Shown: in pieces, positions 1 through 49,159 of the stretch
Layout: the number at the start of each line of letters is the position of its first letter
Numbering within the stretch: position 1 is the first letter of the stretch
NCBI GenBank assembly: GCA_903878085.1
Contig: CAIRGJ010000025.1
Location: 1-49,159, forward strand
DNA length: 49,159 nucleotides
Origin: an uncultured Hyphomicrobiales bacterium
GTDB lineage: Bacteria; Pseudomonadota; Alphaproteobacteria; Rhizobiales; Xanthobacteraceae
Direction of reading: 5' to 3'
Notes under the pieces: generated by a model
Seen by the model: only the letters and a program-made list of their open reading frames with translations
Databases searched by the model: none
Told to the model about the DNA's origin: nothing
Program-made: the position numbers and the translations under genes

Positions 1-192
1 CGTAAGACGCTGCGATGGAGCGCCGAGAGGCGCCCGCACTCTCCAAAAGGGAACGCGGCTACTGCAAGACTGGTGCACCGCTCGGTGCTCCATCCCCTCG
101 GCTTTTTCGAGGGGCGAAGAAAGTGCCCCGCGAATGGGGCAGGGACGACGGCGTACCCCGCGCCGCAAAGAATAGGGGCGGCGGAGCTTTGG
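1..192. other. Gene-free edge region with short hairpins
   Basis: I see no convincing gene here. The stretch holds two simple hairpins: a 7-bp stem at 94-100/108-114 (CCCCTCG with CGAGGGG) and a 5-bp stem at 125-129/136-140 (GCCCC with GGGGC). They lie just past the 3' end of the minus-strand gene that stops at 193, so they may help end its transcript, but no clear U tract follows on either strand. The open frames through this stretch look like shadows without a usable start. The region may continue a feature beyond the window edge. Confidence 0.35.
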
Positions 193-1356
193 TTACGCCA
201 CTTTCCGGCCCCACAGCCGCGCCGAGGCGATATCCGCGCCTTCGCGGATCGAACGCAGCTTCAGCCACACCGCCGGTTCGATCACCCATTCGCGGTTGGT
301 GAAGGTGCCGAAGCCGCAATCGGTCGAGGCGATGACGCGCTCGCGGTCGCCGACCACGCTGACCGCTTCCTCGATGCGCCGCGCCACCACTTCCGGATGC
401 TCGACGAAATTGCTGGTGGTCTCGACCACGCCGGGCACCAGCAGCATGTCCTTCGGCAGCGGATGCTGCTTCAGCGCGCGGTACTCATGGGCGTGGCGCG
501 GATTGGAAAACTCGATCGACAGTGCGCCGACATTGGCCTGATAGATCGCCGGCAGAATTGTCGCCAGCGGCACGTCGTGAATGTGCGGGCCTTCCCAATT
601 GCCGTAGCAAACATGCAGCCGCACGCGGTCGCGCGGAATGCCTTCGATGCCGGCATTGATCGCCGCCACATGAGCCTCGACCCGCTTGATGAAGCCGCCG
701 TCGTCGAGATCGCGGTACATCATGGTGCGGTCCATCGCCAGATCGGGCGCGTCGATCTGCAAAATAAGCCCGGCCTTGTGAATCGCCAGATATTCGTTGC
801 GCATCTCGCGCGCGATCGCCGCCAGATAGGCGTCATGCGAGTCGTAAAAGGCGTTGAGCATGGTGGTCGAGACGATGCCCGGCGACGGCGCGGTCATGAA
901 CTGCTCGCTGAACCTGGTCGCGGCGATGCGCTTGAAGCGCGCCAGTTCGCTCTCGATCGGCTTGAGGTCGAGATAGTGCAGCTCGCTTTGACACTCCGGC
1001 GCGTTCTGTTGCTTGCTGGTATGCGGAAAGCGCCGCAGCAGGCTCGCCACCAGTTCGGGAAATTCCTCGAACTCCTTGCCGCGCCGCCGCTTCGAGATGC
1101 CGCCGAAGCCGCTCATGCGTTGCGGCACGTAAGTCTGGAAGCCGACGCGCTGCTGCTCGCCGTCATTGCCGATGTCGATGCCGGCCGACACCTGCTTGTC
1201 GACGACATGGCTGACGGCCTTGTCCAATTCGGCCGCCATTTCCTTGGGATCGAAGGTCTCGCCGGCCTCCTGGCGCAGCAGCAGGTCGGACAGCTTCTCG
1301 TTGCGCGGCAGGCTACCGACATGGGTGGTCAGAATGCGGTCCCGGCTGAAGATCAT
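193..1356 (-). CDS. MetE C-terminal-domain-like (cobalamin-independent methionine synthase family) protein
   Basis: This 387-residue protein belongs to the zinc-dependent UROD/MetE-like barrel superfamily, covering only the catalytic C-terminal half of MetE. It opens with a TTHVGSLPR motif typical of this family. The likely zinc ligands are the His and Cys of HVCYGNWEG (about residues 248-250) and the Cys of STDCGFGTF (about residue 347). I chose the ATG at 1356 because a GAGGGA ribosome site precedes it by 9 bases; an in-frame ATG at 1380 would add eight residues. Stand-alone proteins of this type transfer methyl or alkyl groups between thiols and small carriers, and the substrate cannot be read from sequence. 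It diverges from the benzoate-CoA-ligase-like gene, leaving 92 bp for both promoters. Family confidence is high, substrate unknown. Confidence 0.85.
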   Translation of the reverse strand: MIFSRDRILTTHVGSLPRNEKLSDLLLRQEAGETFDPKEMAAELDKAVSHVVDKQVSAGIDIGNDGEQQRVGFQTYVPQRMSGFGGISKRRRGKEFEEFPELVASLLRRFPHTSKQQNAPECQSELHYLDLKPIESELARFKRIAATRFSEQFMTAPSPGIVSTTMLNAFYDSHDAYLAAIAREMRNEYLAIHKAGLILQIDAPDLAMDRTMMYRDLDDGGFIKRVEAHVAAINAGIEGIPRDRVRLHVCYGNWEGPHIHDVPLATILPAIYQANVGALSIEFSNPRHAHEYRALKQHPLPKDMLLVPGVVETTSNFVEHPEVVARRIEEAVSVVGDRERVIASTDCGFGTFTNREWVIEPAVWLKLRSIREGADIASARLWGRKVA

Positions 1357-1448
1357 CGATTTCGTTCCCTCGGATGCCATTCTAGACCGACATTGCGGCC
1401 TCGTCATCGTCCCTGCATAATACGGAAAACGTCTGGGAGGAAAACAAA

Positions 1449-3056
1449 ATGACCGTCCCCGAATTGCGTGCGGCAGAACTGACGCCGCCAGAAACTGCAG
1501 TGCCGGTGGGATTTGTCCCACGCGATTACAATTTCGCCGCCGACGTCCTGCAACGCAATCTCGATGCCGGCAGAGCCTCCAAGCCGGCTTTTATCGACGT
1601 GCGGGGCGCGACGACCTACGGCCGGCTCGCCGACCGGGTCGCGCGTTTTGGCGCAGGGCTCCGCGGTCTCGGCATCAAGCGCGAGGAGCGGGTGCTGCTG
1701 GCGCTGACCGACACCATCGATTGGCCGACCGCGTTCCTCGGCTGCCTCAAGAGCGGCATCGTCGCCGTGCCGGTCAACACGCTGCTGACCGAGGACGACT
1801 ACCGCTTCATGCTGGCCGACAGCCGCGCCAAATGCCTGGTGGTGTCGGAGGCGCTGTTTCCGAAATTCGAACAGCTCATCAGGCAAAGTCCCGATCTCGA
1901 ACACGTCATCGTCTCCGGAGATAACCCACACGGTTATCGGCTGTTCGAGGATGTCGTCGGCGCCGACGAGCCCGAGCCTTACACCGCGCCGACCACGGCC
2001 GACGACATGGCGTTCTGGCTCTACACCTCGGGCTCGACCGGCAAGCCGAAGGGCGCGGTGCATTGCCATGCCAGCCTCAAACACACGGCCGACCTTTACG
2101 GCACGCCGGTCGCAGGCTTGAAGGAAACCGACCTGGTCCATTCGGTCGCCAAGCTGTTCTTTGCCTACGGCCTCGGCAATGCCATGACGTTTCCGCTCTC
2201 GGTCGGCGCCACCGTGGTGCTCAACGCCGACCGGCCGACCCCGGACGGCGTTGCCGAGTTGCTGCGCAAGCATCCGATCACGGTGTTCTTCGGCGTGCCG
2301 ACCTTCTACGCCACCTTCCTCAACAGCCCGAACGCGCCGCAGAAAGCGGAGTTGAAACTGCGCCGCTGCCTGTCGGCCGGCGAAGCCTTGCCGGAGGAGG
2401 TGGCGAAGAATTTCTACGCTCGTTATGGCGTCGAAATCTCCGACGGCCTCGGCACCACCGAAATGCTGCACGTCTTCCTGACCAACCGCCCCGGCCAGAA
2501 TAAATACGGCACCACCGGCAAGGGCGTGCCCGGCTACGACATCAAACTGATAGGCGAGGACGGCAATCCGGCAAAGCCCGGCGAGATCGGCGAGCTTTAC
2601 GTGCGCGGCCCGACCTCAGCGCTGATGTACTGGAACAACCGCGAGAAATCGCGCGACACCTTCCGCGGCGAATGGACCCGCTGCGGCGATAAATACATCG
2701 AGGACGCCGACGGCTATTACGTCTGCTGCGGCCGCGCCGACGACATGCTGAAGGTGTCCGGCATGTATGTCTCGCCGTTCGAGGTCGAGGCCGCGCTGTC
2801 GTCGCATCCGGACGTGCTGGAAGCCGCGGTGGTCGGCTGGAACGACGACCAGAGACTGGTGAAGCCGAAGGCCTTCGTCGTTTTGAAATCGCCGGACAAA
2901 GCCAGCGCCGCGCTGCTGCAGGCCTTGCAGGAGCACTGCAAGCAGAAGCTCGCGCCGTATAAATATCCGCGCTGGATCGAGTTCCGCAAGGAATTGCCGA
3001 AGACGGCGACGGGAAAGATCCAGCGGTTCAAATTGCGCGCCGAAGGGCAGGCCTGA
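1449..3056 (+). CDS. Benzoate-CoA ligase family acyl-CoA synthetase (ANL superfamily)
   Basis: This is a full-length (535-residue) AMP-forming acyl-CoA synthetase that activates a carboxylic acid, probably benzoate or a hydroxybenzoate, to its CoA thioester with ATP. The phosphate-binding loop reads LYTSGSTGKPKG (about residues 190-202). The central motif GLGTTEM follows near residue 336. The C-terminal catalytic lysine lies in KTATGKIQRFKLR near the end. Spacing and the YVRGPTSALMYWNN segment resemble BadA/BclA/HbaA-type aryl-CoA ligases. A strong GGGAGG site precedes the ATG. The alpha/beta hydrolase starts 6 bp after the stop, so the two are probably co-transcribed. No box or bad ring-cleavage genes lie in the window, so the pathway is inferred. 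Other aryl or short-chain acids are possible. Confidence 0.88.
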   Translation: MTVPELRAAELTPPETAVPVGFVPRDYNFAADVLQRNLDAGRASKPAFIDVRGATTYGRLADRVARFGAGLRGLGIKREERVLLALTDTIDWPTAFLGCLKSGIVAVPVNTLLTEDDYRFMLADSRAKCLVVSEALFPKFEQLIRQSPDLEHVIVSGDNPHGYRLFEDVVGADEPEPYTAPTTADDMAFWLYTSGSTGKPKGAVHCHASLKHTADLYGTPVAGLKETDLVHSVAKLFFAYGLGNAMTFPLSVGATVVLNADRPTPDGVAELLRKHPITVFFGVPTFYATFLNSPNAPQKAELKLRRCLSAGEALPEEVAKNFYARYGVEISDGLGTTEMLHVFLTNRPGQNKYGTTGKGVPGYDIKLIGEDGNPAKPGEIGELYVRGPTSALMYWNNREKSRDTFRGEWTRCGDKYIEDADGYYVCCGRADDMLKVSGMYVSPFEVEAALSSHPDVLEAAVVGWNDDQRLVKPKAFVVLKSPDKASAALLQALQEHCKQKLAPYKYPRWIEFRKELPKTATGKIQRFKLRAEGQA

Positions 3057-3062
3057 CGCGTC

Positions 3063-3893
3063 ATGGCGCTAAGCGACTCCGGCTTTCTCGATCTCGGCGA
3101 TCAGCGCCTCGAATACCGTTTCATCGGCCCGCGGCCCGATGAAGCGCCGACGCTGGTGATGCTGCACGAGGGGCTGGGCTGCGTCGGTATGTGGGGCGAT
3201 TTCCCCGACAAGCTCCAGGCAGCGACCGGCTGCGGCGTCTTCGTCTATTCGCGCGAAGGCTACGGCCAGTCGAGCCCAGCAACGCTGCCGCGGCCGCTGA
3301 CCTTCATGCATACGGAAGCGCAGGACACGCTGCCGAAAATCCTCGACACCATCGGCTTTCAGCGCGGCCTGCTGGTCGGCCACAGCGACGGCGCCTCGAT
3401 CGCCGCGATCTATGGCGGCTCGCATCAGGATCATCGCATCGCCGGCATCGTGCTGATCGCGCCGCACTTTATCGTCGAAGACGTCACCAGCGCTTCGATC
3501 GCCGACATGCGGCAGGCCTACGACACCACCGAGCTGCGCGCGCGGCTGGCGCGCTGGCATGCCGACGTCGATGCCACGGTGCGCGGCTGGAGCGACGTCT
3601 GGCTCAAGGGCGATTTCCGCAAATGGGACCTCACCGAATTCCTCGCCTATATCCGCGTGCCGCTGCTGATCGTGCAGGGCGAGGGCGACCAGTACGGCAC
3701 GATCCGGCAGATCGAAATCGCGCAGGAGGAATGCTATTGCCCGGTCGAGGTGGCGCTATTGCCCGGCGCCAAGCACGTGCCGCAGCGCGAAGCGCCGGAA
3801 GCGACGTTGAGGGTGGTGACGGAATTCATCGCGCGGGTGCTGGAAAATGAAATGGCCGGCACAAAGGCCGGCCATAACGACATTCATAATTGA
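3063..3893 (+). CDS. Alpha/beta-fold hydrolase
   Basis: This 276-residue alpha/beta hydrolase carries the nucleophile elbow GHSDG (Ser near residue 108), a likely acid in VQGEGDQYGT, and a catalytic His in GAKHVPQREAPE near the C terminus. The oxyanion region is HEGLGCVGMW. It has no signal peptide, so it is cytoplasmic. It begins 6 bp after the aryl-CoA ligase. A hydrolase next to a benzoate-CoA ligase is often found in aromatic degradation clusters, where it may hydrolyse a ring-opened ester or lactone or proofread a CoA thioester; that role is inferred. Its stop lies 8 bp before the convergent aminotransferase stop. Exact substrate unknown. Confidence 0.85.
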   Translation: MALSDSGFLDLGDQRLEYRFIGPRPDEAPTLVMLHEGLGCVGMWGDFPDKLQAATGCGVFVYSREGYGQSSPATLPRPLTFMHTEAQDTLPKILDTIGFQRGLLVGHSDGASIAAIYGGSHQDHRIAGIVLIAPHFIVEDVTSASIADMRQAYDTTELRARLARWHADVDATVRGWSDVWLKGDFRKWDLTEFLAYIRVPLLIVQGEGDQYGTIRQIEIAQEECYCPVEVALLPGAKHVPQREAPEATLRVVTEFIARVLENEMAGTKAGHNDIHN

Positions 3894-3901
3894 AGCAGCG
3901 C

Positions 3902-5110
3902 TTACTCCGCCGCCTGCTTGGCGCTGGAGCCGTGCTGCGCGGTCAGATAATCCATCGCCGCCTGCACGCCACCCTTCTTGATCGGCACGTTGGCCAATTG
4001 CAGCGCCATCTCGGTGATGCCGAGCGCGCCGATCAGCGTCCCATCGTTGATGTCGCCCAAGTGCCCGATGCGGAAATACTTGCCCGCGTAAGCGCCGAAG
4101 CTGGCGCCGTAGGAAATGTTGAAGTGCTCGAGCGCCAGCGCGCGGAACGCGTCGGCGTCGTGACCCTCGGGCAGCATGATCGCGGTGATGGTCGGCGAAT
4201 ACTGGCTGGCGTTCTTGTTGAGCAGCTCCAGGCCCCAGTGTTTGGCCGCGCGGCGGGTGGCTTCCGCCAGCCGGTCGTGACGGGCGAACACGTTGTCGAG
4301 GCCTTCCTCGTGCAGCATCTCGATGCCGACGGCCAGGCCGTGCAGCATCTGGGTGCCGGGCGTGTAGGGGAAGAAGCCGACTTTGTTCATGTTCAGCATC
4401 TCGTCCCAGGCGAAGAACGACTTCGGCAGCGTCGAGGTCTTGTTGGCGGCGATCGCCTTGTCGCTGATGGCGTTGAACGACATGCCGGGTGGCAGCATCA
4501 GACCCTTCTGCGCGCCGCCAACCGAAACGTCGACGCCCCATTCGTCGTGACGGTAGTCGGCCGAGGCCAGCGACGAGATGGTGTCGACCAGCAGCAGCGC
4601 CGGATGACCGGCGGCGTCGATCGCCTTGCGCACTTCCGGGATCGGCGACAGCGCGCCGGTCGAGGTCTCGTTGTGCAGAACGCAGACCGCCTTGATCTCT
4701 TTGTTCTTGTCGTCGCGCAAGTGCGCTTCAATCGCCTTCGGGTCGACGCCGTGGCGCCAGTCGGTGGTGATGAATTCGGGCTTGAGGCCGAGCTTCTCGG
4801 CCATCTTCTTCCACAGCGAGGCGAACTGGCCGGTCTCGACCATCAGGACGCGGTCGCCGGGCGACAGCGTGTTGACCAAAGCGCCTTCCCAGGCGCCGGT
4901 ACCGGTCGCGGTGTAGATGATGACGGGGTTGGTGGTCTTGAAGATGGTCTTGATGCCCTCGAGGCACTTCTTGGCCAGCTTGGAGAATTCCGGACCGCGG
5001 TGGTCGATGACCGGGGTGTCCATCGCGCGCAGCACGCGATCGGGGACCGGCGTGGGTCCCGGGATCTGCAAGAAGTGACGCCCAACCGCACGCGAGGAAT
5101 TCTTCGCCAT
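3902..5110 (-). CDS. Class V aminotransferase, alanine/serine-glyoxylate aminotransferase family
   Basis: This 402-residue PLP enzyme belongs to the alanine-glyoxylate / serine-glyoxylate aminotransferase group, which converts glyoxylate to glycine using serine or alanine as amino donor. The N-terminal IPGPTPVPDRVLRAM motif is typical. The Schiff-base lysine is in GGAQKGLMLPPG near residue 201, and the SPTITAIMLPEG and FRIGHLGDI segments match the C-terminal domain. The start is supported by a TAGGAG ribosome site 8 bases upstream of the ATG. It diverges from the FAD/Fe-S dehydrogenase gene. If that enzyme oxidises glycolate, the pair would make and then aminate glyoxylate, which is a plausible but inferred link. 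Donor preference cannot be told from sequence. Confidence 0.88.
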   Translation of the reverse strand: MAKNSSRAVGRHFLQIPGPTPVPDRVLRAMDTPVIDHRGPEFSKLAKKCLEGIKTIFKTTNPVIIYTATGTGAWEGALVNTLSPGDRVLMVETGQFASLWKKMAEKLGLKPEFITTDWRHGVDPKAIEAHLRDDKNKEIKAVCVLHNETSTGALSPIPEVRKAIDAAGHPALLLVDTISSLASADYRHDEWGVDVSVGGAQKGLMLPPGMSFNAISDKAIAANKTSTLPKSFFAWDEMLNMNKVGFFPYTPGTQMLHGLAVGIEMLHEEGLDNVFARHDRLAEATRRAAKHWGLELLNKNASQYSPTITAIMLPEGHDADAFRALALEHFNISYGASFGAYAGKYFRIGHLGDINDGTLIGALGITEMALQLANVPIKKGGVQAAMDYLTAQHGSSAKQAAE

Positions 5111-5270
5111 AATTTTAGCTCCTAAAAGGCGGCTTGGGATAATTGGCGTGACTCTGCCGCCCGCGCGGTCCCGGCCAGGGAGCGGCGCTTGTGGCGTTGA
5201 ACTATGAATGCAACATTGCGGTCAAGCGGTTTTCCGCATCGGCAAATAAGCCTTTCATGCATAACAAGCT
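5111..5270. promoter_or_regulatory. Divergent promoter region between aminotransferase and FAD/Fe-S dehydrogenase
   Basis: These 160 bases separate two divergent genes and must hold at least the aminotransferase promoter and probably that of the dehydrogenase. The stretch is mixed in composition, with AT-rich pockets near 5205-5270 and a GC-rich palindromic patch near 5158-5190. I cannot pick confident -35/-10 boxes or an operator. Confidence 0.4.
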
Positions 5271-8237
5271 TTGGGCACGACAAGGATCGACGCTGTGGCG
5301 GTGGTAATGCCCGGCCTGGAACGGCGGCTGAAGGCCGAAATCGGCGGTGAGGTGCATTTCGACCGCTTTAATCGCGGCCGTTACGCCGCCGACGCCTCGC
5401 ATTACCAGATCACGCCGGTCGGCGTGGTGGTGCCGCGCACAATAGAAGAAGCCGAACGGGCGATAGGCATTGCCCGGGCGGAGGGCGTCACCGTGCTGGC
5501 GCGGGGCGGCGGAACCTCGCAATGCGGCCAGACCGTCGGGGAATCGCTGGTCGTCGATTGTTCCAAATACCTCACTAAGGTTCTCGATATCGACGTCAAA
5601 GGCCGGCGCTGCACGGTCGAGCCCGGCCTCGTGCTCGACGACCTCAACCGGCAACTTAAAGCCCACGGGCTATGGTTTCCGGTCGATATATCCACCTCGT
5701 CGCGCGCCACCATCGGCGGCATGGCCGGCAATAATTCCTGCGGCGGCCGTTCGCTGCGCTACGGCACCATGCGCGACAACATCATCGCCATCGACGCGCT
5801 GCTGGCCGACGGCAGCAAGGCGCATTTCGGCCGCATCGGCGGCAATCTCGACGACGTGCCGGCGGCATTGCGCCCGCTGGCGGCCGATCTGCTGGCGATC
5901 GGCGCGCGCGAAGCCGACGAGATCGCGGCGCGCTTTCCGAACGTGCAGCGCCGCGTCGGCGGCTACAATCTCGATGCGCTGGTGCCCGGAAAAAACGACA
6001 TCAATCTTGCGCACATCCTGGTCGGCGGCGAAGGCACGCTCGGCTTCTCGACGCGCATCGAATTGAAACTGTCGCCGCTGCTGGGCCGCCGCGCCGTCGG
6101 CGCCGTGCATTTCGGCAGCTTCTACGAGGCGATGAATGCCGCGCAGCATATTGTTCGATTAAAACCGATCGCCGTCGAACTGATCGACTCGACCATGATC
6201 GAGCTGGCGCGCGCCATCGATATCTACCGGCCGACGCTAGAGCGCTTCGTGCGCGAGACGCCGGCGGCGATCCTGCTGGTCGAGTTCGGCGAGGACGATC
6301 ACGAGGAAAATTTGCGGCGGTTGCGCCAGCTCAAGGAACTGATCGGCGATCTCGGTTTCAACTGGGGCAACAGCACCGCGAAATGGGGCGGCGTCGTCGA
6401 GGTGCTCAATCCGGAACTGCAGGCCGCGATTACCGAGGTGCGCACCTCGGGGCTCAACATCATGATGTCGATGAAGGAGTCCGGCAAACCGGTTTCCTTC
6501 GTCGAGGATTGCGCGGTGCCGCTCGAACATCTGGCCGACTACACCACGCGGCTAACGGAAATTTTCGAGCGCAACGGCACGCGTGGCACCTGGTACGCGC
6601 ATGCCGGCTCCGGCTGTCTGCACGTGCGGCCGATTCTGAACCTGCGTCTGGACAAAGATGTCCACGCCATGCGTGCGATCGCCGAAGAGGCCTTCGCCAT
6701 GGTGCGCGAATACAAGGGCTCGCATTCCGGCGAGCATGGCGACGGGCTGGTGCGTTCGGAATTCAATGAGCCGATGTTCGGCTCGCGGCTGGCGCGCGCC
6801 TTCGAGGAGGTGAAGGACCGCTTCGATCCGAACGGGCTGTACAATCCGGGCAAGGTAGTGCGGCCGTCGAAATTCGATGACCGCAGCCTGTTCCGCTACA
6901 AGCCGGATTATCGCGGCGAGGACGTCAAGACCCATCTCGATTGGTCGGCGTTTCCCGGTTCCGGCGGCGGTTTCCAGGGCGCCATCGAGATGTGCAACAA
7001 CAACGGCGCCTGCCGCAAATTGGCCGGCGGCGCCATGTGCCCGTCCTATCGCGTCACACGCGACGAGCGCGACGTTACCCGCGGCCGCGCCAACACATTG
7101 CGGCTGGCGATCTCGGGCCAGCTTGGGCCCGACGCGCTGGCCTCCGACGAGATGGCCGAGACGCTGAGCCTCTGCGTGTCCTGCAAGGCCTGCAAGCGCG
7201 AATGCCCGACCGGCGTCGACATGGCGCGCATGAAGATAGAAGTGCAGGCCGCGCGCGCCGCCAAGCATGGCCTGTCGTTGCACGACCGGCTGGTCGGCTG
7301 GCTGCCGCGCTTTGCACCGTTCGCCGCGCGCTGGCCCAAGCTGTTCAATCGCCGCGACGCCAGCCCGTTCTTGCGCCGGATGTCGGAGAAATTCGCCGGC
7401 TTCGCGGCGCGCCGCAGCCTGCCGAAATGGCGCAGCGACATTTATCAAGATCGCTCCGATTGGCCCTACGCAAAGGCATCCGACGCGCCGCTGCGCGAAG
7501 TCGTGCTGTTCGCCGACACCTTCAACCGCTATTTCGAACGCGAAAATCTCGACGCCGCCATGAGCGTGCTGATCGCCGGCGGCTATCGCGTGCACGCGGT
7601 CGCGGCCAAGGACGGCAAACGGCCGCTGTGTTGCGGCCGCACGTTCTTGTCGGTCGGCGCCATCGATCAGGCGCGCGCCGAAATGCAACGCACGCTCGAT
7701 GCGTTGGCGCCTTACGTGTTGCGCGGCGTGCCGGTGATTGGGCTGGAGCCGAGTTGCTTGTTTACGTTCCGCGACGAACTGCCCGCGCTATTGAAAGGTG
7801 CGGCGGTCGATGCGCTGGCTGCCAATGCTTTGCTGCTGGAGGAATTCATCGCCCGCGAGCAGAAAGCCGGCCGCTTGAACTTGCCGCTCGGCGCGCTGCC
7901 GCAGAAAGCGCTGCTGCATGGCCACTGTCATCAGAAGGCGTTCGACGCCATGGGTGCGGTGCAAAGTGCGTTGAAGCTGATCCCGGAGCTTAGCGTCGAG
8001 ACCGTGGAGTCGAGCTGCTGCGGTATGGCCGGCTCGTTCGGTTATGACGCCTCAACCATCGACGTCTCGCTCAAAATGGGCGAGCTGTCGCTGCTGCCGG
8101 CGGTGCGAAAGAGCGCGGACGATACGCTGATCGTCGCCGACGGCACCTCATGCCGGCATCAGATCCACGACGGCACCGACCGCGCGCCGCTCCATGTGGC
8201 GCGGGTGCTGGCGATGAGCGTTGCGGCGGCAAAATAA
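5271..8237 (+). CDS. FAD-linked oxidase / Fe-S (GlpC-like) fusion, D-2-hydroxyacid dehydrogenase type
   Basis: This 988-residue protein fuses a GlcD/DLD-type flavin dehydrogenase to an iron-sulfur, GlpC-like electron-transfer half. The FAD-binding (PCMH) domain spans about residues 30-250, with the flavin loop RGGGTSQCGQTVGESLV and GNNSCGGRSLRYGT. The FAD-oxidase C-terminal domain follows to about 530, with HAGSGCLHVRP and GEHGDG. Next are cysteine clusters near 570-600 and a ferredoxin-type CVSCKACKRECPTG near 635. Two CCG-type heterodisulfide-reductase-like motifs, PLCCGRTF and ESSCCGMAGSFGYD, close the protein. It likely oxidises a D-2-hydroxyacid (D-lactate, glycolate or similar) and passes electrons to the quinone pool. 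The longest frame starts at TTG 5271. GTG 5295, preceded by AAGGA, and ATG 5307 are reasonable true starts. Confidence 0.88.
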   Translation: MGTTRIDAVAVVMPGLERRLKAEIGGEVHFDRFNRGRYAADASHYQITPVGVVVPRTIEEAERAIGIARAEGVTVLARGGGTSQCGQTVGESLVVDCSKYLTKVLDIDVKGRRCTVEPGLVLDDLNRQLKAHGLWFPVDISTSSRATIGGMAGNNSCGGRSLRYGTMRDNIIAIDALLADGSKAHFGRIGGNLDDVPAALRPLAADLLAIGAREADEIAARFPNVQRRVGGYNLDALVPGKNDINLAHILVGGEGTLGFSTRIELKLSPLLGRRAVGAVHFGSFYEAMNAAQHIVRLKPIAVELIDSTMIELARAIDIYRPTLERFVRETPAAILLVEFGEDDHEENLRRLRQLKELIGDLGFNWGNSTAKWGGVVEVLNPELQAAITEVRTSGLNIMMSMKESGKPVSFVEDCAVPLEHLADYTTRLTEIFERNGTRGTWYAHAGSGCLHVRPILNLRLDKDVHAMRAIAEEAFAMVREYKGSHSGEHGDGLVRSEFNEPMFGSRLARAFEEVKDRFDPNGLYNPGKVVRPSKFDDRSLFRYKPDYRGEDVKTHLDWSAFPGSGGGFQGAIEMCNNNGACRKLAGGAMCPSYRVTRDERDVTRGRANTLRLAISGQLGPDALASDEMAETLSLCVSCKACKRECPTGVDMARMKIEVQAARAAKHGLSLHDRLVGWLPRFAPFAARWPKLFNRRDASPFLRRMSEKFAGFAARRSLPKWRSDIYQDRSDWPYAKASDAPLREVVLFADTFNRYFERENLDAAMSVLIAGGYRVHAVAAKDGKRPLCCGRTFLSVGAIDQARAEMQRTLDALAPYVLRGVPVIGLEPSCLFTFRDELPALLKGAAVDALAANALLLEEFIAREQKAGRLNLPLGALPQKALLHGHCHQKAFDAMGAVQSALKLIPELSVETVESSCCGMAGSFGYDASTIDVSLKMGELSLLPAVRKSADDTLIVADGTSCRHQIHDGTDRAPLHVARVLAMSVAAAK

Positions 8238-8262
8238 TTCTCTTCGCTCGCCCTCAAAATGT

Positions 8263-8296
8263 GACCCGCCCGGAGCGGGGATTCTCCGGGCGGGTC
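8263..8296 (+). terminator. Strong hairpin, probable terminator
   Basis: A perfect 13-bp inverted repeat (8263-8275 with 8284-8296, GACCCGCCCGGAG arm) has an 8-base loop and is followed by TTT. It begins 25 bp after the stop of the dehydrogenase gene and probably ends that transcript. The U run is short, so termination strength is uncertain. Confidence 0.7.
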
Positions 8297-8351
8297 TTTG
8301 GGATCGGCGCAAGGATGGACGGGGGGGGCTGGCGCCGACCGCAGCTTCACC

Positions 8352-8400
8352 GCGCATGATCCCGAAAAGTGGAAACCGGTTTTCGGATAAGATCATGCGC
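8352..8400. repeat. 49-bp palindromic intergenic repeat, copy 1
   Basis: The ends GCGCATGATC and GATCATGCGC are perfect inverted repeats, and the core reads CCGAAAAGTGGAAACCGG with TTTTCGG. A sister copy of exactly the same 49-base length lies at 46040-46088. A variant core (AAAAGTGGAATCCGGTTTTG) lies inside a gene at 46677-46720. I associate this sequence with dispersed palindromes common in Bradyrhizobium-like genomes. Here it lies between convergent transcription units and may act as a bidirectional terminator. Confidence 0.85.
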
Positions 8401-8407
8401 CAAAAAA

Positions 8408-8680
8408 CTAATACGGGGCGACGTCGCAAACTTTGATGGTGCGCAGGTTGCCCCAGCGGTCCATGCGCTCGACATAGCGGCAGTCGCGGTAGCCGGGCGC
8501 GTAGTAATAGGAGTTGGAGGCGACAGCGGCGCCAACCAGTGCGCCGGCGGCAAGGCCGATTGCGAGACCGCCGCCGAAGCGGGGGTGAGCTTGGGCTTGA
8601 CCGCCGACGGCGGTGAAAGTCGTGGCGAGGGTCAGGGCGGCGAGGGCGGCAGCGACGGTCTTGATCGAGAACGAGGTCAT
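8408..8680 (-). CDS. Small exported hypothetical protein with glycine-zipper-like segment
   Basis: This roughly 90-residue protein has a clear Sec signal peptide: a short basic start, a hydrophobic alanine-rich stretch, and probable cleavage after GGQAQA. A Gly/Ala-rich segment (GGGLAIGLAAGALVGAAVAS) follows and resembles a glycine-zipper membrane-associated motif. A Tyr-rich tail contains two cysteines that could form a disulfide. I place the start at ATG 8680 because GGAG lies six bases upstream; the ATG at 8692 would add four residues. Similar short envelope proteins are common in Bradyrhizobium relatives and have no known function. Cell location is probably periplasm or outer envelope. 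Confidence 0.7.
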   Translation of the reverse strand: MTSFSIKTVAAALAALTLATTFTAVGGQAQAHPRFGGGLAIGLAAGALVGAAVASNSYYYAPGYRDCRYVERMDRWGNLRTIKVCDVAPY

Positions 8681-8825
8681 GGCGGGCTCCATCCGGTTGA
8701 ATTGGGGCGGCCGTCATGGCCGCGTACCAGTCAGTCGCGGCGGCAGCGAAGAAGGTTCAAAGCCCGGAAGCCGAAATTATGCTGCCTTTTTGTCTCCCCG
8801 GCCGCAATTGCGGTATGTTGTGAAA

Positions 8826-9848
8826 ATGCGGGCTGTTTTTCACTTATCCCAGCTGACAAATCGTCTCGGTATGGCCGCCGCCGCGCTGATGTGCGGGACG
8901 CTGGCGACGCCCGCGCTGGCGCTCGACGCCGTCCGCTTCGGCACCAACTGGGTGGCGGAGGCTGAGCACGGCGGCTTCTATCAGGCGCTCGCCGACGGCA
9001 CTTACGCCAGATACGGCCTCGACGTCACCATCGTGCCCGGCGGGCCGAACGTGAACAACCGCATCCTGCTGCCGGTCGGCAAGCTCGACTTCTTCATGAG
9101 CGCCAACACGCTGCAAAGTTTCGACGCGGTCGAACACAATATTCCGACCGTGGCGGTGGCGGCGAGCTTCCAGAAGGACCCGCAGGTGCTGATCGCGCAT
9201 CCCGGCGTCGACAAGCTGACCGACCTCAAGATCAAGACGCTGTTCGTCTCGCCGGAGGGCATGGTCAGCTACTTCCAGTGGCTGAAGGCCGACTACGGTT
9301 TCGACGAAACACGTGTGAAGCCCTACACCTTCAACGCACAACCGTTTCTGGCCGACAAGAATTCCGCCATGCAGGGCTATGTCACGTCGGAGCCTTACGC
9401 GGTCGAGACGCAAGGCGGCTTCAAGCCGAAAGTGTTCCTGCTCGCCGACGCGGGCTTCGACGCCTATTCGACGCTGATCGAGACCCGGCGCGATCTGGTC
9501 GAGAAGCGGCCCGATCTGGTGCAGCGCTTCGTCGATGCCTCGGCGATCGGCTGGTATCATTACATCTATGGCGACAGCCGGCCGGGTAATGAATTGATCA
9601 AGAAACAGAACCCGGAAATGACCGACGCATTGCTAGGTTACTCAATCGCCAAGATGAAGGACTACGGCATTGTCGACTCCGGCGACTCACTCAAGCTCGG
9701 CATCGGCGCCATGACCGACGCGCGCATGAAAAGCTTCTTCGATAAGATGGTGCGCGCCGGCGTGGTCAAGCCCGGCATCGACGTCAAGCGCGCCTACACC
9801 TTGCAATTCGTCAACAAGAGCGTCGGCGTCGAGTTGCGGCCGAAATGA
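8826..9848 (+). CDS. ABC transporter substrate-binding protein, THI5/NMT1-like
   Basis: This 340-residue periplasmic binding protein starts at ATG 8826 with a typical signal peptide ending near PALA/LDAVRFG. The open frame extends further upstream but without signal-peptide character. The mature part matches the NMT1/THI5-like family (FGTNWVAEAEHGGFYQALADG at the start, the VPGGPNVNN and LLPVGKLDFFMS segments, and a SEPYAVE motif), which binds pyrimidine thiamin precursors, sulfonates, nitrate or related small molecules. It overlaps the ATPase gene by 4 bp (ATGA), so the three genes form one translationally coupled importer. The ligand is unknown; no riboswitch is visible upstream. Confidence 0.87.
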   Translation: MRAVFHLSQLTNRLGMAAAALMCGTLATPALALDAVRFGTNWVAEAEHGGFYQALADGTYARYGLDVTIVPGGPNVNNRILLPVGKLDFFMSANTLQSFDAVEHNIPTVAVAASFQKDPQVLIAHPGVDKLTDLKIKTLFVSPEGMVSYFQWLKADYGFDETRVKPYTFNAQPFLADKNSAMQGYVTSEPYAVETQGGFKPKVFLLADAGFDAYSTLIETRRDLVEKRPDLVQRFVDASAIGWYHYIYGDSRPGNELIKKQNPEMTDALLGYSIAKMKDYGIVDSGDSLKLGIGAMTDARMKSFFDKMVRAGVVKPGIDVKRAYTLQFVNKSVGVELRPK

Positions 9849-10600
9849 CGGGCGCACCAACCATCGTTGCGCTGCGCAACGTCGGCAAGACCTATGACAG
9901 CGGCACGGTCGCGCTGGACGGGTTCAACCTCGACGTACAGGGCGGCGAATTCGTCGCGCTGCTCGGCCCGTCGGGCTGCGGCAAGTCGACGGTATTGCGC
10001 ATCGTTGCGGGCTTGAGCGAAGCGACCCAAGGCGCAGTCGAGCGGCCGGACGGCAACATCGGCTTCGTGTTCCAGGAGCCGACCTTGATGCCCTGGGCCA
10101 GCGTTGCGACCAATGTGCGGCTGCCGCTCAAGCTGGCCCATGCCGATGACGCGCAAGCGCACGCCGCCGTGGTGCAGGCGCTGGCGCGAGTCGGCCTCGC
10201 CGAATTCGCCGAAGCCTACCCGCGCGAATTATCCGGCGGCATGCGCATGCGCGCCTCGATTGCCCGGGCGCTGGTGACCGAGCCGCAATTGATGCTGATG
10301 GACGAACCGTTTGCCGCGCTCGACGAGATCACCCGTTTCAAGCTCAACAACGATCTGTTGCGGGTCTGGCAGGAACTGCGCCGTACCGTGATCTTCGTCA
10401 CGCATTCGGTGTTCGAGTCGGTCTATCTGTCGCAACGCATCGTGGTGATGACGCCGCGGCCCGGACGTGTGTTCGCAGAAATTCCGATCGCCGCGCCTTA
10501 TCCTCGCGACGAGCACTTCCGTACCTCCGCCGATTATGCTGCCACTTGTCGCAAGGTCGCCGAGGCGCTTGAGGGTGCGATGGCGGAGGGCGCGTCATGA
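9845..10600 (+). CDS. ABC transporter ATP-binding protein (nitrate/sulfonate/thiamin-precursor type)
   Basis: This 251-residue ATPase energises the importer. It has the Walker A GPSGCGKST near residue 40, a Q loop at FVFQEPTLMPW, the signature LSGGMRMR, Walker B LMLMDEPFAALDE and the H-loop HSVFE. The LMPW Q-loop and the C-terminal stretch resemble the SsuB/TauB/ThiZ group. Both ends overlap neighbours by four bases (ATGA), showing tight coupling to the binding protein upstream and the permease downstream. It should sit at the inner face of the cytoplasmic membrane. Confidence 0.93.
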   Translation: MTGAPTIVALRNVGKTYDSGTVALDGFNLDVQGGEFVALLGPSGCGKSTVLRIVAGLSEATQGAVERPDGNIGFVFQEPTLMPWASVATNVRLPLKLAHADDAQAHAAVVQALARVGLAEFAEAYPRELSGGMRMRASIARALVTEPQLMLMDEPFAALDEITRFKLNNDLLRVWQELRRTVIFVTHSVFESVYLSQRIVVMTPRPGRVFAEIPIAAPYPRDEHFRTSADYAATCRKVAEALEGAMAEGAS

Positions 10601-11379
10601 ACGACCGCATCCTTCGCATTGCTTTGCCACTTCTGATGCTGGTGCTGGTGGTGCTGGCCTGGGATCTGGCCGTGCGGTTGTACGCCATTCCGCCTTACGT
10701 GCTGCCGGGTCCCGGTCTGGTGCTGGCGACGTTGAATGCCGACGCCGGACTGCTGTGGCAATCTTTGCTGGTGACGTTCACCATCACCTTCGAAGGCTTC
10801 ATGCTGGCCGCAGTCGGCGGCATCGTGCTGGCGGTGGCCTTCAATCAATGGCGGCTGGTCGAATACTCGTTTTATCCTTACGCGGTCATCTTGCAGGTGA
10901 CGCCCATCGTCGCCGTCGCGCCACTGCTGCTGATCTATCTACCGCAGCCTTTGGCGGTGCTGGCCTGCGCCTGGATCGTCGCCTTCTTCCCGGTACTGGC
11001 CAACACCACGCTTGGCCTGAATTCGGTCGATCACAATCTGATCGCGCTGTTCGATCTGTACAAAGCGTCGCGCTGGCAGGTGCTGTGGAATCTGAAACTG
11101 CCGGCGGCGCTGCCGCAGATGCTGGCCGGTCTGCGCATCGCCGGCGGCCTGTCGCTGATTGGCGCGGTGGTGGCCGAAATCGCCGCGGGTTCCGCCGGCG
11201 CCGGTTCGGGCTTGGCCTATCGCATCGCCGAATCCGGCTACCGGCTCAACATCCCGCGCATGTTCGCGGCGCTGTTGCTGTTATCGCTCGCCGGCGTCGC
11301 GATTTTCTTTGCGCTGTCGGCACTATCCTATTTGGCTTTGCGCCGCTGGCACGAAAGTGCGGTGAGGCGGGAACGTTAG
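10597..11379 (+). CDS. ABC transporter permease
   Basis: This 260-residue inner-membrane permease has about six hydrophobic segments and an EAA-type cytoplasmic loop near DLYKASRWQVLWNLKLPAA, which docks the ATPase. It belongs to the SsuC/TauC/ThiX-like group. It is the third gene of the coupled importer (ATGA overlap with the ATPase). Its stop overlaps the stop of the convergent chrA gene by three bases, so there is no room for a separate terminator between the two convergent transcripts. Confidence 0.92.
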   Translation: MNDRILRIALPLLMLVLVVLAWDLAVRLYAIPPYVLPGPGLVLATLNADAGLLWQSLLVTFTITFEGFMLAAVGGIVLAVAFNQWRLVEYSFYPYAVILQVTPIVAVAPLLLIYLPQPLAVLACAWIVAFFPVLANTTLGLNSVDHNLIALFDLYKASRWQVLWNLKLPAALPQMLAGLRIAGGLSLIGAVVAEIAAGSAGAGSGLAYRIAESGYRLNIPRMFAALLLLSLAGVAIFFALSALSYLALRRWHESAVRRER

Positions 11380-12692
11380 AACGTCACTTGCGTAATCATG
11401 CCGAGCGCCGCCATCACGCAGACGACCTCGATCAGGCCGCGGTGAAAGCGGAAGGCCAGCACCGCCGCAACGGCGGCCAGCGTTGCGGCGCGGGTATCGA
11501 GCGCGGCGGGGTCGAAGGCGAACCAGCGCAGCGGTCCGGCGTGCATTTCGGTGACTTTGCCGAACAGCACATGCAGCGCGAACCAGACCGACAGATTGAG
11601 GATGACGCCGACGACGGCGGCGGTGATCGCCGCGAGAGCGCCGGACAATTGCCGGTTGGCGCGAAGCCGCTCGATGAAGGGTGCGCCGGCGAAAATCCAC
11701 AGCATCGAGGGCACGAAGGTCACCCAGGTCGTCATCGCGGCACCGAGCGCGCCCGCAAGGATCGGCGAAAACGGCGCGGCTTCGCGAAACGCCGCCAGGA
11801 AGCCGACGAACTGCGTCACCAGGATCAGCGGTCCCGGCGTGGTCTCGGCCAGGCCGAGGCCGTCGACCATCTCCGGCGCGGTCATCCAGCCATAGGTTTC
11901 GACCGCCTGCTGCGCCATGTAGGCCAGCAATGCGTAGGCGCCGCCGAAGCTGACCACCGAGAGCTTTGAGAAAAACAGCCCGATGCTGACCAGCACATGC
12001 TGCGGGCCGAAAACCAGTGCGGCGAGCACGACCGGCGCCCACCACACCAGTACGCCAATGACCGCGGCGAGGGCAAAGTGCCGCCAGCGGTCCTTCGTAG
12101 GCGGCGGGATGTTTTCGATTTTGCTGGCGACGCCGAGCTGCTCCGGTGCCTGGTGCGACACCAGGTAGCCGACCAGCGCGGCCGCCGCCACGATCAGCGG
12201 AAACGGCAGTTCCAGGAAAAAGATTCCGATGAAGGCGGCGGCGGCGAGGCCCAGCAGCAAGTTCGTCTTGAGCGCTCGTTTTCCGATGCGGACCAGCGCC
12301 TCGACCACGATCACCAGCACCGCGGCCTTGATGCCGAACAGCGCGCCGTCGATCAGCGGCACGCCGCGCCCAAGCGCGTAGAGCAGGCTCAGGCCCAGCA
12401 TTACGAGGGCGCCGGGAATGACGAACAGAATGCCGGCCGCCAGCCCGCCGCGCACGCCGTGCAGCAGCCAGCCGAGATAGGTCGCGAGCTTCTGCGCCTC
12501 TGGGCCCGGCAGCAGCATGCAGAAATTCAGCGCATGCAGGAAACGAGCCTCATCGACCCATTTCTTCTCGTCGACGACGACGCGATGCATCAGCGCGATC
12601 TGCGCCGCCGGCCCGCCGAAATTGACGCAGCCGATCTCGAGCCAGACCTTGAAGGCTTCGGAGAAGGTCGGTTTTTCTTCAGGGCTCATCAT
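11376..12692 (-). CDS. chrA: Chromate efflux transporter ChrA
   Basis: This protein of about 438 residues is a long-form CHR transporter made of two homologous halves. Half one holds CVNFGGPAAQIALMH and LLPGPEAQKLATYLGW; half two holds VVSFGGAYALLAYM and TTPGPLILVTQFVGF. FGGP/FGGA and PGP motifs of this kind mark the family, which exports chromate across the inner membrane. I choose the ATG at 12692 because it overlaps the chrB-like stop in an ATGA; an upstream TTG at 12707 is possible but unlikely. Translation is therefore coupled to the rhodanese-ChrB gene and controlled with it by the structured leader at 13515-13583. Confidence 0.92.
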   Translation of the reverse strand: MMSPEEKPTFSEAFKVWLEIGCVNFGGPAAQIALMHRVVVDEKKWVDEARFLHALNFCMLLPGPEAQKLATYLGWLLHGVRGGLAAGILFVIPGALVMLGLSLLYALGRGVPLIDGALFGIKAAVLVIVVEALVRIGKRALKTNLLLGLAAAAFIGIFFLELPFPLIVAAAALVGYLVSHQAPEQLGVASKIENIPPPTKDRWRHFALAAVIGVLVWWAPVVLAALVFGPQHVLVSIGLFFSKLSVVSFGGAYALLAYMAQQAVETYGWMTAPEMVDGLGLAETTPGPLILVTQFVGFLAAFREAAPFSPILAGALGAAMTTWVTFVPSMLWIFAGAPFIERLRANRQLSGALAAITAAVVGVILNLSVWFALHVLFGKVTEMHAGPLRWFAFDPAALDTRAATLAAVAAVLAFRFHRGLIEVVCVMAALGMITQVTF

Positions 12693-13510
12693 GCGCGTGC
12701 CGGCCAATTGTGACGTTCCTCGGCGGCGAAGCGCAGCCAGGCGAACAGCGCATCGTAGACCATGAAACCGCGTTCGAGCAGCCCATGATCGTCGTCGCCG
12801 GCCAATTGCGACAGGCCGAGCGAAATCGCGTGCAGTCCGGCTGCTTCCAGCGCGAGGTCGGGCCGCGCGGTGTCGGCGCCGCGCACGATCAAAGCCAGCC
12901 GCGCCAGCGACGGCTCGCTTTCCAGGCCGAACAGCTTGAGCATGGTGTCGAACGAGCAGCGTTCGCCGTCATGGCTCAGTTCGACGCCCTGAATGTCGAA
13001 CGGGATGCCGCCGGCCTCGGCCGCTGCCGCTTCGACATAGGCCGGGTCGACGAACATGATTTTCGCTTGCGGGTCGATGAAGCGTCGGATCAGCCAGGGG
13101 CAGGCGATGCGGTCTATCTTCGGCCGCCGCCGCGTCACCCAAATGCTGGGCCGCTTCGGTGCGAAGCGCGCGAGCGCCGCGCGATCGACCATCGGCAGTC
13201 CGGCATCGCTCCAGGCGAAGCTGCCGTCCTCCAGCATCGACGCGTGGTAACCCGCGGCGCGCAGTTCGGCGGTGATGAACTGGCTCAGTTCCTTGCCGGC
13301 CTTGCAGGCGACGACGACGGGGCACGCCGGGTCGAGTGTCCCGATCCAACGCGGGAGTTCGGTCGGCTCTCGCCAGATCGAAGCGGGCAACAGCCCGGGC
13401 GTGGATTCATAGATATCGCGCCGCCGCACGTCGATCAGTTGCGGCGCATCCGCGGTGCCGATCAAGCGCCAGAGCTGTTGTGGTGAGATCGAGAAAGCCG
13501 GAGACAGCAT
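12689..13510 (-). CDS. Rhodanese-ChrB fusion (chromate resistance protein)
   Basis: This 273-residue protein joins an N-terminal rhodanese-like domain (about residues 1-110) to a C-terminal ChrB domain (about 120-265). The rhodanese active-site loop reads ACKAGKELS, with the catalytic Cys near residue 70, so sulfur transfer is possible. The ChrB half has the IDRIACPWLIRRFIDP signature. In other bacteria ChrB-domain proteins act as chromate-responsive regulators or reductases. Here the gene precedes chrA with a four-base overlap and follows a TSUP permease, which suggests a joint role in chromate and sulfur-oxyanion handling. The ATG lies four bases after a GGAGGGG ribosome site that is part of the structured leader. 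No helix-turn-helix region is evident, so a regulatory role is unproven. Confidence 0.88.
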   Translation of the reverse strand: MLSPAFSISPQQLWRLIGTADAPQLIDVRRRDIYESTPGLLPASIWREPTELPRWIGTLDPACPVVVACKAGKELSQFITAELRAAGYHASMLEDGSFAWSDAGLPMVDRAALARFAPKRPSIWVTRRRPKIDRIACPWLIRRFIDPQAKIMFVDPAYVEAAAAEAGGIPFDIQGVELSHDGERCSFDTMLKLFGLESEPSLARLALIVRGADTARPDLALEAAGLHAISLGLSQLAGDDDHGLLERGFMVYDALFAWLRFAAEERHNWPARA

Positions 13511-13514
13511 GGGT

Positions 13515-13583
13515 CCCCTCCGTAAACGAAGGAGACGGTGCTTGGGCTCCTGAGCCTAAAGGGGCGACCGCCGCAGGCCCCAC
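13515..13583 (-). promoter_or_regulatory. Structured 5' leader of the chrB-chrA operon, candidate riboswitch-like pseudoknot
   Basis: The minus-strand RNA can form a 5-bp stem (arms 13577-13581 and 13561-13565). Its loop (13567-13572) can pair with 13534-13539 over six bases, giving an H-type pseudoknot. Between them sits a small GGCT/AGCC hairpin (13545-13548/13553-13556). A last hairpin (13531-13534/13518-13521) buries the GGAG of the chrB ribosome site and shares one base with the pseudoknot strand, so ligand-driven switching of translation is plausible. A second copy with 67 of 69 bases identical lies at 14539-14607. I recall candidate cis-regulatory RNA motifs named after chrB in Alphaproteobacteria; membership here is unverified. 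Confidence 0.7.
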
Positions 13584-13626
13584 AGCAATCATTTAACTTA
13601 AGCGGCCGCCGCCAGCAAGCGTCCGG

Positions 13627-14370
13627 TCACCGAAACATCGACAACGGCACGACCAGCGATAGTCCGGATATCAGAAGGAGCAGCAGGATGGCCTTGCGGA
13701 AGCCTGCGTCGTCGAGTCTTCCGTAGAGCCTGACGCCGACCCACAAGCCCAACAGCAACGCCGGCAAGCCCAGCAGGAAAAGTCTGAGGATATCGACGTT
13801 GAAGAGATGGCCCGACGCGGCGAAGGTCAGCGTGGTCATCGTCATGGTGATGAACAGCACCGGCTGGAATATCGCGCGCTGTACATCTTTGGTCCCGCCG
13901 CCGAGCTGGACCCAGATCGTGCTGATGACACCGCCAAGGCCGGTGAGGCCTCCGAGCAGTCCGTTCAGGACACCAATGCCGACATTGATTGCCGGATTGG
14001 ACTTGATTGGCGTGAGGCTCGGCCGCGCGAGATTGTAGGTGCTGTACGCGATCAACAATATCCCGACGCCGATGCGCAAGTGCGCGGGATTTATATAGGT
14101 CACCAGATAGGCGCCCAGCGGAACACCCACAGCGCCACCGACGACATACGGCAAGATCAGCCGCCATTGGAGCGCGTGGCGGACTTTCCAGATTCCATAG
14201 GATTGATTGACGATTCCGTAGGCGGCGATCAGTACCGCCGTTTGCAACGGAGTGATGATGTGTAGCCAGATGCCCGAAACAACGAGTCCGGCCGCAAAGC
14301 CGGTCAGGCCGCTGGTGAAACCGCCCAAAAATGTCGCGACGAGAAAGAGCGCAATGATAGTGCCATCCAT
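13627..14370 (-). CDS. TSUP (TauE/SafE) family permease, copy A
   Basis: This 247-residue inner-membrane protein has about eight hydrophobic segments in two repeats of the TSUP fold. Family hallmarks are GGFTSGLTGFAAGL near the N terminus and GLLGGLTGLGGV in the second half. Such permeases export sulfite, sulfoacetate or other small anions. It ends in LSLVVPLSMFR, matching the end of copy B (VSLVVPFSWFR). I take ATG 14370 as start; a TTG frame adds four residues. It lies between two copies of the structured 69-nt element and upstream of the rhodanese-ChrB/chrA operon, which suggests a sulfur-oxyanion role. Substrate unproven. Confidence 0.88.
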   Translation of the reverse strand: MDGTIIALFLVATFLGGFTSGLTGFAAGLVVSGIWLHIITPLQTAVLIAAYGIVNQSYGIWKVRHALQWRLILPYVVGGAVGVPLGAYLVTYINPAHLRIGVGILLIAYSTYNLARPSLTPIKSNPAINVGIGVLNGLLGGLTGLGGVISTIWVQLGGGTKDVQRAIFQPVLFITMTMTTLTFAASGHLFNVDILRLFLLGLPALLLGLWVGVRLYGRLDDAGFRKAILLLLLISGLSLVVPLSMFR

Positions 14371-14517
14371 GTTTAACCCCAAGCGAAAGCGATCAGCGCT
14401 TGGATGGACAGCGTCACATCTGACGGGGAGGCTGTGGAGACCCCGAACGTTGCATATTGACGATTACCGGCGCGCAAGGCGCCGCGAATCGAATTGCAGA
14501 ATTGTTGGATGAGTTTG

Positions 14518-14538
14518 CTAGTCTGCCAAAGCCATTGC
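14518..14538 (-). other. Vestigial five-codon reading frame after orphan leader
   Basis: Directly after the second structured element, the minus strand reads GGAGGGGGC, then an ATG at 14535 with four more codons before a TAG at 14520-14518. The ribosome site and spacing mirror those of the chrB-like gene. It may be a regulatory mini-frame or the remnant of a lost gene left by duplication. Nothing else coding is visible between here and the TSUP copy A start at 14370. Confidence 0.35.
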
Positions 14539-14607
14539 CCCCTCCGTAAACGAAGGAGGCGGTGCTTGGGCTCCTGAGCCTGAAGGGGCGACCGCCGCAG
14601 GCCCCAC
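14539..14607 (-). promoter_or_regulatory. Second copy of the structured leader element, between the two TSUP genes
   Basis: This copy differs from 13515-13583 at two of 69 positions. Arms are 14601-14605/14585-14589 (stem 1), 14591-14596/14558-14563 (pseudoknot strand), 14577-14580/14569-14572 (inner hairpin) and 14555-14559/14541-14545 (ribosome-site hairpin). One difference (14559 versus 13535) changes a G-C pair to a G-U pair in minus-strand RNA, so pairing is kept; the other falls in a loop. It is 168 bp upstream of the TSUP copy A start and could control that gene. Confidence 0.65.
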
Positions 14608-14643
14608 GTGAATCATTTACCGCGTCGCGCGGCAGTCGGCAAG

Positions 14644-15384
14644 CTAGCGAAACCAGGAAAACGGCACCACCAGCGATACGCCGGACACCAGCAACAAAAC
14701 GAGCACCACCTTGCGAAACGCATTGTCGTCGAGTTTGCCGTAGAGTTTGAGGCCGACCCAGGTGCCGGCCATCATGCAGGGCAGGCCGAGCAGATACAGT
14801 TTCACGGTCTCGGCCGTCACCGCGCCGGCCACGGTCAAGGACGCCGTCGCCATCAAAATCGTCGCCATCAGTACCGGCTGAAAGATGCCGCGCTGGATGT
14901 CTTTCGGCCAGCTTCGCAACTGGCACCAGATCACGATGATAATGCCGCTCAGTCCGGTGAGTCCGCCGAGCAAGCCGTTGAGCGCGCCGACGCCGACGTC
15001 GATCGATACATTCTCATGCGCGACCTTCACCGAAGGCCGGCTGAGGCCCCAGAGGCTGTAGGCCACCAGCATTGCGCCGATCGCGACGCGCAACGCGTCC
15101 GGATCGGTATGGGCCAGCAGCATGGTGCCGATCGGCACGCCGACTGCGCCGCCGATAATAAAGGGTGCGGCGCTCTTCCAGTTCACCGATTGCCTGAATT
15201 TCCAGATCGCATAGCCCTGGGTCACGAAACCGTAGCCCGCGATCAAGGTCGCGGTTTGCAGCGGTGTGAACAAATGCAGGCAGATGCCGGACACCACCAG
15301 GCCCATGGCAAAGCCCGCCACGCCGGAGGTGAGGCCGCCGAGGAAAGTCGCCAGCAGGAACAATGTCAGAGAAAGGCCATTCAT
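14644..15384 (-). CDS. TSUP (TauE/SafE) family permease, copy B
   Basis: This 246-residue paralogue of copy A has the same eight-segment layout and shared blocks: LLATFLGGLTSGVAGFAMG, IIGGAVGVPIG, LNGLLGGLTGLSG, DIQRGIFQPVL and KLYGKLDDNAFRK. It is the first gene of the minus-strand run that leads through copy A to chrB-chrA. The start at 15384 gives the expected short N terminus before the first membrane helix. Tandem copies may differ in substrate or be fixed for dosage. The 184-bp gap to the divergent DMT exporter gene contains the promoter, but I cannot place boxes. Confidence 0.88.
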   Translation of the reverse strand: MNGLSLTLFLLATFLGGLTSGVAGFAMGLVVSGICLHLFTPLQTATLIAGYGFVTQGYAIWKFRQSVNWKSAAPFIIGGAVGVPIGTMLLAHTDPDALRVAIGAMLVAYSLWGLSRPSVKVAHENVSIDVGVGALNGLLGGLTGLSGIIIVIWCQLRSWPKDIQRGIFQPVLMATILMATASLTVAGAVTAETVKLYLLGLPCMMAGTWVGLKLYGKLDDNAFRKVVLVLLLVSGVSLVVPFSWFR

Positions 15385-15567
15385 CGCTTGCGCCCGGAAT
15401 CAAAGTCGGCGGCATGTCATAGGGAATGATGCATCGCGAAAGCAAATCGGCGACTGGATGGCTGCCATCTCGCGGCAAGACTGCTATTCCGGCGCCAGAC
15501 ACGGTATAGCAACGGATCGAATGGCGGGCGGTCAAACGCTGCCAAGCCCCAGAGAAACCCGAACGCG

Positions 15568-16485
15568 ATGATCCCGACAGCCGAGTTGGCACTGCAGCGC
15601 CGCCAGCGCCTGATCGGCATCGGACTGATGTGCATGACGGTGGCCGTCTTCGCCTGTCTCGACACCACGGCGAAGTATCTCGGCACGATGATGGACCCCT
15701 TGGAGGTCGCCTGGGCGCGTTACACCAGTGCTTTCGTGCTCACGCTGTTCGTCTCCAACCCGGTCAGCCATCCGGGCCTGGTGCGGACCAAGCGTCCGGT
15801 GCTTCAGGTCGTGCGGGCCTTGCTGCTGGTGGCATCGACAGTGTTGAACTTCTTCGCGTTGCGCTGGCTCCAGCTCGACGAAGCCCTGTCGATCATTTTT
15901 ACCTTTCCGTTCATCGTTGCGATTGCGTCCGGGCCGATATTGGGCGAGTGGCTCGGCTGGCGGCGCTGGACCGCGATCTGCGTCGGCTTCGGCGGTGTGC
16001 TGCTGATCACGCGTCCGGGTTTGGGCGGTTTCAATCCGGGCGCTTTGCTCTCGCTGGCCTCGGTGATCTGCTACGGGCTTTATGCGGTGCTGACCCGGGT
16101 GGCGTCGCGCTCCGACTCCAATCAGACCTCTTTGTTTTACAACAACGCCATCGGTGCACTGGTGATGCTGCCGGTCATTCCGTTCGTCTGGCAGACGCCG
16201 GCGAACTGGACCATCGCCCTGATGCTCGTGGGCATCGGCGCGCTCGGCAGCGTGGGCCACTTTTTCCTGATTTCAGGACACAAACTGGCGCCGGCGTCGG
16301 TGCTGTCGCCCTTCATCTATACGCAGCTGATCTGGGTTGTGATTTTGGGCTATCTGGTATTCGACCACGTGCCCAACGAATGGACGATGGTGGGCGCCGC
16401 CGTCGTCATTGGTTCTGGCTTATATTTGCTGTACCGGGAGCGCCACTTGGGTAAAAGCACGACCAGCGAGGCGGTCATCGAATAA
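15568..16485 (+). CDS. DMT superfamily transporter (EamA domains)
   Basis: This 305-residue inner-membrane protein has ten hydrophobic segments arranged as two EamA repeats. Useful landmarks are FACLDTTAKYLG near the start, LDEALSIIFTFPFIVAIAS in repeat one, and LAPASVLSPFIYTQLIWVV in repeat two. Family members export amino acids, nucleobases or other metabolites. It is transcribed away from the TSUP genes and lies 81 bp before the 2-oxoacid dehydrogenase E1 alpha gene, possibly in the same transcript. Substrate unknown. Confidence 0.87.
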   Translation: MIPTAELALQRRQRLIGIGLMCMTVAVFACLDTTAKYLGTMMDPLEVAWARYTSAFVLTLFVSNPVSHPGLVRTKRPVLQVVRALLLVASTVLNFFALRWLQLDEALSIIFTFPFIVAIASGPILGEWLGWRRWTAICVGFGGVLLITRPGLGGFNPGALLSLASVICYGLYAVLTRVASRSDSNQTSLFYNNAIGALVMLPVIPFVWQTPANWTIALMLVGIGALGSVGHFFLISGHKLAPASVLSPFIYTQLIWVVILGYLVFDHVPNEWTMVGAAVVIGSGLYLLYRERHLGKSTTSEAVIE

Positions 16486-16566
16486 ATAACAGCAACAATG
16501 GACAGTTGCGGCCCCGCGTTCATAGGGGCTAAGTTCCGCGCGGATTTCGACTTTTGAGGATTATGC

Positions 16567-17595
16567 ATGTCGACAGCGAAAGACCGGTCGCCGGCCGGTT
16601 CCGGTTTGAATGACGATATCGGCGAGCAGAAGCGGCTGGCTTTGTACCGCTCGCAGGTCCGCCTACGCGAGGCCGAGCAGCGCGCTTTCGACCTGTTCCT
16701 GCAGAACTTGGTCAAGGGCACCAGCCATCTGTCGCTTGGCCAGGAGGCGATTGCCGCCGGTTTTGCCGAGGCCATGGTCAAGGGCGATCTCTCGTTCTGC
16801 ACCTATCGTGGCCATGCCCACACGCTGGCCCGCGGCGTGCCGGTTGAGAAGGTGCTCGGCGAACTGATGCAGCGCGACAACGGCCTGATGCGCGGCAAAG
16901 GCGGCTCGATGCATCTGACGTCGGAAGAACACGGCGTGATGGGTTCCTACGCCATCATTGGCGCGCATCTTCCGATCGCCTGCGGCGCCGCCTGGCGCGC
17001 GCAATACAAAGGCGACAAGGACGTCTCGGTCTGCTTCTTCGGCGACGGCACCACCAATATCGGCGCGTTCCACGAAGCGCTGAACTTCGCCGCGATCTGG
17101 AAGCTGCCGGTCGTGTTCGTCTGCGAGAACAATCTCTACATGGAATACACGCCGATCGGCGATGTGACGGCGGTCGAGCATCCCGCCGCTGACCGCGCCT
17201 CGGCCTATGGCCTCGAGCGCATCGTCATCGACGGCAACGACGCCGACGAGGTCTACCGCACCGCGCAGAAGGCTTTCGCCAAGGCGCGCGCCGGCGAGGG
17301 TCCGTCGCTGATCGAATGCATGACCTATCGGCACAGCGGCCATTCGCGTGCCGACCCCGCGAAATATCGCCCCGAGGGCGAACTGGAGAAGTGGAAGTTG
17401 CGCGATCCCATCAAGATCTACCGCGAACGGCTGAAGCAGTTCGGCGTCAGTGACGAAACGATCTCGGCGATCGATGCCAGCGTGCTCAAGGAAGTCGACG
17501 ACGCGACCGAAGCGTGTAAGGCCGCGCCGGTGCCGCCCGAGGAAATCATCTTTACCGATGTCTATGCCAACGGAGGCTGGGCATGGCGGAATTAA
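16567..17595 (+). CDS. Thiamin diphosphate-dependent dehydrogenase E1 component, alpha subunit
   Basis: This 342-residue protein is the alpha half of a heterotetrameric E1 that decarboxylates a 2-oxo acid (pyruvate, acetoin or branched-chain type) and passes the acyl group to lipoyl-E2. The thiamin diphosphate/Mg motif runs from GDGTTNIGAFHEALNFA (about residue 158) to CENN, and RGKGGSMHL marks the PDH/acetoin group. The start is supported by GAGGA eight bases upstream. It overlaps the beta-subunit gene by 13 bp. Acetoin dehydrogenase and pyruvate dehydrogenase cannot be separated by eye. Confidence 0.9.
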   Translation: MSTAKDRSPAGSGLNDDIGEQKRLALYRSQVRLREAEQRAFDLFLQNLVKGTSHLSLGQEAIAAGFAEAMVKGDLSFCTYRGHAHTLARGVPVEKVLGELMQRDNGLMRGKGGSMHLTSEEHGVMGSYAIIGAHLPIACGAAWRAQYKGDKDVSVCFFGDGTTNIGAFHEALNFAAIWKLPVVFVCENNLYMEYTPIGDVTAVEHPAADRASAYGLERIVIDGNDADEVYRTAQKAFAKARAGEGPSLIECMTYRHSGHSRADPAKYRPEGELEKWKLRDPIKIYRERLKQFGVSDETISAIDASVLKEVDDATEACKAAPVPPEEIIFTDVYANGGWAWRN

Positions 17596-18563
17596 CCTAT
17601 CGCGACGCCGTCGCCCGCGGCATCGCCCAGGAAATGGCGCGCGATCCCGATGTCGTGTTCCTCGGCGAGGACGTGGCCAAGGCCGGCGGCGTGTTCAAGG
17701 CGACCGTGGGTCTCTATGAGCAGTTCGGGCCGTTGCGCGTGCGCGACACGCCGATCTCCGAGCAGGCCATCCTCGGCGCCGCCATGGGTGCGGCGATGAC
17801 CGGCCTCAAGCCGATCGCCGAAATCATGTTCTCGGACTTCTTCGCGGTGTGCTTCGACTACATCGCCAATGAATTCCCCAAGAGCCGCTACATGTCGAAC
17901 GGGCAGACCAAATGCCCGCTGGTGGTGCGCACCGGCAACGGCGCGGGTTCGCGCTTCGGCGCGCAGCACTCACAGAGCGTCGAGAACTGGTGCATGATGA
18001 TCCCCGGCCTCAAGGTCGTGGCGCCATCGACGCCGCTCGATGTCATCGGCCTGTTGGCCGCCGCGGTGCGGGATCCCGATCCGGTGATTTTCCTCGAGCA
18101 CAAGTCGCTTTACGCTACCAAGGGCGAGGTTCCCGACGGCGAGATCGTCGACACCCTCGGCACCGCCAAGATCGTGCGGCCTGGCAAGGACTGCACCATT
18201 ATCGCGCTGGCGCTTATGGTGTCGCGCGCATTGGCCGCCGCAGAGATCCTGCAAGTGGAACACGGCATCGACTGCGAAGTGATCGATGTGCGCTCGCTGG
18301 TGCCGCTCGACACCAAGACTATTCTCGGCTCGGTCGCCAAGACCCACCGGCTGTTCTCGGTCGAGGAAAACCCGCGGCTGTGCGGCTGGGGCGCCGAAAT
18401 CGTGTCGATCGTCGCCGACGAGGCGTTCTACGATCTCGACGGACCTCCAGTGAGAATCACAACGCCGCATATTCCGTTGCCGGCCGCCGATAATCTGGAA
18501 GACCTCGTGTTGCCGACCCCCGCGCGTATCGTCGAGACGATTCGCCGGAGTTTGGGGAGCTAG
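17583..18563 (+). CDS. Thiamin diphosphate-dependent dehydrogenase E1 component, beta subunit
   Basis: This 326-residue beta subunit has the expected opening TYRDAVARGIAQEMARDPDVV, the GEDVAKAGGVFKAT loop, and a C-terminal transketolase domain with LVPLDTKTILGSVAKTHR and EENPRLCGWGAEI. It overlaps the E1 alpha gene by 13 bp, so the subunits are made together. The E2 gene lies downstream after the aldehyde dehydrogenase. A palindromic intergenic repeat begins 7 bp after the stop and interrupts the gene group. Confidence 0.9.
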   Translation: MAELTYRDAVARGIAQEMARDPDVVFLGEDVAKAGGVFKATVGLYEQFGPLRVRDTPISEQAILGAAMGAAMTGLKPIAEIMFSDFFAVCFDYIANEFPKSRYMSNGQTKCPLVVRTGNGAGSRFGAQHSQSVENWCMMIPGLKVVAPSTPLDVIGLLAAAVRDPDPVIFLEHKSLYATKGEVPDGEIVDTLGTAKIVRPGKDCTIIALALMVSRALAAAEILQVEHGIDCEVIDVRSLVPLDTKTILGSVAKTHRLFSVEENPRLCGWGAEIVSIVADEAFYDLDGPPVRITTPHIPLPAADNLEDLVLPTPARIVETIRRSLGS

Positions 18564-18570
18564 GCTTTCT

Positions 18571-18683
18571 TGTCCCGGACGCGATGCAGCGCATAGCGGT
18601 GCATCGCTGAGCCGGGACCGTTACGGGTTGAGAGGGTTCCGGTTCTGCAGCGCATCACTTCATGCTGCGCTGCGCCCGGGACA
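18571..18683. repeat. Intergenic palindromic repeat, TGTCCCGG family, copy 1
   Basis: The 113-bp element has ends TGTCCCGG and CCCGGGACA in inverted orientation, with internal GCAGCGC and GAGCCGGGACC motifs. A longer relative with the same ends is at 42694-42830. It fills most of the gap between E1 beta and the aldehyde dehydrogenase and can fold into a strong hairpin, so it may terminate, attenuate or stabilise part of the transcript. Confidence 0.75.
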
Positions 18684-18703
18684 CGAAGTGAAGGAACCGC
18701 ATC

Positions 18704-20155
18704 ATGTACGAAAATCTTCTCGCCAATGTTCCGACCGATCTCTGGATCGGCGGCAAATGGTGCAAATCATCCGACGGCGCCCGCTTCGACGTCATCGATC
18801 CGGCGACCGAGAAAACCATCGCCTCGGTGGCGAGCGCCACCGTCGAGGACGCCAAGCGCGCGGTCGATGCTGCGCAGGACGCCTTTGCCGACTGGGCCGG
18901 CCGCAAGCCGCGCGAGCGCGCCGAGATTCTGCGCAAGGCCTACGAAGTCATCATGCGCGACGCCGAACGCTTCGCCAAACTGATCACGCTGGAAAACGGC
19001 AAGGCGCTGTCGGATTCGCGCGGCGAGATCGCCTATGCCGCCGAGTTCTTCCGCTGGTACGCCGAAGAGGCGGTGCGCAACAACGGCCAGATCTCGATGG
19101 CGCCGGCTTCCGGCGCGCGCATCGTGGCGCAGCACAAGCCGGCCGGCATTGCCGTGCTGGTGACGCCGTGGAATTTCCCCGCCGCGATGGCCACCCGCAA
19201 GATCGGTCCGGCGTTGGCTGCCGGCTGCCCGGTGGTCTTGAAGCCCGCGTCCGACACGCCGCTCACCATGCTGGCGCTGATGCCGGCGCTGGAAGAAGCG
19301 GGCGTGCCCCCCGGCGTCGTCAACGTGGTGCCGTCGCGCCGCGCCGGCCCGGTGGTCAGCGCCATGCTGCACGATCCGCGCGTGCGCGTGCTGTCGTTCA
19401 CCGGCTCGACCGAAGTCGGCCGCAAACTGCTGCACGAGGCCGCCGACAACATCATCAAGCCGTCGATGGAGCTCGGCGGCAACGCGCCGTTCCTGGTGTT
19501 CGACGACGCCGACATCGATGCCGCGGTCGATGGCGCCATGATCGCCAAGATGCGCAACATGGGCGAGGCCTGCACCGCCGCCAACCGCTTCTATGTGCAC
19601 GAGAAGGTGCACGACGAATTTGCCAAGAAGCTCACCGTCAAGATGGGCGGGCTCAAGATGGGCAACGGCCTCGACGACGGCGTCAATGTCGGGCCGCTGG
19701 TCAACAAGGAAGGCCGCGACAAGGTGATCGAGCTGGTCGACGACGCGGTCGCCAAGGGCGCCAAAGTGCTGACCGGCGGCAAGGCGCCGTCCGGCGCCGG
19801 CTATTTCTATCCGGCGACCGTGCTCACCAACGTGTCCGACGACGCCAAGATGCTGAACGAGGAAATCTTCGGGCCGGTGGCCTCGATCCAGACTTTCAAG
19901 ACCGAAGACGAGGCGATCACGCGCGCCAACGACACCGAATACGGCCTGGTGGCCTATCTCTACACCAAGGACCTGTCTCGCGGCATGCGCGTGTCGGAGA
20001 AGCTCGACTTCGGCATGATCGGTCTCAACCGCGGTCTGGTCTCGGACCCGGCGGCGCCGTTCGGCGGCACCAAGCAGTCCGGCCTCGGGCGCGAAGGCGC
20101 GCAAGAAGGCATGAAGGAATTCCAGGAAACGCAGTACGTGTCGGTGGTCTGGTAG
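18704..20155 (+). CDS. NAD(P)-dependent aldehyde dehydrogenase, succinate-semialdehyde dehydrogenase type
   Basis: This 483-residue ALDH oxidises an aldehyde to a carboxylic acid. Glu of MELGGNAPFLVF (about 256) and the catalytic Cys of GEACTAANRF (about 290) are present, as are VTPWNFPAAM and SFTGSTEVG cofactor loops. The overall pattern resembles GabD-like succinate-semialdehyde dehydrogenases. It sits between the E1 and E2 genes of a 2-oxoacid dehydrogenase complex, so its aldehyde may come from the same pathway. That link is inferred from position. The ATG at 18704 follows a GAAGGAACC ribosome site. Confidence 0.9.
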   Translation: MYENLLANVPTDLWIGGKWCKSSDGARFDVIDPATEKTIASVASATVEDAKRAVDAAQDAFADWAGRKPRERAEILRKAYEVIMRDAERFAKLITLENGKALSDSRGEIAYAAEFFRWYAEEAVRNNGQISMAPASGARIVAQHKPAGIAVLVTPWNFPAAMATRKIGPALAAGCPVVLKPASDTPLTMLALMPALEEAGVPPGVVNVVPSRRAGPVVSAMLHDPRVRVLSFTGSTEVGRKLLHEAADNIIKPSMELGGNAPFLVFDDADIDAAVDGAMIAKMRNMGEACTAANRFYVHEKVHDEFAKKLTVKMGGLKMGNGLDDGVNVGPLVNKEGRDKVIELVDDAVAKGAKVLTGGKAPSGAGYFYPATVLTNVSDDAKMLNEEIFGPVASIQTFKTEDEAITRANDTEYGLVAYLYTKDLSRGMRVSEKLDFGMIGLNRGLVSDPAAPFGGTKQSGLGREGAQEGMKEFQETQYVSVVW

Positions 20156-20177
20156 CCGAACGGATAAGGGGAATCGC

Positions 20178-21485
20178 GTGGACGTTCTAATGCCGCAACT
20201 CGGTGAAACCGTCACCGAGGGTAAGATCGTGAAATGGTTCAAGACCGCCGGCGACGCGGTGAAGCCGGGCGATAACCTGTTCGAGATCGAAACCGACAAG
20301 ACCTCGATGGAAGTGCCGGCGACCAGCGCCGGCACGCTGTCGGCGATCAATTTTGGCGTCGGCGAAACCGCCAAGGTCGGCGTCGTGGTGGCGATCATCT
20401 TAGGCGCCGGTGAAGCGGCTGCGCCCGCGAAGGCGGCCGTCAGCGCGCCGCAACCTGTTGCTGCTCCTGTCGCCCCGGCGGCGGCACCGCAAGCGCCGCT
20501 CGCCGCGCCAGTCGCTTCCGCTCCCATCAAAATGGACCCCTGGCAGGAAGTGCGCTCGCCTGCGCGCAACTTCGGTCCGGCGAAACTGGCGAGCGGCACC
20601 TTCACCACGCCGCTGGCGCGCCGTCTGGCGTCCGAACGCGGCATCGATCTGTCGCGCATTTCCGGCTCCGGTCCGCGTGGCCGCGTCGTCGCCAGCGATA
20701 TCGAGAAGGCGGCTCCGCCCGTGGCCGCGATTGCCGCCGGCGCCAGCGCCGTGCAGGTCAAGGCGCTGTACGACGGCATTGCTTACGAGGAAGTGCCGCT
20801 CGACGGCATGCGCGCGACCATTGCCAAGCGGCTGATCGAAGCCAAGCAAACGATTCCGCATTTCTATCTCACCGGCGACATCGAAATCGACCGGCTGATG
20901 GCGATGCGCGAGGAAGCCAACGCCGCCGCGCCGAAAGACAAAGACGGCAACCCAGCGTTTAAGCTGTCGCTCAACGATTTCGTCATCAAGGCGTGGGCTG
21001 CGGCGCTGCAACGCATTCCCGCCGCCAATGCGGTGTGGGCGGGCGACCGCATCCTGCGCTTCAAGAATGCCGACATCGGCATCGCCGTCGCGCTCGACGG
21101 CGGCCTGATCACGCCGGTGATCCGCAATGCCGAAACCAAGTCGCTGACGGCGATCTCGGCAGAAATCCGCGATCTGGCGGAACGCGCCCGCGCCAAGAAA
21201 CTTAAAGCACCCGAATATCAGGGCGGCTCGAGCGCGATTTCCAATCTCGGCATGTATGGCGTGCGCGAATTCGCCGCCATCATCAACCCGCCGCACGCTA
21301 CGATTCTGGCGGTCGGCGCCTCGCGCCGCGCCCCGGTCGAGGCCGCCGACGGCAGCGTGAAGTTCGTCAGCCAGATGACCGTGACAGTGTCTTGCGATCA
21401 CCGCGTGGTCGACGGTGCGCTCGGCGCGCAACTGCTGGCGGCGTTCAAGAGCTTTGTCGAAATGCCGGTCACCGCCTTGGTTTAA
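20178..21485 (+). CDS. Dihydrolipoamide acyltransferase (E2) of a 2-oxoacid dehydrogenase complex
   Basis: This 435-residue E2 has one N-terminal lipoyl domain (lipoyl Lys in EIETDKTSMEV near residue 42) and an Ala/Pro-rich hinge near 80-115. A peripheral subunit-binding domain follows at about 143-180 (TPLARRLASERGIDLSRI, then GPRGRVVASDIE). The catalytic domain ends with the CDHRVVDGALG motif (His near 408). The start is GTG 20178 with AAGGGGA upstream, giving the usual DVLMPQLGETVTEG opening. It accepts acyl groups from the E1 above and transfers them to CoA. No E3 (lipoamide dehydrogenase) gene is in the window, so E3 must come from elsewhere. Confidence 0.93.
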   Translation: MDVLMPQLGETVTEGKIVKWFKTAGDAVKPGDNLFEIETDKTSMEVPATSAGTLSAINFGVGETAKVGVVVAIILGAGEAAAPAKAAVSAPQPVAAPVAPAAAPQAPLAAPVASAPIKMDPWQEVRSPARNFGPAKLASGTFTTPLARRLASERGIDLSRISGSGPRGRVVASDIEKAAPPVAAIAAGASAVQVKALYDGIAYEEVPLDGMRATIAKRLIEAKQTIPHFYLTGDIEIDRLMAMREEANAAAPKDKDGNPAFKLSLNDFVIKAWAAALQRIPAANAVWAGDRILRFKNADIGIAVALDGGLITPVIRNAETKSLTAISAEIRDLAERARAKKLKAPEYQGGSSAISNLGMYGVREFAAIINPPHATILAVGASRRAPVEAADGSVKFVSQMTVTVSCDHRVVDGALGAQLLAAFKSFVEMPVTALV

Positions 21486-21497
21486 CAGGAGTTGCCG

Positions 21498-22475
21498 ATG
21501 GCTGGCGAAAAGCCGGACGTGTTGCTGGTCGGAGCGCGCAAGCCGGTCCTGATCAAAGGCCTCGAGCCGAAAGTCACGCTGCACGACTATCTAGGCGCCA
21601 AGGATCGCGACGCCTTCATCGCATCGGTCGGCGACAAGATCCGCGCCATCGCCATCGCCTATACCGCGAACAAGGTCGATGCCGCGTTCCTGCAGAAATT
21701 TCCCAAGCTCGAGCTGATCTCCAGCTTCGGCGTCGGCTATGACCATATCGACGCCAAATGGGCGGGCGAGCACGGCATCGTCGTCACCAACACGCCGGAC
21801 GTGCTGAACGAGGAGGTCGCCGACACCGCGCTCGGCCTACTGCTCTGCACCGTGCGCGAGTTTCCGCAGGCCGACCGCTACCTCCGCGCCGGCAAATGGG
21901 TCGATGCGCAATATCCGCTCAGCAAGGCAACGCTGCGCAACCGCACGGTCGGCATCGTCGGCATGGGCCGCATCGGCAAAGCCATCGCCAAGCGGCTCGA
22001 CGCTTTCGGCGTGCCGGTCGTCTATCACAGCCGCAATCCGCAGGCCGGCGTCAGCTACAAGTATTATCCCAAGCTTCTCGACATGGCGCGCGATGTCGAT
22101 ACGCTGATGATCATCGTCCCCGGCGGCGCGGCGACGCAGAACCTCATCAATGCCGACGTGCTCAAGGCGCTCGGGCCGGAGGGCATTGTCATCAACATGG
22201 CGCGCGGCTCGGTGATCGACGAGCCGGCCTTGATCGAGGCGCTCAAGAACCGCACCATCTATTCCGCCGGCCTCGACGTCTTCGCCAAGGAACCCGTGGT
22301 GCCGAATGAGCTGCTGGAGATGGACCACGTGGTGCTGTTCCCGCATCTCGGCTCCTCGACCGAAGTGACGCGCGCGGCGATGGACCAACTCGTGGTCGAC
22401 AACATCCTGGCCTGGGCCGCCGGCAAGCCACCGCTGACGCCGGTTCCCGAAACGCCCTATCCGCCAAAGCGGTAG
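21498..22475 (+). CDS. D-2-hydroxyacid dehydrogenase (NAD(P)-binding)
   Basis: This roughly 325-residue enzyme interconverts a 2-oxo acid and a D-2-hydroxy acid. The nucleotide-binding loop is VGMGRIGKAIAKRL; the catalytic Arg is in NMARGSVID, the Glu in FAKEPVVP and the His in LFPHLGSST. An AGGAG site supports ATG 21498. It starts 12 bp after the E2 gene, so the same transcript encodes an enzyme that could feed or drain the 2-oxo acid used by E1. Glyoxylate/hydroxypyruvate reductases are close relatives; the true substrate is unknown. It is followed 5 bp later by an exported inhibitor gene. Confidence 0.92.
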   Translation: MAGEKPDVLLVGARKPVLIKGLEPKVTLHDYLGAKDRDAFIASVGDKIRAIAIAYTANKVDAAFLQKFPKLELISSFGVGYDHIDAKWAGEHGIVVTNTPDVLNEEVADTALGLLLCTVREFPQADRYLRAGKWVDAQYPLSKATLRNRTVGIVGMGRIGKAIAKRLDAFGVPVVYHSRNPQAGVSYKYYPKLLDMARDVDTLMIIVPGGAATQNLINADVLKALGPEGIVINMARGSVIDEPALIEALKNRTIYSAGLDVFAKEPVVPNELLEMDHVVLFPHLGSSTEVTRAAMDQLVVDNILAWAAGKPPLTPVPETPYPPKR

Positions 22476-22480
22476 ACGCC

Positions 22481-22921
22481 ATGCGCCGCATACTTCTGCT
22501 CATCGCCGCCGCAACCAGTCTGATCGGCTCGGCGCATGCGTTCGATTTCCAAGCGGTCAAGCCGCTCGATGAAAAGAGCGTCGATCCGGCGATGCTGGCC
22601 GACATGTACGGCACCTGGGAAATCCGCAACAAGAGCGGCAAGAAGCGCTGCCGCATCACGTTGCTGAAAGAGTTCACCATCGGCGGCTATCAGGTCGATA
22701 AAGCGCCAGGCTGCGAGAAGACTTTTCCGGTGATGGACGACATTTCAGCCTGGCGGCTGCTGGAAGGCTGGTCGATCGATTTGGTCGATCCGGTGCGCAA
22801 GATTCGTATCCGCTTCGAGACGCCCGACAATCGCTACGTTCCGTTCGGCGATCCCAAGGATATCGCCGGTATCGACGAGATCGTGAAGATCCAAGACAAA
22901 CCCGGCCAGAGAAAGAAATGA
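22481..22921 (+). CDS. Exported Inh/AprI-type protease inhibitor family protein, single domain
   Basis: This 146-residue protein has a signal peptide (cleavage near GSAHA) and one domain resembling the AprI/Inh/Omp19 metalloprotease-inhibitor beta barrel. The pattern is GTWEI, a Cys in KKRCRITL, a second Cys in APGCEKTFP, then ISAWRLLEG. The two cysteines probably form the family disulfide. It is the first of three such domains in tandem genes and overlaps the next gene by four bases. Periplasmic or outer-membrane location is likely. No partner protease is encoded nearby, and a non-inhibitor role is possible. Confidence 0.75.
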   Translation: MRRILLLIAAATSLIGSAHAFDFQAVKPLDEKSVDPAMLADMYGTWEIRNKSGKKRCRITLLKEFTIGGYQVDKAPGCEKTFPVMDDISAWRLLEGWSIDLVDPVRKIRIRFETPDNRYVPFGDPKDIAGIDEIVKIQDKPGQRKK

Positions 22922-23604
22922 GATTCGCCCGCGCCATTATTTGCGCAATTGCCGTCGCCGTGAGCCTGCCCGCTTTGGCGCAGGCACCGGCGATCGGCGA
23001 TTCCGCCAAGGCGCTGATCGGTACTTGGGAGTTCTCCAACGCCGATCGCGACAAGACTTGCTCGGCCACGTTCAAGAGCGACCCCACCAAAGTCGGCTTC
23101 AAGGTCGAGTTCGACAAAGCCTGCGCCGATCGGTTTCCGATCGTGAACGACATTGCCGGCTGGGTGTTCCCCGACAATGACCTGCTTCGTCTGCTCGACG
23201 CGCAGGGCAACGTGTTGATCGAATTCAGCGAGGTCGAGGACGGCATTTACGAAGCGCCGACACCCGGCCTCGGCGTGCTGTTCTTGCAGAACGCCGCCGC
23301 CGGTCCGCCGCCCAAGCCGCTGGAACAAATGGCCGGCGATTGGGCGATCAAGCGCGGCAGCGGCGCGCCGCTCTGTGCCTTCACCCTGTCAGTCACGCCC
23401 GTCAAAGACGGTTTCGCGCTGACGGTGAAGCCGGGCTGCGACGCGGCGATCGCGCGGCTCAATTTTGCGCAGTGGCGGCTCGACCGCGACGAACTGATGC
23501 TGGTGCCGGCGCGCGGCAATCCGTGGCGCTTCGAGGAAATCGACGGCACCGCTTGGCGGCGTGTGCCGGAAGGCGCCAATCAGTTCACGCTGGTGAAGCA
23601 GTAA
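22918..23604 (+). CDS. Exported protein with two tandem Inh/AprI-type domains
   Basis: This 228-residue protein starts in an ATGA overlap with the single-domain gene. It has a signal peptide (cleavage near ALAQA), then two inhibitor-like domains at about 28-120 and 133-226. Domain one shows GTWEFS, KTCSATF and KACADRFPIVNDIAGW. Domain two shows GDWAIK, PLCAFTL and KPGCDAA then FAQWRL. The Cys pair and the Trp after it repeat in each domain, so all three domains arose by duplication. Double-domain versions are less usual than single ones. It ends the operon. Confidence 0.75.
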   Translation: MRFARAIICAIAVAVSLPALAQAPAIGDSAKALIGTWEFSNADRDKTCSATFKSDPTKVGFKVEFDKACADRFPIVNDIAGWVFPDNDLLRLLDAQGNVLIEFSEVEDGIYEAPTPGLGVLFLQNAAAGPPPKPLEQMAGDWAIKRGSGAPLCAFTLSVTPVKDGFALTVKPGCDAAIARLNFAQWRLDRDELMLVPARGNPWRFEEIDGTAWRRVPEGANQFTLVKQ

Positions 23605-23626
23605 CTATTCCACCGAACGATAGCTC

Positions 23627-24154
23627 CTATTTGACCATTTTTAGGGCGTCAGTTCCGACGCGTTCTGCCCGCGCAAGCCACCCTTTCAAAAATTTACGTT
23701 GCGTTGGTTTGTTCGCGACAATTCCATTAAAGTGCGCGCGTCGAAGTTCGGTCATCGCCGATATCACCTCGCTGGGAGCCGCCGATTTCAACCTTGCGAG
23801 CGTGATGACGCCAATATGTCCGTCCGCTTTGACGCCAAGAGCCTGTTGCAGCCATATCGCTGCTTTCCCCGGTCCGTGAAGCACGGATACGTCAAAGAAC
23901 ACATAGTCGACGCCGTCCGGCAATTGCGGGCACCACGGCTGCCAGTATGAGATATCGTAGATTTCCTCGATTGCCTCCTGCGGCGCCTGCCAAACATCCG
24001 AAGGCAGATTTGGTCGGCTCGCTCGGTAGGCATCGTATTCACGTTGTGTGATCCCGCGAGATGTGCGCCCACCATTGTCTTCGGGATCGTCGTCGTTGCC
24101 ACCCTCACTCACTAACAGTAGGTCGAGACACTGTTTGAAATTAGCTGCCGTCAT
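23627..24154 (-). CDS. GH108-family muramidase-like protein (phage-endolysin-like)
   Basis: This 175-residue protein resembles GH108 N-acetylmuramidases. The catalytic Glu is in LLVSEGGNDDDPEDNGG (about residue 17), followed by the family GIT motif and a peptidoglycan-binding-type C-terminal half (DYVFFDVSVLHGPGKAA to the end). It lacks a signal peptide, as phage endolysins do. No holin, integrase or phage structural gene is adjacent, so it looks like a solitary or leftover lysis-type gene. The upstream 24155-24240 stretch is AT-rich compared with its surroundings. I start at ATG 24154; a TTG adds five residues. The 165-bp gap to radC holds no other gene I can support. Confidence 0.75.
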   Translation of the reverse strand: MTAANFKQCLDLLLVSEGGNDDDPEDNGGRTSRGITQREYDAYRASRPNLPSDVWQAPQEAIEEIYDISYWQPWCPQLPDGVDYVFFDVSVLHGPGKAAIWLQQALGVKADGHIGVITLARLKSAAPSEVISAMTELRRAHFNGIVANKPTQRKFLKGWLARAERVGTDALKMVK

Positions 24155-24319
24155 TTTGTCGCCCCCCAATACGCTCCGCTCAGACGCTAATTTTAGAATA
24201 CAACTATAAGTATAGGCAGTTGTCCAGCGTGCGGTTAAAAGTGAAGATGATCGGCGGCAACGGACAAGGAGTAATCAGCGCGCGCCGCCCGATGCGAGAA
24301 GTTCAATCTTTGCCGGGCA

Positions 24320-25042
24320 TCAAATCAGCTTCAGCCCCTTGAAGCTGGCGTGGCCTTCCTTGCCGACAATGATGTGGTCGTGCACGGAAATACCCAAGGG
24401 CTTGGCGACATCGATGATCGCCTGCGTCATTTGGATGTCGGCGCGGGACGGCGTCGGATCTCCCGACGGATGATTGTGCACCAGGATCAGCGCGGTGGCC
24501 GACAGTTCGAGCGCGCGCTTGACCACCTCGCGCGGATAGACCGGCGTGTGATCGACGGTGCCGACCTGCTGCACTTCGTCGGCGATCAACTGATTGCGCT
24601 TGTCGAGGAACAGCAGCCGGAACTGCTCCTTGTCTTCATAGGCCATGGCGGTGCGGCAATAGTCGATCACGCTCGACCAGGATGACAGCACGGTGCGCTT
24701 CTGCACTTGGCCGCGCGCCAGCCGGCTCGCCGCCGCGTGCACGATCTTGAGTTCGGTGATTGCGGCTTCGCCCATGCCTTTGACCTCGGCAAGCCGGGCC
24801 GGCGGCGCCGCCACCACCTCGGCGAATGAGCCGAATTTGGCGATCAATTCCTTGGCCAGAGGTTTGACGTCACGCTGCGGAATGGCGCGGAACAATATCA
24901 ATTCGAGCAGCTCATAATCGCTGACCGCGTCGGCGCCGGCTTCACGGAAGCGGCCGCGCAGACGTTCGCGATGGCCGTGATAGTGCGGCGTGGCCTCGGA
25001 AAGGCCGGTATTGCCTTCGGTTTGGTCGTAGTCGTCCGTCAT
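24320..25042 (-). CDS. radC: RadC family JAB-domain protein
   Basis: This 240-residue RadC protein has an N-terminal helix-hairpin-helix-like region ([16 protein letters not shown]) and a C-terminal JAB/JAMM metal site [14 protein letters not shown] near residue 190. The family was once linked to DNA repair, but its biochemical role remains unclear. The start at ATG 25042 is backed by GGAG nine bases upstream; the frame extends to 25084 without a ribosome site. It lies 87 bp downstream of map on the same strand. Confidence 0.92.
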
Positions 25043-25129
25043 GCACGCCACTCCGGATCGGGAGTGTAGTGCAACCGTATGCAACCGACGAGAGAGGTTT
25101 TCGACCGCCGGGGCGGTTTGTCTCAGATT

Positions 25130-25963
25130 TTATGCGGCGGCGAGCTTGTAAGGGGGCTTGTCGAGCCCGGCCGGCGAAAAGGTAAAGACCTCGACACCTT
25201 TGTCGGTCACCCCGACGGTGTGCTCGAACTGGGCCGACAGCGAGCGGTCCCGCGTCACCGCGGTCCAGCCGTCGGACAGCACCTTCACGTGGGGGCGGCC
25301 AAGATTGATCATCGGCTCGACGGTGAAGAACATGCCGGGCTTGAGCACGATGCCTTCGCCGGCGCGGCCGACGTGGACGATGTTCGGCTCGTCATGGAAC
25401 AGCCGGCCGAGGCCGTGGCCGCAGAAGTCGCGCACCACGCTCATATGCTGGGCTTCGACGTAGCTCTGGATCGCCGCGCCGATGTCGCCTGTGGTCGAGC
25501 CGGGCCGGATGGTGGCAATACCGCGCATCATCGCCTCGTGGGTCACTTCGATCAGCCGCTCGGCCCGTCGCGGGATCGCTCCGATCGGATACATGCGGCT
25601 GGAATCGCCATGCCAGCCGTCGAGGATCAGCGTCACGTCGATATTGACGATGTCGCCTTCCTTCATCGGCTTGTCGGATGGGATGCCGTGGCAAACCACG
25701 TGATTGAGCGACGTGCAGGTCGATTTCTTGTAGCCGCGGTACATCAGCGTCGCGGGCAGGGCGCCGTGATCCATCGCGTAGTCGTAGACCAGTCGGTCGA
25801 TCTTGTCGGTCGGCACGCCGGGTTTGACGTGCTCGGTCAACATGTCGAGGCAACGCGCCACCAACTGGCCGGCCGCCCGCATGCCGGCGAAGGCAGCGGG
25901 TCCGTGGATCTTGATCTGGCCGGTCTTGCGGAGGGGGGCGACGGCTGCGTCAACGTAGGTCAT
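25130..25963 (-). CDS. map: Type I methionine aminopeptidase
   Basis: This 277-residue enzyme removes the initiator Met from nascent proteins. The five metal ligands are visible: Asp in NIDVTLILDG, Asp in WHGDSS, His in GHGLGRLFH, Glu in FTVEPMIN and Glu in QFEHTVGV. His of HVVCHGIPS also matches. It is an essential housekeeping gene in most bacteria. It reads toward radC, a neighbour pair common in this bacterial group. Confidence 0.96.
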   Translation of the reverse strand: MTYVDAAVAPLRKTGQIKIHGPAAFAGMRAAGQLVARCLDMLTEHVKPGVPTDKIDRLVYDYAMDHGALPATLMYRGYKKSTCTSLNHVVCHGIPSDKPMKEGDIVNIDVTLILDGWHGDSSRMYPIGAIPRRAERLIEVTHEAMMRGIATIRPGSTTGDIGAAIQSYVEAQHMSVVRDFCGHGLGRLFHDEPNIVHVGRAGEGIVLKPGMFFTVEPMINLGRPHVKVLSDGWTAVTRDRSLSAQFEHTVGVTDKGVEVFTFSPAGLDKPPYKLAAA

Positions 25964-26017
25964 CGTCTCAATGTAAGGCCTGGGGCCGGAGGCGCAAGCG
26001 TTGGTTTTGCTGGCGAA

Positions 26018-26998
26018 TCAGGCGATTTTGCCGCCCAGCTCGTCTTCGATATGGGCCCGAATGATCTCGTCGAACGTCTCCTCGGCCTTGAAACCGAGTT
26101 CCGCGGCCCGCTTGGCGTCGAAACGTTCCGACCAGCCGCTGACGATACGAACCACCAGTTCGTCCGGCTCGCGGCGGATGCGTGCCGCCACTTTGGGCCC
26201 GGCGATACGCGCCAGCGACTCGATCTGCTCGGCGACGGTGCAGCACACACCCGGCATTGCCAGGTTGATGCGGGGGCCTAGTTGCTCGCGCGTTAAGCCC
26301 GCAGCATGGATGAGAAAGCCGACCGCCGAGCGCGGGCTGGCGTGGGTATGCCGCACGCTGTCGGCGACCGGCAACACCGCCTCCAAGCCCGCCAGCGGCT
26401 CGCGGATAATGCTGGAGAAGAACCCGGACGCCGCCTTGTTCGGCTTTCCCGGCCGCACGCAGATGGTGGGCAGCCTTATGCCGACGCCGTCAAGAAAGCC
26501 GCGGCGGTTGTAGTCGGCCAGCAGTAATTCGCTGATCGCCTTCTGCGTGCCGTAGGAGGTGAGCGGCGTGAGGTGGAAATCGTCCGGGATCGCGTAAGGG
26601 AACGGCGCGCCGAACACGGCAATCGAGGAAGTGAAGACGACTTTGGGCTTATAGCCGCCGCCCGCGGTGCGGATCGCTTCGAGCAGCGCGCGAGTGCCGT
26701 CGAGATTGACGTGATAGCCCTTCTCGAAATCGGTCTCGGCCTCGCCCGACACGACGCCGGCGAGATGGAAGATCACCTCCGGCCGTTCCGCGATCGCCTT
26801 GGCGGCGACGCCAGGCCCGGCGAGATCTGCGGAACGGGTTTTGACGTGGTCGGAAAAGCCGGCGGGCCGCGCCGGCTGCACGATGTCGATCAGCGTCAGC
26901 TTCTCAACGATGTGGTCGCCGAGCGCGCGGTCGATAACCAATCGGTCTATGAGCTTGCGGCCGATCATGCCGGCCGCGCCGGTAATCAGGATATGCAT
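26018..26998 (-). CDS. denD: NAD-dependent epimerase/dehydrogenase, DenD (D-erythronate dehydrogenase)-like
   Basis: This 326-residue short-chain dehydrogenase of the extended class has the Rossmann motif GAAGMIG and the catalytic SYGTQK (Tyr and Lys near 150). It also has the IRLPTICVRPGKPNKAASGF stretch typical of the DenD group, which oxidises D-erythronate to 2-dehydro-D-erythronate. The usual downstream partners (OtnC, OtnI, DenK-like) are not beside it. It is therefore either a lone pathway gene or a related sugar-acid dehydrogenase. It starts 33 bp after the MFS gene and may be co-transcribed. Confidence 0.82.
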   Translation of the reverse strand: MHILITGAAGMIGRKLIDRLVIDRALGDHIVEKLTLIDIVQPARPAGFSDHVKTRSADLAGPGVAAKAIAERPEVIFHLAGVVSGEAETDFEKGYHVNLDGTRALLEAIRTAGGGYKPKVVFTSSIAVFGAPFPYAIPDDFHLTPLTSYGTQKAISELLLADYNRRGFLDGVGIRLPTICVRPGKPNKAASGFFSSIIREPLAGLEAVLPVADSVRHTHASPRSAVGFLIHAAGLTREQLGPRINLAMPGVCCTVAEQIESLARIAGPKVAARIRREPDELVVRIVSGWSERFDAKRAAELGFKAEETFDEIIRAHIEDELGGKIA

Positions 26999-27031
26999 TG
27001 CCGTCTCCCTAAATCGCGCGCGATTTTAAGG

Positions 27032-28279
27032 TCACGCGTCTGCTTTCTTTTCGTCCGCCGGTTCGAAACGATCGACCCGGCGCAGGTCGGGGAACAGCCC
27101 CATCCAGATGGTGGCGACCAGCAGCGACCCGACGCCGCCGATCACCACCGACGGTACCGCGCCAAACCAGGCCGCGACCAGACCGGATTCGAACTCGCCG
27201 AGCGTATTCGACGAGCCGACCAGCAGATAGTTGATGGCGCTGACGCGGCCGCGCTTTTCGTCCGGCGTCTCGATCTGCACCAGTGAAAAGCGGATGACGA
27301 CGCTGACCGCGTCGGCCGCGCCCAGCGCCGCCAGGATCAGCAGCGACAGCGGGAACCACGTCGACAGGCCGAAGGCGACGGTCAGGGCGCCGTAGAGCGC
27401 CACCACGAAGAACATCTTGCGGCCGATGTGCCGCTCGATCGGATAGCGCGACAGCACCAACGAGACGATCAGCGCGCCGGCGGCCGGCGCCGAGCGCAGC
27501 AATCCCAGGCCGACCGGCCCGACGACCAGAATGTCCCTGGCGAAAATCGGCAGCAGCGCCGACGATCCGGCCAGCAGCATGACGAACAAGTCGAGGGTAA
27601 TCACGCCAAGAAGCCGGTGGCAGGTGCGGACATAGTCAAATCCGGCCAGTACCGAGGCGAAGGTCGGCGGGTCGCGTTTGGCCGGTGCGGCTTTCAGCCG
27701 CACGAAGCTGATCAGCGTGATCGACGTGACGAAAAACACCAAGCAAAGTATGCCGACCAGAATTGGGCTGATGGTGTAGATCAGCCCGCCGAGCGCGGGG
27801 CCGCAGATGACGGCGGTCTGGTTGGCCGTGGTCCAGGCCGCGACCGCGCGCGCGATCATCGACGGCGGCACCAGCGCGGAAGCCAGCGTATGCGCCGTCG
27901 GCATCTCGAAGGCCCGCGCGCAGCCGATCATGAACACGGCGACGAACAACAACTCGCGGGTGAGAAAGCCGGCGAGCAGGGCGCCGACGATCATGATGGA
28001 AGCGAAGACATAGATGCTTTGCGCGCCGCGCACGATCATGCGGCGGTCGTAACGGTCGGCGGCGTGGCCGATCAGCAGCGTCAGCACCACCGACGGAATG
28101 AACTGGATCAGGCCCACCAGGCCAAGATCGAAGGCGCTATTGGTCAATTCGTAGATTTTCCAGCCGATGGCCACCGCGAGCATGTGATAGCCCATGGTCG
28201 CGCTCAGCCGCGCCAGCCAGAACAACACGAAGGGCCGCTGCTGCAGTAGGCCCGAAATCGGCACCGAGGCGTCGGTCAT
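27032..28279 (-). CDS. MFS transporter
   Basis: This 415-residue membrane protein of the major facilitator superfamily has twelve hydrophobic segments and the A-motif GHAADRYDRRMIV between helices two and three. A related motif (SRYPIERHIGRK) appears in the second half. It resembles the EntS-like drug/siderophore exporters. I start it at ATG 28279, which overlaps the upstream GNAT stop by four bases (ATGA); the frame extends far further but only as a shadow. It belongs to an overlapping three-gene run with GNAT and an isocitrate-lyase-family gene. Confidence 0.87.
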   Translation of the reverse strand: MTDASVPISGLLQQRPFVLFWLARLSATMGYHMLAVAIGWKIYELTNSAFDLGLVGLIQFIPSVVLTLLIGHAADRYDRRMIVRGAQSIYVFASIMIVGALLAGFLTRELLFVAVFMIGCARAFEMPTAHTLASALVPPSMIARAVAAWTTANQTAVICGPALGGLIYTISPILVGILCLVFFVTSITLISFVRLKAAPAKRDPPTFASVLAGFDYVRTCHRLLGVITLDLFVMLLAGSSALLPIFARDILVVGPVGLGLLRSAPAAGALIVSLVLSRYPIERHIGRKMFFVVALYGALTVAFGLSTWFPLSLLILAALGAADAVSVVIRFSLVQIETPDEKRGRVSAINYLLVGSSNTLGEFESGLVAAWFGAVPSVVIGGVGSLLVATIWMGLFPDLRRVDRFEPADEKKADA

Positions 28280-28983
28280 GCCGTCACGCCATTCATCGCG
28301 CTCAGGCGGAGGATCTGTTTGTCCTCGGCGATGAAGTTTTCCGGCGCCAGCCAGCGCTCGAAGTTCATTTTGCGCTGCGGCCATTCGCTGTCGAGGATGG
28401 AAAAATAGACATTGTCGCGATTGCGGCCCTTGGCGATCGTATGCTGCCGTAAAATGCCCTCGTAGACGAAGCCGTAGCGCAACGCGGCGCGCCGCGATGC
28501 GGCATTGTGCGCGTTGCATTTCCATTCGTAGCGGCGATAGCCGAGCGTCTCGAAGGCATAGCGTGCCAGCAGATATTGGGCCTCGGTGCCGAGCGGCGTC
28601 CGCTGCAGCAACGGTGAATAAAGCACGTGGCCGACTTCGATGACGCGCATCTCCGGCCGAATATCCATCAAGGTGAAATAGCCGACAGGATTTCCCGCGG
28701 TGTCGATGATGGCATAAGCGTAGGGGTCGCTCCCTGCCGCGCGTTTGGCGATGGCGGCCGCGAATTCGGCCTGGTTCGCAAACGGGCCGTCGGCTGAAAT
28801 ATAAGTCCAGACCTCATCATGTCCCGCGAAAGCCGGCCAAAGCGCCGCCGCATGTTCAGCGGTCAATTTTTCGATATGCCCATAATGGCCTTGCAAGGTG
28901 ACCGGACCGGGACGTTGCGCCGGCGTGGTATCGACTAACGCGCCGATCGGCTGCCCGGTTTGCGGATGGCGGTGTTCGCTCAC
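28276..28983 (-). CDS. GNAT family N-acetyltransferase
   Basis: This 235-residue protein resembles RimJ/RimL-type GNAT acetyltransferases (GYFTLMDIRPEMRVIEVGHV, then NAASRRAALRYGFVYEG). The start is GTG 28983, overlapping the upstream stop as GTGA; an upstream frame exists but lacks a start of its own. It is translationally coupled to the isocitrate-lyase-family gene above and to the MFS gene below by four-base overlaps. The acetyl acceptor cannot be predicted; small molecules or protein N termini are both common. Confidence 0.88.
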   Translation of the reverse strand: MSEHRHPQTGQPIGALVDTTPAQRPGPVTLQGHYGHIEKLTAEHAAALWPAFAGHDEVWTYISADGPFANQAEFAAAIAKRAAGSDPYAYAIIDTAGNPVGYFTLMDIRPEMRVIEVGHVLYSPLLQRTPLGTEAQYLLARYAFETLGYRRYEWKCNAHNAASRRAALRYGFVYEGILRQHTIAKGRNRDNVYFSILDSEWPQRKMNFERWLAPENFIAEDKQILRLSAMNGVTA

Positions 28984-29831
28984 GGCTGCTTCCGCCCCGC
29001 GCCAAAGAAACCGTTCAATTCCGCGTTCGAGATCACACCGGCAAAGCTGTCGAACGTGCCGGCTTCGGCGATTTCGCGCGCCGATTTGATAAAGGCGTTC
29101 ATCGCGACGCGCGCCAGCGTGCCGCCGACGCTGATGCGGCGCACGCCCAGGTCCGCTAGGTCTTTGACGGTGAATCCGAACGCGCCGCTGTTGAGGAAAT
29201 TGACGGGTTTCGGCGCGACGGCTTTCACGGTGGCCTCGATCTGCTCGCGGGTCTTGATGCCCGGTGAATAGAGGCAATCCGCGCCGGCATCGGCAAAGGC
29301 TTTCAACCGGCGGATGGTTTCGTCCAGGTCGGGCCTGCCGCGGATAAACCCTTCGGTGCGCGCGGTGAACACGACTTTATCGTTCTGTTGGCCGCCGGCT
29401 TTGTCGATGGCGGCGCGCGCGGCTTTGACGCGTGCGAGCGCGGTGTCGAAATCGTAAAGCGGATGGGCGTCGTCGCCGGTCGCGTCCTCGATCGACAGAC
29501 CGGCAACGCCGGTCTCGATGCAGCGCACGACATTTTCGGCCAATTCGCCGAGGTCCTCGGCATAGCCGTTCTCGAAGTCGGCATTGACGGGCAGGCCGGT
29601 GGCTGCGGCGATCTCGCGGAAATGCGCCAGCACTTCATCGCAGGAATTTGCGCCATCGGGCAGCCCCTGCGAATGGGCATAGCCCGAACTGGTGGTTGCC
29701 AGCGCCTTGAAGCCGAGCCCGGCCAGATAGCGGGCGCTGCCGATATTCCACGGGTTGGGAATGACAAAACAGCCGCTCTGGTGCAAGGCGCGGAACGCGC
29801 GGCATTTGTCGGCGGTCGATGGGTGAGGCAT
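28980..29831 (-). CDS. Isocitrate lyase / PEP mutase superfamily protein
   Basis: This 283-residue TIM-barrel protein belongs to the ICL/PEPM superfamily, which cleaves or forms C-C or C-P bonds in small acids. Landmarks are the ATTSSGYAHSQGLPDGAN and NADFENGYAEDL motifs, the SIEDATG loop and TARTEGFIRGRP. The usual KKCGH catalytic motif of true isocitrate lyase is absent, so oxaloacetate decarboxylase or methylisocitrate-like activity is more likely. The start is ATG 29831. It diverges from the FMN oxidase gene, leaving 166 bp of promoter space. It heads an overlapping operon with GNAT and MFS genes. Confidence 0.88.
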   Translation of the reverse strand: MPHPSTADKCRAFRALHQSGCFVIPNPWNIGSARYLAGLGFKALATTSSGYAHSQGLPDGANSCDEVLAHFREIAAATGLPVNADFENGYAEDLGELAENVVRCIETGVAGLSIEDATGDDAHPLYDFDTALARVKAARAAIDKAGGQQNDKVVFTARTEGFIRGRPDLDETIRRLKAFADAGADCLYSPGIKTREQIEATVKAVAPKPVNFLNSGAFGFTVKDLADLGVRRISVGGTLARVAMNAFIKSAREIAEAGTFDSFAGVISNAELNGFFGAGRKQP

Positions 29832-29997
29832 TGCGGGTCCCGGGCAGAGGCGGGCGAAGGTGCCACGATTGCGCGCACCGGGACAATGCCATTCCGTGAT
29901 GCAATCCATGTACGGCCTTCATGCTGGCGGCGCTGGCGAAGTACCGCCGGCTGCGGCACAGTCCGCCGCCAACGCTAAACGCAGCCGGAGGTGCGCC

Positions 29998-31056
29998 GTG
30001 GACAGTGTCGATTTCGATGCCCTGGAGCATCAGGCCCGCGCGAAAATGCCGGCGGCATCGTTCGCCTTCTGCGCCGCCGGCGCCGACGACGAGATCAGCG
30101 TCGCGGAGAACATATCCGGCTGGCGCAATCTCAGGCTGCGGCCGCGGGTGTTGCGCGATGTCGAGGACATCGACACCAGCGTCACGCTGCTCGGCCAAAA
30201 ATTGCCGACGCCGATTATGGTGGCGCCGACCGGGCGGCACAAATTGTTCAACCGCGAGGGCGAAGCCGCCACCGCGCGCGGTGCGGCCGCCGCCGGCGCG
30301 CCCTATGTCATGGCGAGCAATTCCAATATTCTGATCGAAGACGTCGCGGCCGAACGCAAAACCGCGCCGCAATGGTTCCAGCTGTACTATTGGCCAAACC
30401 GCGCCGAGGTCGAAGCCTTGATCGACCGGCTCGCCGCGGCCGGCTTCGGCGCGCTGGTGCTGACGGTCGATGCGCCGGTGGCGGGCTGGAGCCCACGCGC
30501 CGCCCGCGAGCAGCACGAACCGTCGCCGGATATTCTCAACATCAACATGCCCGGCTCGCCGATGGCGCGCACCGCCTATCATCCCGACTTTGCCGGCAAG
30601 GTGATGTTCCCGGCCACTTGGCGCGAGCTCGAATGGCTGGTGAAGCGCTCGCCGATGCCGGTGCTGGTGAAGGGCGTGCTGCGCACCGACGACGCCGTGG
30701 CCTGCGCCGAGCACGGCGCGCGCGCCATCATCGTCTCCAATCACGGCGGCCGCCATCTCGACACCACAGTGACGACCGCGGCGGCGGTGGGCGAGATCGC
30801 CGCGGCGCTGTCCGGCCAGGCGGAGGTTTATGTCGACGGCGGCATCAGGCGCGGCACCGACATTCTCAAGGCGCTGGCGCTTGGCGCCCGCGCTGTGCTG
30901 ATCGGCCGCCCGATCATCTGGGGCCTGACCATGAACGGCGCCGACGGCGTGCGCGACGTGCTCGAGCATTTGCGCGTCGAACTGGTGCGGGCGATGCAGC
31001 TCACCGGCACGCGCAGCTTGGCCGAGGCGATGCCGGACCTGCTGGCGCCGAATTGA
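29998..31056 (+). CDS. FMN-dependent alpha-hydroxy-acid oxidase/dehydrogenase
   Basis: This 352-residue FMN enzyme belongs to the LldD/glycolate oxidase family, which oxidises an L-2-hydroxy acid to a 2-oxo acid. The catalytic His and Arg lie in SNHGGRHLD (about residue 248), the flavin-binding tail in VDGGIRRGTDILKALALGA, and TVDAPVAGWSPRAAR provides active-site lid residues. I start it at GTG 29998 because GGAGG precedes it by six bases and the open frame upstream looks non-coding. The aminotransferase 59 bp downstream would suit handling of the 2-oxo product, an inference from position. Confidence 0.87.
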   Translation: MDSVDFDALEHQARAKMPAASFAFCAAGADDEISVAENISGWRNLRLRPRVLRDVEDIDTSVTLLGQKLPTPIMVAPTGRHKLFNREGEAATARGAAAAGAPYVMASNSNILIEDVAAERKTAPQWFQLYYWPNRAEVEALIDRLAAAGFGALVLTVDAPVAGWSPRAAREQHEPSPDILNINMPGSPMARTAYHPDFAGKVMFPATWRELEWLVKRSPMPVLVKGVLRTDDAVACAEHGARAIIVSNHGGRHLDTTVTTAAAVGEIAAALSGQAEVYVDGGIRRGTDILKALALGARAVLIGRPIIWGLTMNGADGVRDVLEHLRVELVRAMQLTGTRSLAEAMPDLLAPN

Positions 31057-31115
31057 TTTTCTTGCGCCAATCGGGTGAACTGCGCGCCAATGATAAATCG
31101 TCCGGGGAGTGACTT

Positions 31116-32297
31116 ATGCTGAAGACCATCGCGGCTTTCGACCGCATTGGCGAGGAAAACGCCTTCGCCGTGCTGGCCCGCGCCAACGCGCTGATCGCGC
31201 AAGGCCGCGACGTCATCAATCTCGGCATCGGGCAGCCGGATTTTCGCACCCCCGAATTCATCGTCGAGGCGGCGATCAAGGCGCTGCGCGACGGCCATCA
31301 CGGCTACACGCCGGCAAACGGCATCCCGGCGCTACGCGAGGCGGTGGCCGCCGACCTGCACAAGCGCTACGGCGTCGAGGTCTCGCCCGATAGCGTCATG
31401 ATCATGCCGGGCGGCAAGCCGACCATGTTCATGTCGATTCTGATGTTCGGCGAGCCGGGCGCGGAGATCATGTATCCCGATCCCGGCTTTCCGATCTATC
31501 GCTCGATGATCGAGTTCACCGGCGCCACGCCGGTGCCGGTGCCGATCCGCGAGGAGAACGGCTTTGCGTTTTCTGCCGAAGAGACGCTCAAGCTGATCAC
31601 GCCGAAGACGCGGCTGCTGATTTTGAATTCGCCGGCCAATCCGACCGGCGGCGTCACCGGCAAGGCCGAAGTCGACAAGCTCGTTGCCGGCCTCGAGAGG
31701 TGGCCGGACGTCGCCATCATGTCGGACGAGATCTACGACCAGATGACCTATGACGGCGAGAAGCACGTCTGCCTGCTGTCTTATCCCTCGATCCGCGACC
31801 GGCTGATCCTGCTCAATGGCTGGTCGAAGACTTACGCCATGACCGGCTGGCGGCTCGGCTATGCGGTGTTTCCGGGCAAGCTCTACGACTACGCGCACAA
31901 GCTCGCGGTCAATCTGCATTCCTGCGTCAATGCCTCGGCGCAATATGCCGGCCTCGCGGCGCTCAAAGGTCCGCAGGACGAAGTGCGCGCCATGGTCGCC
32001 GAGTTCGACAAGCGGCGCAAAGTCGTGGTCGAGGGGTTGAACAAGTTGCCCGGTGTCTCGTGCGCAACACCAAAAGGCGCTTTCTACGCCTACCCGAACA
32101 TCAAGCGCACTGGCTGGAAGGCCAAGCCGCTGGCCTCGTCGCTCTTGGAAGACGCCGGCGTCGCCATCATCGGCGGGCCGGACTTCGGCATTCTCGGCGA
32201 GGGCTATGTGCGGCTGAGCTACGCCAACTCGACCGAGAACATTCTCAAGGCGCTGGGCCGCATGGGCGAGTTTTTGGCGACGAGGAAGGCGGCGTAA
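31116..32297 (+). CDS. Class I/II PLP-dependent aminotransferase
   Basis: This 393-residue fold-type I aminotransferase has the opening FDRIGEENAFAVL, the PLP lysine in WSKTYAMTGWRLGY (about residue 238), NSPANPTGGV and the C-terminal RLSYANSTENI. It transfers an amino group between an amino acid and a 2-oxo acid, probably the aspartate/aromatic class. The GGGGAGTG site supports the start. Its stop TAA shares a base with the ATG of the next gene (TAATG). The original 3' end of this gene may now lie at about 33109-33138, where a frame reads EILSTRKAA and stops, like the present EFLATRKAA end; see the mobile insertion entry. Confidence 0.92.
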   Translation: MLKTIAAFDRIGEENAFAVLARANALIAQGRDVINLGIGQPDFRTPEFIVEAAIKALRDGHHGYTPANGIPALREAVAADLHKRYGVEVSPDSVMIMPGGKPTMFMSILMFGEPGAEIMYPDPGFPIYRSMIEFTGATPVPVPIREENGFAFSAEETLKLITPKTRLLILNSPANPTGGVTGKAEVDKLVAGLERWPDVAIMSDEIYDQMTYDGEKHVCLLSYPSIRDRLILLNGWSKTYAMTGWRLGYAVFPGKLYDYAHKLAVNLHSCVNASAQYAGLAALKGPQDEVRAMVAEFDKRRKVVVEGLNKLPGVSCATPKGAFYAYPNIKRTGWKAKPLASSLLEDAGVAIIGGPDFGILGEGYVRLSYANSTENILKALGRMGEFLATRKAA

Positions 32298-33046
32298 TGC
32301 CAGCGAAAGACCACTCAGTCTTCATCGTGCCGCTAAATAAAGAGGCGACGATTTGGCGTTATCTCGACTTTTCAAAATTCGTTTCAATGTTAGCGACCTC
32401 AAGCCTTTTCTTTTCGCGTGCCGATTGCTTAGGTGACCCCTTAGAAGGATCATTTTCTCGGCCTAGCGTAGTGAATCGTCCGGAATTGATCGCCGATTTT
32501 GCTACGAAGTCCGGAGCAGCTGGAGATATAGAAAGCGAAAGTCGACGAATGGCAGAGATCATAAGCCAAACACAGCGGAAGCAGTTAAAGCGTACTTATG
32601 TGAACTGTTGGCATATGAATGAGCACGAATCAGCTGCGATGTGGAGACTTTATGCAAAATCAGACGACGCAATCGCAGTCAAATCTCGCTATTCAAAACT
32701 TGTAGGATGCCTTGATGAGCAGTGTTACGTAGGTCAGGTAATCTACTTGGACTATGAAGTGGATACGATGCCGCTAGGAAATGCCCTTGTGCCATTTGTG
32801 TGTAAACGTAAGTCTTTCGAACACGAACATGAGTTGCGCGCAGTTACGACCCTCAATGATGTCGACGGAGATGCCTTTCCGACCGGAGTACATAAGGCCA
32901 TTGATTTAAATGCTCTAGTCGAAGAAATTTATGTTTCTCCGCTTTCAGCAACGTGGTTTAAGAAAACCGTGGATGACCTGACCCAAAAATACGGCGTTAG
33001 ACAAAACGTATTGCAATCAAATCTGCTTGTGGACCCAGTCTACTAA
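32297..33046 (+). CDS. DUF2971-like protein of unknown function
   Basis: This 249-residue protein resembles the DUF2971 family: a YLDFSKFVSMLATSSLFFSRAD opening typically followed by DPLEGS, and a WRLYAKSDDAIAVKS segment mid-protein. No enzymatic or DNA-binding motif can be assigned. It is likely cytoplasmic, without a signal peptide or membrane helix. Its start codon overlaps the aminotransferase stop (TAATG), so it borrows that gene's transcript and possibly its ribosomes. Codons are far richer in A and T than neighbours, pointing to recent transfer. DUF2971 genes often sit in variable or island-type locations, which would fit an accessory or defence cargo, but the function is unproven. Confidence 0.8.
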   Translation: MPAKDHSVFIVPLNKEATIWRYLDFSKFVSMLATSSLFFSRADCLGDPLEGSFSRPSVVNRPELIADFATKSGAAGDIESESRRMAEIISQTQRKQLKRTYVNCWHMNEHESAAMWRLYAKSDDAIAVKSRYSKLVGCLDEQCYVGQVIYLDYEVDTMPLGNALVPFVCKRKSFEHEHELRAVTTLNDVDGDAFPTGVHKAIDLNALVEEIYVSPLSATWFKKTVDDLTQKYGVRQNVLQSNLLVDPVY

Positions 33047-33068
33047 ATTTAGCGCCAACACCAGCTCA

Positions 33069-33094
33069 ATCTGCACTCATCATCTGCACTCATC
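33069..33094. repeat. Tandem 13-bp direct repeat at the insertion end
   Basis: ATCTGCACTCATC occurs twice without gap (33069-33081 and 33082-33094), in the AT-richer tail of the DUF2971 insert and 33 bp before the far AAGGCGGCGTA copy. It may be slippage or part of an element terminus. Two units are too few for a CRISPR array. Confidence 0.8.
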
Positions 33095-33138
33095 GGCTTT
33101 TGCCGAACGAGATTCTGTCGACCCGCAAGGCGGCGTAG

Positions 33139-34518
33139 TCAGCTCCTGAACAGGCCTTTGCCGGCGTCCGCGGGCAACGGTGAACCCGGTTCATCCTTGG
33201 GCGGCGGCGGTTGGCCGTTTGGCGCCAGTTCATAGATGACGCGCGCCGGGCCCGGCTTGGCGATCTTGGCGCCTTGCTTGTCGAGCGTGTCCCACAGCGC
33301 CAGCAGCACGTCGCTTTTGACGTTGGCAACACCGGCCGCCGGATCGGTGATCCAGAACCACAATTCGAATTCCAGCGCGCTGGCGCCGAACGCCGACAGC
33401 ATGCAGCTCGGCGCTGGCTTCTTCGCGACGCGCTCGATGCTCTGCGCGGCCGATACCGCTGCCTCCTGCACCTGGCGTGGATCGCTGTCATAGGTGGTGT
33501 TGAACTTCACCGACAGCCGGACCAGATCGCTCGAATAGGTCCAGTTGGCGACGCGCTGCGTGATGAAGTCTTCGTTCGGGATCAGATACTCGCGGCCATC
33601 GCGGGTATCGACCGAGGTGTAGCGCGCGCCCATGTTGCCGACCCGGCCGAAATGATCGCCGACCGAGATCACGTCGCCGGGCTTGATCGACTTGTCGGCG
33701 AGCAGAATGATGCCGCTGACCAGATTGGACACGATCTTTTGCAAACCGAAACCCAAGCCGACGCCGACCGCACCGGAGAACAGCGCCAGAACCGACAGGT
33801 CGATGCCCATCGAATTTAGCACGATCACCACCGCCAGGATCATCAACACGATGCGGATCAGCTTGGTGATCAGCACCTGGATCGATGGCGTCAGATCGGT
33901 GAAGGTCTGCACCCGCTTGTCGAGAAAATTGCCGAGCGCATTGGCGGCCCACAGCGTCACCAGCAGCAAAGCGGTGGTCTTGAGCAGCAGCAGCGGCGAC
34001 AGCCGCAAGCCACCGACCATGATCGATACCGCCGGTGAGTCGAGGCTCGCCATCACCGGATCGAGCAGTCGCAGAATGCTCAGCGCCGCGATGGTCCAGG
34101 CCGACACCGTCACCACGCGGTTGACGAAACGGTTCTGGATCACACCGGCGGCGATGTTGATCACCACCCAGGCGGTGGTGAGGCTGATGGCGACGCCCAG
34201 CAGATACGTGCGCGGATTGATCACGTCGGCGCGCAAGGCGGCGCGGATTGCCACGACCACGAGTATGAAGGCGATCGGCGCCAGGTAGGTGACCAGCGCC
34301 CGCACCACCATGCGCAGGTAAGGTGGCCAGCCCATGGTCAGCGATACCAGGTCGGCGCGTTTGCGGATCGCGACCGAGATGCCGATGGCGATGATGACCG
34401 ACAGGCCGATCAGGCCAAGCTGGATCGGCAGCCAGACCGAAGTCAGCTCGGTCCGCAGGGTATGCCGCACGGCTTCGAGCAGGGCCGTCAAGGCGTCGTT
34501 AAAATCGGAAAAATCCAT
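33139..34518 (-). CDS. MscS family mechanosensitive channel
   Basis: This 459-residue inner-membrane protein has about six hydrophobic segments followed by the MscS pore and beta domain. The pore helix and its glycine-rich lining show in FSGAVGVGLGFGLQKIVSNL, then GIILLADKSIKPGDVI and the VDTRDGREYLIPNEDFI strand. It releases solutes on hypo-osmotic shock. The long N-terminal membrane region marks it as a larger MscS variant. Its stop abuts the displaced aminotransferase-like tail at 33136-33138, suggesting the two genes originally met tail to tail. Confidence 0.92.
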   Translation of the reverse strand: MDFSDFNDALTALLEAVRHTLRTELTSVWLPIQLGLIGLSVIIAIGISVAIRKRADLVSLTMGWPPYLRMVVRALVTYLAPIAFILVVVAIRAALRADVINPRTYLLGVAISLTTAWVVINIAAGVIQNRFVNRVVTVSAWTIAALSILRLLDPVMASLDSPAVSIMVGGLRLSPLLLLKTTALLLVTLWAANALGNFLDKRVQTFTDLTPSIQVLITKLIRIVLMILAVVIVLNSMGIDLSVLALFSGAVGVGLGFGLQKIVSNLVSGIILLADKSIKPGDVISVGDHFGRVGNMGARYTSVDTRDGREYLIPNEDFITQRVANWTYSSDLVRLSVKFNTTYDSDPRQVQEAAVSAAQSIERVAKKPAPSCMLSAFGASALEFELWFWITDPAAGVANVKSDVLLALWDTLDKQGAKIAKPGPARVIYELAPNGQPPPPKDEPGSPLPADAGKGLFRS

Positions 34519-34661
34519 GCGTTATTCCGCTCGTCGAACCGGGCCGCATATGACTATGATTCGCGGCCGAAAGGCACGCGGCGGGATACCGCCGGCGGGC
34601 TAGACAGTCGTGGCGGCGCAATAAGGCGATAAAAAGCTGGTATTTGGGAAGGAAACGAGCA

Positions 34662-35888
34662 ATGGCTCAGCTCTCGGAAGAACAACGGATGATGCGGCAA
34701 AGCTGCCGCGATTTCGTCGATGACGTGATCTTGCCCTTCGTCAAGACGAACTGGCAGCGCGAATGGTCGATGGAGCCGGAAGGGCGGCTGCCCGCCAGCA
34801 TCCTGGAAGGCGCCGACAAGGTCGGCATCCGCACCCTCGGCGTGCCGGAGGAATTCGGCGGCGTCGAGCTGGAGAAGGGCACCGAGGTCTCGACCTTCGC
34901 CATGATCTCGGAGGAGATCGCGCGCGGCGATTCCGGCCTGTCCGACAAACTGGTGCAAAACTGGAAAGTCTCGGTGCTGCTGCGCCAACTGGCGCCGCGC
35001 CATTTGCAGGAGAAGTGGTTCAAGCGCCTGGTCGACGACCCGCAATTCCTGCTGGCGCATTGCCTGACTGAGCCGCGCGGCGCGTCCGACCGCTGGCTGC
35101 CTTACAACGTGCCGGAAGCGGGTATGCAGACCAAGGCGGTCAAGACCGTTGGCGGCTGGGTCATCAACGGCCGCAAGCAGTTCATCTCCAACGGTTACGA
35201 CGCCGGACTCTATGTCGTCTACGCCAACACCAATTCGAAGGTCGGCATGCTGCAGGGAACGTCATCGTTCCTGGTGCCGCGCGAGACCAAAGGTTTCTCG
35301 GTGGCACGCTGCAACGAGACGCTCGGCTGCCGCTACATGAACAACGGCGAGGTCGCGTTCGACGACATGTTCGTGCCGGACGATCACCTGCTCGCCGAGA
35401 ACGACGCGCTCGGCAAAGCCGGCATCTATTTCCGTCCCGGCAAGATCATCCAGGCGGCGAAGAATTTGGGCGTCGGCGTGCGCGCCTTCGAGGCGACGTC
35501 GGACTACGTACAGAATTACGTGCAGGGCGGCCGCATACTGATCAAGCATCAGGCGGTGGCGCTGCGGCTCTCCGACATGGCGGTCCGCATCGAAGCGGTG
35601 CGCTCGTTGCTGGAGCGCGCGGCGGCAGCGGTGGATGCCGACGCGCCGGACGCCGAGGTGCTGTGCAACATGGCCAAGGTGTTTGCGTCGGAAGAAATCA
35701 TGAAAGTCGCGCAACACGCGGTTGAACTGCATGGCGGCAACGGCATGATGCTGGATTTCGGCGTCGAGAAGTTCCTGCGCGACGCCGCGATCTTCCTGCA
35801 CATGGACGCCACGGTCGACATCTCGAAGATGAAGATCGTCAAGAACCTGTTTCCGCAGACCGCGGGAAAGTACGCCGGGCCGGAGTGA
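34662..35888 (+). CDS. Acyl-CoA dehydrogenase family protein
   Basis: This 408-residue flavoenzyme belongs to the acyl-CoA dehydrogenase family, forming a 2,3-double bond in an acyl-CoA. The FAD/substrate regions include LTEPRGASD, VGGWVINGRKQFISNG and the C-terminal HAVELHGGNGMMLDFG. Start ATG 34662 has AAGGAA upstream. Adjacent genes do not form a clear beta-oxidation cluster; the BKACE gene 1 kb away is the only other acyl-type enzyme here. Acyl chain preference unknown. Confidence 0.9.
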   Translation: MAQLSEEQRMMRQSCRDFVDDVILPFVKTNWQREWSMEPEGRLPASILEGADKVGIRTLGVPEEFGGVELEKGTEVSTFAMISEEIARGDSGLSDKLVQNWKVSVLLRQLAPRHLQEKWFKRLVDDPQFLLAHCLTEPRGASDRWLPYNVPEAGMQTKAVKTVGGWVINGRKQFISNGYDAGLYVVYANTNSKVGMLQGTSSFLVPRETKGFSVARCNETLGCRYMNNGEVAFDDMFVPDDHLLAENDALGKAGIYFRPGKIIQAAKNLGVGVRAFEATSDYVQNYVQGGRILIKHQAVALRLSDMAVRIEAVRSLLERAAAAVDADAPDAEVLCNMAKVFASEEIMKVAQHAVELHGGNGMMLDFGVEKFLRDAAIFLHMDATVDISKMKIVKNLFPQTAGKYAGPE

Positions 35889-35891
35889 TCT

Positions 35892-36785
35892 TTATTTCAC
35901 CACGAACCTGAACCCGACCGCGACAATCGCCAGGCCGAGGACCTGCGGAATGCTCGGCACGATGCCGAGCGCGAGAAAGCCGATTACCAAGGCGAATCCC
36001 GGCACCAGTGCCGGGAAGGTCGCGGCGCGTCCGGCGCCGAGCAGGATCACCGAGCGCGCGAACAGAAAGATCGGCAGCGCCCCGGCGAGGATGCCTTGCA
36101 CCAGCGCCTGCAACAGATTTTCGGTGAGGCCCAGGCGCGCCATGTTGTCGAAGCCGGCGAGCACCACATACAGAGGCGCAAACAGGCCGATCGAGAACAC
36201 GCCGACCACGGCCGCGGCCGGCAAACCAGGCACGCGCCACAGCCGCAGCAAGGTGCCGAACGATGCCCAGAACACGCCGGCGGCGGCAAACAGCAGGTCG
36301 CCACCGACGCCATGTGTGCCAATTGTCGCAAGCGACTCCACGCCGAACACGATCAAACCCACGATGATGACGGCGCCGCCGACGATGCGATGCACGGTGG
36401 GACGCTCGCCCAACACCAAAGTCGCGAGAATGAGGCCGGCCAGTGCGGCGCAGGCCGGCTGGATGGTGGTGCCATGCCCGAGCGGCACCAGGATGAATCC
36501 GGTGTAGGCGACCAGCGCCTGGGTCGGCCCGGCGAGCATCGTCAGCGCCAGCCCGCGGCCCCAGCCAATACCGCCGAGCTTGATGACGCCGGCCCGTAAG
36601 GCCAGCGGCGTCAGCAGCAGCCCCGACCAGAAAAAGCGGTGAAAGGCGAGATCGGCGGGCGAAAAGCCGATATTGATGCCGTGCTTGGCGGCGGCAAAGC
36701 CCGCAGCCCAGCCGAACGCCGCGGCGACCCCGCACAAGATGCCGATCAGGATATCGGAGGATTTTGCCGCCGCAGGTTGAGTCAT
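35892..36785 (-). CDS. DMT superfamily transporter (EamA domains)
   Basis: This 297-residue protein has ten hydrophobic segments in two EamA repeats, starting MTQPAAAKSSDILIGILCG at ATG 36785. Landmarks are FGWAAGFAAAKHG in helix one and ILGAGRAATFPALVPGFAL in the second repeat. It probably exports a small metabolite. It converges on the acyl-CoA dehydrogenase gene (3 bp apart) and diverges from the BKACE gene, with 147 bp between them for promoters. It is not close in sequence to the DMT gene at 15568. Confidence 0.87.
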   Translation of the reverse strand: MTQPAAAKSSDILIGILCGVAAAFGWAAGFAAAKHGINIGFSPADLAFHRFFWSGLLLTPLALRAGVIKLGGIGWGRGLALTMLAGPTQALVAYTGFILVPLGHGTTIQPACAALAGLILATLVLGERPTVHRIVGGAVIIVGLIVFGVESLATIGTHGVGGDLLFAAAGVFWASFGTLLRLWRVPGLPAAAVVGVFSIGLFAPLYVVLAGFDNMARLGLTENLLQALVQGILAGALPIFLFARSVILLGAGRAATFPALVPGFALVIGFLALGIVPSIPQVLGLAIVAVGFRFVVK

Positions 36786-36932
36786 CTGTTCCGGTATGTG
36801 GACTGGCGCATGATCATGCGCAGGTGAAAATGCTTCCTGTCGCAGGTGACTTGGACCCGGCTGATACTCTAGGATCGCCGCCGAAGTCCAATCGCGAAAA
36901 ACAAACTCACACTTCACCGGGATGGAATGCTC

Positions 36933-37868
36933 ATGGCGAAATCACGCAAAGTCATCATTACCTGCGCCGTAACGGGCGCTATTCACACGCCGTCGATGTC
37001 GCCGCATCTGCCGATCACCGCCCAGGAGATCGCCGATGCCGCCCTCGGCGCCGCCGAGGCCGGTGCCGCCGTCGTCCATCTCCATGCGCGCAACCCGCAG
37101 GATGGCCGGCCCGACCAGACGCCGGAAGCCTTCCTGCCCTTCCTCAAGGTGATCAAGCAGCGCTCGAATGTGGTGATCAACCTCACCACCGGCGGCGCCC
37201 CGACGATGATGGTGGAAGAGCGCGTTAAGCCCGCCGCGACCCTCAAGCCGGAAGTCGCCTCGCTCAACATGGGCACGATGAACTTCGGGCTCTATCCGAT
37301 GATCCCGCGCTACAAAGGCAAGTTCAAATTCGACTGGGAAGAGCCGTATCTCGAGGGATCGAAGAAGGGCATGTTCAAGAACACGCTCGCCGATATCGAA
37401 TACATTCTCACCACCTGCTCCGAGAACAACACCCGCTTCGAGATCGAGTGCTACGACATCGGGCATCTCTATACGCTGAGACACTTCCTCGACCGCGGGC
37501 TGATCAAGACGCCGCTGTTCATTCAGTCGGTGTTCGGCATCCTGGGCGGCATCGGCACGCACCCCGAGGACGTCATCATGATGAAGCGCACCGCCGACCG
37601 GCTGTTCGGCGATAATTACCACTGGTCGGTACTGGGCGCCGGCGGCGCCCAGATGCGCGTCGCCGCCATGGCAGCGTCGATGGGCGGCAACGTCCGCGTC
37701 GGGCTGGAGGATTCGCTGTGGATCGGCGCCGGCAAGCTCGCCGAGTCGAATGCCCAGCAGGTCACCAATGTCCGCAGGATTATCGAGGGCCTCGGCCTCG
37801 AGATCGCCACGCCGGACGACGCGCGTGAGATCCTGTCGCTCAAGGGCGGCGACAAGGTGAACTTCTAG
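36933..37868 (+). CDS. 3-keto-5-aminohexanoate cleavage enzyme family (BKACE, DUF849)
   Basis: This 311-residue TIM-barrel enzyme condenses a beta-keto acid with acetyl-CoA, giving acetoacetate and a new CoA thioester. The zinc ligands match VHLHARNP (His-X-His, about residue 50) and the family Glu in FEIECYDIGH. ITCAVTGAIHTPSMSPHLP at the start and MRVAAMAASMGGNVRVGLED near the end are diagnostic. I start at ATG 36933, spaced six bases from GGA; an in-frame ATG at 36927 adds two residues. The natural beta-keto substrate varies widely in this family. Confidence 0.92.
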   Translation: MAKSRKVIITCAVTGAIHTPSMSPHLPITAQEIADAALGAAEAGAAVVHLHARNPQDGRPDQTPEAFLPFLKVIKQRSNVVINLTTGGAPTMMVEERVKPAATLKPEVASLNMGTMNFGLYPMIPRYKGKFKFDWEEPYLEGSKKGMFKNTLADIEYILTTCSENNTRFEIECYDIGHLYTLRHFLDRGLIKTPLFIQSVFGILGGIGTHPEDVIMMKRTADRLFGDNYHWSVLGAGGAQMRVAAMAASMGGNVRVGLEDSLWIGAGKLAESNAQQVTNVRRIIEGLGLEIATPDDAREILSLKGGDKVNF

Positions 37869-37872
37869 CCGC

Positions 37873-37916
37873 CCGTCATTCCGGGTCGCGCCGCCGGCGC
37901 GGCCCGGTGATGACGG
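37873..37916. terminator. Hairpin repeat after BKACE, probable terminator
   Basis: CCGTCAT at 37873-37879 pairs with ATGACGG at 37910-37916, with a GC-rich inner stem (GGGTCGCGCC with GGCGCGGCCC). It begins 5 bp after the BKACE stop. GTCATTCCGGG from its left arm recurs at 49141-49151 at the window end, so it belongs to a dispersed repeat family. Confidence 0.65.
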
Positions 37917-37995
37917 TTTAGTCAGCAGCGACAACGTTTCCCGTTGCCCTGCGCGCCGCGAATCCGTCCTATTGCCATGGGAGATTCGCGGAATA

Positions 37996-39774
37996 ATGGC
38001 CTCGCTCGACACCGTCAGTATTGCGATCCTGCTCGGCAGTCTGCTGGTTCTGGCCGGCATCCTGTCGAGCCTGGTCGCGTTGCGGTTCGGCGCGCCGCTG
38101 CTACTGGTATTCTTGCTGGTCGGCATACTGGCGGGCGAGGGCGGCCCCGGCGGCGTCAAATTCGACGACGTGCGTACCGCCTATACCGTCGGCTCGATCG
38201 CGCTGGCCCTGATCCTGTTCGACGGCGGCCTGCGCACCCGCTTTGCCACTTTCAAGAGCGTGCTGGCGCCGTCGATGGTCCTGGCGACCGTCGGCGTGCT
38301 GATCACCACGCTGCTGACGGCGCCGGTCGCAAAGCTCGTGCTCGGCATCGGCTGGATCCAGGCGCTGCTGATCGGCGCCGTGGTGGCCTCGACCGATGCC
38401 GCGGCGGTGTTCCTGCTGATCAATGCCGGCGGATTGCGGCTGCGGCCGCGGGTGCGCGCCACGCTGGAAGTCGAATCCGGTACCAACGATCCGTTCGCGG
38501 TGTTTCTGGCCTTGCTGCTGGTGGAAATCCTGGCGGTCGGGAACCAGAGCTGGACCCATGCGCTGGTGACGTTCGGCCAAGACGCTATCCTCGGCGGCGT
38601 CATCGGCATCGCTGGCGGGCGGGTCATCACGCTGGTGCTGAACCGGCTCAACCTCGCGCAAGGCCTGCATGCGCCATTCGTCGCGGTGAGCGCTTTGGTA
38701 GTGTTCGCTTTCGCCAACGCGGTGCATTCGTCCGGATTTTTCGCCGTCTATCTGGCCGGGCTGGTGGTCGGCAACCGGCAGACCCGCGCGCATAACTCGG
38801 TCATCGTGTTTCTCGACGCCGTGACCTGGCTGGCGCAGATCGTGATGTTCGTGCTGCTCGGTCTTCTGGTCTGGCCGGAACGGCTGGCCAGCAGCCTGTT
38901 CGGCGCGGTCGTGGTGGCGCTGGTGCTGATGTTCGTGGCGCGCCCGGCGGCGGTATTCCTGTGCCTGGCGCCGTTCAACTATCCGTGGCGCGAGAAGCTG
39001 TTCATCTCCTGGGTCGGCTTGCGCGGCGCCGTCGGAATCTTTCTGGCCTCGATCCCGCTGCTGGTCGGCTTGCCAGGCGCCTATCTGTTCTTCGACGTCG
39101 CTTTCGTGGTCGTGCTGTTCTCGCTGCTGGTGCAGGGCTGGACCGTGGCGCTGGCGGCCCGCAAGCTCGACATTTCGTTCTCGCGCAGCGATCCGCTGCC
39201 GCGCCGCGTCGAGCTCGATCTGCCCGGCCAGTTGGCGCGCGAGCTGGTCGGCTATCCGGTGCCCGCCAACAGTCCTTATCTGCGCCGCGGGCTGATCCCG
39301 AACTGGGCGCGGCCGACTTTGGTCGTCCGCAACGAGGAAATCCTGACGCCGGCCGAAGCCGAACCGGTGCGCGAGGGCGATTACGTCTATCTGCTGGCGC
39401 CGCCGGAAAAGGCCCAGGCGCTCGACCGCTTCTTCGTCAGGATGCCGCCGCCGGCCGCGCCCGATCCGCGGCTGCTCGGCGATTTCTTCGTCACCGGCAC
39501 CGCGACGCTCGGCGCGCTGGCCGAAATCTACGGCCTGCAGGTCGCCGGCGATCACACCGAAGTGTCGCTCGCCGAATTCTTCACGGAAAATCTCGGCCGC
39601 CGCCCGAAGGCTGGCGACATCGTTCAGCTAGGCCCGATCGCCTTGCTCGCGCATAAAGTCGAGAAGGGTCACGTCGTCACCGTTGGCCTGCGATTGGCCG
39701 AACCCGAGGCGAAAACCGACGTTGTCGGCCGCCTCAAGGCTAAATGGCATCGAATCCAGAAGTGGATCGGGTAA
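37996..39774 (+). CDS. Potassium/proton antiporter, CPA1 family (NhaP2/CvrA-like)
   Basis: This 592-residue protein has an N-terminal antiporter core of about 12 hydrophobic segments with ASTDAAAVF and the acidic ESGTNDPFAVFL motif, both typical of CPA1 cation/proton antiporters. It continues into a cytoplasmic TrkA-C-like domain near 400-470 and a CorC/HlyC-associated domain near 490-585. That layout matches NhaP2/CvrA proteins that export K+ (or Na+) for proton entry. I chose ATG 37996; the frame extends eight residues further upstream. Confidence 0.9.
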   Translation: MASLDTVSIAILLGSLLVLAGILSSLVALRFGAPLLLVFLLVGILAGEGGPGGVKFDDVRTAYTVGSIALALILFDGGLRTRFATFKSVLAPSMVLATVGVLITTLLTAPVAKLVLGIGWIQALLIGAVVASTDAAAVFLLINAGGLRLRPRVRATLEVESGTNDPFAVFLALLLVEILAVGNQSWTHALVTFGQDAILGGVIGIAGGRVITLVLNRLNLAQGLHAPFVAVSALVVFAFANAVHSSGFFAVYLAGLVVGNRQTRAHNSVIVFLDAVTWLAQIVMFVLLGLLVWPERLASSLFGAVVVALVLMFVARPAAVFLCLAPFNYPWREKLFISWVGLRGAVGIFLASIPLLVGLPGAYLFFDVAFVVVLFSLLVQGWTVALAARKLDISFSRSDPLPRRVELDLPGQLARELVGYPVPANSPYLRRGLIPNWARPTLVVRNEEILTPAEAEPVREGDYVYLLAPPEKAQALDRFFVRMPPPAAPDPRLLGDFFVTGTATLGALAEIYGLQVAGDHTEVSLAEFFTENLGRRPKAGDIVQLGPIALLAHKVEKGHVVTVGLRLAEPEAKTDVVGRLKAKWHRIQKWIG

Positions 39775-39778
39775 CTTC

Positions 39779-40324
39779 TTAGCGCGCGCGGCCAGCCAGC
39801 AACGCGCCGTTCTGGATCGCCCAGGCGCCGCCGAACAAGGCGCCGGTCCAGAACAGATCGCCCGCCACGGTGTTTTGCAGGAACGGCAACGCGGCGACGT
39901 AGCACTGGGTCAGGCCGGCGAGGTCGAGGCTGTACATGCCGCTGAAAGCCCAGACCGCGAAATTCGACGCGGCAAAGAACAACAGCGAGCAGGGCACCAT
40001 GACGGCGACGGTTGCCGCGATGCCGGGCCAGCGCCGCGACAGCAGACCGGCGAAAGCCGGCAGCGCGATCGCCACGGTGACGATGAGCGAAATCCGCCAG
40101 TCGTCGGGGCCGAGCACCAAAGCGCTCAGCACCATCGCGAGGACCGGAACCACCGGGGCGAGCGCCGGGATGCGAAGCATGCGGCCGGCAAACAGCGCGC
40201 TGGCGGCGATGGGCATGAAGCCCGGCGCGTGCGGCAGCAGGCGGGCGACCACGTCCAAGCCAATCAGGAACGCCACCAGAGCGAGGTTCATCCACAGGTC
40301 GTTGCGGGTTTTGGTCGGCTGCAT
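39779..40324 (-). CDS. DUF6580-like small membrane protein, putative transport component
   Basis: This 181-residue protein has about five hydrophobic segments and lacks an ATP-binding site. The SALFAGRMLRIPALAPVVPV and FAVWAFSGMYSLDLAGL stretches resemble DUF6580/ECF S-component-like proteins. It starts 5 bp after the stop of a corrinoid-binding-like gene, so the pair is co-transcribed. I infer a role in cobalamin or corrinoid uptake from that neighbour. An unrelated membrane role is possible. Confidence 0.7.
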   Translation of the reverse strand: MQPTKTRNDLWMNLALVAFLIGLDVVARLLPHAPGFMPIAASALFAGRMLRIPALAPVVPVLAMVLSALVLGPDDWRISLIVTVAIALPAFAGLLSRRWPGIAATVAVMVPCSLLFFAASNFAVWAFSGMYSLDLAGLTQCYVAALPFLQNTVAGDLFWTGALFGGAWAIQNGALLAGRAR

Positions 40325-40329
40325 CGCGG

Positions 40330-41172
40330 TCAGATCCTTGTTCGTCCAGTTGGCTTGTCTATAGCACGTTTTTCGGCCCATTCGGCAATGATTCCGGCGA
40401 GCGCGTCGAGCCCGTCGGTCAGCGCCGCCGGCCCCGGCTGCAGGATCAGGGTCGATTTGACCTCGCGCAACCAACCGGCGGCGACGGCGGGAATCTGTGT
40501 AAAACCGGGCCGCGCGGCGACGCGTGCCGGCACGAATTTCTTGCCGCACCAGGAGCCGATGATGATGTCGGGCGCAGCCTCGATCACCTGCGCGCCCGTG
40601 ACGATGCGGTCCTTGGCGTTCTTGCGCGCGGCCAGATGCGGGAACACATCGATGCCGCCGGCAGCCTCGATCAGTTCCGACACCCAGCCGAGGCCAGAGA
40701 TCATCGGCTCGTCCCATTCCTCGAAATAGACCCGCGGCCGGCGCGGCAGTTTCATCGCGCGCTCATGCACCGCGTCGACACGCGCGGCGAGCGAGCGCGC
40801 CAGCGCGTCGGCCTTGTCCAGCGCGCCAACAAGTGAGCCAAGCGTGCGGATCATGTCGAAGATGCCGGCGACGTCGCGCTGGTTGAAGGCATGCACCGCG
40901 ACATTGGCGCGGATCAACTCGGCAACGATGTCGGCCTGCAGATCGGAGAAGGCCAGCACCAGGTCGGGCTTGAGCGCCAGGATCTTCGGCAGGTCGGCGG
41001 AGATGAAGGCCGAGACGCGCGGCTTTTCCTTGCGCACGCGAGGCGGGCGCGCCGCGTAGCCGGACACGCCGACAATGCGCGCGTCCTCGCCGAGCAGATA
41101 CAGCGTCTCGACGGTCTCTTCGGTCAGGCAGACGATTCGGGAGGGAGGGAACATGGAGGAAGTGTAGCGCAT
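40330..41172 (-). CDS. Cobalamin-binding-like (BtuF/FhuD fold) substrate-binding protein lacking a signal peptide
   Basis: This protein of about 280 residues has the helical-backbone binding-protein fold of BtuF-type cobalamin carriers (RIVCLTEETVETLYLLGE opening, KPDLVLAFSDLQADIVAEL, EEWDEPMISGLGWVSELI). Unlike BtuF, it begins without a signal peptide, whether one uses ATG 41172 or ATG 41154, so it should be cytoplasmic unless exported otherwise. It precedes the DUF6580 membrane protein by 5 bp. No btuC/btuD genes are adjacent. Corrinoid binding is inferred from fold only. Confidence 0.78.
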   Translation of the reverse strand: MRYTSSMFPPSRIVCLTEETVETLYLLGEDARIVGVSGYAARPPRVRKEKPRVSAFISADLPKILALKPDLVLAFSDLQADIVAELIRANVAVHAFNQRDVAGIFDMIRTLGSLVGALDKADALARSLAARVDAVHERAMKLPRRPRVYFEEWDEPMISGLGWVSELIEAAGGIDVFPHLAARKNAKDRIVTGAQVIEAAPDIIIGSWCGKKFVPARVAARPGFTQIPAVAAGWLREVKSTLILQPGPAALTDGLDALAGIIAEWAEKRAIDKPTGRTRI

Positions 41173-41206
41173 CGCTCTTTGCGGTTGTCATGGCCATTTC
41201 TTTGCT

Positions 41207-41300
41207 GTCGTCCCCGCGAAGGCGGGGACCCATACGCCGCAGCCGATCGATAGGACACGGAGTATGGGTCCCGGCCCTCGCTTCGCTCGGCCGGGACGAC
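41207..41300. repeat. Long inverted intergenic repeat between corrinoid-binding-like gene and modC
   Basis: The 94-bp element has ends GTCGTCCC and GGGACGAC. Its middle has 11-base arms GGGACCCATAC (41225-41235) and GTATGGGTCCC (41262-41272), and GCGAAGGC-type loops. It folds on either strand and fills the gap downstream of modC, so it could end the mod transcript. I associate this sequence with dispersed repeats of Bradyrhizobium-like genomes. Confidence 0.8.
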
Positions 41301-41332
41301 GGAAAATATTTACCTCCGGCGTAATAACAACG

Positions 41333-41992
41333 TCAGAGTAACTCCACCCCGCCCGTTGCCGTCACTTTGCCACCCTCGAGACGCACCACGCGGGTGGCGA
41401 TGCGTTTTACTTCCGCCGGATCGTGGCTGACGTAAATCATCGGCACTTTGGCGTCGTCGCGCAGCCGCTCGAGGTACGGCAATATCTCCTGTTTGCGGCC
41501 GGCATCGAGCGAGGCCAGCGGTTCGTCGAGCAGCAGCAGCCGCGGCTTCATCAGCAGCGCGCGGCCGAAGGCGACGCGCTGGCGCTCGCCGCCCGACAGC
41601 TTGCCGGGGCGGCGGTCGAGCAGAGGACCGATGTCGAGCAGCGCCACCGCGTGGTCGAACGCCGCCGGATCGGCGGCGTGTCCGCCCATCCAATGGCCGT
41701 ACGTGAGGTTCGCCTTCACCGACAGATGCGGAAACAGCCGGCCTTCCTGGAACACAGTGCCGATGCGCCGCCGCCACACCGGCACGTCGATGCGCGCCGC
41801 GTCGTCGAACAGCACCTCGCCGTCGAGCATAACGCGGCCGCGATCCGGCTTGAGCAGGCCGGCGATCATGTTGATGATGCTGGTCTTGCCGGCGCCCGAC
41901 GGGCCGAACAGAACGGTGGCGCCGCTCTCGCTGGCGAACAGCACGCTGAGCGCAAAGTCGCCGAGCTTCTTTTCGATTTCCACGACTAACAT
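41333..41992 (-). CDS. modC: Molybdate ABC transporter ATPase ModC, short form
   Basis: This 219-residue ATPase has Walker A FGPSGAGKTS, the LSGGERQR signature, Walker B LLLLDEPLASLD and His-loop SHDPAEV. Position after modA and modB sets its role. Typical ModC proteins are about 350 residues because of a C-terminal MOP/TOBE molybdate-binding domain; here that domain is missing and the protein ends soon after the ATPase core. The start codon directly follows the modB stop (TGAATG). Regulation by molybdate through the MOP domain is therefore unlikely in this version. Confidence 0.9.
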   Translation of the reverse strand: MLVVEIEKKLGDFALSVLFASESGATVLFGPSGAGKTSIINMIAGLLKPDRGRVMLDGEVLFDDAARIDVPVWRRRIGTVFQEGRLFPHLSVKANLTYGHWMGGHAADPAAFDHAVALLDIGPLLDRRPGKLSGGERQRVAFGRALLMKPRLLLLDEPLASLDAGRKQEILPYLERLRDDAKVPMIYVSHDPAEVKRIATRVVRLEGGKVTATGGVELL

Positions 41993-42688
41993 TCAAGCAC
42001 CGTGCAATCGCGCACCGGCGCGGCGGGCGAACCATTCCGACGCGACCAGCGCCGTCATCGAGATGACGATGGACACGAGCACCAGTTGCAGCGCGGTGCG
42101 GTCGCCGTCCGGCACTTGCGTCAGCGTGTAGATCGCCGCCGAGATGGTCTGGGTTTCGCCGGGAATATTGGAGACGAAGGTGATGGTGGCGCCGAATTCG
42201 CCGAGCGCCTTGGCAAATCCCAGCATCGCGCCGGCGATGACGCCCGGCAGCGCCAAAGGCAGCGTCACCGTGGCGAAGGTCCAGAAGCTATTGGCGCCGA
42301 GCGTGGCCGCCGCGTCTTCCAGCCGCCGGTCGATGGCCTCGAGCGACAGCCGGATCGGCCGCACCACCAGCGGGAAGGCCATCACGCCGCAGGCCAGCGC
42401 CGCGCCGGTCCAGCGGAACGAGAACACGATGCCGAGATGATCGGCGAGCCAGGCGCCGACCGGCGCGCGGCGGCCCAGCGTGATCAGCAGCAGATAGCCG
42501 GTGACCACCGGCGGCAGCACCAGCGGCAGGTGCACCAGCGCATCGAGCAGCGACTTGCCCCAGAAATCTTTGCGCGCCAGCACATAGGCCATGGCGATGC
42601 CGAACGGCAGCGACACTGCGGTCGCGACCAGCGCGATCCGCAGCGATAGCGCAACGGCAATCCAGTCCTGGGGTGAGAGATCAAACAT
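41993..42688 (-). CDS. modB: Molybdate ABC transporter permease ModB
   Basis: This 231-residue permease has about five hydrophobic segments and the cytoplasmic EAA-type loop DAAATLGANSFWTFATVTLP. It forms the channel for molybdate uptake. ATG 42688 gives the FDLSPQDWIAVALSL opening typical of ModB; the frame upstream runs into the intergenic repeat and is not coding. It directly precedes modC. Confidence 0.93.
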   Translation of the reverse strand: MFDLSPQDWIAVALSLRIALVATAVSLPFGIAMAYVLARKDFWGKSLLDALVHLPLVLPPVVTGYLLLITLGRRAPVGAWLADHLGIVFSFRWTGAALACGVMAFPLVVRPIRLSLEAIDRRLEDAAATLGANSFWTFATVTLPLALPGVIAGAMLGFAKALGEFGATITFVSNIPGETQTISAAIYTLTQVPDGDRTALQLVLVSIVISMTALVASEWFARRAGARLHGA

Positions 42689-42693
42689 TGTCT

Positions 42694-42830
42694 TGTCCCG
42701 GATGCGCTGCAGCGTCAGCGCAAAGCGCGCAACGGTGCAGCGCTGATCCGGGATCGTTCCAGATTCCGAATGCGCTAAGGTCCCGGGGCTGCGGCGCACC
42801 GCCAAGCGGCGCTGCGCCGCGCCCGGGACA
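42694..42830. repeat. Intergenic palindromic repeat, TGTCCCGG family, copy 2
   Basis: This 137-bp element shares its ends TGTCCCGG and CCCGGGACA, and the internal GCAGCG and CTGCGC motifs, with 18571-18683. It sits between modA and modB inside the mod operon and can form strong hairpins, which might lower modBC expression relative to modA or protect the modA message from decay. Confidence 0.75.
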
Positions 42831-42844
42831 AGTTCGTTCGATCA

Positions 42845-43627
42845 TCAAGACACCGGCTTGATCAAGAAACTGAAGCCGTATTTCTCGAAGATCGCCTTGG
42901 CCTCAGCTCCGCGCAGGAAGGCGAGATATTTCCCGGCGTCGGCCTTGGCGCTTACGGTCGCCGCCACCGGATAGATGACCGGCGGATGCGAGCCGTCCGG
43001 GAATACGCCGATGATCTTCACCTTCGGCTCGACCTTGGCGTCGGTCGCATAGACGATGCCAACGGGTGTCTCGCCGCGCGCCACGAAGGACAGCGTGGCG
43101 CGCACGTTCTCCGCCATCGCCAGTTTCGGCTCCGCCGCGGCCCATGAGCCGAGCTTTTCCAGCGCCGCCTTGGCATAGAGCCCGGCCGGCACGGCTTTGA
43201 CATCCGCCACCGCAATACGGCCGTCGCCGGCGAGCTTGGCGAGGTCGAAGCCTTGCCCGATCGTGACCTTGTCGAGTTTGGAGTCGAGCGGCGCAATCAG
43301 CACCAACTTGTTGCCGAGCAGATTAACGCGGCTATCCGGCTTGATCAGATTTTTCTGTGCGGCGTAGTCCATCCATTGCAGGTCGGCTGACGCGAACACA
43401 TCGGCGGGCGCGCCGCTTTCGATCTGCTTGGCCAGTGCGTTGCTCGCGGCATAGCTGGTAACGACTTTGACACCGGTGGCCTTGGTGAAGGCGGCATTGG
43501 TGTCATCGAGCGCGTTCTTCATCGACGCAGCGGCGAACACCGTGAGCGTTTCCTGCGCGACGGCAAGCTGCGGCGCGCCGCTTAGCGAGGCGAACAGGCT
43601 GAGAATGGCAAAAAGCCGAGTGAACAT
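42845..43627 (-). CDS. modA: Molybdate ABC transporter substrate-binding protein ModA
   Basis: This 260-residue periplasmic protein has a signal peptide (cleavage near QLAVA/QETL). Its oxyanion-binding motifs are FAAASMKNALDD and YAASNALAKQIESGAPADVFAS. It captures molybdate for ModBC. The much longer open frame on this strand is a shadow of the GMC gene and does not belong to it. An AGGAG ribosome site lies before ATG 43627. The 165-bp gap to the GMC gene carries both promoters; I see no convincing ModE box. Confidence 0.93.
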   Translation of the reverse strand: MFTRLFAILSLFASLSGAPQLAVAQETLTVFAAASMKNALDDTNAAFTKATGVKVVTSYAASNALAKQIESGAPADVFASADLQWMDYAAQKNLIKPDSRVNLLGNKLVLIAPLDSKLDKVTIGQGFDLAKLAGDGRIAVADVKAVPAGLYAKAALEKLGSWAAAEPKLAMAENVRATLSFVARGETPVGIVYATDAKVEPKVKIIGVFPDGSHPPVIYPVAATVSAKADAGKYLAFLRGAEAKAIFEKYGFSFLIKPVS

Positions 43628-43792
43628 GGCGGTTCTCCTGAGGCGCCGATGGGACGCCGGATTGTCTGGAAATCGTCGGAACCGCCGTTCCGTCATCCTG
43701 CAGCGCACGCCCGGTGGGCCGCAGTGCGGCAACCCTAGCAAGTCTCGTGAGCCTAGGTAAAGTCCGGTCCGAAGCAGGCTAAGGGAACGGCC

Positions 43793-45421
43793 ATGGCGGA
43801 TGTGACGCCCATCGAAGGCGAGTTCGACTACATCGTGGTGGGCGCGGGCTCGGCCGGCTGCGTGCTGGCGAACCGGCTGTCGGCGGACCCGGGGAAACGC
43901 GTGCTGCTGCTGGAAGCCGGCGGCCTCGACAACTGGATCTGGTTCCACATTCCGGTCGGCTATTTGTTCGCCATCGGCAATCCGCGCGCCGACTGGATGT
44001 TCAAGACCGAGCCGGAGCCGGGGCTGAACGGCCGCAGCCTGAACTATCCGCGCGGCAAGGTGATCGGCGGCTCGTCGGCGATCAACGGCATGATCTACAT
44101 GCTCGGCCAGGCGACCGATTACGACCAATGGCGGCAGCTCGGCCTGCCGGGCTGGTCGTGGGACGACGTGCGGCCGTTCTTCCGCAAGCACGTCGACCAT
44201 TTTCTCAAGAGCGAACACCACGCCGTTGGCGGCGAATGGCGTGTCGAAGAGCCGCGGCTGTCGTGGGAAATTCTCGACGCCTTTCGCGAGGCGGCCAACC
44301 AATACGGCATTCCGTCGGTGCCGGACTTCAACACCGGCGACAACGAAGGCATCTGTTATTTCCACGTCAACCAGAAGTTCGGCCGGCGCTGGTCGGCCGC
44401 GCGCGGCTTCCTGAAGCCGGTGCTGCACCGGAAAAATCTGCAACTCGAATCCGGCTGCCTGGCCGAAGGCATCGACTCCACGGATAGGCGAGCGGCCGGC
44501 GTGCGTTGGCGGCAGAACGGCCAGCTGCGTAGCGCCAAATGCCGCGGCGAGGTGATCCTGGCCGCCGGCGCGATCGGTTCGCCGCATCTGCTGATGCTGT
44601 CGGGCGTCGGACCGGCGGCGCAGCTGTCGCAATTCGGCATTCCGCTGGTGCTCGACAAAGCGGGCGTCGGCGCCAATCTCCAAGATCATTTGCAATTGCG
44701 CACGATCTTCAAGGTGTCGGGCGTGAAGACCTTGAACGTGATGAACGCCTCGCTGTTCGGCAAGCTCGCCATGGGAATGGATTATGTGTTCCGCCGGCGC
44801 GGCCCGATGACCATGGCGCCGTCGCAGCTGGGCGCCTTCACACGCTCCGATCCGACGCAGGACCGCGCCAATATCGAGTATCACGTGCAGCCTTTGTCGC
44901 TCGACAAGTTCGGCGAGCCGCTGCATCCGTTTCCGGCTTTCACCGCCAGCGTCGCCAATCTGCGGCCGACCAGCCGCGGCGCCATTACGCTCAAATCCGC
45001 CGATCCGCGCCAAGCCCCGGCGATTGCGCCGAATTATCTGTCGACGCCGGAGGATCGCCGCGTCGCCGCCGATTCCATCCGCATCACGCGCAGAATCGTC
45101 GCGCAGCCGGCGTTGCGGAAATATGCGCCGGTCGAGTATTTGCCGGGCGCGCAGGTGAGGAGCGACGACGAAGCCGCGCTGGAAAAAGCCGCTGGCGATA
45201 TTGGCACCACGATTTTCCATCCGGTCGGCACGGCGAAGATGGGCCGCGACGACGACGCGCGCGCGGTGGTCGATGCGCGGCTGCGCGTCATCGGCATCGA
45301 TGGCCTGCGCGTGATCGACGCCTCGGTGATGCCGTCGATCACCTCCGGCAACACCAATTCGCCGACCATGATGATTGCGGAAAAGGGCGCGGCGATGATT
45401 CTGGAAGACCAGAAGCGTTAG
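43793..45421 (+). CDS. GMC family FAD oxidoreductase (choline dehydrogenase-like)
   Basis: This 542-residue flavoprotein has the FAD-binding VVGAGSAGCVLANRLS, GMC signature one in GKVIGGSSAINGMIYMLG, signature two in AGAIGSPHLLMLSGVGP, and the C-terminal HPVGTAKMG with NTNSPTMMIAEK (catalytic His and Asn). It oxidises an alcohol to an aldehyde; homologues act on choline, alkanols or polyethylene glycol. No bet operon is adjacent, so choline is not assured. It is 28 bp upstream of the Yip1-like gene. Confidence 0.92.
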   Translation: MADVTPIEGEFDYIVVGAGSAGCVLANRLSADPGKRVLLLEAGGLDNWIWFHIPVGYLFAIGNPRADWMFKTEPEPGLNGRSLNYPRGKVIGGSSAINGMIYMLGQATDYDQWRQLGLPGWSWDDVRPFFRKHVDHFLKSEHHAVGGEWRVEEPRLSWEILDAFREAANQYGIPSVPDFNTGDNEGICYFHVNQKFGRRWSAARGFLKPVLHRKNLQLESGCLAEGIDSTDRRAAGVRWRQNGQLRSAKCRGEVILAAGAIGSPHLLMLSGVGPAAQLSQFGIPLVLDKAGVGANLQDHLQLRTIFKVSGVKTLNVMNASLFGKLAMGMDYVFRRRGPMTMAPSQLGAFTRSDPTQDRANIEYHVQPLSLDKFGEPLHPFPAFTASVANLRPTSRGAITLKSADPRQAPAIAPNYLSTPEDRRVAADSIRITRRIVAQPALRKYAPVEYLPGAQVRSDDEAALEKAAGDIGTTIFHPVGTAKMGRDDDARAVVDARLRVIGIDGLRVIDASVMPSITSGNTNSPTMMIAEKGAAMILEDQKR

Positions 45422-45449
45422 ACGTCAACTCTTATCAGAGGAGCGACTC

Positions 45450-46016
45450 ATGATTCTCGTTGAGCGCGTCAAGGCGATCCTGATGCAGCCAAAATCTGAA
45501 TGGCTGGCGATCGAACGAGAGCCGGGCGACGCCGGCTCTCTGTTTCCGAATTACGTGATGATCCTCGCCGCGATTCCGCCGGTGTGCTCTTTCATTGGCG
45601 GCACGCTGATCGGTTATGGGCCGTTTCGCATCGGCATCTTCAGCGGACTGATCCACGCGGTCGTCATCTACGCGCTGACGCTGGCCATCGTGTTCGTGAC
45701 CGCCTACATCATCGATTATCTCGCCGGCATGTTTGGCGGGCAGCAGAACCTCGACAACGCCATGCGGGTGTCGGCTTACGCGCCGACCGCGGCCTGGCTT
45801 GCCGGCGTGTTCAATATCATCCCACTGCTCGGTATTCTCGGTCTGCTTGGGCTTTACAGCCTGTATCTGTTGCACACCGGACTCGTGGCGCTGATGCGGC
45901 CGGCGCCGGACAAGGCGGTGATCTACACCATCGCCGTGATCGTCTGCGTGGTCGTGATATGGCTCGTGGTCGGCGGACTCGTCGCCATGACGTTTGGTTT
46001 CGGCATGATGAGGTAG
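45450..46016 (+). CDS. Yip1 family membrane protein
   Basis: This 188-residue protein has about five hydrophobic segments and matches Yip1-domain proteins of Proteobacteria (LMQPKSEWLAIEREPG opening, then DNAMRVSAYAPTAAWLAGVF). Function in bacteria is unknown. A GAGGAG site precedes the ATG. It probably shares the GMC transcript and ends 23 bp before the palindromic repeat at 46040. Confidence 0.85.
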   Translation: MILVERVKAILMQPKSEWLAIEREPGDAGSLFPNYVMILAAIPPVCSFIGGTLIGYGPFRIGIFSGLIHAVVIYALTLAIVFVTAYIIDYLAGMFGGQQNLDNAMRVSAYAPTAAWLAGVFNIIPLLGILGLLGLYSLYLLHTGLVALMRPAPDKAVIYTIAVIVCVVVIWLVVGGLVAMTFGFGMMR

Positions 46017-46039
46017 CCGGCGCGCGCCACTTTTCCCTT

Positions 46040-46088
46040 GCGCGTGATCTTTTCCGAAAACCGGTTCCGGCTTTTCGGGATCACGCGC
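46040..46088. repeat. 49-bp palindromic intergenic repeat, copy 2
   Basis: Ends are GCGCGTGATC and GATCACGCGC, with core CCGAAAACCGGTTCCGG and TTTTCGG; it is 49 bases like copy 1 at 8352-8400. Its last base overlaps the stop codon of the transketolase-like gene (46088-46090). Lying between convergent genes, it can act as a two-way terminator. Confidence 0.85.
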
Positions 46089-48541
46089 TATAGCGCCTTC
46101 AAATGCCTGATCGGCCGCCCCGGTGCGATGGCCTGCGCCGCGGCGACAATCGAATTGGCGTCGATGCCGTAGTGCCGGTACAGCTCGGCCAGCGAGCCGG
46201 TCTGGCCGAAATGCTCGACGCCGAGCGCGCGGGTGCGGTTGCCGTTGACCGCGCCGAGCCAGGCCAAGGTCGCCGGATGCGCATCCACCACGGTGACGAT
46301 GCCGCAATTCTGTGTCACGTCCTCGAGTAGCCGCTCGATGTGCGAGCGCGCATGCACCAGGCCGCGTTCGCGGGCGCGCTGCGCCGCGGTCCAGCCGGCG
46401 TTCAGGCGGTCGGCTGAGGTGACGGCGAGCAAGCCGACGTCGCGGCGGTCTTCCGCCATCAGGCCGACGGCTTCGATGGCTTCCGGCGCGATGGCGCCAG
46501 TGTAAGCCACGACCACTTGGCAATTCGGTCCCGGCTTGCGCAGCCAGTAGGCGCCATCGACGATGTGCTGGCGCAAATCCGGCGTCATCTCGCGCTGGAT
46601 CTGCTCGACCGGCCGCGTCGACAGCCGCAGATAAACCGAGCCGCCCGTTTCGTCGCGCAGCCAGTTTCGTCCTGGAGCGCGGCCAGCAAAAGTGGAATCC
46701 GGTTTTGCGTCCGGCCGCGCGACCAAAAACGAATCAACTTCGCCGCCGCTCTTTTGGATATAGGCGAAGGCCCAGGCCATGATGACGGCGAGCTCATCGA
46801 CAAAGGCCGGCTCGAAGCTGGCGAGGCCGTCCTGCGCCAGCCCGATCAAGGGTTCGGCGATCGACTGATGCGCGCCGCCTTCGCCGGCCAGCGTGATGCC
46901 CGACGGCGTCGCCACCACGATGAAGCGGGCGTCCTGGTAGCAGGCGTAATTCAGCGCATCGAGGCCGCGCGCGATGAAGGGATCGTACAACGTGCCGACC
47001 GGCAGCAGCCTTTCGCCGTTGATCGAATGCGACAGGCCCAACGCCGACAGCAAAATGAACAGGTTCATCTCCGCAATGCCGAGTTCGATATGCTGGCCCT
47101 TGGGCGAGAACTCCCAGTTGAAAGTCGATGGGATATGCTCGCTCTTGAAGGTGTCGGCCATCGCCTCGCGGGCGAACAGGCCGCGCCGGTTCACCCAGGG
47201 GCCGAGATTGGTCGACACCGTCACGTCGGGCGATGTCGTAACGATATGGCGCGCAAACGCGGTGTCCTCGCGGCCGATCTCGTTGAGCAGCGCGCCGAAG
47301 CCGAATTGCGTCGACATCACGGGCTGAATCTTGATCGGCAGCGTTTCCGGCACGTCGATGATCGGCGCGGTGAGACGGCGGTTTTTGTCCGCGGCGAACG
47401 GCACGCGATCCAAGAATGCCTGCACGGTTTGTTCGGGCACGGCGAGGCCTTCGAACTTGTCCCATTCGTGGCCGGTCCGCACGCCCATCGACGTCTGGAA
47501 AACTTCCATTTGCGCCGGCGTCATCAGCCCGGCGTGATTATCCTTGTGGCCGGCCATCGGCAGGCCGAAGCCCTTCACCGTGTAGCAGATGAAGCAGGTC
47601 GGCTTTTCGGCGTGCGCGCCGTGCATGGCGTCGAGCACCGACGGCAGATCGTGGCCGCCGAGATTGTTCATCAGCGCGGCGAGTGCGGAATCCGAGCGCT
47701 TCTCGATCAGCTTTGACACGTCACCCTGATCGCCGATTTCGTCGGTGAGCCGCTTGCGCCAGGCAGCACCCCCGGCAAACACCAGCGCCGAGTAAAGCTG
47801 GTTCGGGCACTTGTCGATCCAGGCCTTGAGCCTGTCGCCGCCCGACTCCTTGAACGCGGCCTGTTGCAGCGTGCCGTATTTCAGAATGACGACGTCCCAG
47901 CCGAAATTCTTGAACAGCTGTTCGTAGCGCTCCCACAGGCCTTCGCGCACCACCGCGTCGAGGCTCTGCCGGTTGTAGTCGATCACCCACCAGCAATTGC
48001 GCAGGCCGTGCTTCCAGCCTTCGAGCAGCGCTTCGAAGATATTGCCTTCGTCGAGTTCGGCGTCGCCGACCAGTGCCACCATGCGGCCTTCGGGACGGTT
48101 GGTGCCCCAGTCATGCGCGCGCACATAATCCTGCACCAGCGACGAGAACAAAGTTTGCGCCACGCCGAGGCCGACCGAGCCGGTGGAGAAATCGACGTCG
48201 TCGGCGTCCTTGGTGCGCGACGGATAGCTCTGCGCGCCTTTGTAGCCGCGGAAATTTTCCAGCCGCTCGCGCGTTTGCTTACCGAACAGATACTGGATGG
48301 CGTGGTAGATCGGCGAGGCGTGCGGCTTCACTGCGACGCGGTCCTGCGGCCGCAGCACGTCGAAATACAAAGCGGTCATGATGGTGGCGAGCGAGGCGGA
48401 TGAGGCCTGATGGCCGCCGACCTTCAGGCCGTCGGCATTGTCGCGCAGGTGATTGGCGTTGTGGATCATCCAGCTTGCCAGCCACAGCACCTTGTGCTCG
48501 AGGGCTCCGAGAGTCGCGAGTTTGTCGTCAGTGATTGGCAT
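46088..48541 (-). CDS. AceE/transketolase-like thiamin diphosphate-dependent E1 protein
   Basis: This 817-residue protein resembles homodimeric pyruvate dehydrogenase E1 (AceE) and transketolase. GGHQASSASLATIMTALYF and VGDAELDEGNIFEALLEG (thiamin diphosphate site, about residues 165-185) lead into a second, Pyr-type domain (SALGLSHSINGERLLPVGTL) and a C-terminal domain. No E2 or E3 is adjacent; the lipoyl E2 at 20 kb belongs to the alpha/beta E1. It may act as a transketolase-type enzyme or use a distant E2. Residues about 608-622 are encoded by a palindromic repeat (46677-46720) that keeps the frame. An Lrp/AsnC regulator diverges upstream. Confidence 0.85.
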   Translation of the reverse strand: MPITDDKLATLGALEHKVLWLASWMIHNANHLRDNADGLKVGGHQASSASLATIMTALYFDVLRPQDRVAVKPHASPIYHAIQYLFGKQTRERLENFRGYKGAQSYPSRTKDADDVDFSTGSVGLGVAQTLFSSLVQDYVRAHDWGTNRPEGRMVALVGDAELDEGNIFEALLEGWKHGLRNCWWVIDYNRQSLDAVVREGLWERYEQLFKNFGWDVVILKYGTLQQAAFKESGGDRLKAWIDKCPNQLYSALVFAGGAAWRKRLTDEIGDQGDVSKLIEKRSDSALAALMNNLGGHDLPSVLDAMHGAHAEKPTCFICYTVKGFGLPMAGHKDNHAGLMTPAQMEVFQTSMGVRTGHEWDKFEGLAVPEQTVQAFLDRVPFAADKNRRLTAPIIDVPETLPIKIQPVMSTQFGFGALLNEIGREDTAFARHIVTTSPDVTVSTNLGPWVNRRGLFAREAMADTFKSEHIPSTFNWEFSPKGQHIELGIAEMNLFILLSALGLSHSINGERLLPVGTLYDPFIARGLDALNYACYQDARFIVVATPSGITLAGEGGAHQSIAEPLIGLAQDGLASFEPAFVDELAVIMAWAFAYIQKSGGEVDSFLVARPDAKPDSTFAGRAPGRNWLRDETGGSVYLRLSTRPVEQIQREMTPDLRQHIVDGAYWLRKPGPNCQVVVAYTGAIAPEAIEAVGLMAEDRRDVGLLAVTSADRLNAGWTAAQRARERGLVHARSHIERLLEDVTQNCGIVTVVDAHPATLAWLGAVNGNRTRALGVEHFGQTGSLAELYRHYGIDANSIVAAAQAIAPGRPIRHLKAL
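46677..46720. repeat. Palindromic repeat inserted in frame within the transketolase-like gene
   Basis: Arms GCGCGGCC (46677-46684) and GGCCGCGC (46713-46720) pair perfectly, with an inner GCAAAA/TTTTGC stem (46686-46691/46703-46708). The centre AAAAGTGGAATCCGGTTTTG is a variant of the core of the intergenic 49-bp repeats. On the minus strand it encodes ARPDAKPDSTFAGRA without breaking the frame. Confidence 0.8.
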
Positions 48542-48666
48542 GGCGTTTGGCCTGATTGTTCGCCGCTAATATGTGCCTTTAGTGATGGCGATACTTGCCA
48601 AAGCGGGTTACAAATGACGGTCAGGTTAGCTTAATCTGTCAATAATCTCTAGAAAACAGGCGTAAT
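48542..48666. promoter_or_regulatory. Divergent promoter region, transketolase-like gene and Lrp/AsnC regulator
   Basis: This 125-bp gap is AT-richer than its flanks, especially 48630-48660 (GCTTAATCTGTCAATAATC). Lrp/AsnC regulators commonly control themselves and a divergent neighbour from such DNA, so one or more binding sites are likely here. No exact site can be fixed by eye. Confidence 0.5.
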
Positions 48667-49137
48667 ATGCCAATTTTAGCCCTCGACGCGACCGACCTCA
48701 AAATTCTGCGCCTGCTGCAGGACGATGGCCGCATGAGTCTCGCCAACCTGGCCGACAAGGTGGGCTTGTCGCCATCGCCGTGCCTGCGCCGCGTCCGCAT
48801 TCTGGAGAAATCCGGCGTCATCGCGCGCTATGTCGCGGTGCTCGATCAGCGCGCGGTCGGCCTGCCGGTCAGCGTGTTCATTTCGGTGAAGCTGGAGAAG
48901 CAGAAGGAAGAACTGCTCGACAAATTTGCCAAGACCATCGCGCGCTGGCCGGAAGTGCTGGAGTGTTACTTGATGACCGGCCCGCGCGACTATTGGCTGC
49001 GCGTGGTGGTGCCAGATCTCGCCGCCTATGAGCGCTTCCTGAAGCAGAAGCTGACGCGCATCGAAGGCATCGCCTCGATTGAATCCAGCTTCGCGCTGGA
49101 GCAGGTAAAGTATACGAACGTATTGCCGGTGGCTTAA
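48667..49137 (+). CDS. Lrp/AsnC family transcriptional regulator
   Basis: This 156-residue protein has an N-terminal winged helix-turn-helix (about 8-60: LKILRLLQDDGRMSLANLAD, then GLSPSPCLRRVRILEKSG) and a C-terminal RAM/AsnC ligand-binding domain. These dimers respond to amino acids or other small effectors. It diverges from the AceE/transketolase-like gene, which it probably regulates together with itself; this is inferred from position. The stop is 20 bp before the window edge. Confidence 0.93.
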   Translation: MPILALDATDLKILRLLQDDGRMSLANLADKVGLSPSPCLRRVRILEKSGVIARYVAVLDQRAVGLPVSVFISVKLEKQKEELLDKFAKTIARWPEVLECYLMTGPRDYWLRVVVPDLAAYERFLKQKLTRIEGIASIESSFALEQVKYTNVLPVA

Positions 49138-49139
49138 TT

Positions 49140-49159
49140 CGTCATTCCGGGGCCGGCCC
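49140..49159. repeat. Edge-truncated intergenic repeat
   Basis: The final bases begin with GTCATTCCGGG (49141-49151), the same left arm as the hairpin at 37873-37916. The right arm would lie beyond the window. It follows the Lrp gene stop and may be its terminator. Confidence 0.4.

Follow-up and report, generated by a model that had tools for sequence, protein, structure and literature searches.

Does the RNA leader in front of the rhodanese-ChrB and chrA genes act as a regulatory switch and, if so, to which kind of RNA does it belong and what might it sense? The 49,159-nt stretch of DNA that was analyzed (hereafter, the window) comes from an uncultured Hyphomicrobiales bacterium, and all features discussed lie on its minus strand. 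Our main reading, to which we assign a probability of roughly two in three, is that the leader is a cis-acting RNA switch of the chrB kind that would turn on the translation of detoxification genes.

In minus-strand order, the region contains a TauE/SafE gene (14644..15384; Pfam PF01925), a first RNA element (hereafter, element A; 14533..14606), a five-codon ORF, ATGGCTTTGGCAGACTAG (MALAD; 14518..14535), recognized from its sequence and by comparison with relatives, a second element (element B; 14393..14445), a second TauE/SafE family exporter (13627..14370; PF01925, with the ATG start at MDG... checked), the leader in question (element C; 13508..13582, from its stem P1 to the start codon of the next gene), the rhodanese-ChrB_C protein gene (12689..13510; PF00581 and PF09828), and the chromate transporter gene chrA (11376..12707; PF02417 and TIGR00937), whose true start may be nearer 12692. 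The two TauE/SafE paralogues are 55% identical, and no element was listed across the 216 nt upstream of the first.

A promoter-like signal, TTGCTG-N16-TTAAAT (13591..13618), ends 9 nt before P1 of element C. This signal is weak alone, and a consensus scan of 13300-15600 listed no promoter before element C, but it sits at the position of a family-wide peak. Across 237 distinct upstream regions, raw (unshuffled) scores gave a TTG-like peak at -38/-37 and a TATAAT-like peak at -15/-14 relative to P1, which predicts a transcription start at or near P1. No sign of a start downstream of the element was seen.

Predicted fold of the leader

All four parts of the structure originally proposed from the letters are present on the minus strand. 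Stem P1 and its loop occupy 13561..13581, with GGGGC (13581-13577) pairing to GCCCC (13565-13561). Within the loop, GCGGU (13571-13567) can pair with the downstream strand ACCGU (13539-13535), and the small hairpin P3 (13545..13556) enclosed between them pairs GGCU (13556-13553) with AGCC (13548-13545). The last hairpin (13513..13536) pairs 13536-13527 with 13522-13513 and covers GGAGG (13521-13517) just before the rhodanese-ChrB start codon (13510-13508). The loop pairing had been given as six bases; five pairs are conserved, whereas the sixth (13572/13534) uses a base that is paired in the hairpin of relatives.

The minimum free energy of the 69-nt stretch alone is ordinary (z 0.50; 139 of 200 shuffles fold as well), so folding energy is no proof of structure by itself and comparative evidence is needed. 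In an alignment of 47 diverse elements from both Rfam chrB families and the window, pseudoknot cells pair at 99.6%, four of the five pseudoknot pairs and all five P3 pairs change on both sides, and sliding the partner strand cuts whole-structure pairing from 91.4% to 33–43%. These 47 (of 49 selected, two being left out) had been chosen for pairing at all five pseudoknot positions, and unselected figures therefore carry more weight. For these we turned to 252 merged chrB-a and chrB-b matches drawn from family, class, and phylum samples; four matched places (G017:C131, G015:C172, G015:C80, and G030:C98) were never entered in this list. When 235 unique cores were parsed blind to the pseudoknot, 163 formed all five pairs, 25 formed four, and 43 formed at most two, most of the latter being, by eye, one base off or caught on another AAG. 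An earlier version of this parse gave 81.7% in-register pairing versus 19–51% when the strand was slid. A pseudoknot-aware parse, favourable by construction, found five of five pairs in 208 of 251 elements. With a parse of this pairing-favouring kind, all but one of the 252 matches resolve into P1, pseudoknot, a CAAG-like motif, and a downstream strand.

A stricter comparison replayed the inferred substitutions on the tree, with three elements dropped from that analysis. This tree-aware null was beaten by two pairs of P1 and by the final pseudoknot pair (no null value as high in 60 simulations), although two adjacent column pairs that do not belong to the structure nearly passed as well (E 0.017 and 0.083). 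The remaining four pseudoknot pairs stay within the null, in part for want of variation. The paired positions in homologous leaders are, by these tests, both conserved and covarying. P3 pairs in 83.1% of cells across subtypes and in 74.8% within the subtype of the window.

Within that subtype there is less variation to work with. All 420 pseudoknot cells pair in 84 distinct members aligned with a model that lacks the pseudoknot, but shuffles also reach 97.7%, as the helix barely varies and three of its pairs are invariant among these members. The aptamer as a whole had no covariation beyond shuffles in an alignment of 23 subtype sequences, which are too uniform. Conservation extends to unpaired bases, namely the CCAAG motif and the C that separates the pseudoknot strand from P1.

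Taken with the homologues, the comparisons confirm the predicted fold of element C as a P1 stem with a 5-bp H-type pseudoknot, an enclosed P3, and a hairpin over the ribosome site. The pseudoknot of chrB RNA is itself not new, since a covariation-supported pseudoknot helix is reported for this RNA in the part of that work available to us (PMC7657543).

Relationship to the chrB-a and chrB-b RNAs

Element B alone passes the Rfam curated thresholds, as chrB-b (RF03086; 38.4 bits, above the gathering score of 36.5). A permissive search matched elements A and C to both chrB-a (RF03078) and chrB-b, in every case below threshold: element C scored 35.9 bits for chrB-a (gathering threshold 43.9) and 29.8 bits for chrB-b (36.5), and element A 36.6 and 35.9 bits, respectively. 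By gathering score, element C thus falls outside both families. These two families are the chrB-named motifs that the original prediction had mentioned, and a 2017 paper is said to be their source. The ligand had been expected to be new or little described, and the latter is fair: both motifs are in Rfam, and a literature search of limited reach returned no paper that assigns a ligand to chrB-a or chrB-b.

Only elements A, B, and C were credible among chrB-a and chrB-b matches at up to E 1 in the whole genome. One further chrB-a match (L006, contig 2; 27.7 bits) overlaps the end of an ORF and was judged a chance match, and a second (22.9 bits) was rejected as lying inside what appears, by eye, to be coding sequence. 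The weak match in L006 adjoins a gene that by eye resembles a molybdopterin sulfite oxidase.

No clan is listed in Rfam for chrB-a or chrB-b, and the parse of the 252 merged matches indicated that the two have a common core architecture. Element C has the same parts, i.e., P1, a 5-bp pseudoknot in its loop, a C before the 3' arm of P1, and CAAG before the pseudoknot strand, and it precedes chrB/chrA-type genes, as expected of a chrB RNA. It resembles chrB-b in P1 with the loop pseudoknot, P3, and CCAAG, and the genes found downstream partly coincide; the chrB-b Rfam model, with 49 positions, extends no further than the pseudoknot strand, and the predicted ribosome-site hairpin falls outside it. 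The likeness to chrB-a lies in P1, pseudoknot, ribosome-site hairpin, start codon, and rhodanese-ChrB as the commonest gene, whereas the sequences of P1, P3, and the hairpin differ. In three loci (L183, L184, and L185), divergent operons each have their own element: a chrB-a and a chrB-b lie on opposite strands some 120–200 nt apart, one leading into rhodanese-ChrB and the other into a different gene.

We built a covariance model (R1) from 23 sequences of the window subtype, elements A and C being in the building set (80.3 and 84.0 bits, respectively). At E ≤ 0.001, R1 had 59 matches in 42 of 198 family genomes, and 41 of these were missed by both Rfam models at the same cutoff and in the same genomes, a number that could partly reflect the search filter, as the genome searches score limited first-look candidates. 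In a larger draw, R1 matched 61 of 322 family genomes at E ≤ 1e-6, and matches in named loci included Pseudolabrys, Pseudorhodoplanes, and other Hyphomicrobiales records. A scan of 47 of the 49 named loci (the partial L151 and L178 were left out) placed 34 above the 99% shuffle threshold and 13 below it; R1 later found an element in one of the 13 (L138).

Direct scanning of 16 loci with a subtype element before rhodanese-ChrB gave no gathering-level chrB match at the element in any of them; seven had sub-threshold matches (25.1–33.5 bits) and nine had none up to E 1. The one match over threshold (59.2 bits, in L368) was a separate chrB-b element upstream of the subtype element. The low Rfam scores are therefore real and go beyond a search-filter effect. 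Judged from sequence and predicted structure, element C is a third chrB-RNA subtype, scored too low by both Rfam models.

SAM-II and preQ1-II riboswitches, which the original prediction had invoked, have a compact pseudoknot next to the ribosome site. Membership in either was not borne out, as their Rfam models gave no match up to E 5 in 12600-15600, and the resemblance to element C is mechanistic only.

Shared bases, controlled genes, and the possible signal

The ribosome-site hairpin of element C is more stable than expected (z -3.2, 50 shuffles). A start codon was called for 192 of the 252 merged matches (none for the other 60), and folding from the pseudoknot strand to that codon placed the ribosome site inside a predicted hairpin in 74 of 75 chrB-a and 110 of 117 chrB-b matches. 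At least two bases of the pseudoknot strand lie within this hairpin in 71 of 75 and 114 of 117, respectively. Among the 23 subtype members, 99.0% of hairpin cells are paired, above all 500 shuffles; the hairpin, unlike the pseudoknot, is part of the R1 model. A pseudoknot leader that competes with a ribosome-site hairpin, as first proposed for this locus, is a conserved arrangement among homologues. The sharing of bases between the two is real, but it involves two bases of element C (13536 and 13535) and not the single one initially counted.

Base 13535 can pair either with 13571, forming part of the pseudoknot, or with 13514, forming part of the hairpin. In an alignment whose model held the hairpin but not the pseudoknot, the shared base is compatible with both partners in all 84 distinct subtype members. 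The three-letter combinations are AUA (38), GCG (20), GUG (12), GUA (11), and AUG (3), and A combined with C, or C with A, never occurs among them. This alignment supersedes an earlier regex count of the three-way pattern, which had a non-pairing letter in 7 of 42 rows. The window itself contains an example: from element A to element C, the hairpin pair changes from C-G to U-A and the pseudoknot pair from G-C to G-U. By comparison, then, the aptamer is coupled to an expression platform through shared bases with two alternative partners, and the concerted variation of a shared base with both of its partners speaks for a translational ON switch with two states.

Blocking the pseudoknot strand raised the calculated hairpin energy by a mean of 5.7 (72 elements) and 5.9 kcal/mol (112 elements). 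For the window, the hairpin went from -15.4 to -11.2 kcal/mol (a cost of 4.2) with eight pairs left, so the pseudoknot alone may not open it. In the switch that we propose, the hairpin would be complete when no signal is present, and translation of rhodanese-ChrB and chrA would be low. A ligand would stabilize the P1-pseudoknot-P3 fold, the shared bases would leave the hairpin, and this hairpin, then weaker by a calculated 4–6 kcal/mol or so, would allow translation to rise. An RNA thermometer or a static ribosome-site hairpin with a passive pseudoknot would agree with a strong hairpin over the ribosome site and with a window element that folds no better overall than shuffles, but is very unlikely, as a static hairpin needs neither conserved unpaired bases and a covarying pseudoknot upstream nor a shared base that fits both partners in 84 of 84 rows.

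To profile the genes that the elements may control, we recorded the first recognized gene after each of the 252 matches, taken as the first tblastn match of a fixed query set, so that an unrecognized gene may intervene; in nine cases it was more than 260 nt away. Rhodanese-ChrB was the most frequent (n = 110), followed by TauE (n = 38), ChrA (n = 24), MFS (n = 14), the Cj0069 family (n = 13), lectin-like (n = 8), DUF1259 (n = 7), SOD (n = 6), MATE (n = 4), YncE-like (n = 4), and ornithine-cyclodeaminase-like genes (n = 4), with 10 others and 10 not assigned. Family names come from representatives; for the lectin-like and YncE genes the underlying matches fall short of curated cut-offs, and the SOD label was confirmed for two. 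The thirteen genes of the Cj0069 family, all after chrB-b elements, are similar to one protein (NF033816, DUF6815; L054:1575-2663 and similar) and link this family to the chr regulon.

As a set, the controlled genes resemble those associated with chromate in Cupriavidus metallidurans, where, in the portion of the source consulted, the chr locus includes an Fe-SOD (ChrC) and an MFS permease (ChrP), the chr operon is described as regulated by chromate, and induction by chromate is stated, with the data not shown there, for five downstream genes, chrP among them (PMC2864759).

The element is closely tied to one architecture of ChrB. There were 132 ChrB_C matches in the 198 genomes, 126 of them with sequence on hand. 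Of the 91 genes of the rhodanese-ChrB_C type, 86 have the element upstream, against none of the 14 that encode the classical N-terminal ChrB domain (Fisher p 1.3e-13, kinship ignored). The 86 comprise 67 Rfam-level matches, 16 descriptor matches, and 3 descriptor matches behind a TauE gene; one of the 16 (G015:C172, read as L339) is counted there though Rfam-matched. By this test, three of the remaining five genes have an element only further up the operon and two have none. A descriptor match in the G017 operon (10.9 against a threshold of 10.44; one of four, and outside the 86) looks like chance, and G010 was also left outside the 86, although R1 later matched an element before its gene. This contrast between rhodanese and classical forms may partly follow descent.

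In Ochrobactrum tritici, according to the sections of the source that we used, the N-terminal half of ChrB is proposed to bind DNA and the C-terminal half to sense chromate, with the residues needed for the chromate response mapping to the C-terminal part (PMC3817168). That ChrB, a proposed DNA-binding protein, controls a chrA-type operon (PMC3817168, same sections), as the RNA would here; the RNA precedes genes that lack the classical N-terminal domain. We infer that, when this domain was lost, its regulatory output passed to the RNA.

What, then, would the leader respond to? The RNA itself probably senses the signal, and the likeliest signals would be chromate or some small molecule whose level increases during chromate or sulfur-oxyanion stress. 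We favour chromate itself or a signal of chromate stress as the best match to the controlled genes, although TauE, MATE, ornithine-cyclodeaminase-like, and Cj0069 genes among them fit ligands other than chromate. The original prediction, that this RNA senses chromate stress or a sulfur metabolite and gates chrB-chrA translation, is as a whole partly supported.

A riboswitch for a sulfur compound (sulfite, thiosulfate, persulfide, or APS) and not for chromate is a variant that overlaps with our main reading. The TauE/SafE exporters and rhodanese domains among the controlled genes point in this direction, and the likeness of those genes to the Cupriavidus set points the other way; we consider this variant somewhat unlikely. 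The gene census was limited to the listed queries, so the missing sulfur-assimilation genes prove nothing.

Less probable again is that the leader works by binding a regulatory protein, such as rhodanese-ChrB_C acting on its own and other mRNAs. The window protein keeps the domain to which the chromate-response residues were mapped in O. tritici, in the sections cited above (PMC3817168), and the element most often precedes the rhodanese-ChrB gene itself. The same core, however, occurs before unrelated genes, and in eight family genomes no ChrB_C match at E ≤ 1e-10 accompanies the elements, which there precede ChrA, MFS, TauE, Cj0069, MATE, or other genes. Such genomes speak against an obligatory RNA-binding role for ChrB. 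These eight remain from ten listed genomes after two with a rhodanese-ChrB relative by tblastn were set aside, and one of them is only 66% complete. The leader may instead bind another protein than ChrB.

A signal-sensing RNA is thus what we prefer, and the fluoride riboswitch is a parallel, only if chromate is the ligand, in that a toxic anion switches on its own exporter. Its fold differs from that of element C. The pocket of the fluoride riboswitch is described, in the part of the source available to us, as binding only fluoride (PMC10043782).

Tandem elements and the five-codon ORF

Element A, of the same subtype as element C, lies before the five-codon ORF. We had considered it a broken relic of a segmental duplication, an explanation overturned by tandem pairs in relatives. 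In the 198-genome draw, 15 of the 59 R1 matches (element A included) lie 39–129 nt before a chrB-b element, and the gene after the pair is TauE in all 15; a five-codon ORF usually separates the two elements.

Reading the frame from the last codon of the model in 85 distinct subtype elements gave 62 ORFs that were long or ran off the sequence end and 23 that were short. Exactly five codons were found in 19 of the 23 (17 starting with ATG, one with GTG, and one with TTG); this length was first noticed at 16 of 18, and G786, G799, and G861 were added afterwards. One of the 19 (G014:76810) precedes a rhodanese-ChrB gene and is not in tandem. The encoded peptides vary (MALAD, MATAG, MLVAH, MCSGP, and others). 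Relatives with such an ORF include L065, L241, L250, L251, L264, L235, L239, L061, L262, and L058.

Nine of the 19 mini-ORFs end in glycine-proline codons, GGGCC(C/T), which are complementary or nearly so to the 3' arm of their own P3, and eight of these nine then run into at least five T. The pairing changes in step, with AGGCCCA matched by UGGGCCU and AGCCCA by UGGGCU. Duplexes of the mini-ORFs with their own core have a mean of -13.1 kcal/mol, versus -12.0 kcal/mol with the mini-ORFs of other elements (permutation p 0.0005), and -8.6 kcal/mol when the interiors are shuffled; 16 of 19 beat their own shuffle mean. As relatives share ancestry, these p values are optimistic. In the window, the MALAD ORF has weaker complementarity (-10.7 kcal/mol) and no T run.

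We read the mini-ORF as an anti-aptamer strand that serves as a terminator arm in part of the lineage, and its translation would plausibly play a role. The setting would be a rhodanese-ChrB lineage that swapped a DNA-binding sensor domain for RNA control. The upstream element would control the translation of an otherwise meaningless five-codon ORF, whose codons would serve as the anti-aptamer strand; in about half of the observed cases they would also supply the 3' arm of a terminator, with a U run after it. When this switch is OFF, the mini-ORF strand would pair with the switch core and transcription would stop; when it is ON, either the folded aptamer or a ribosome translating the mini-ORF would hold that strand apart, and the downstream chrB-b element would gate the translation of TauE. 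TauE would then be guarded by two serial switches, element A with its mini-ORF acting on transcription and chrB-b acting on translation, for a steep, low-leak response to a toxic oxyanion. We put this two-switch model forward tentatively, as a possibility that falls well short of even odds.

Together, the joint architecture, the subtype, the shared base, and the list of controlled genes lead to a short list of testable compounds and to precise mutations. If the two-switch model is true, the five-codon ORF arrangement would be an unusual conversion of a translational switch into transcription control, and if chromate is the ligand, these leaders would be natural examples of an RNA that senses a toxic metal oxyanion.
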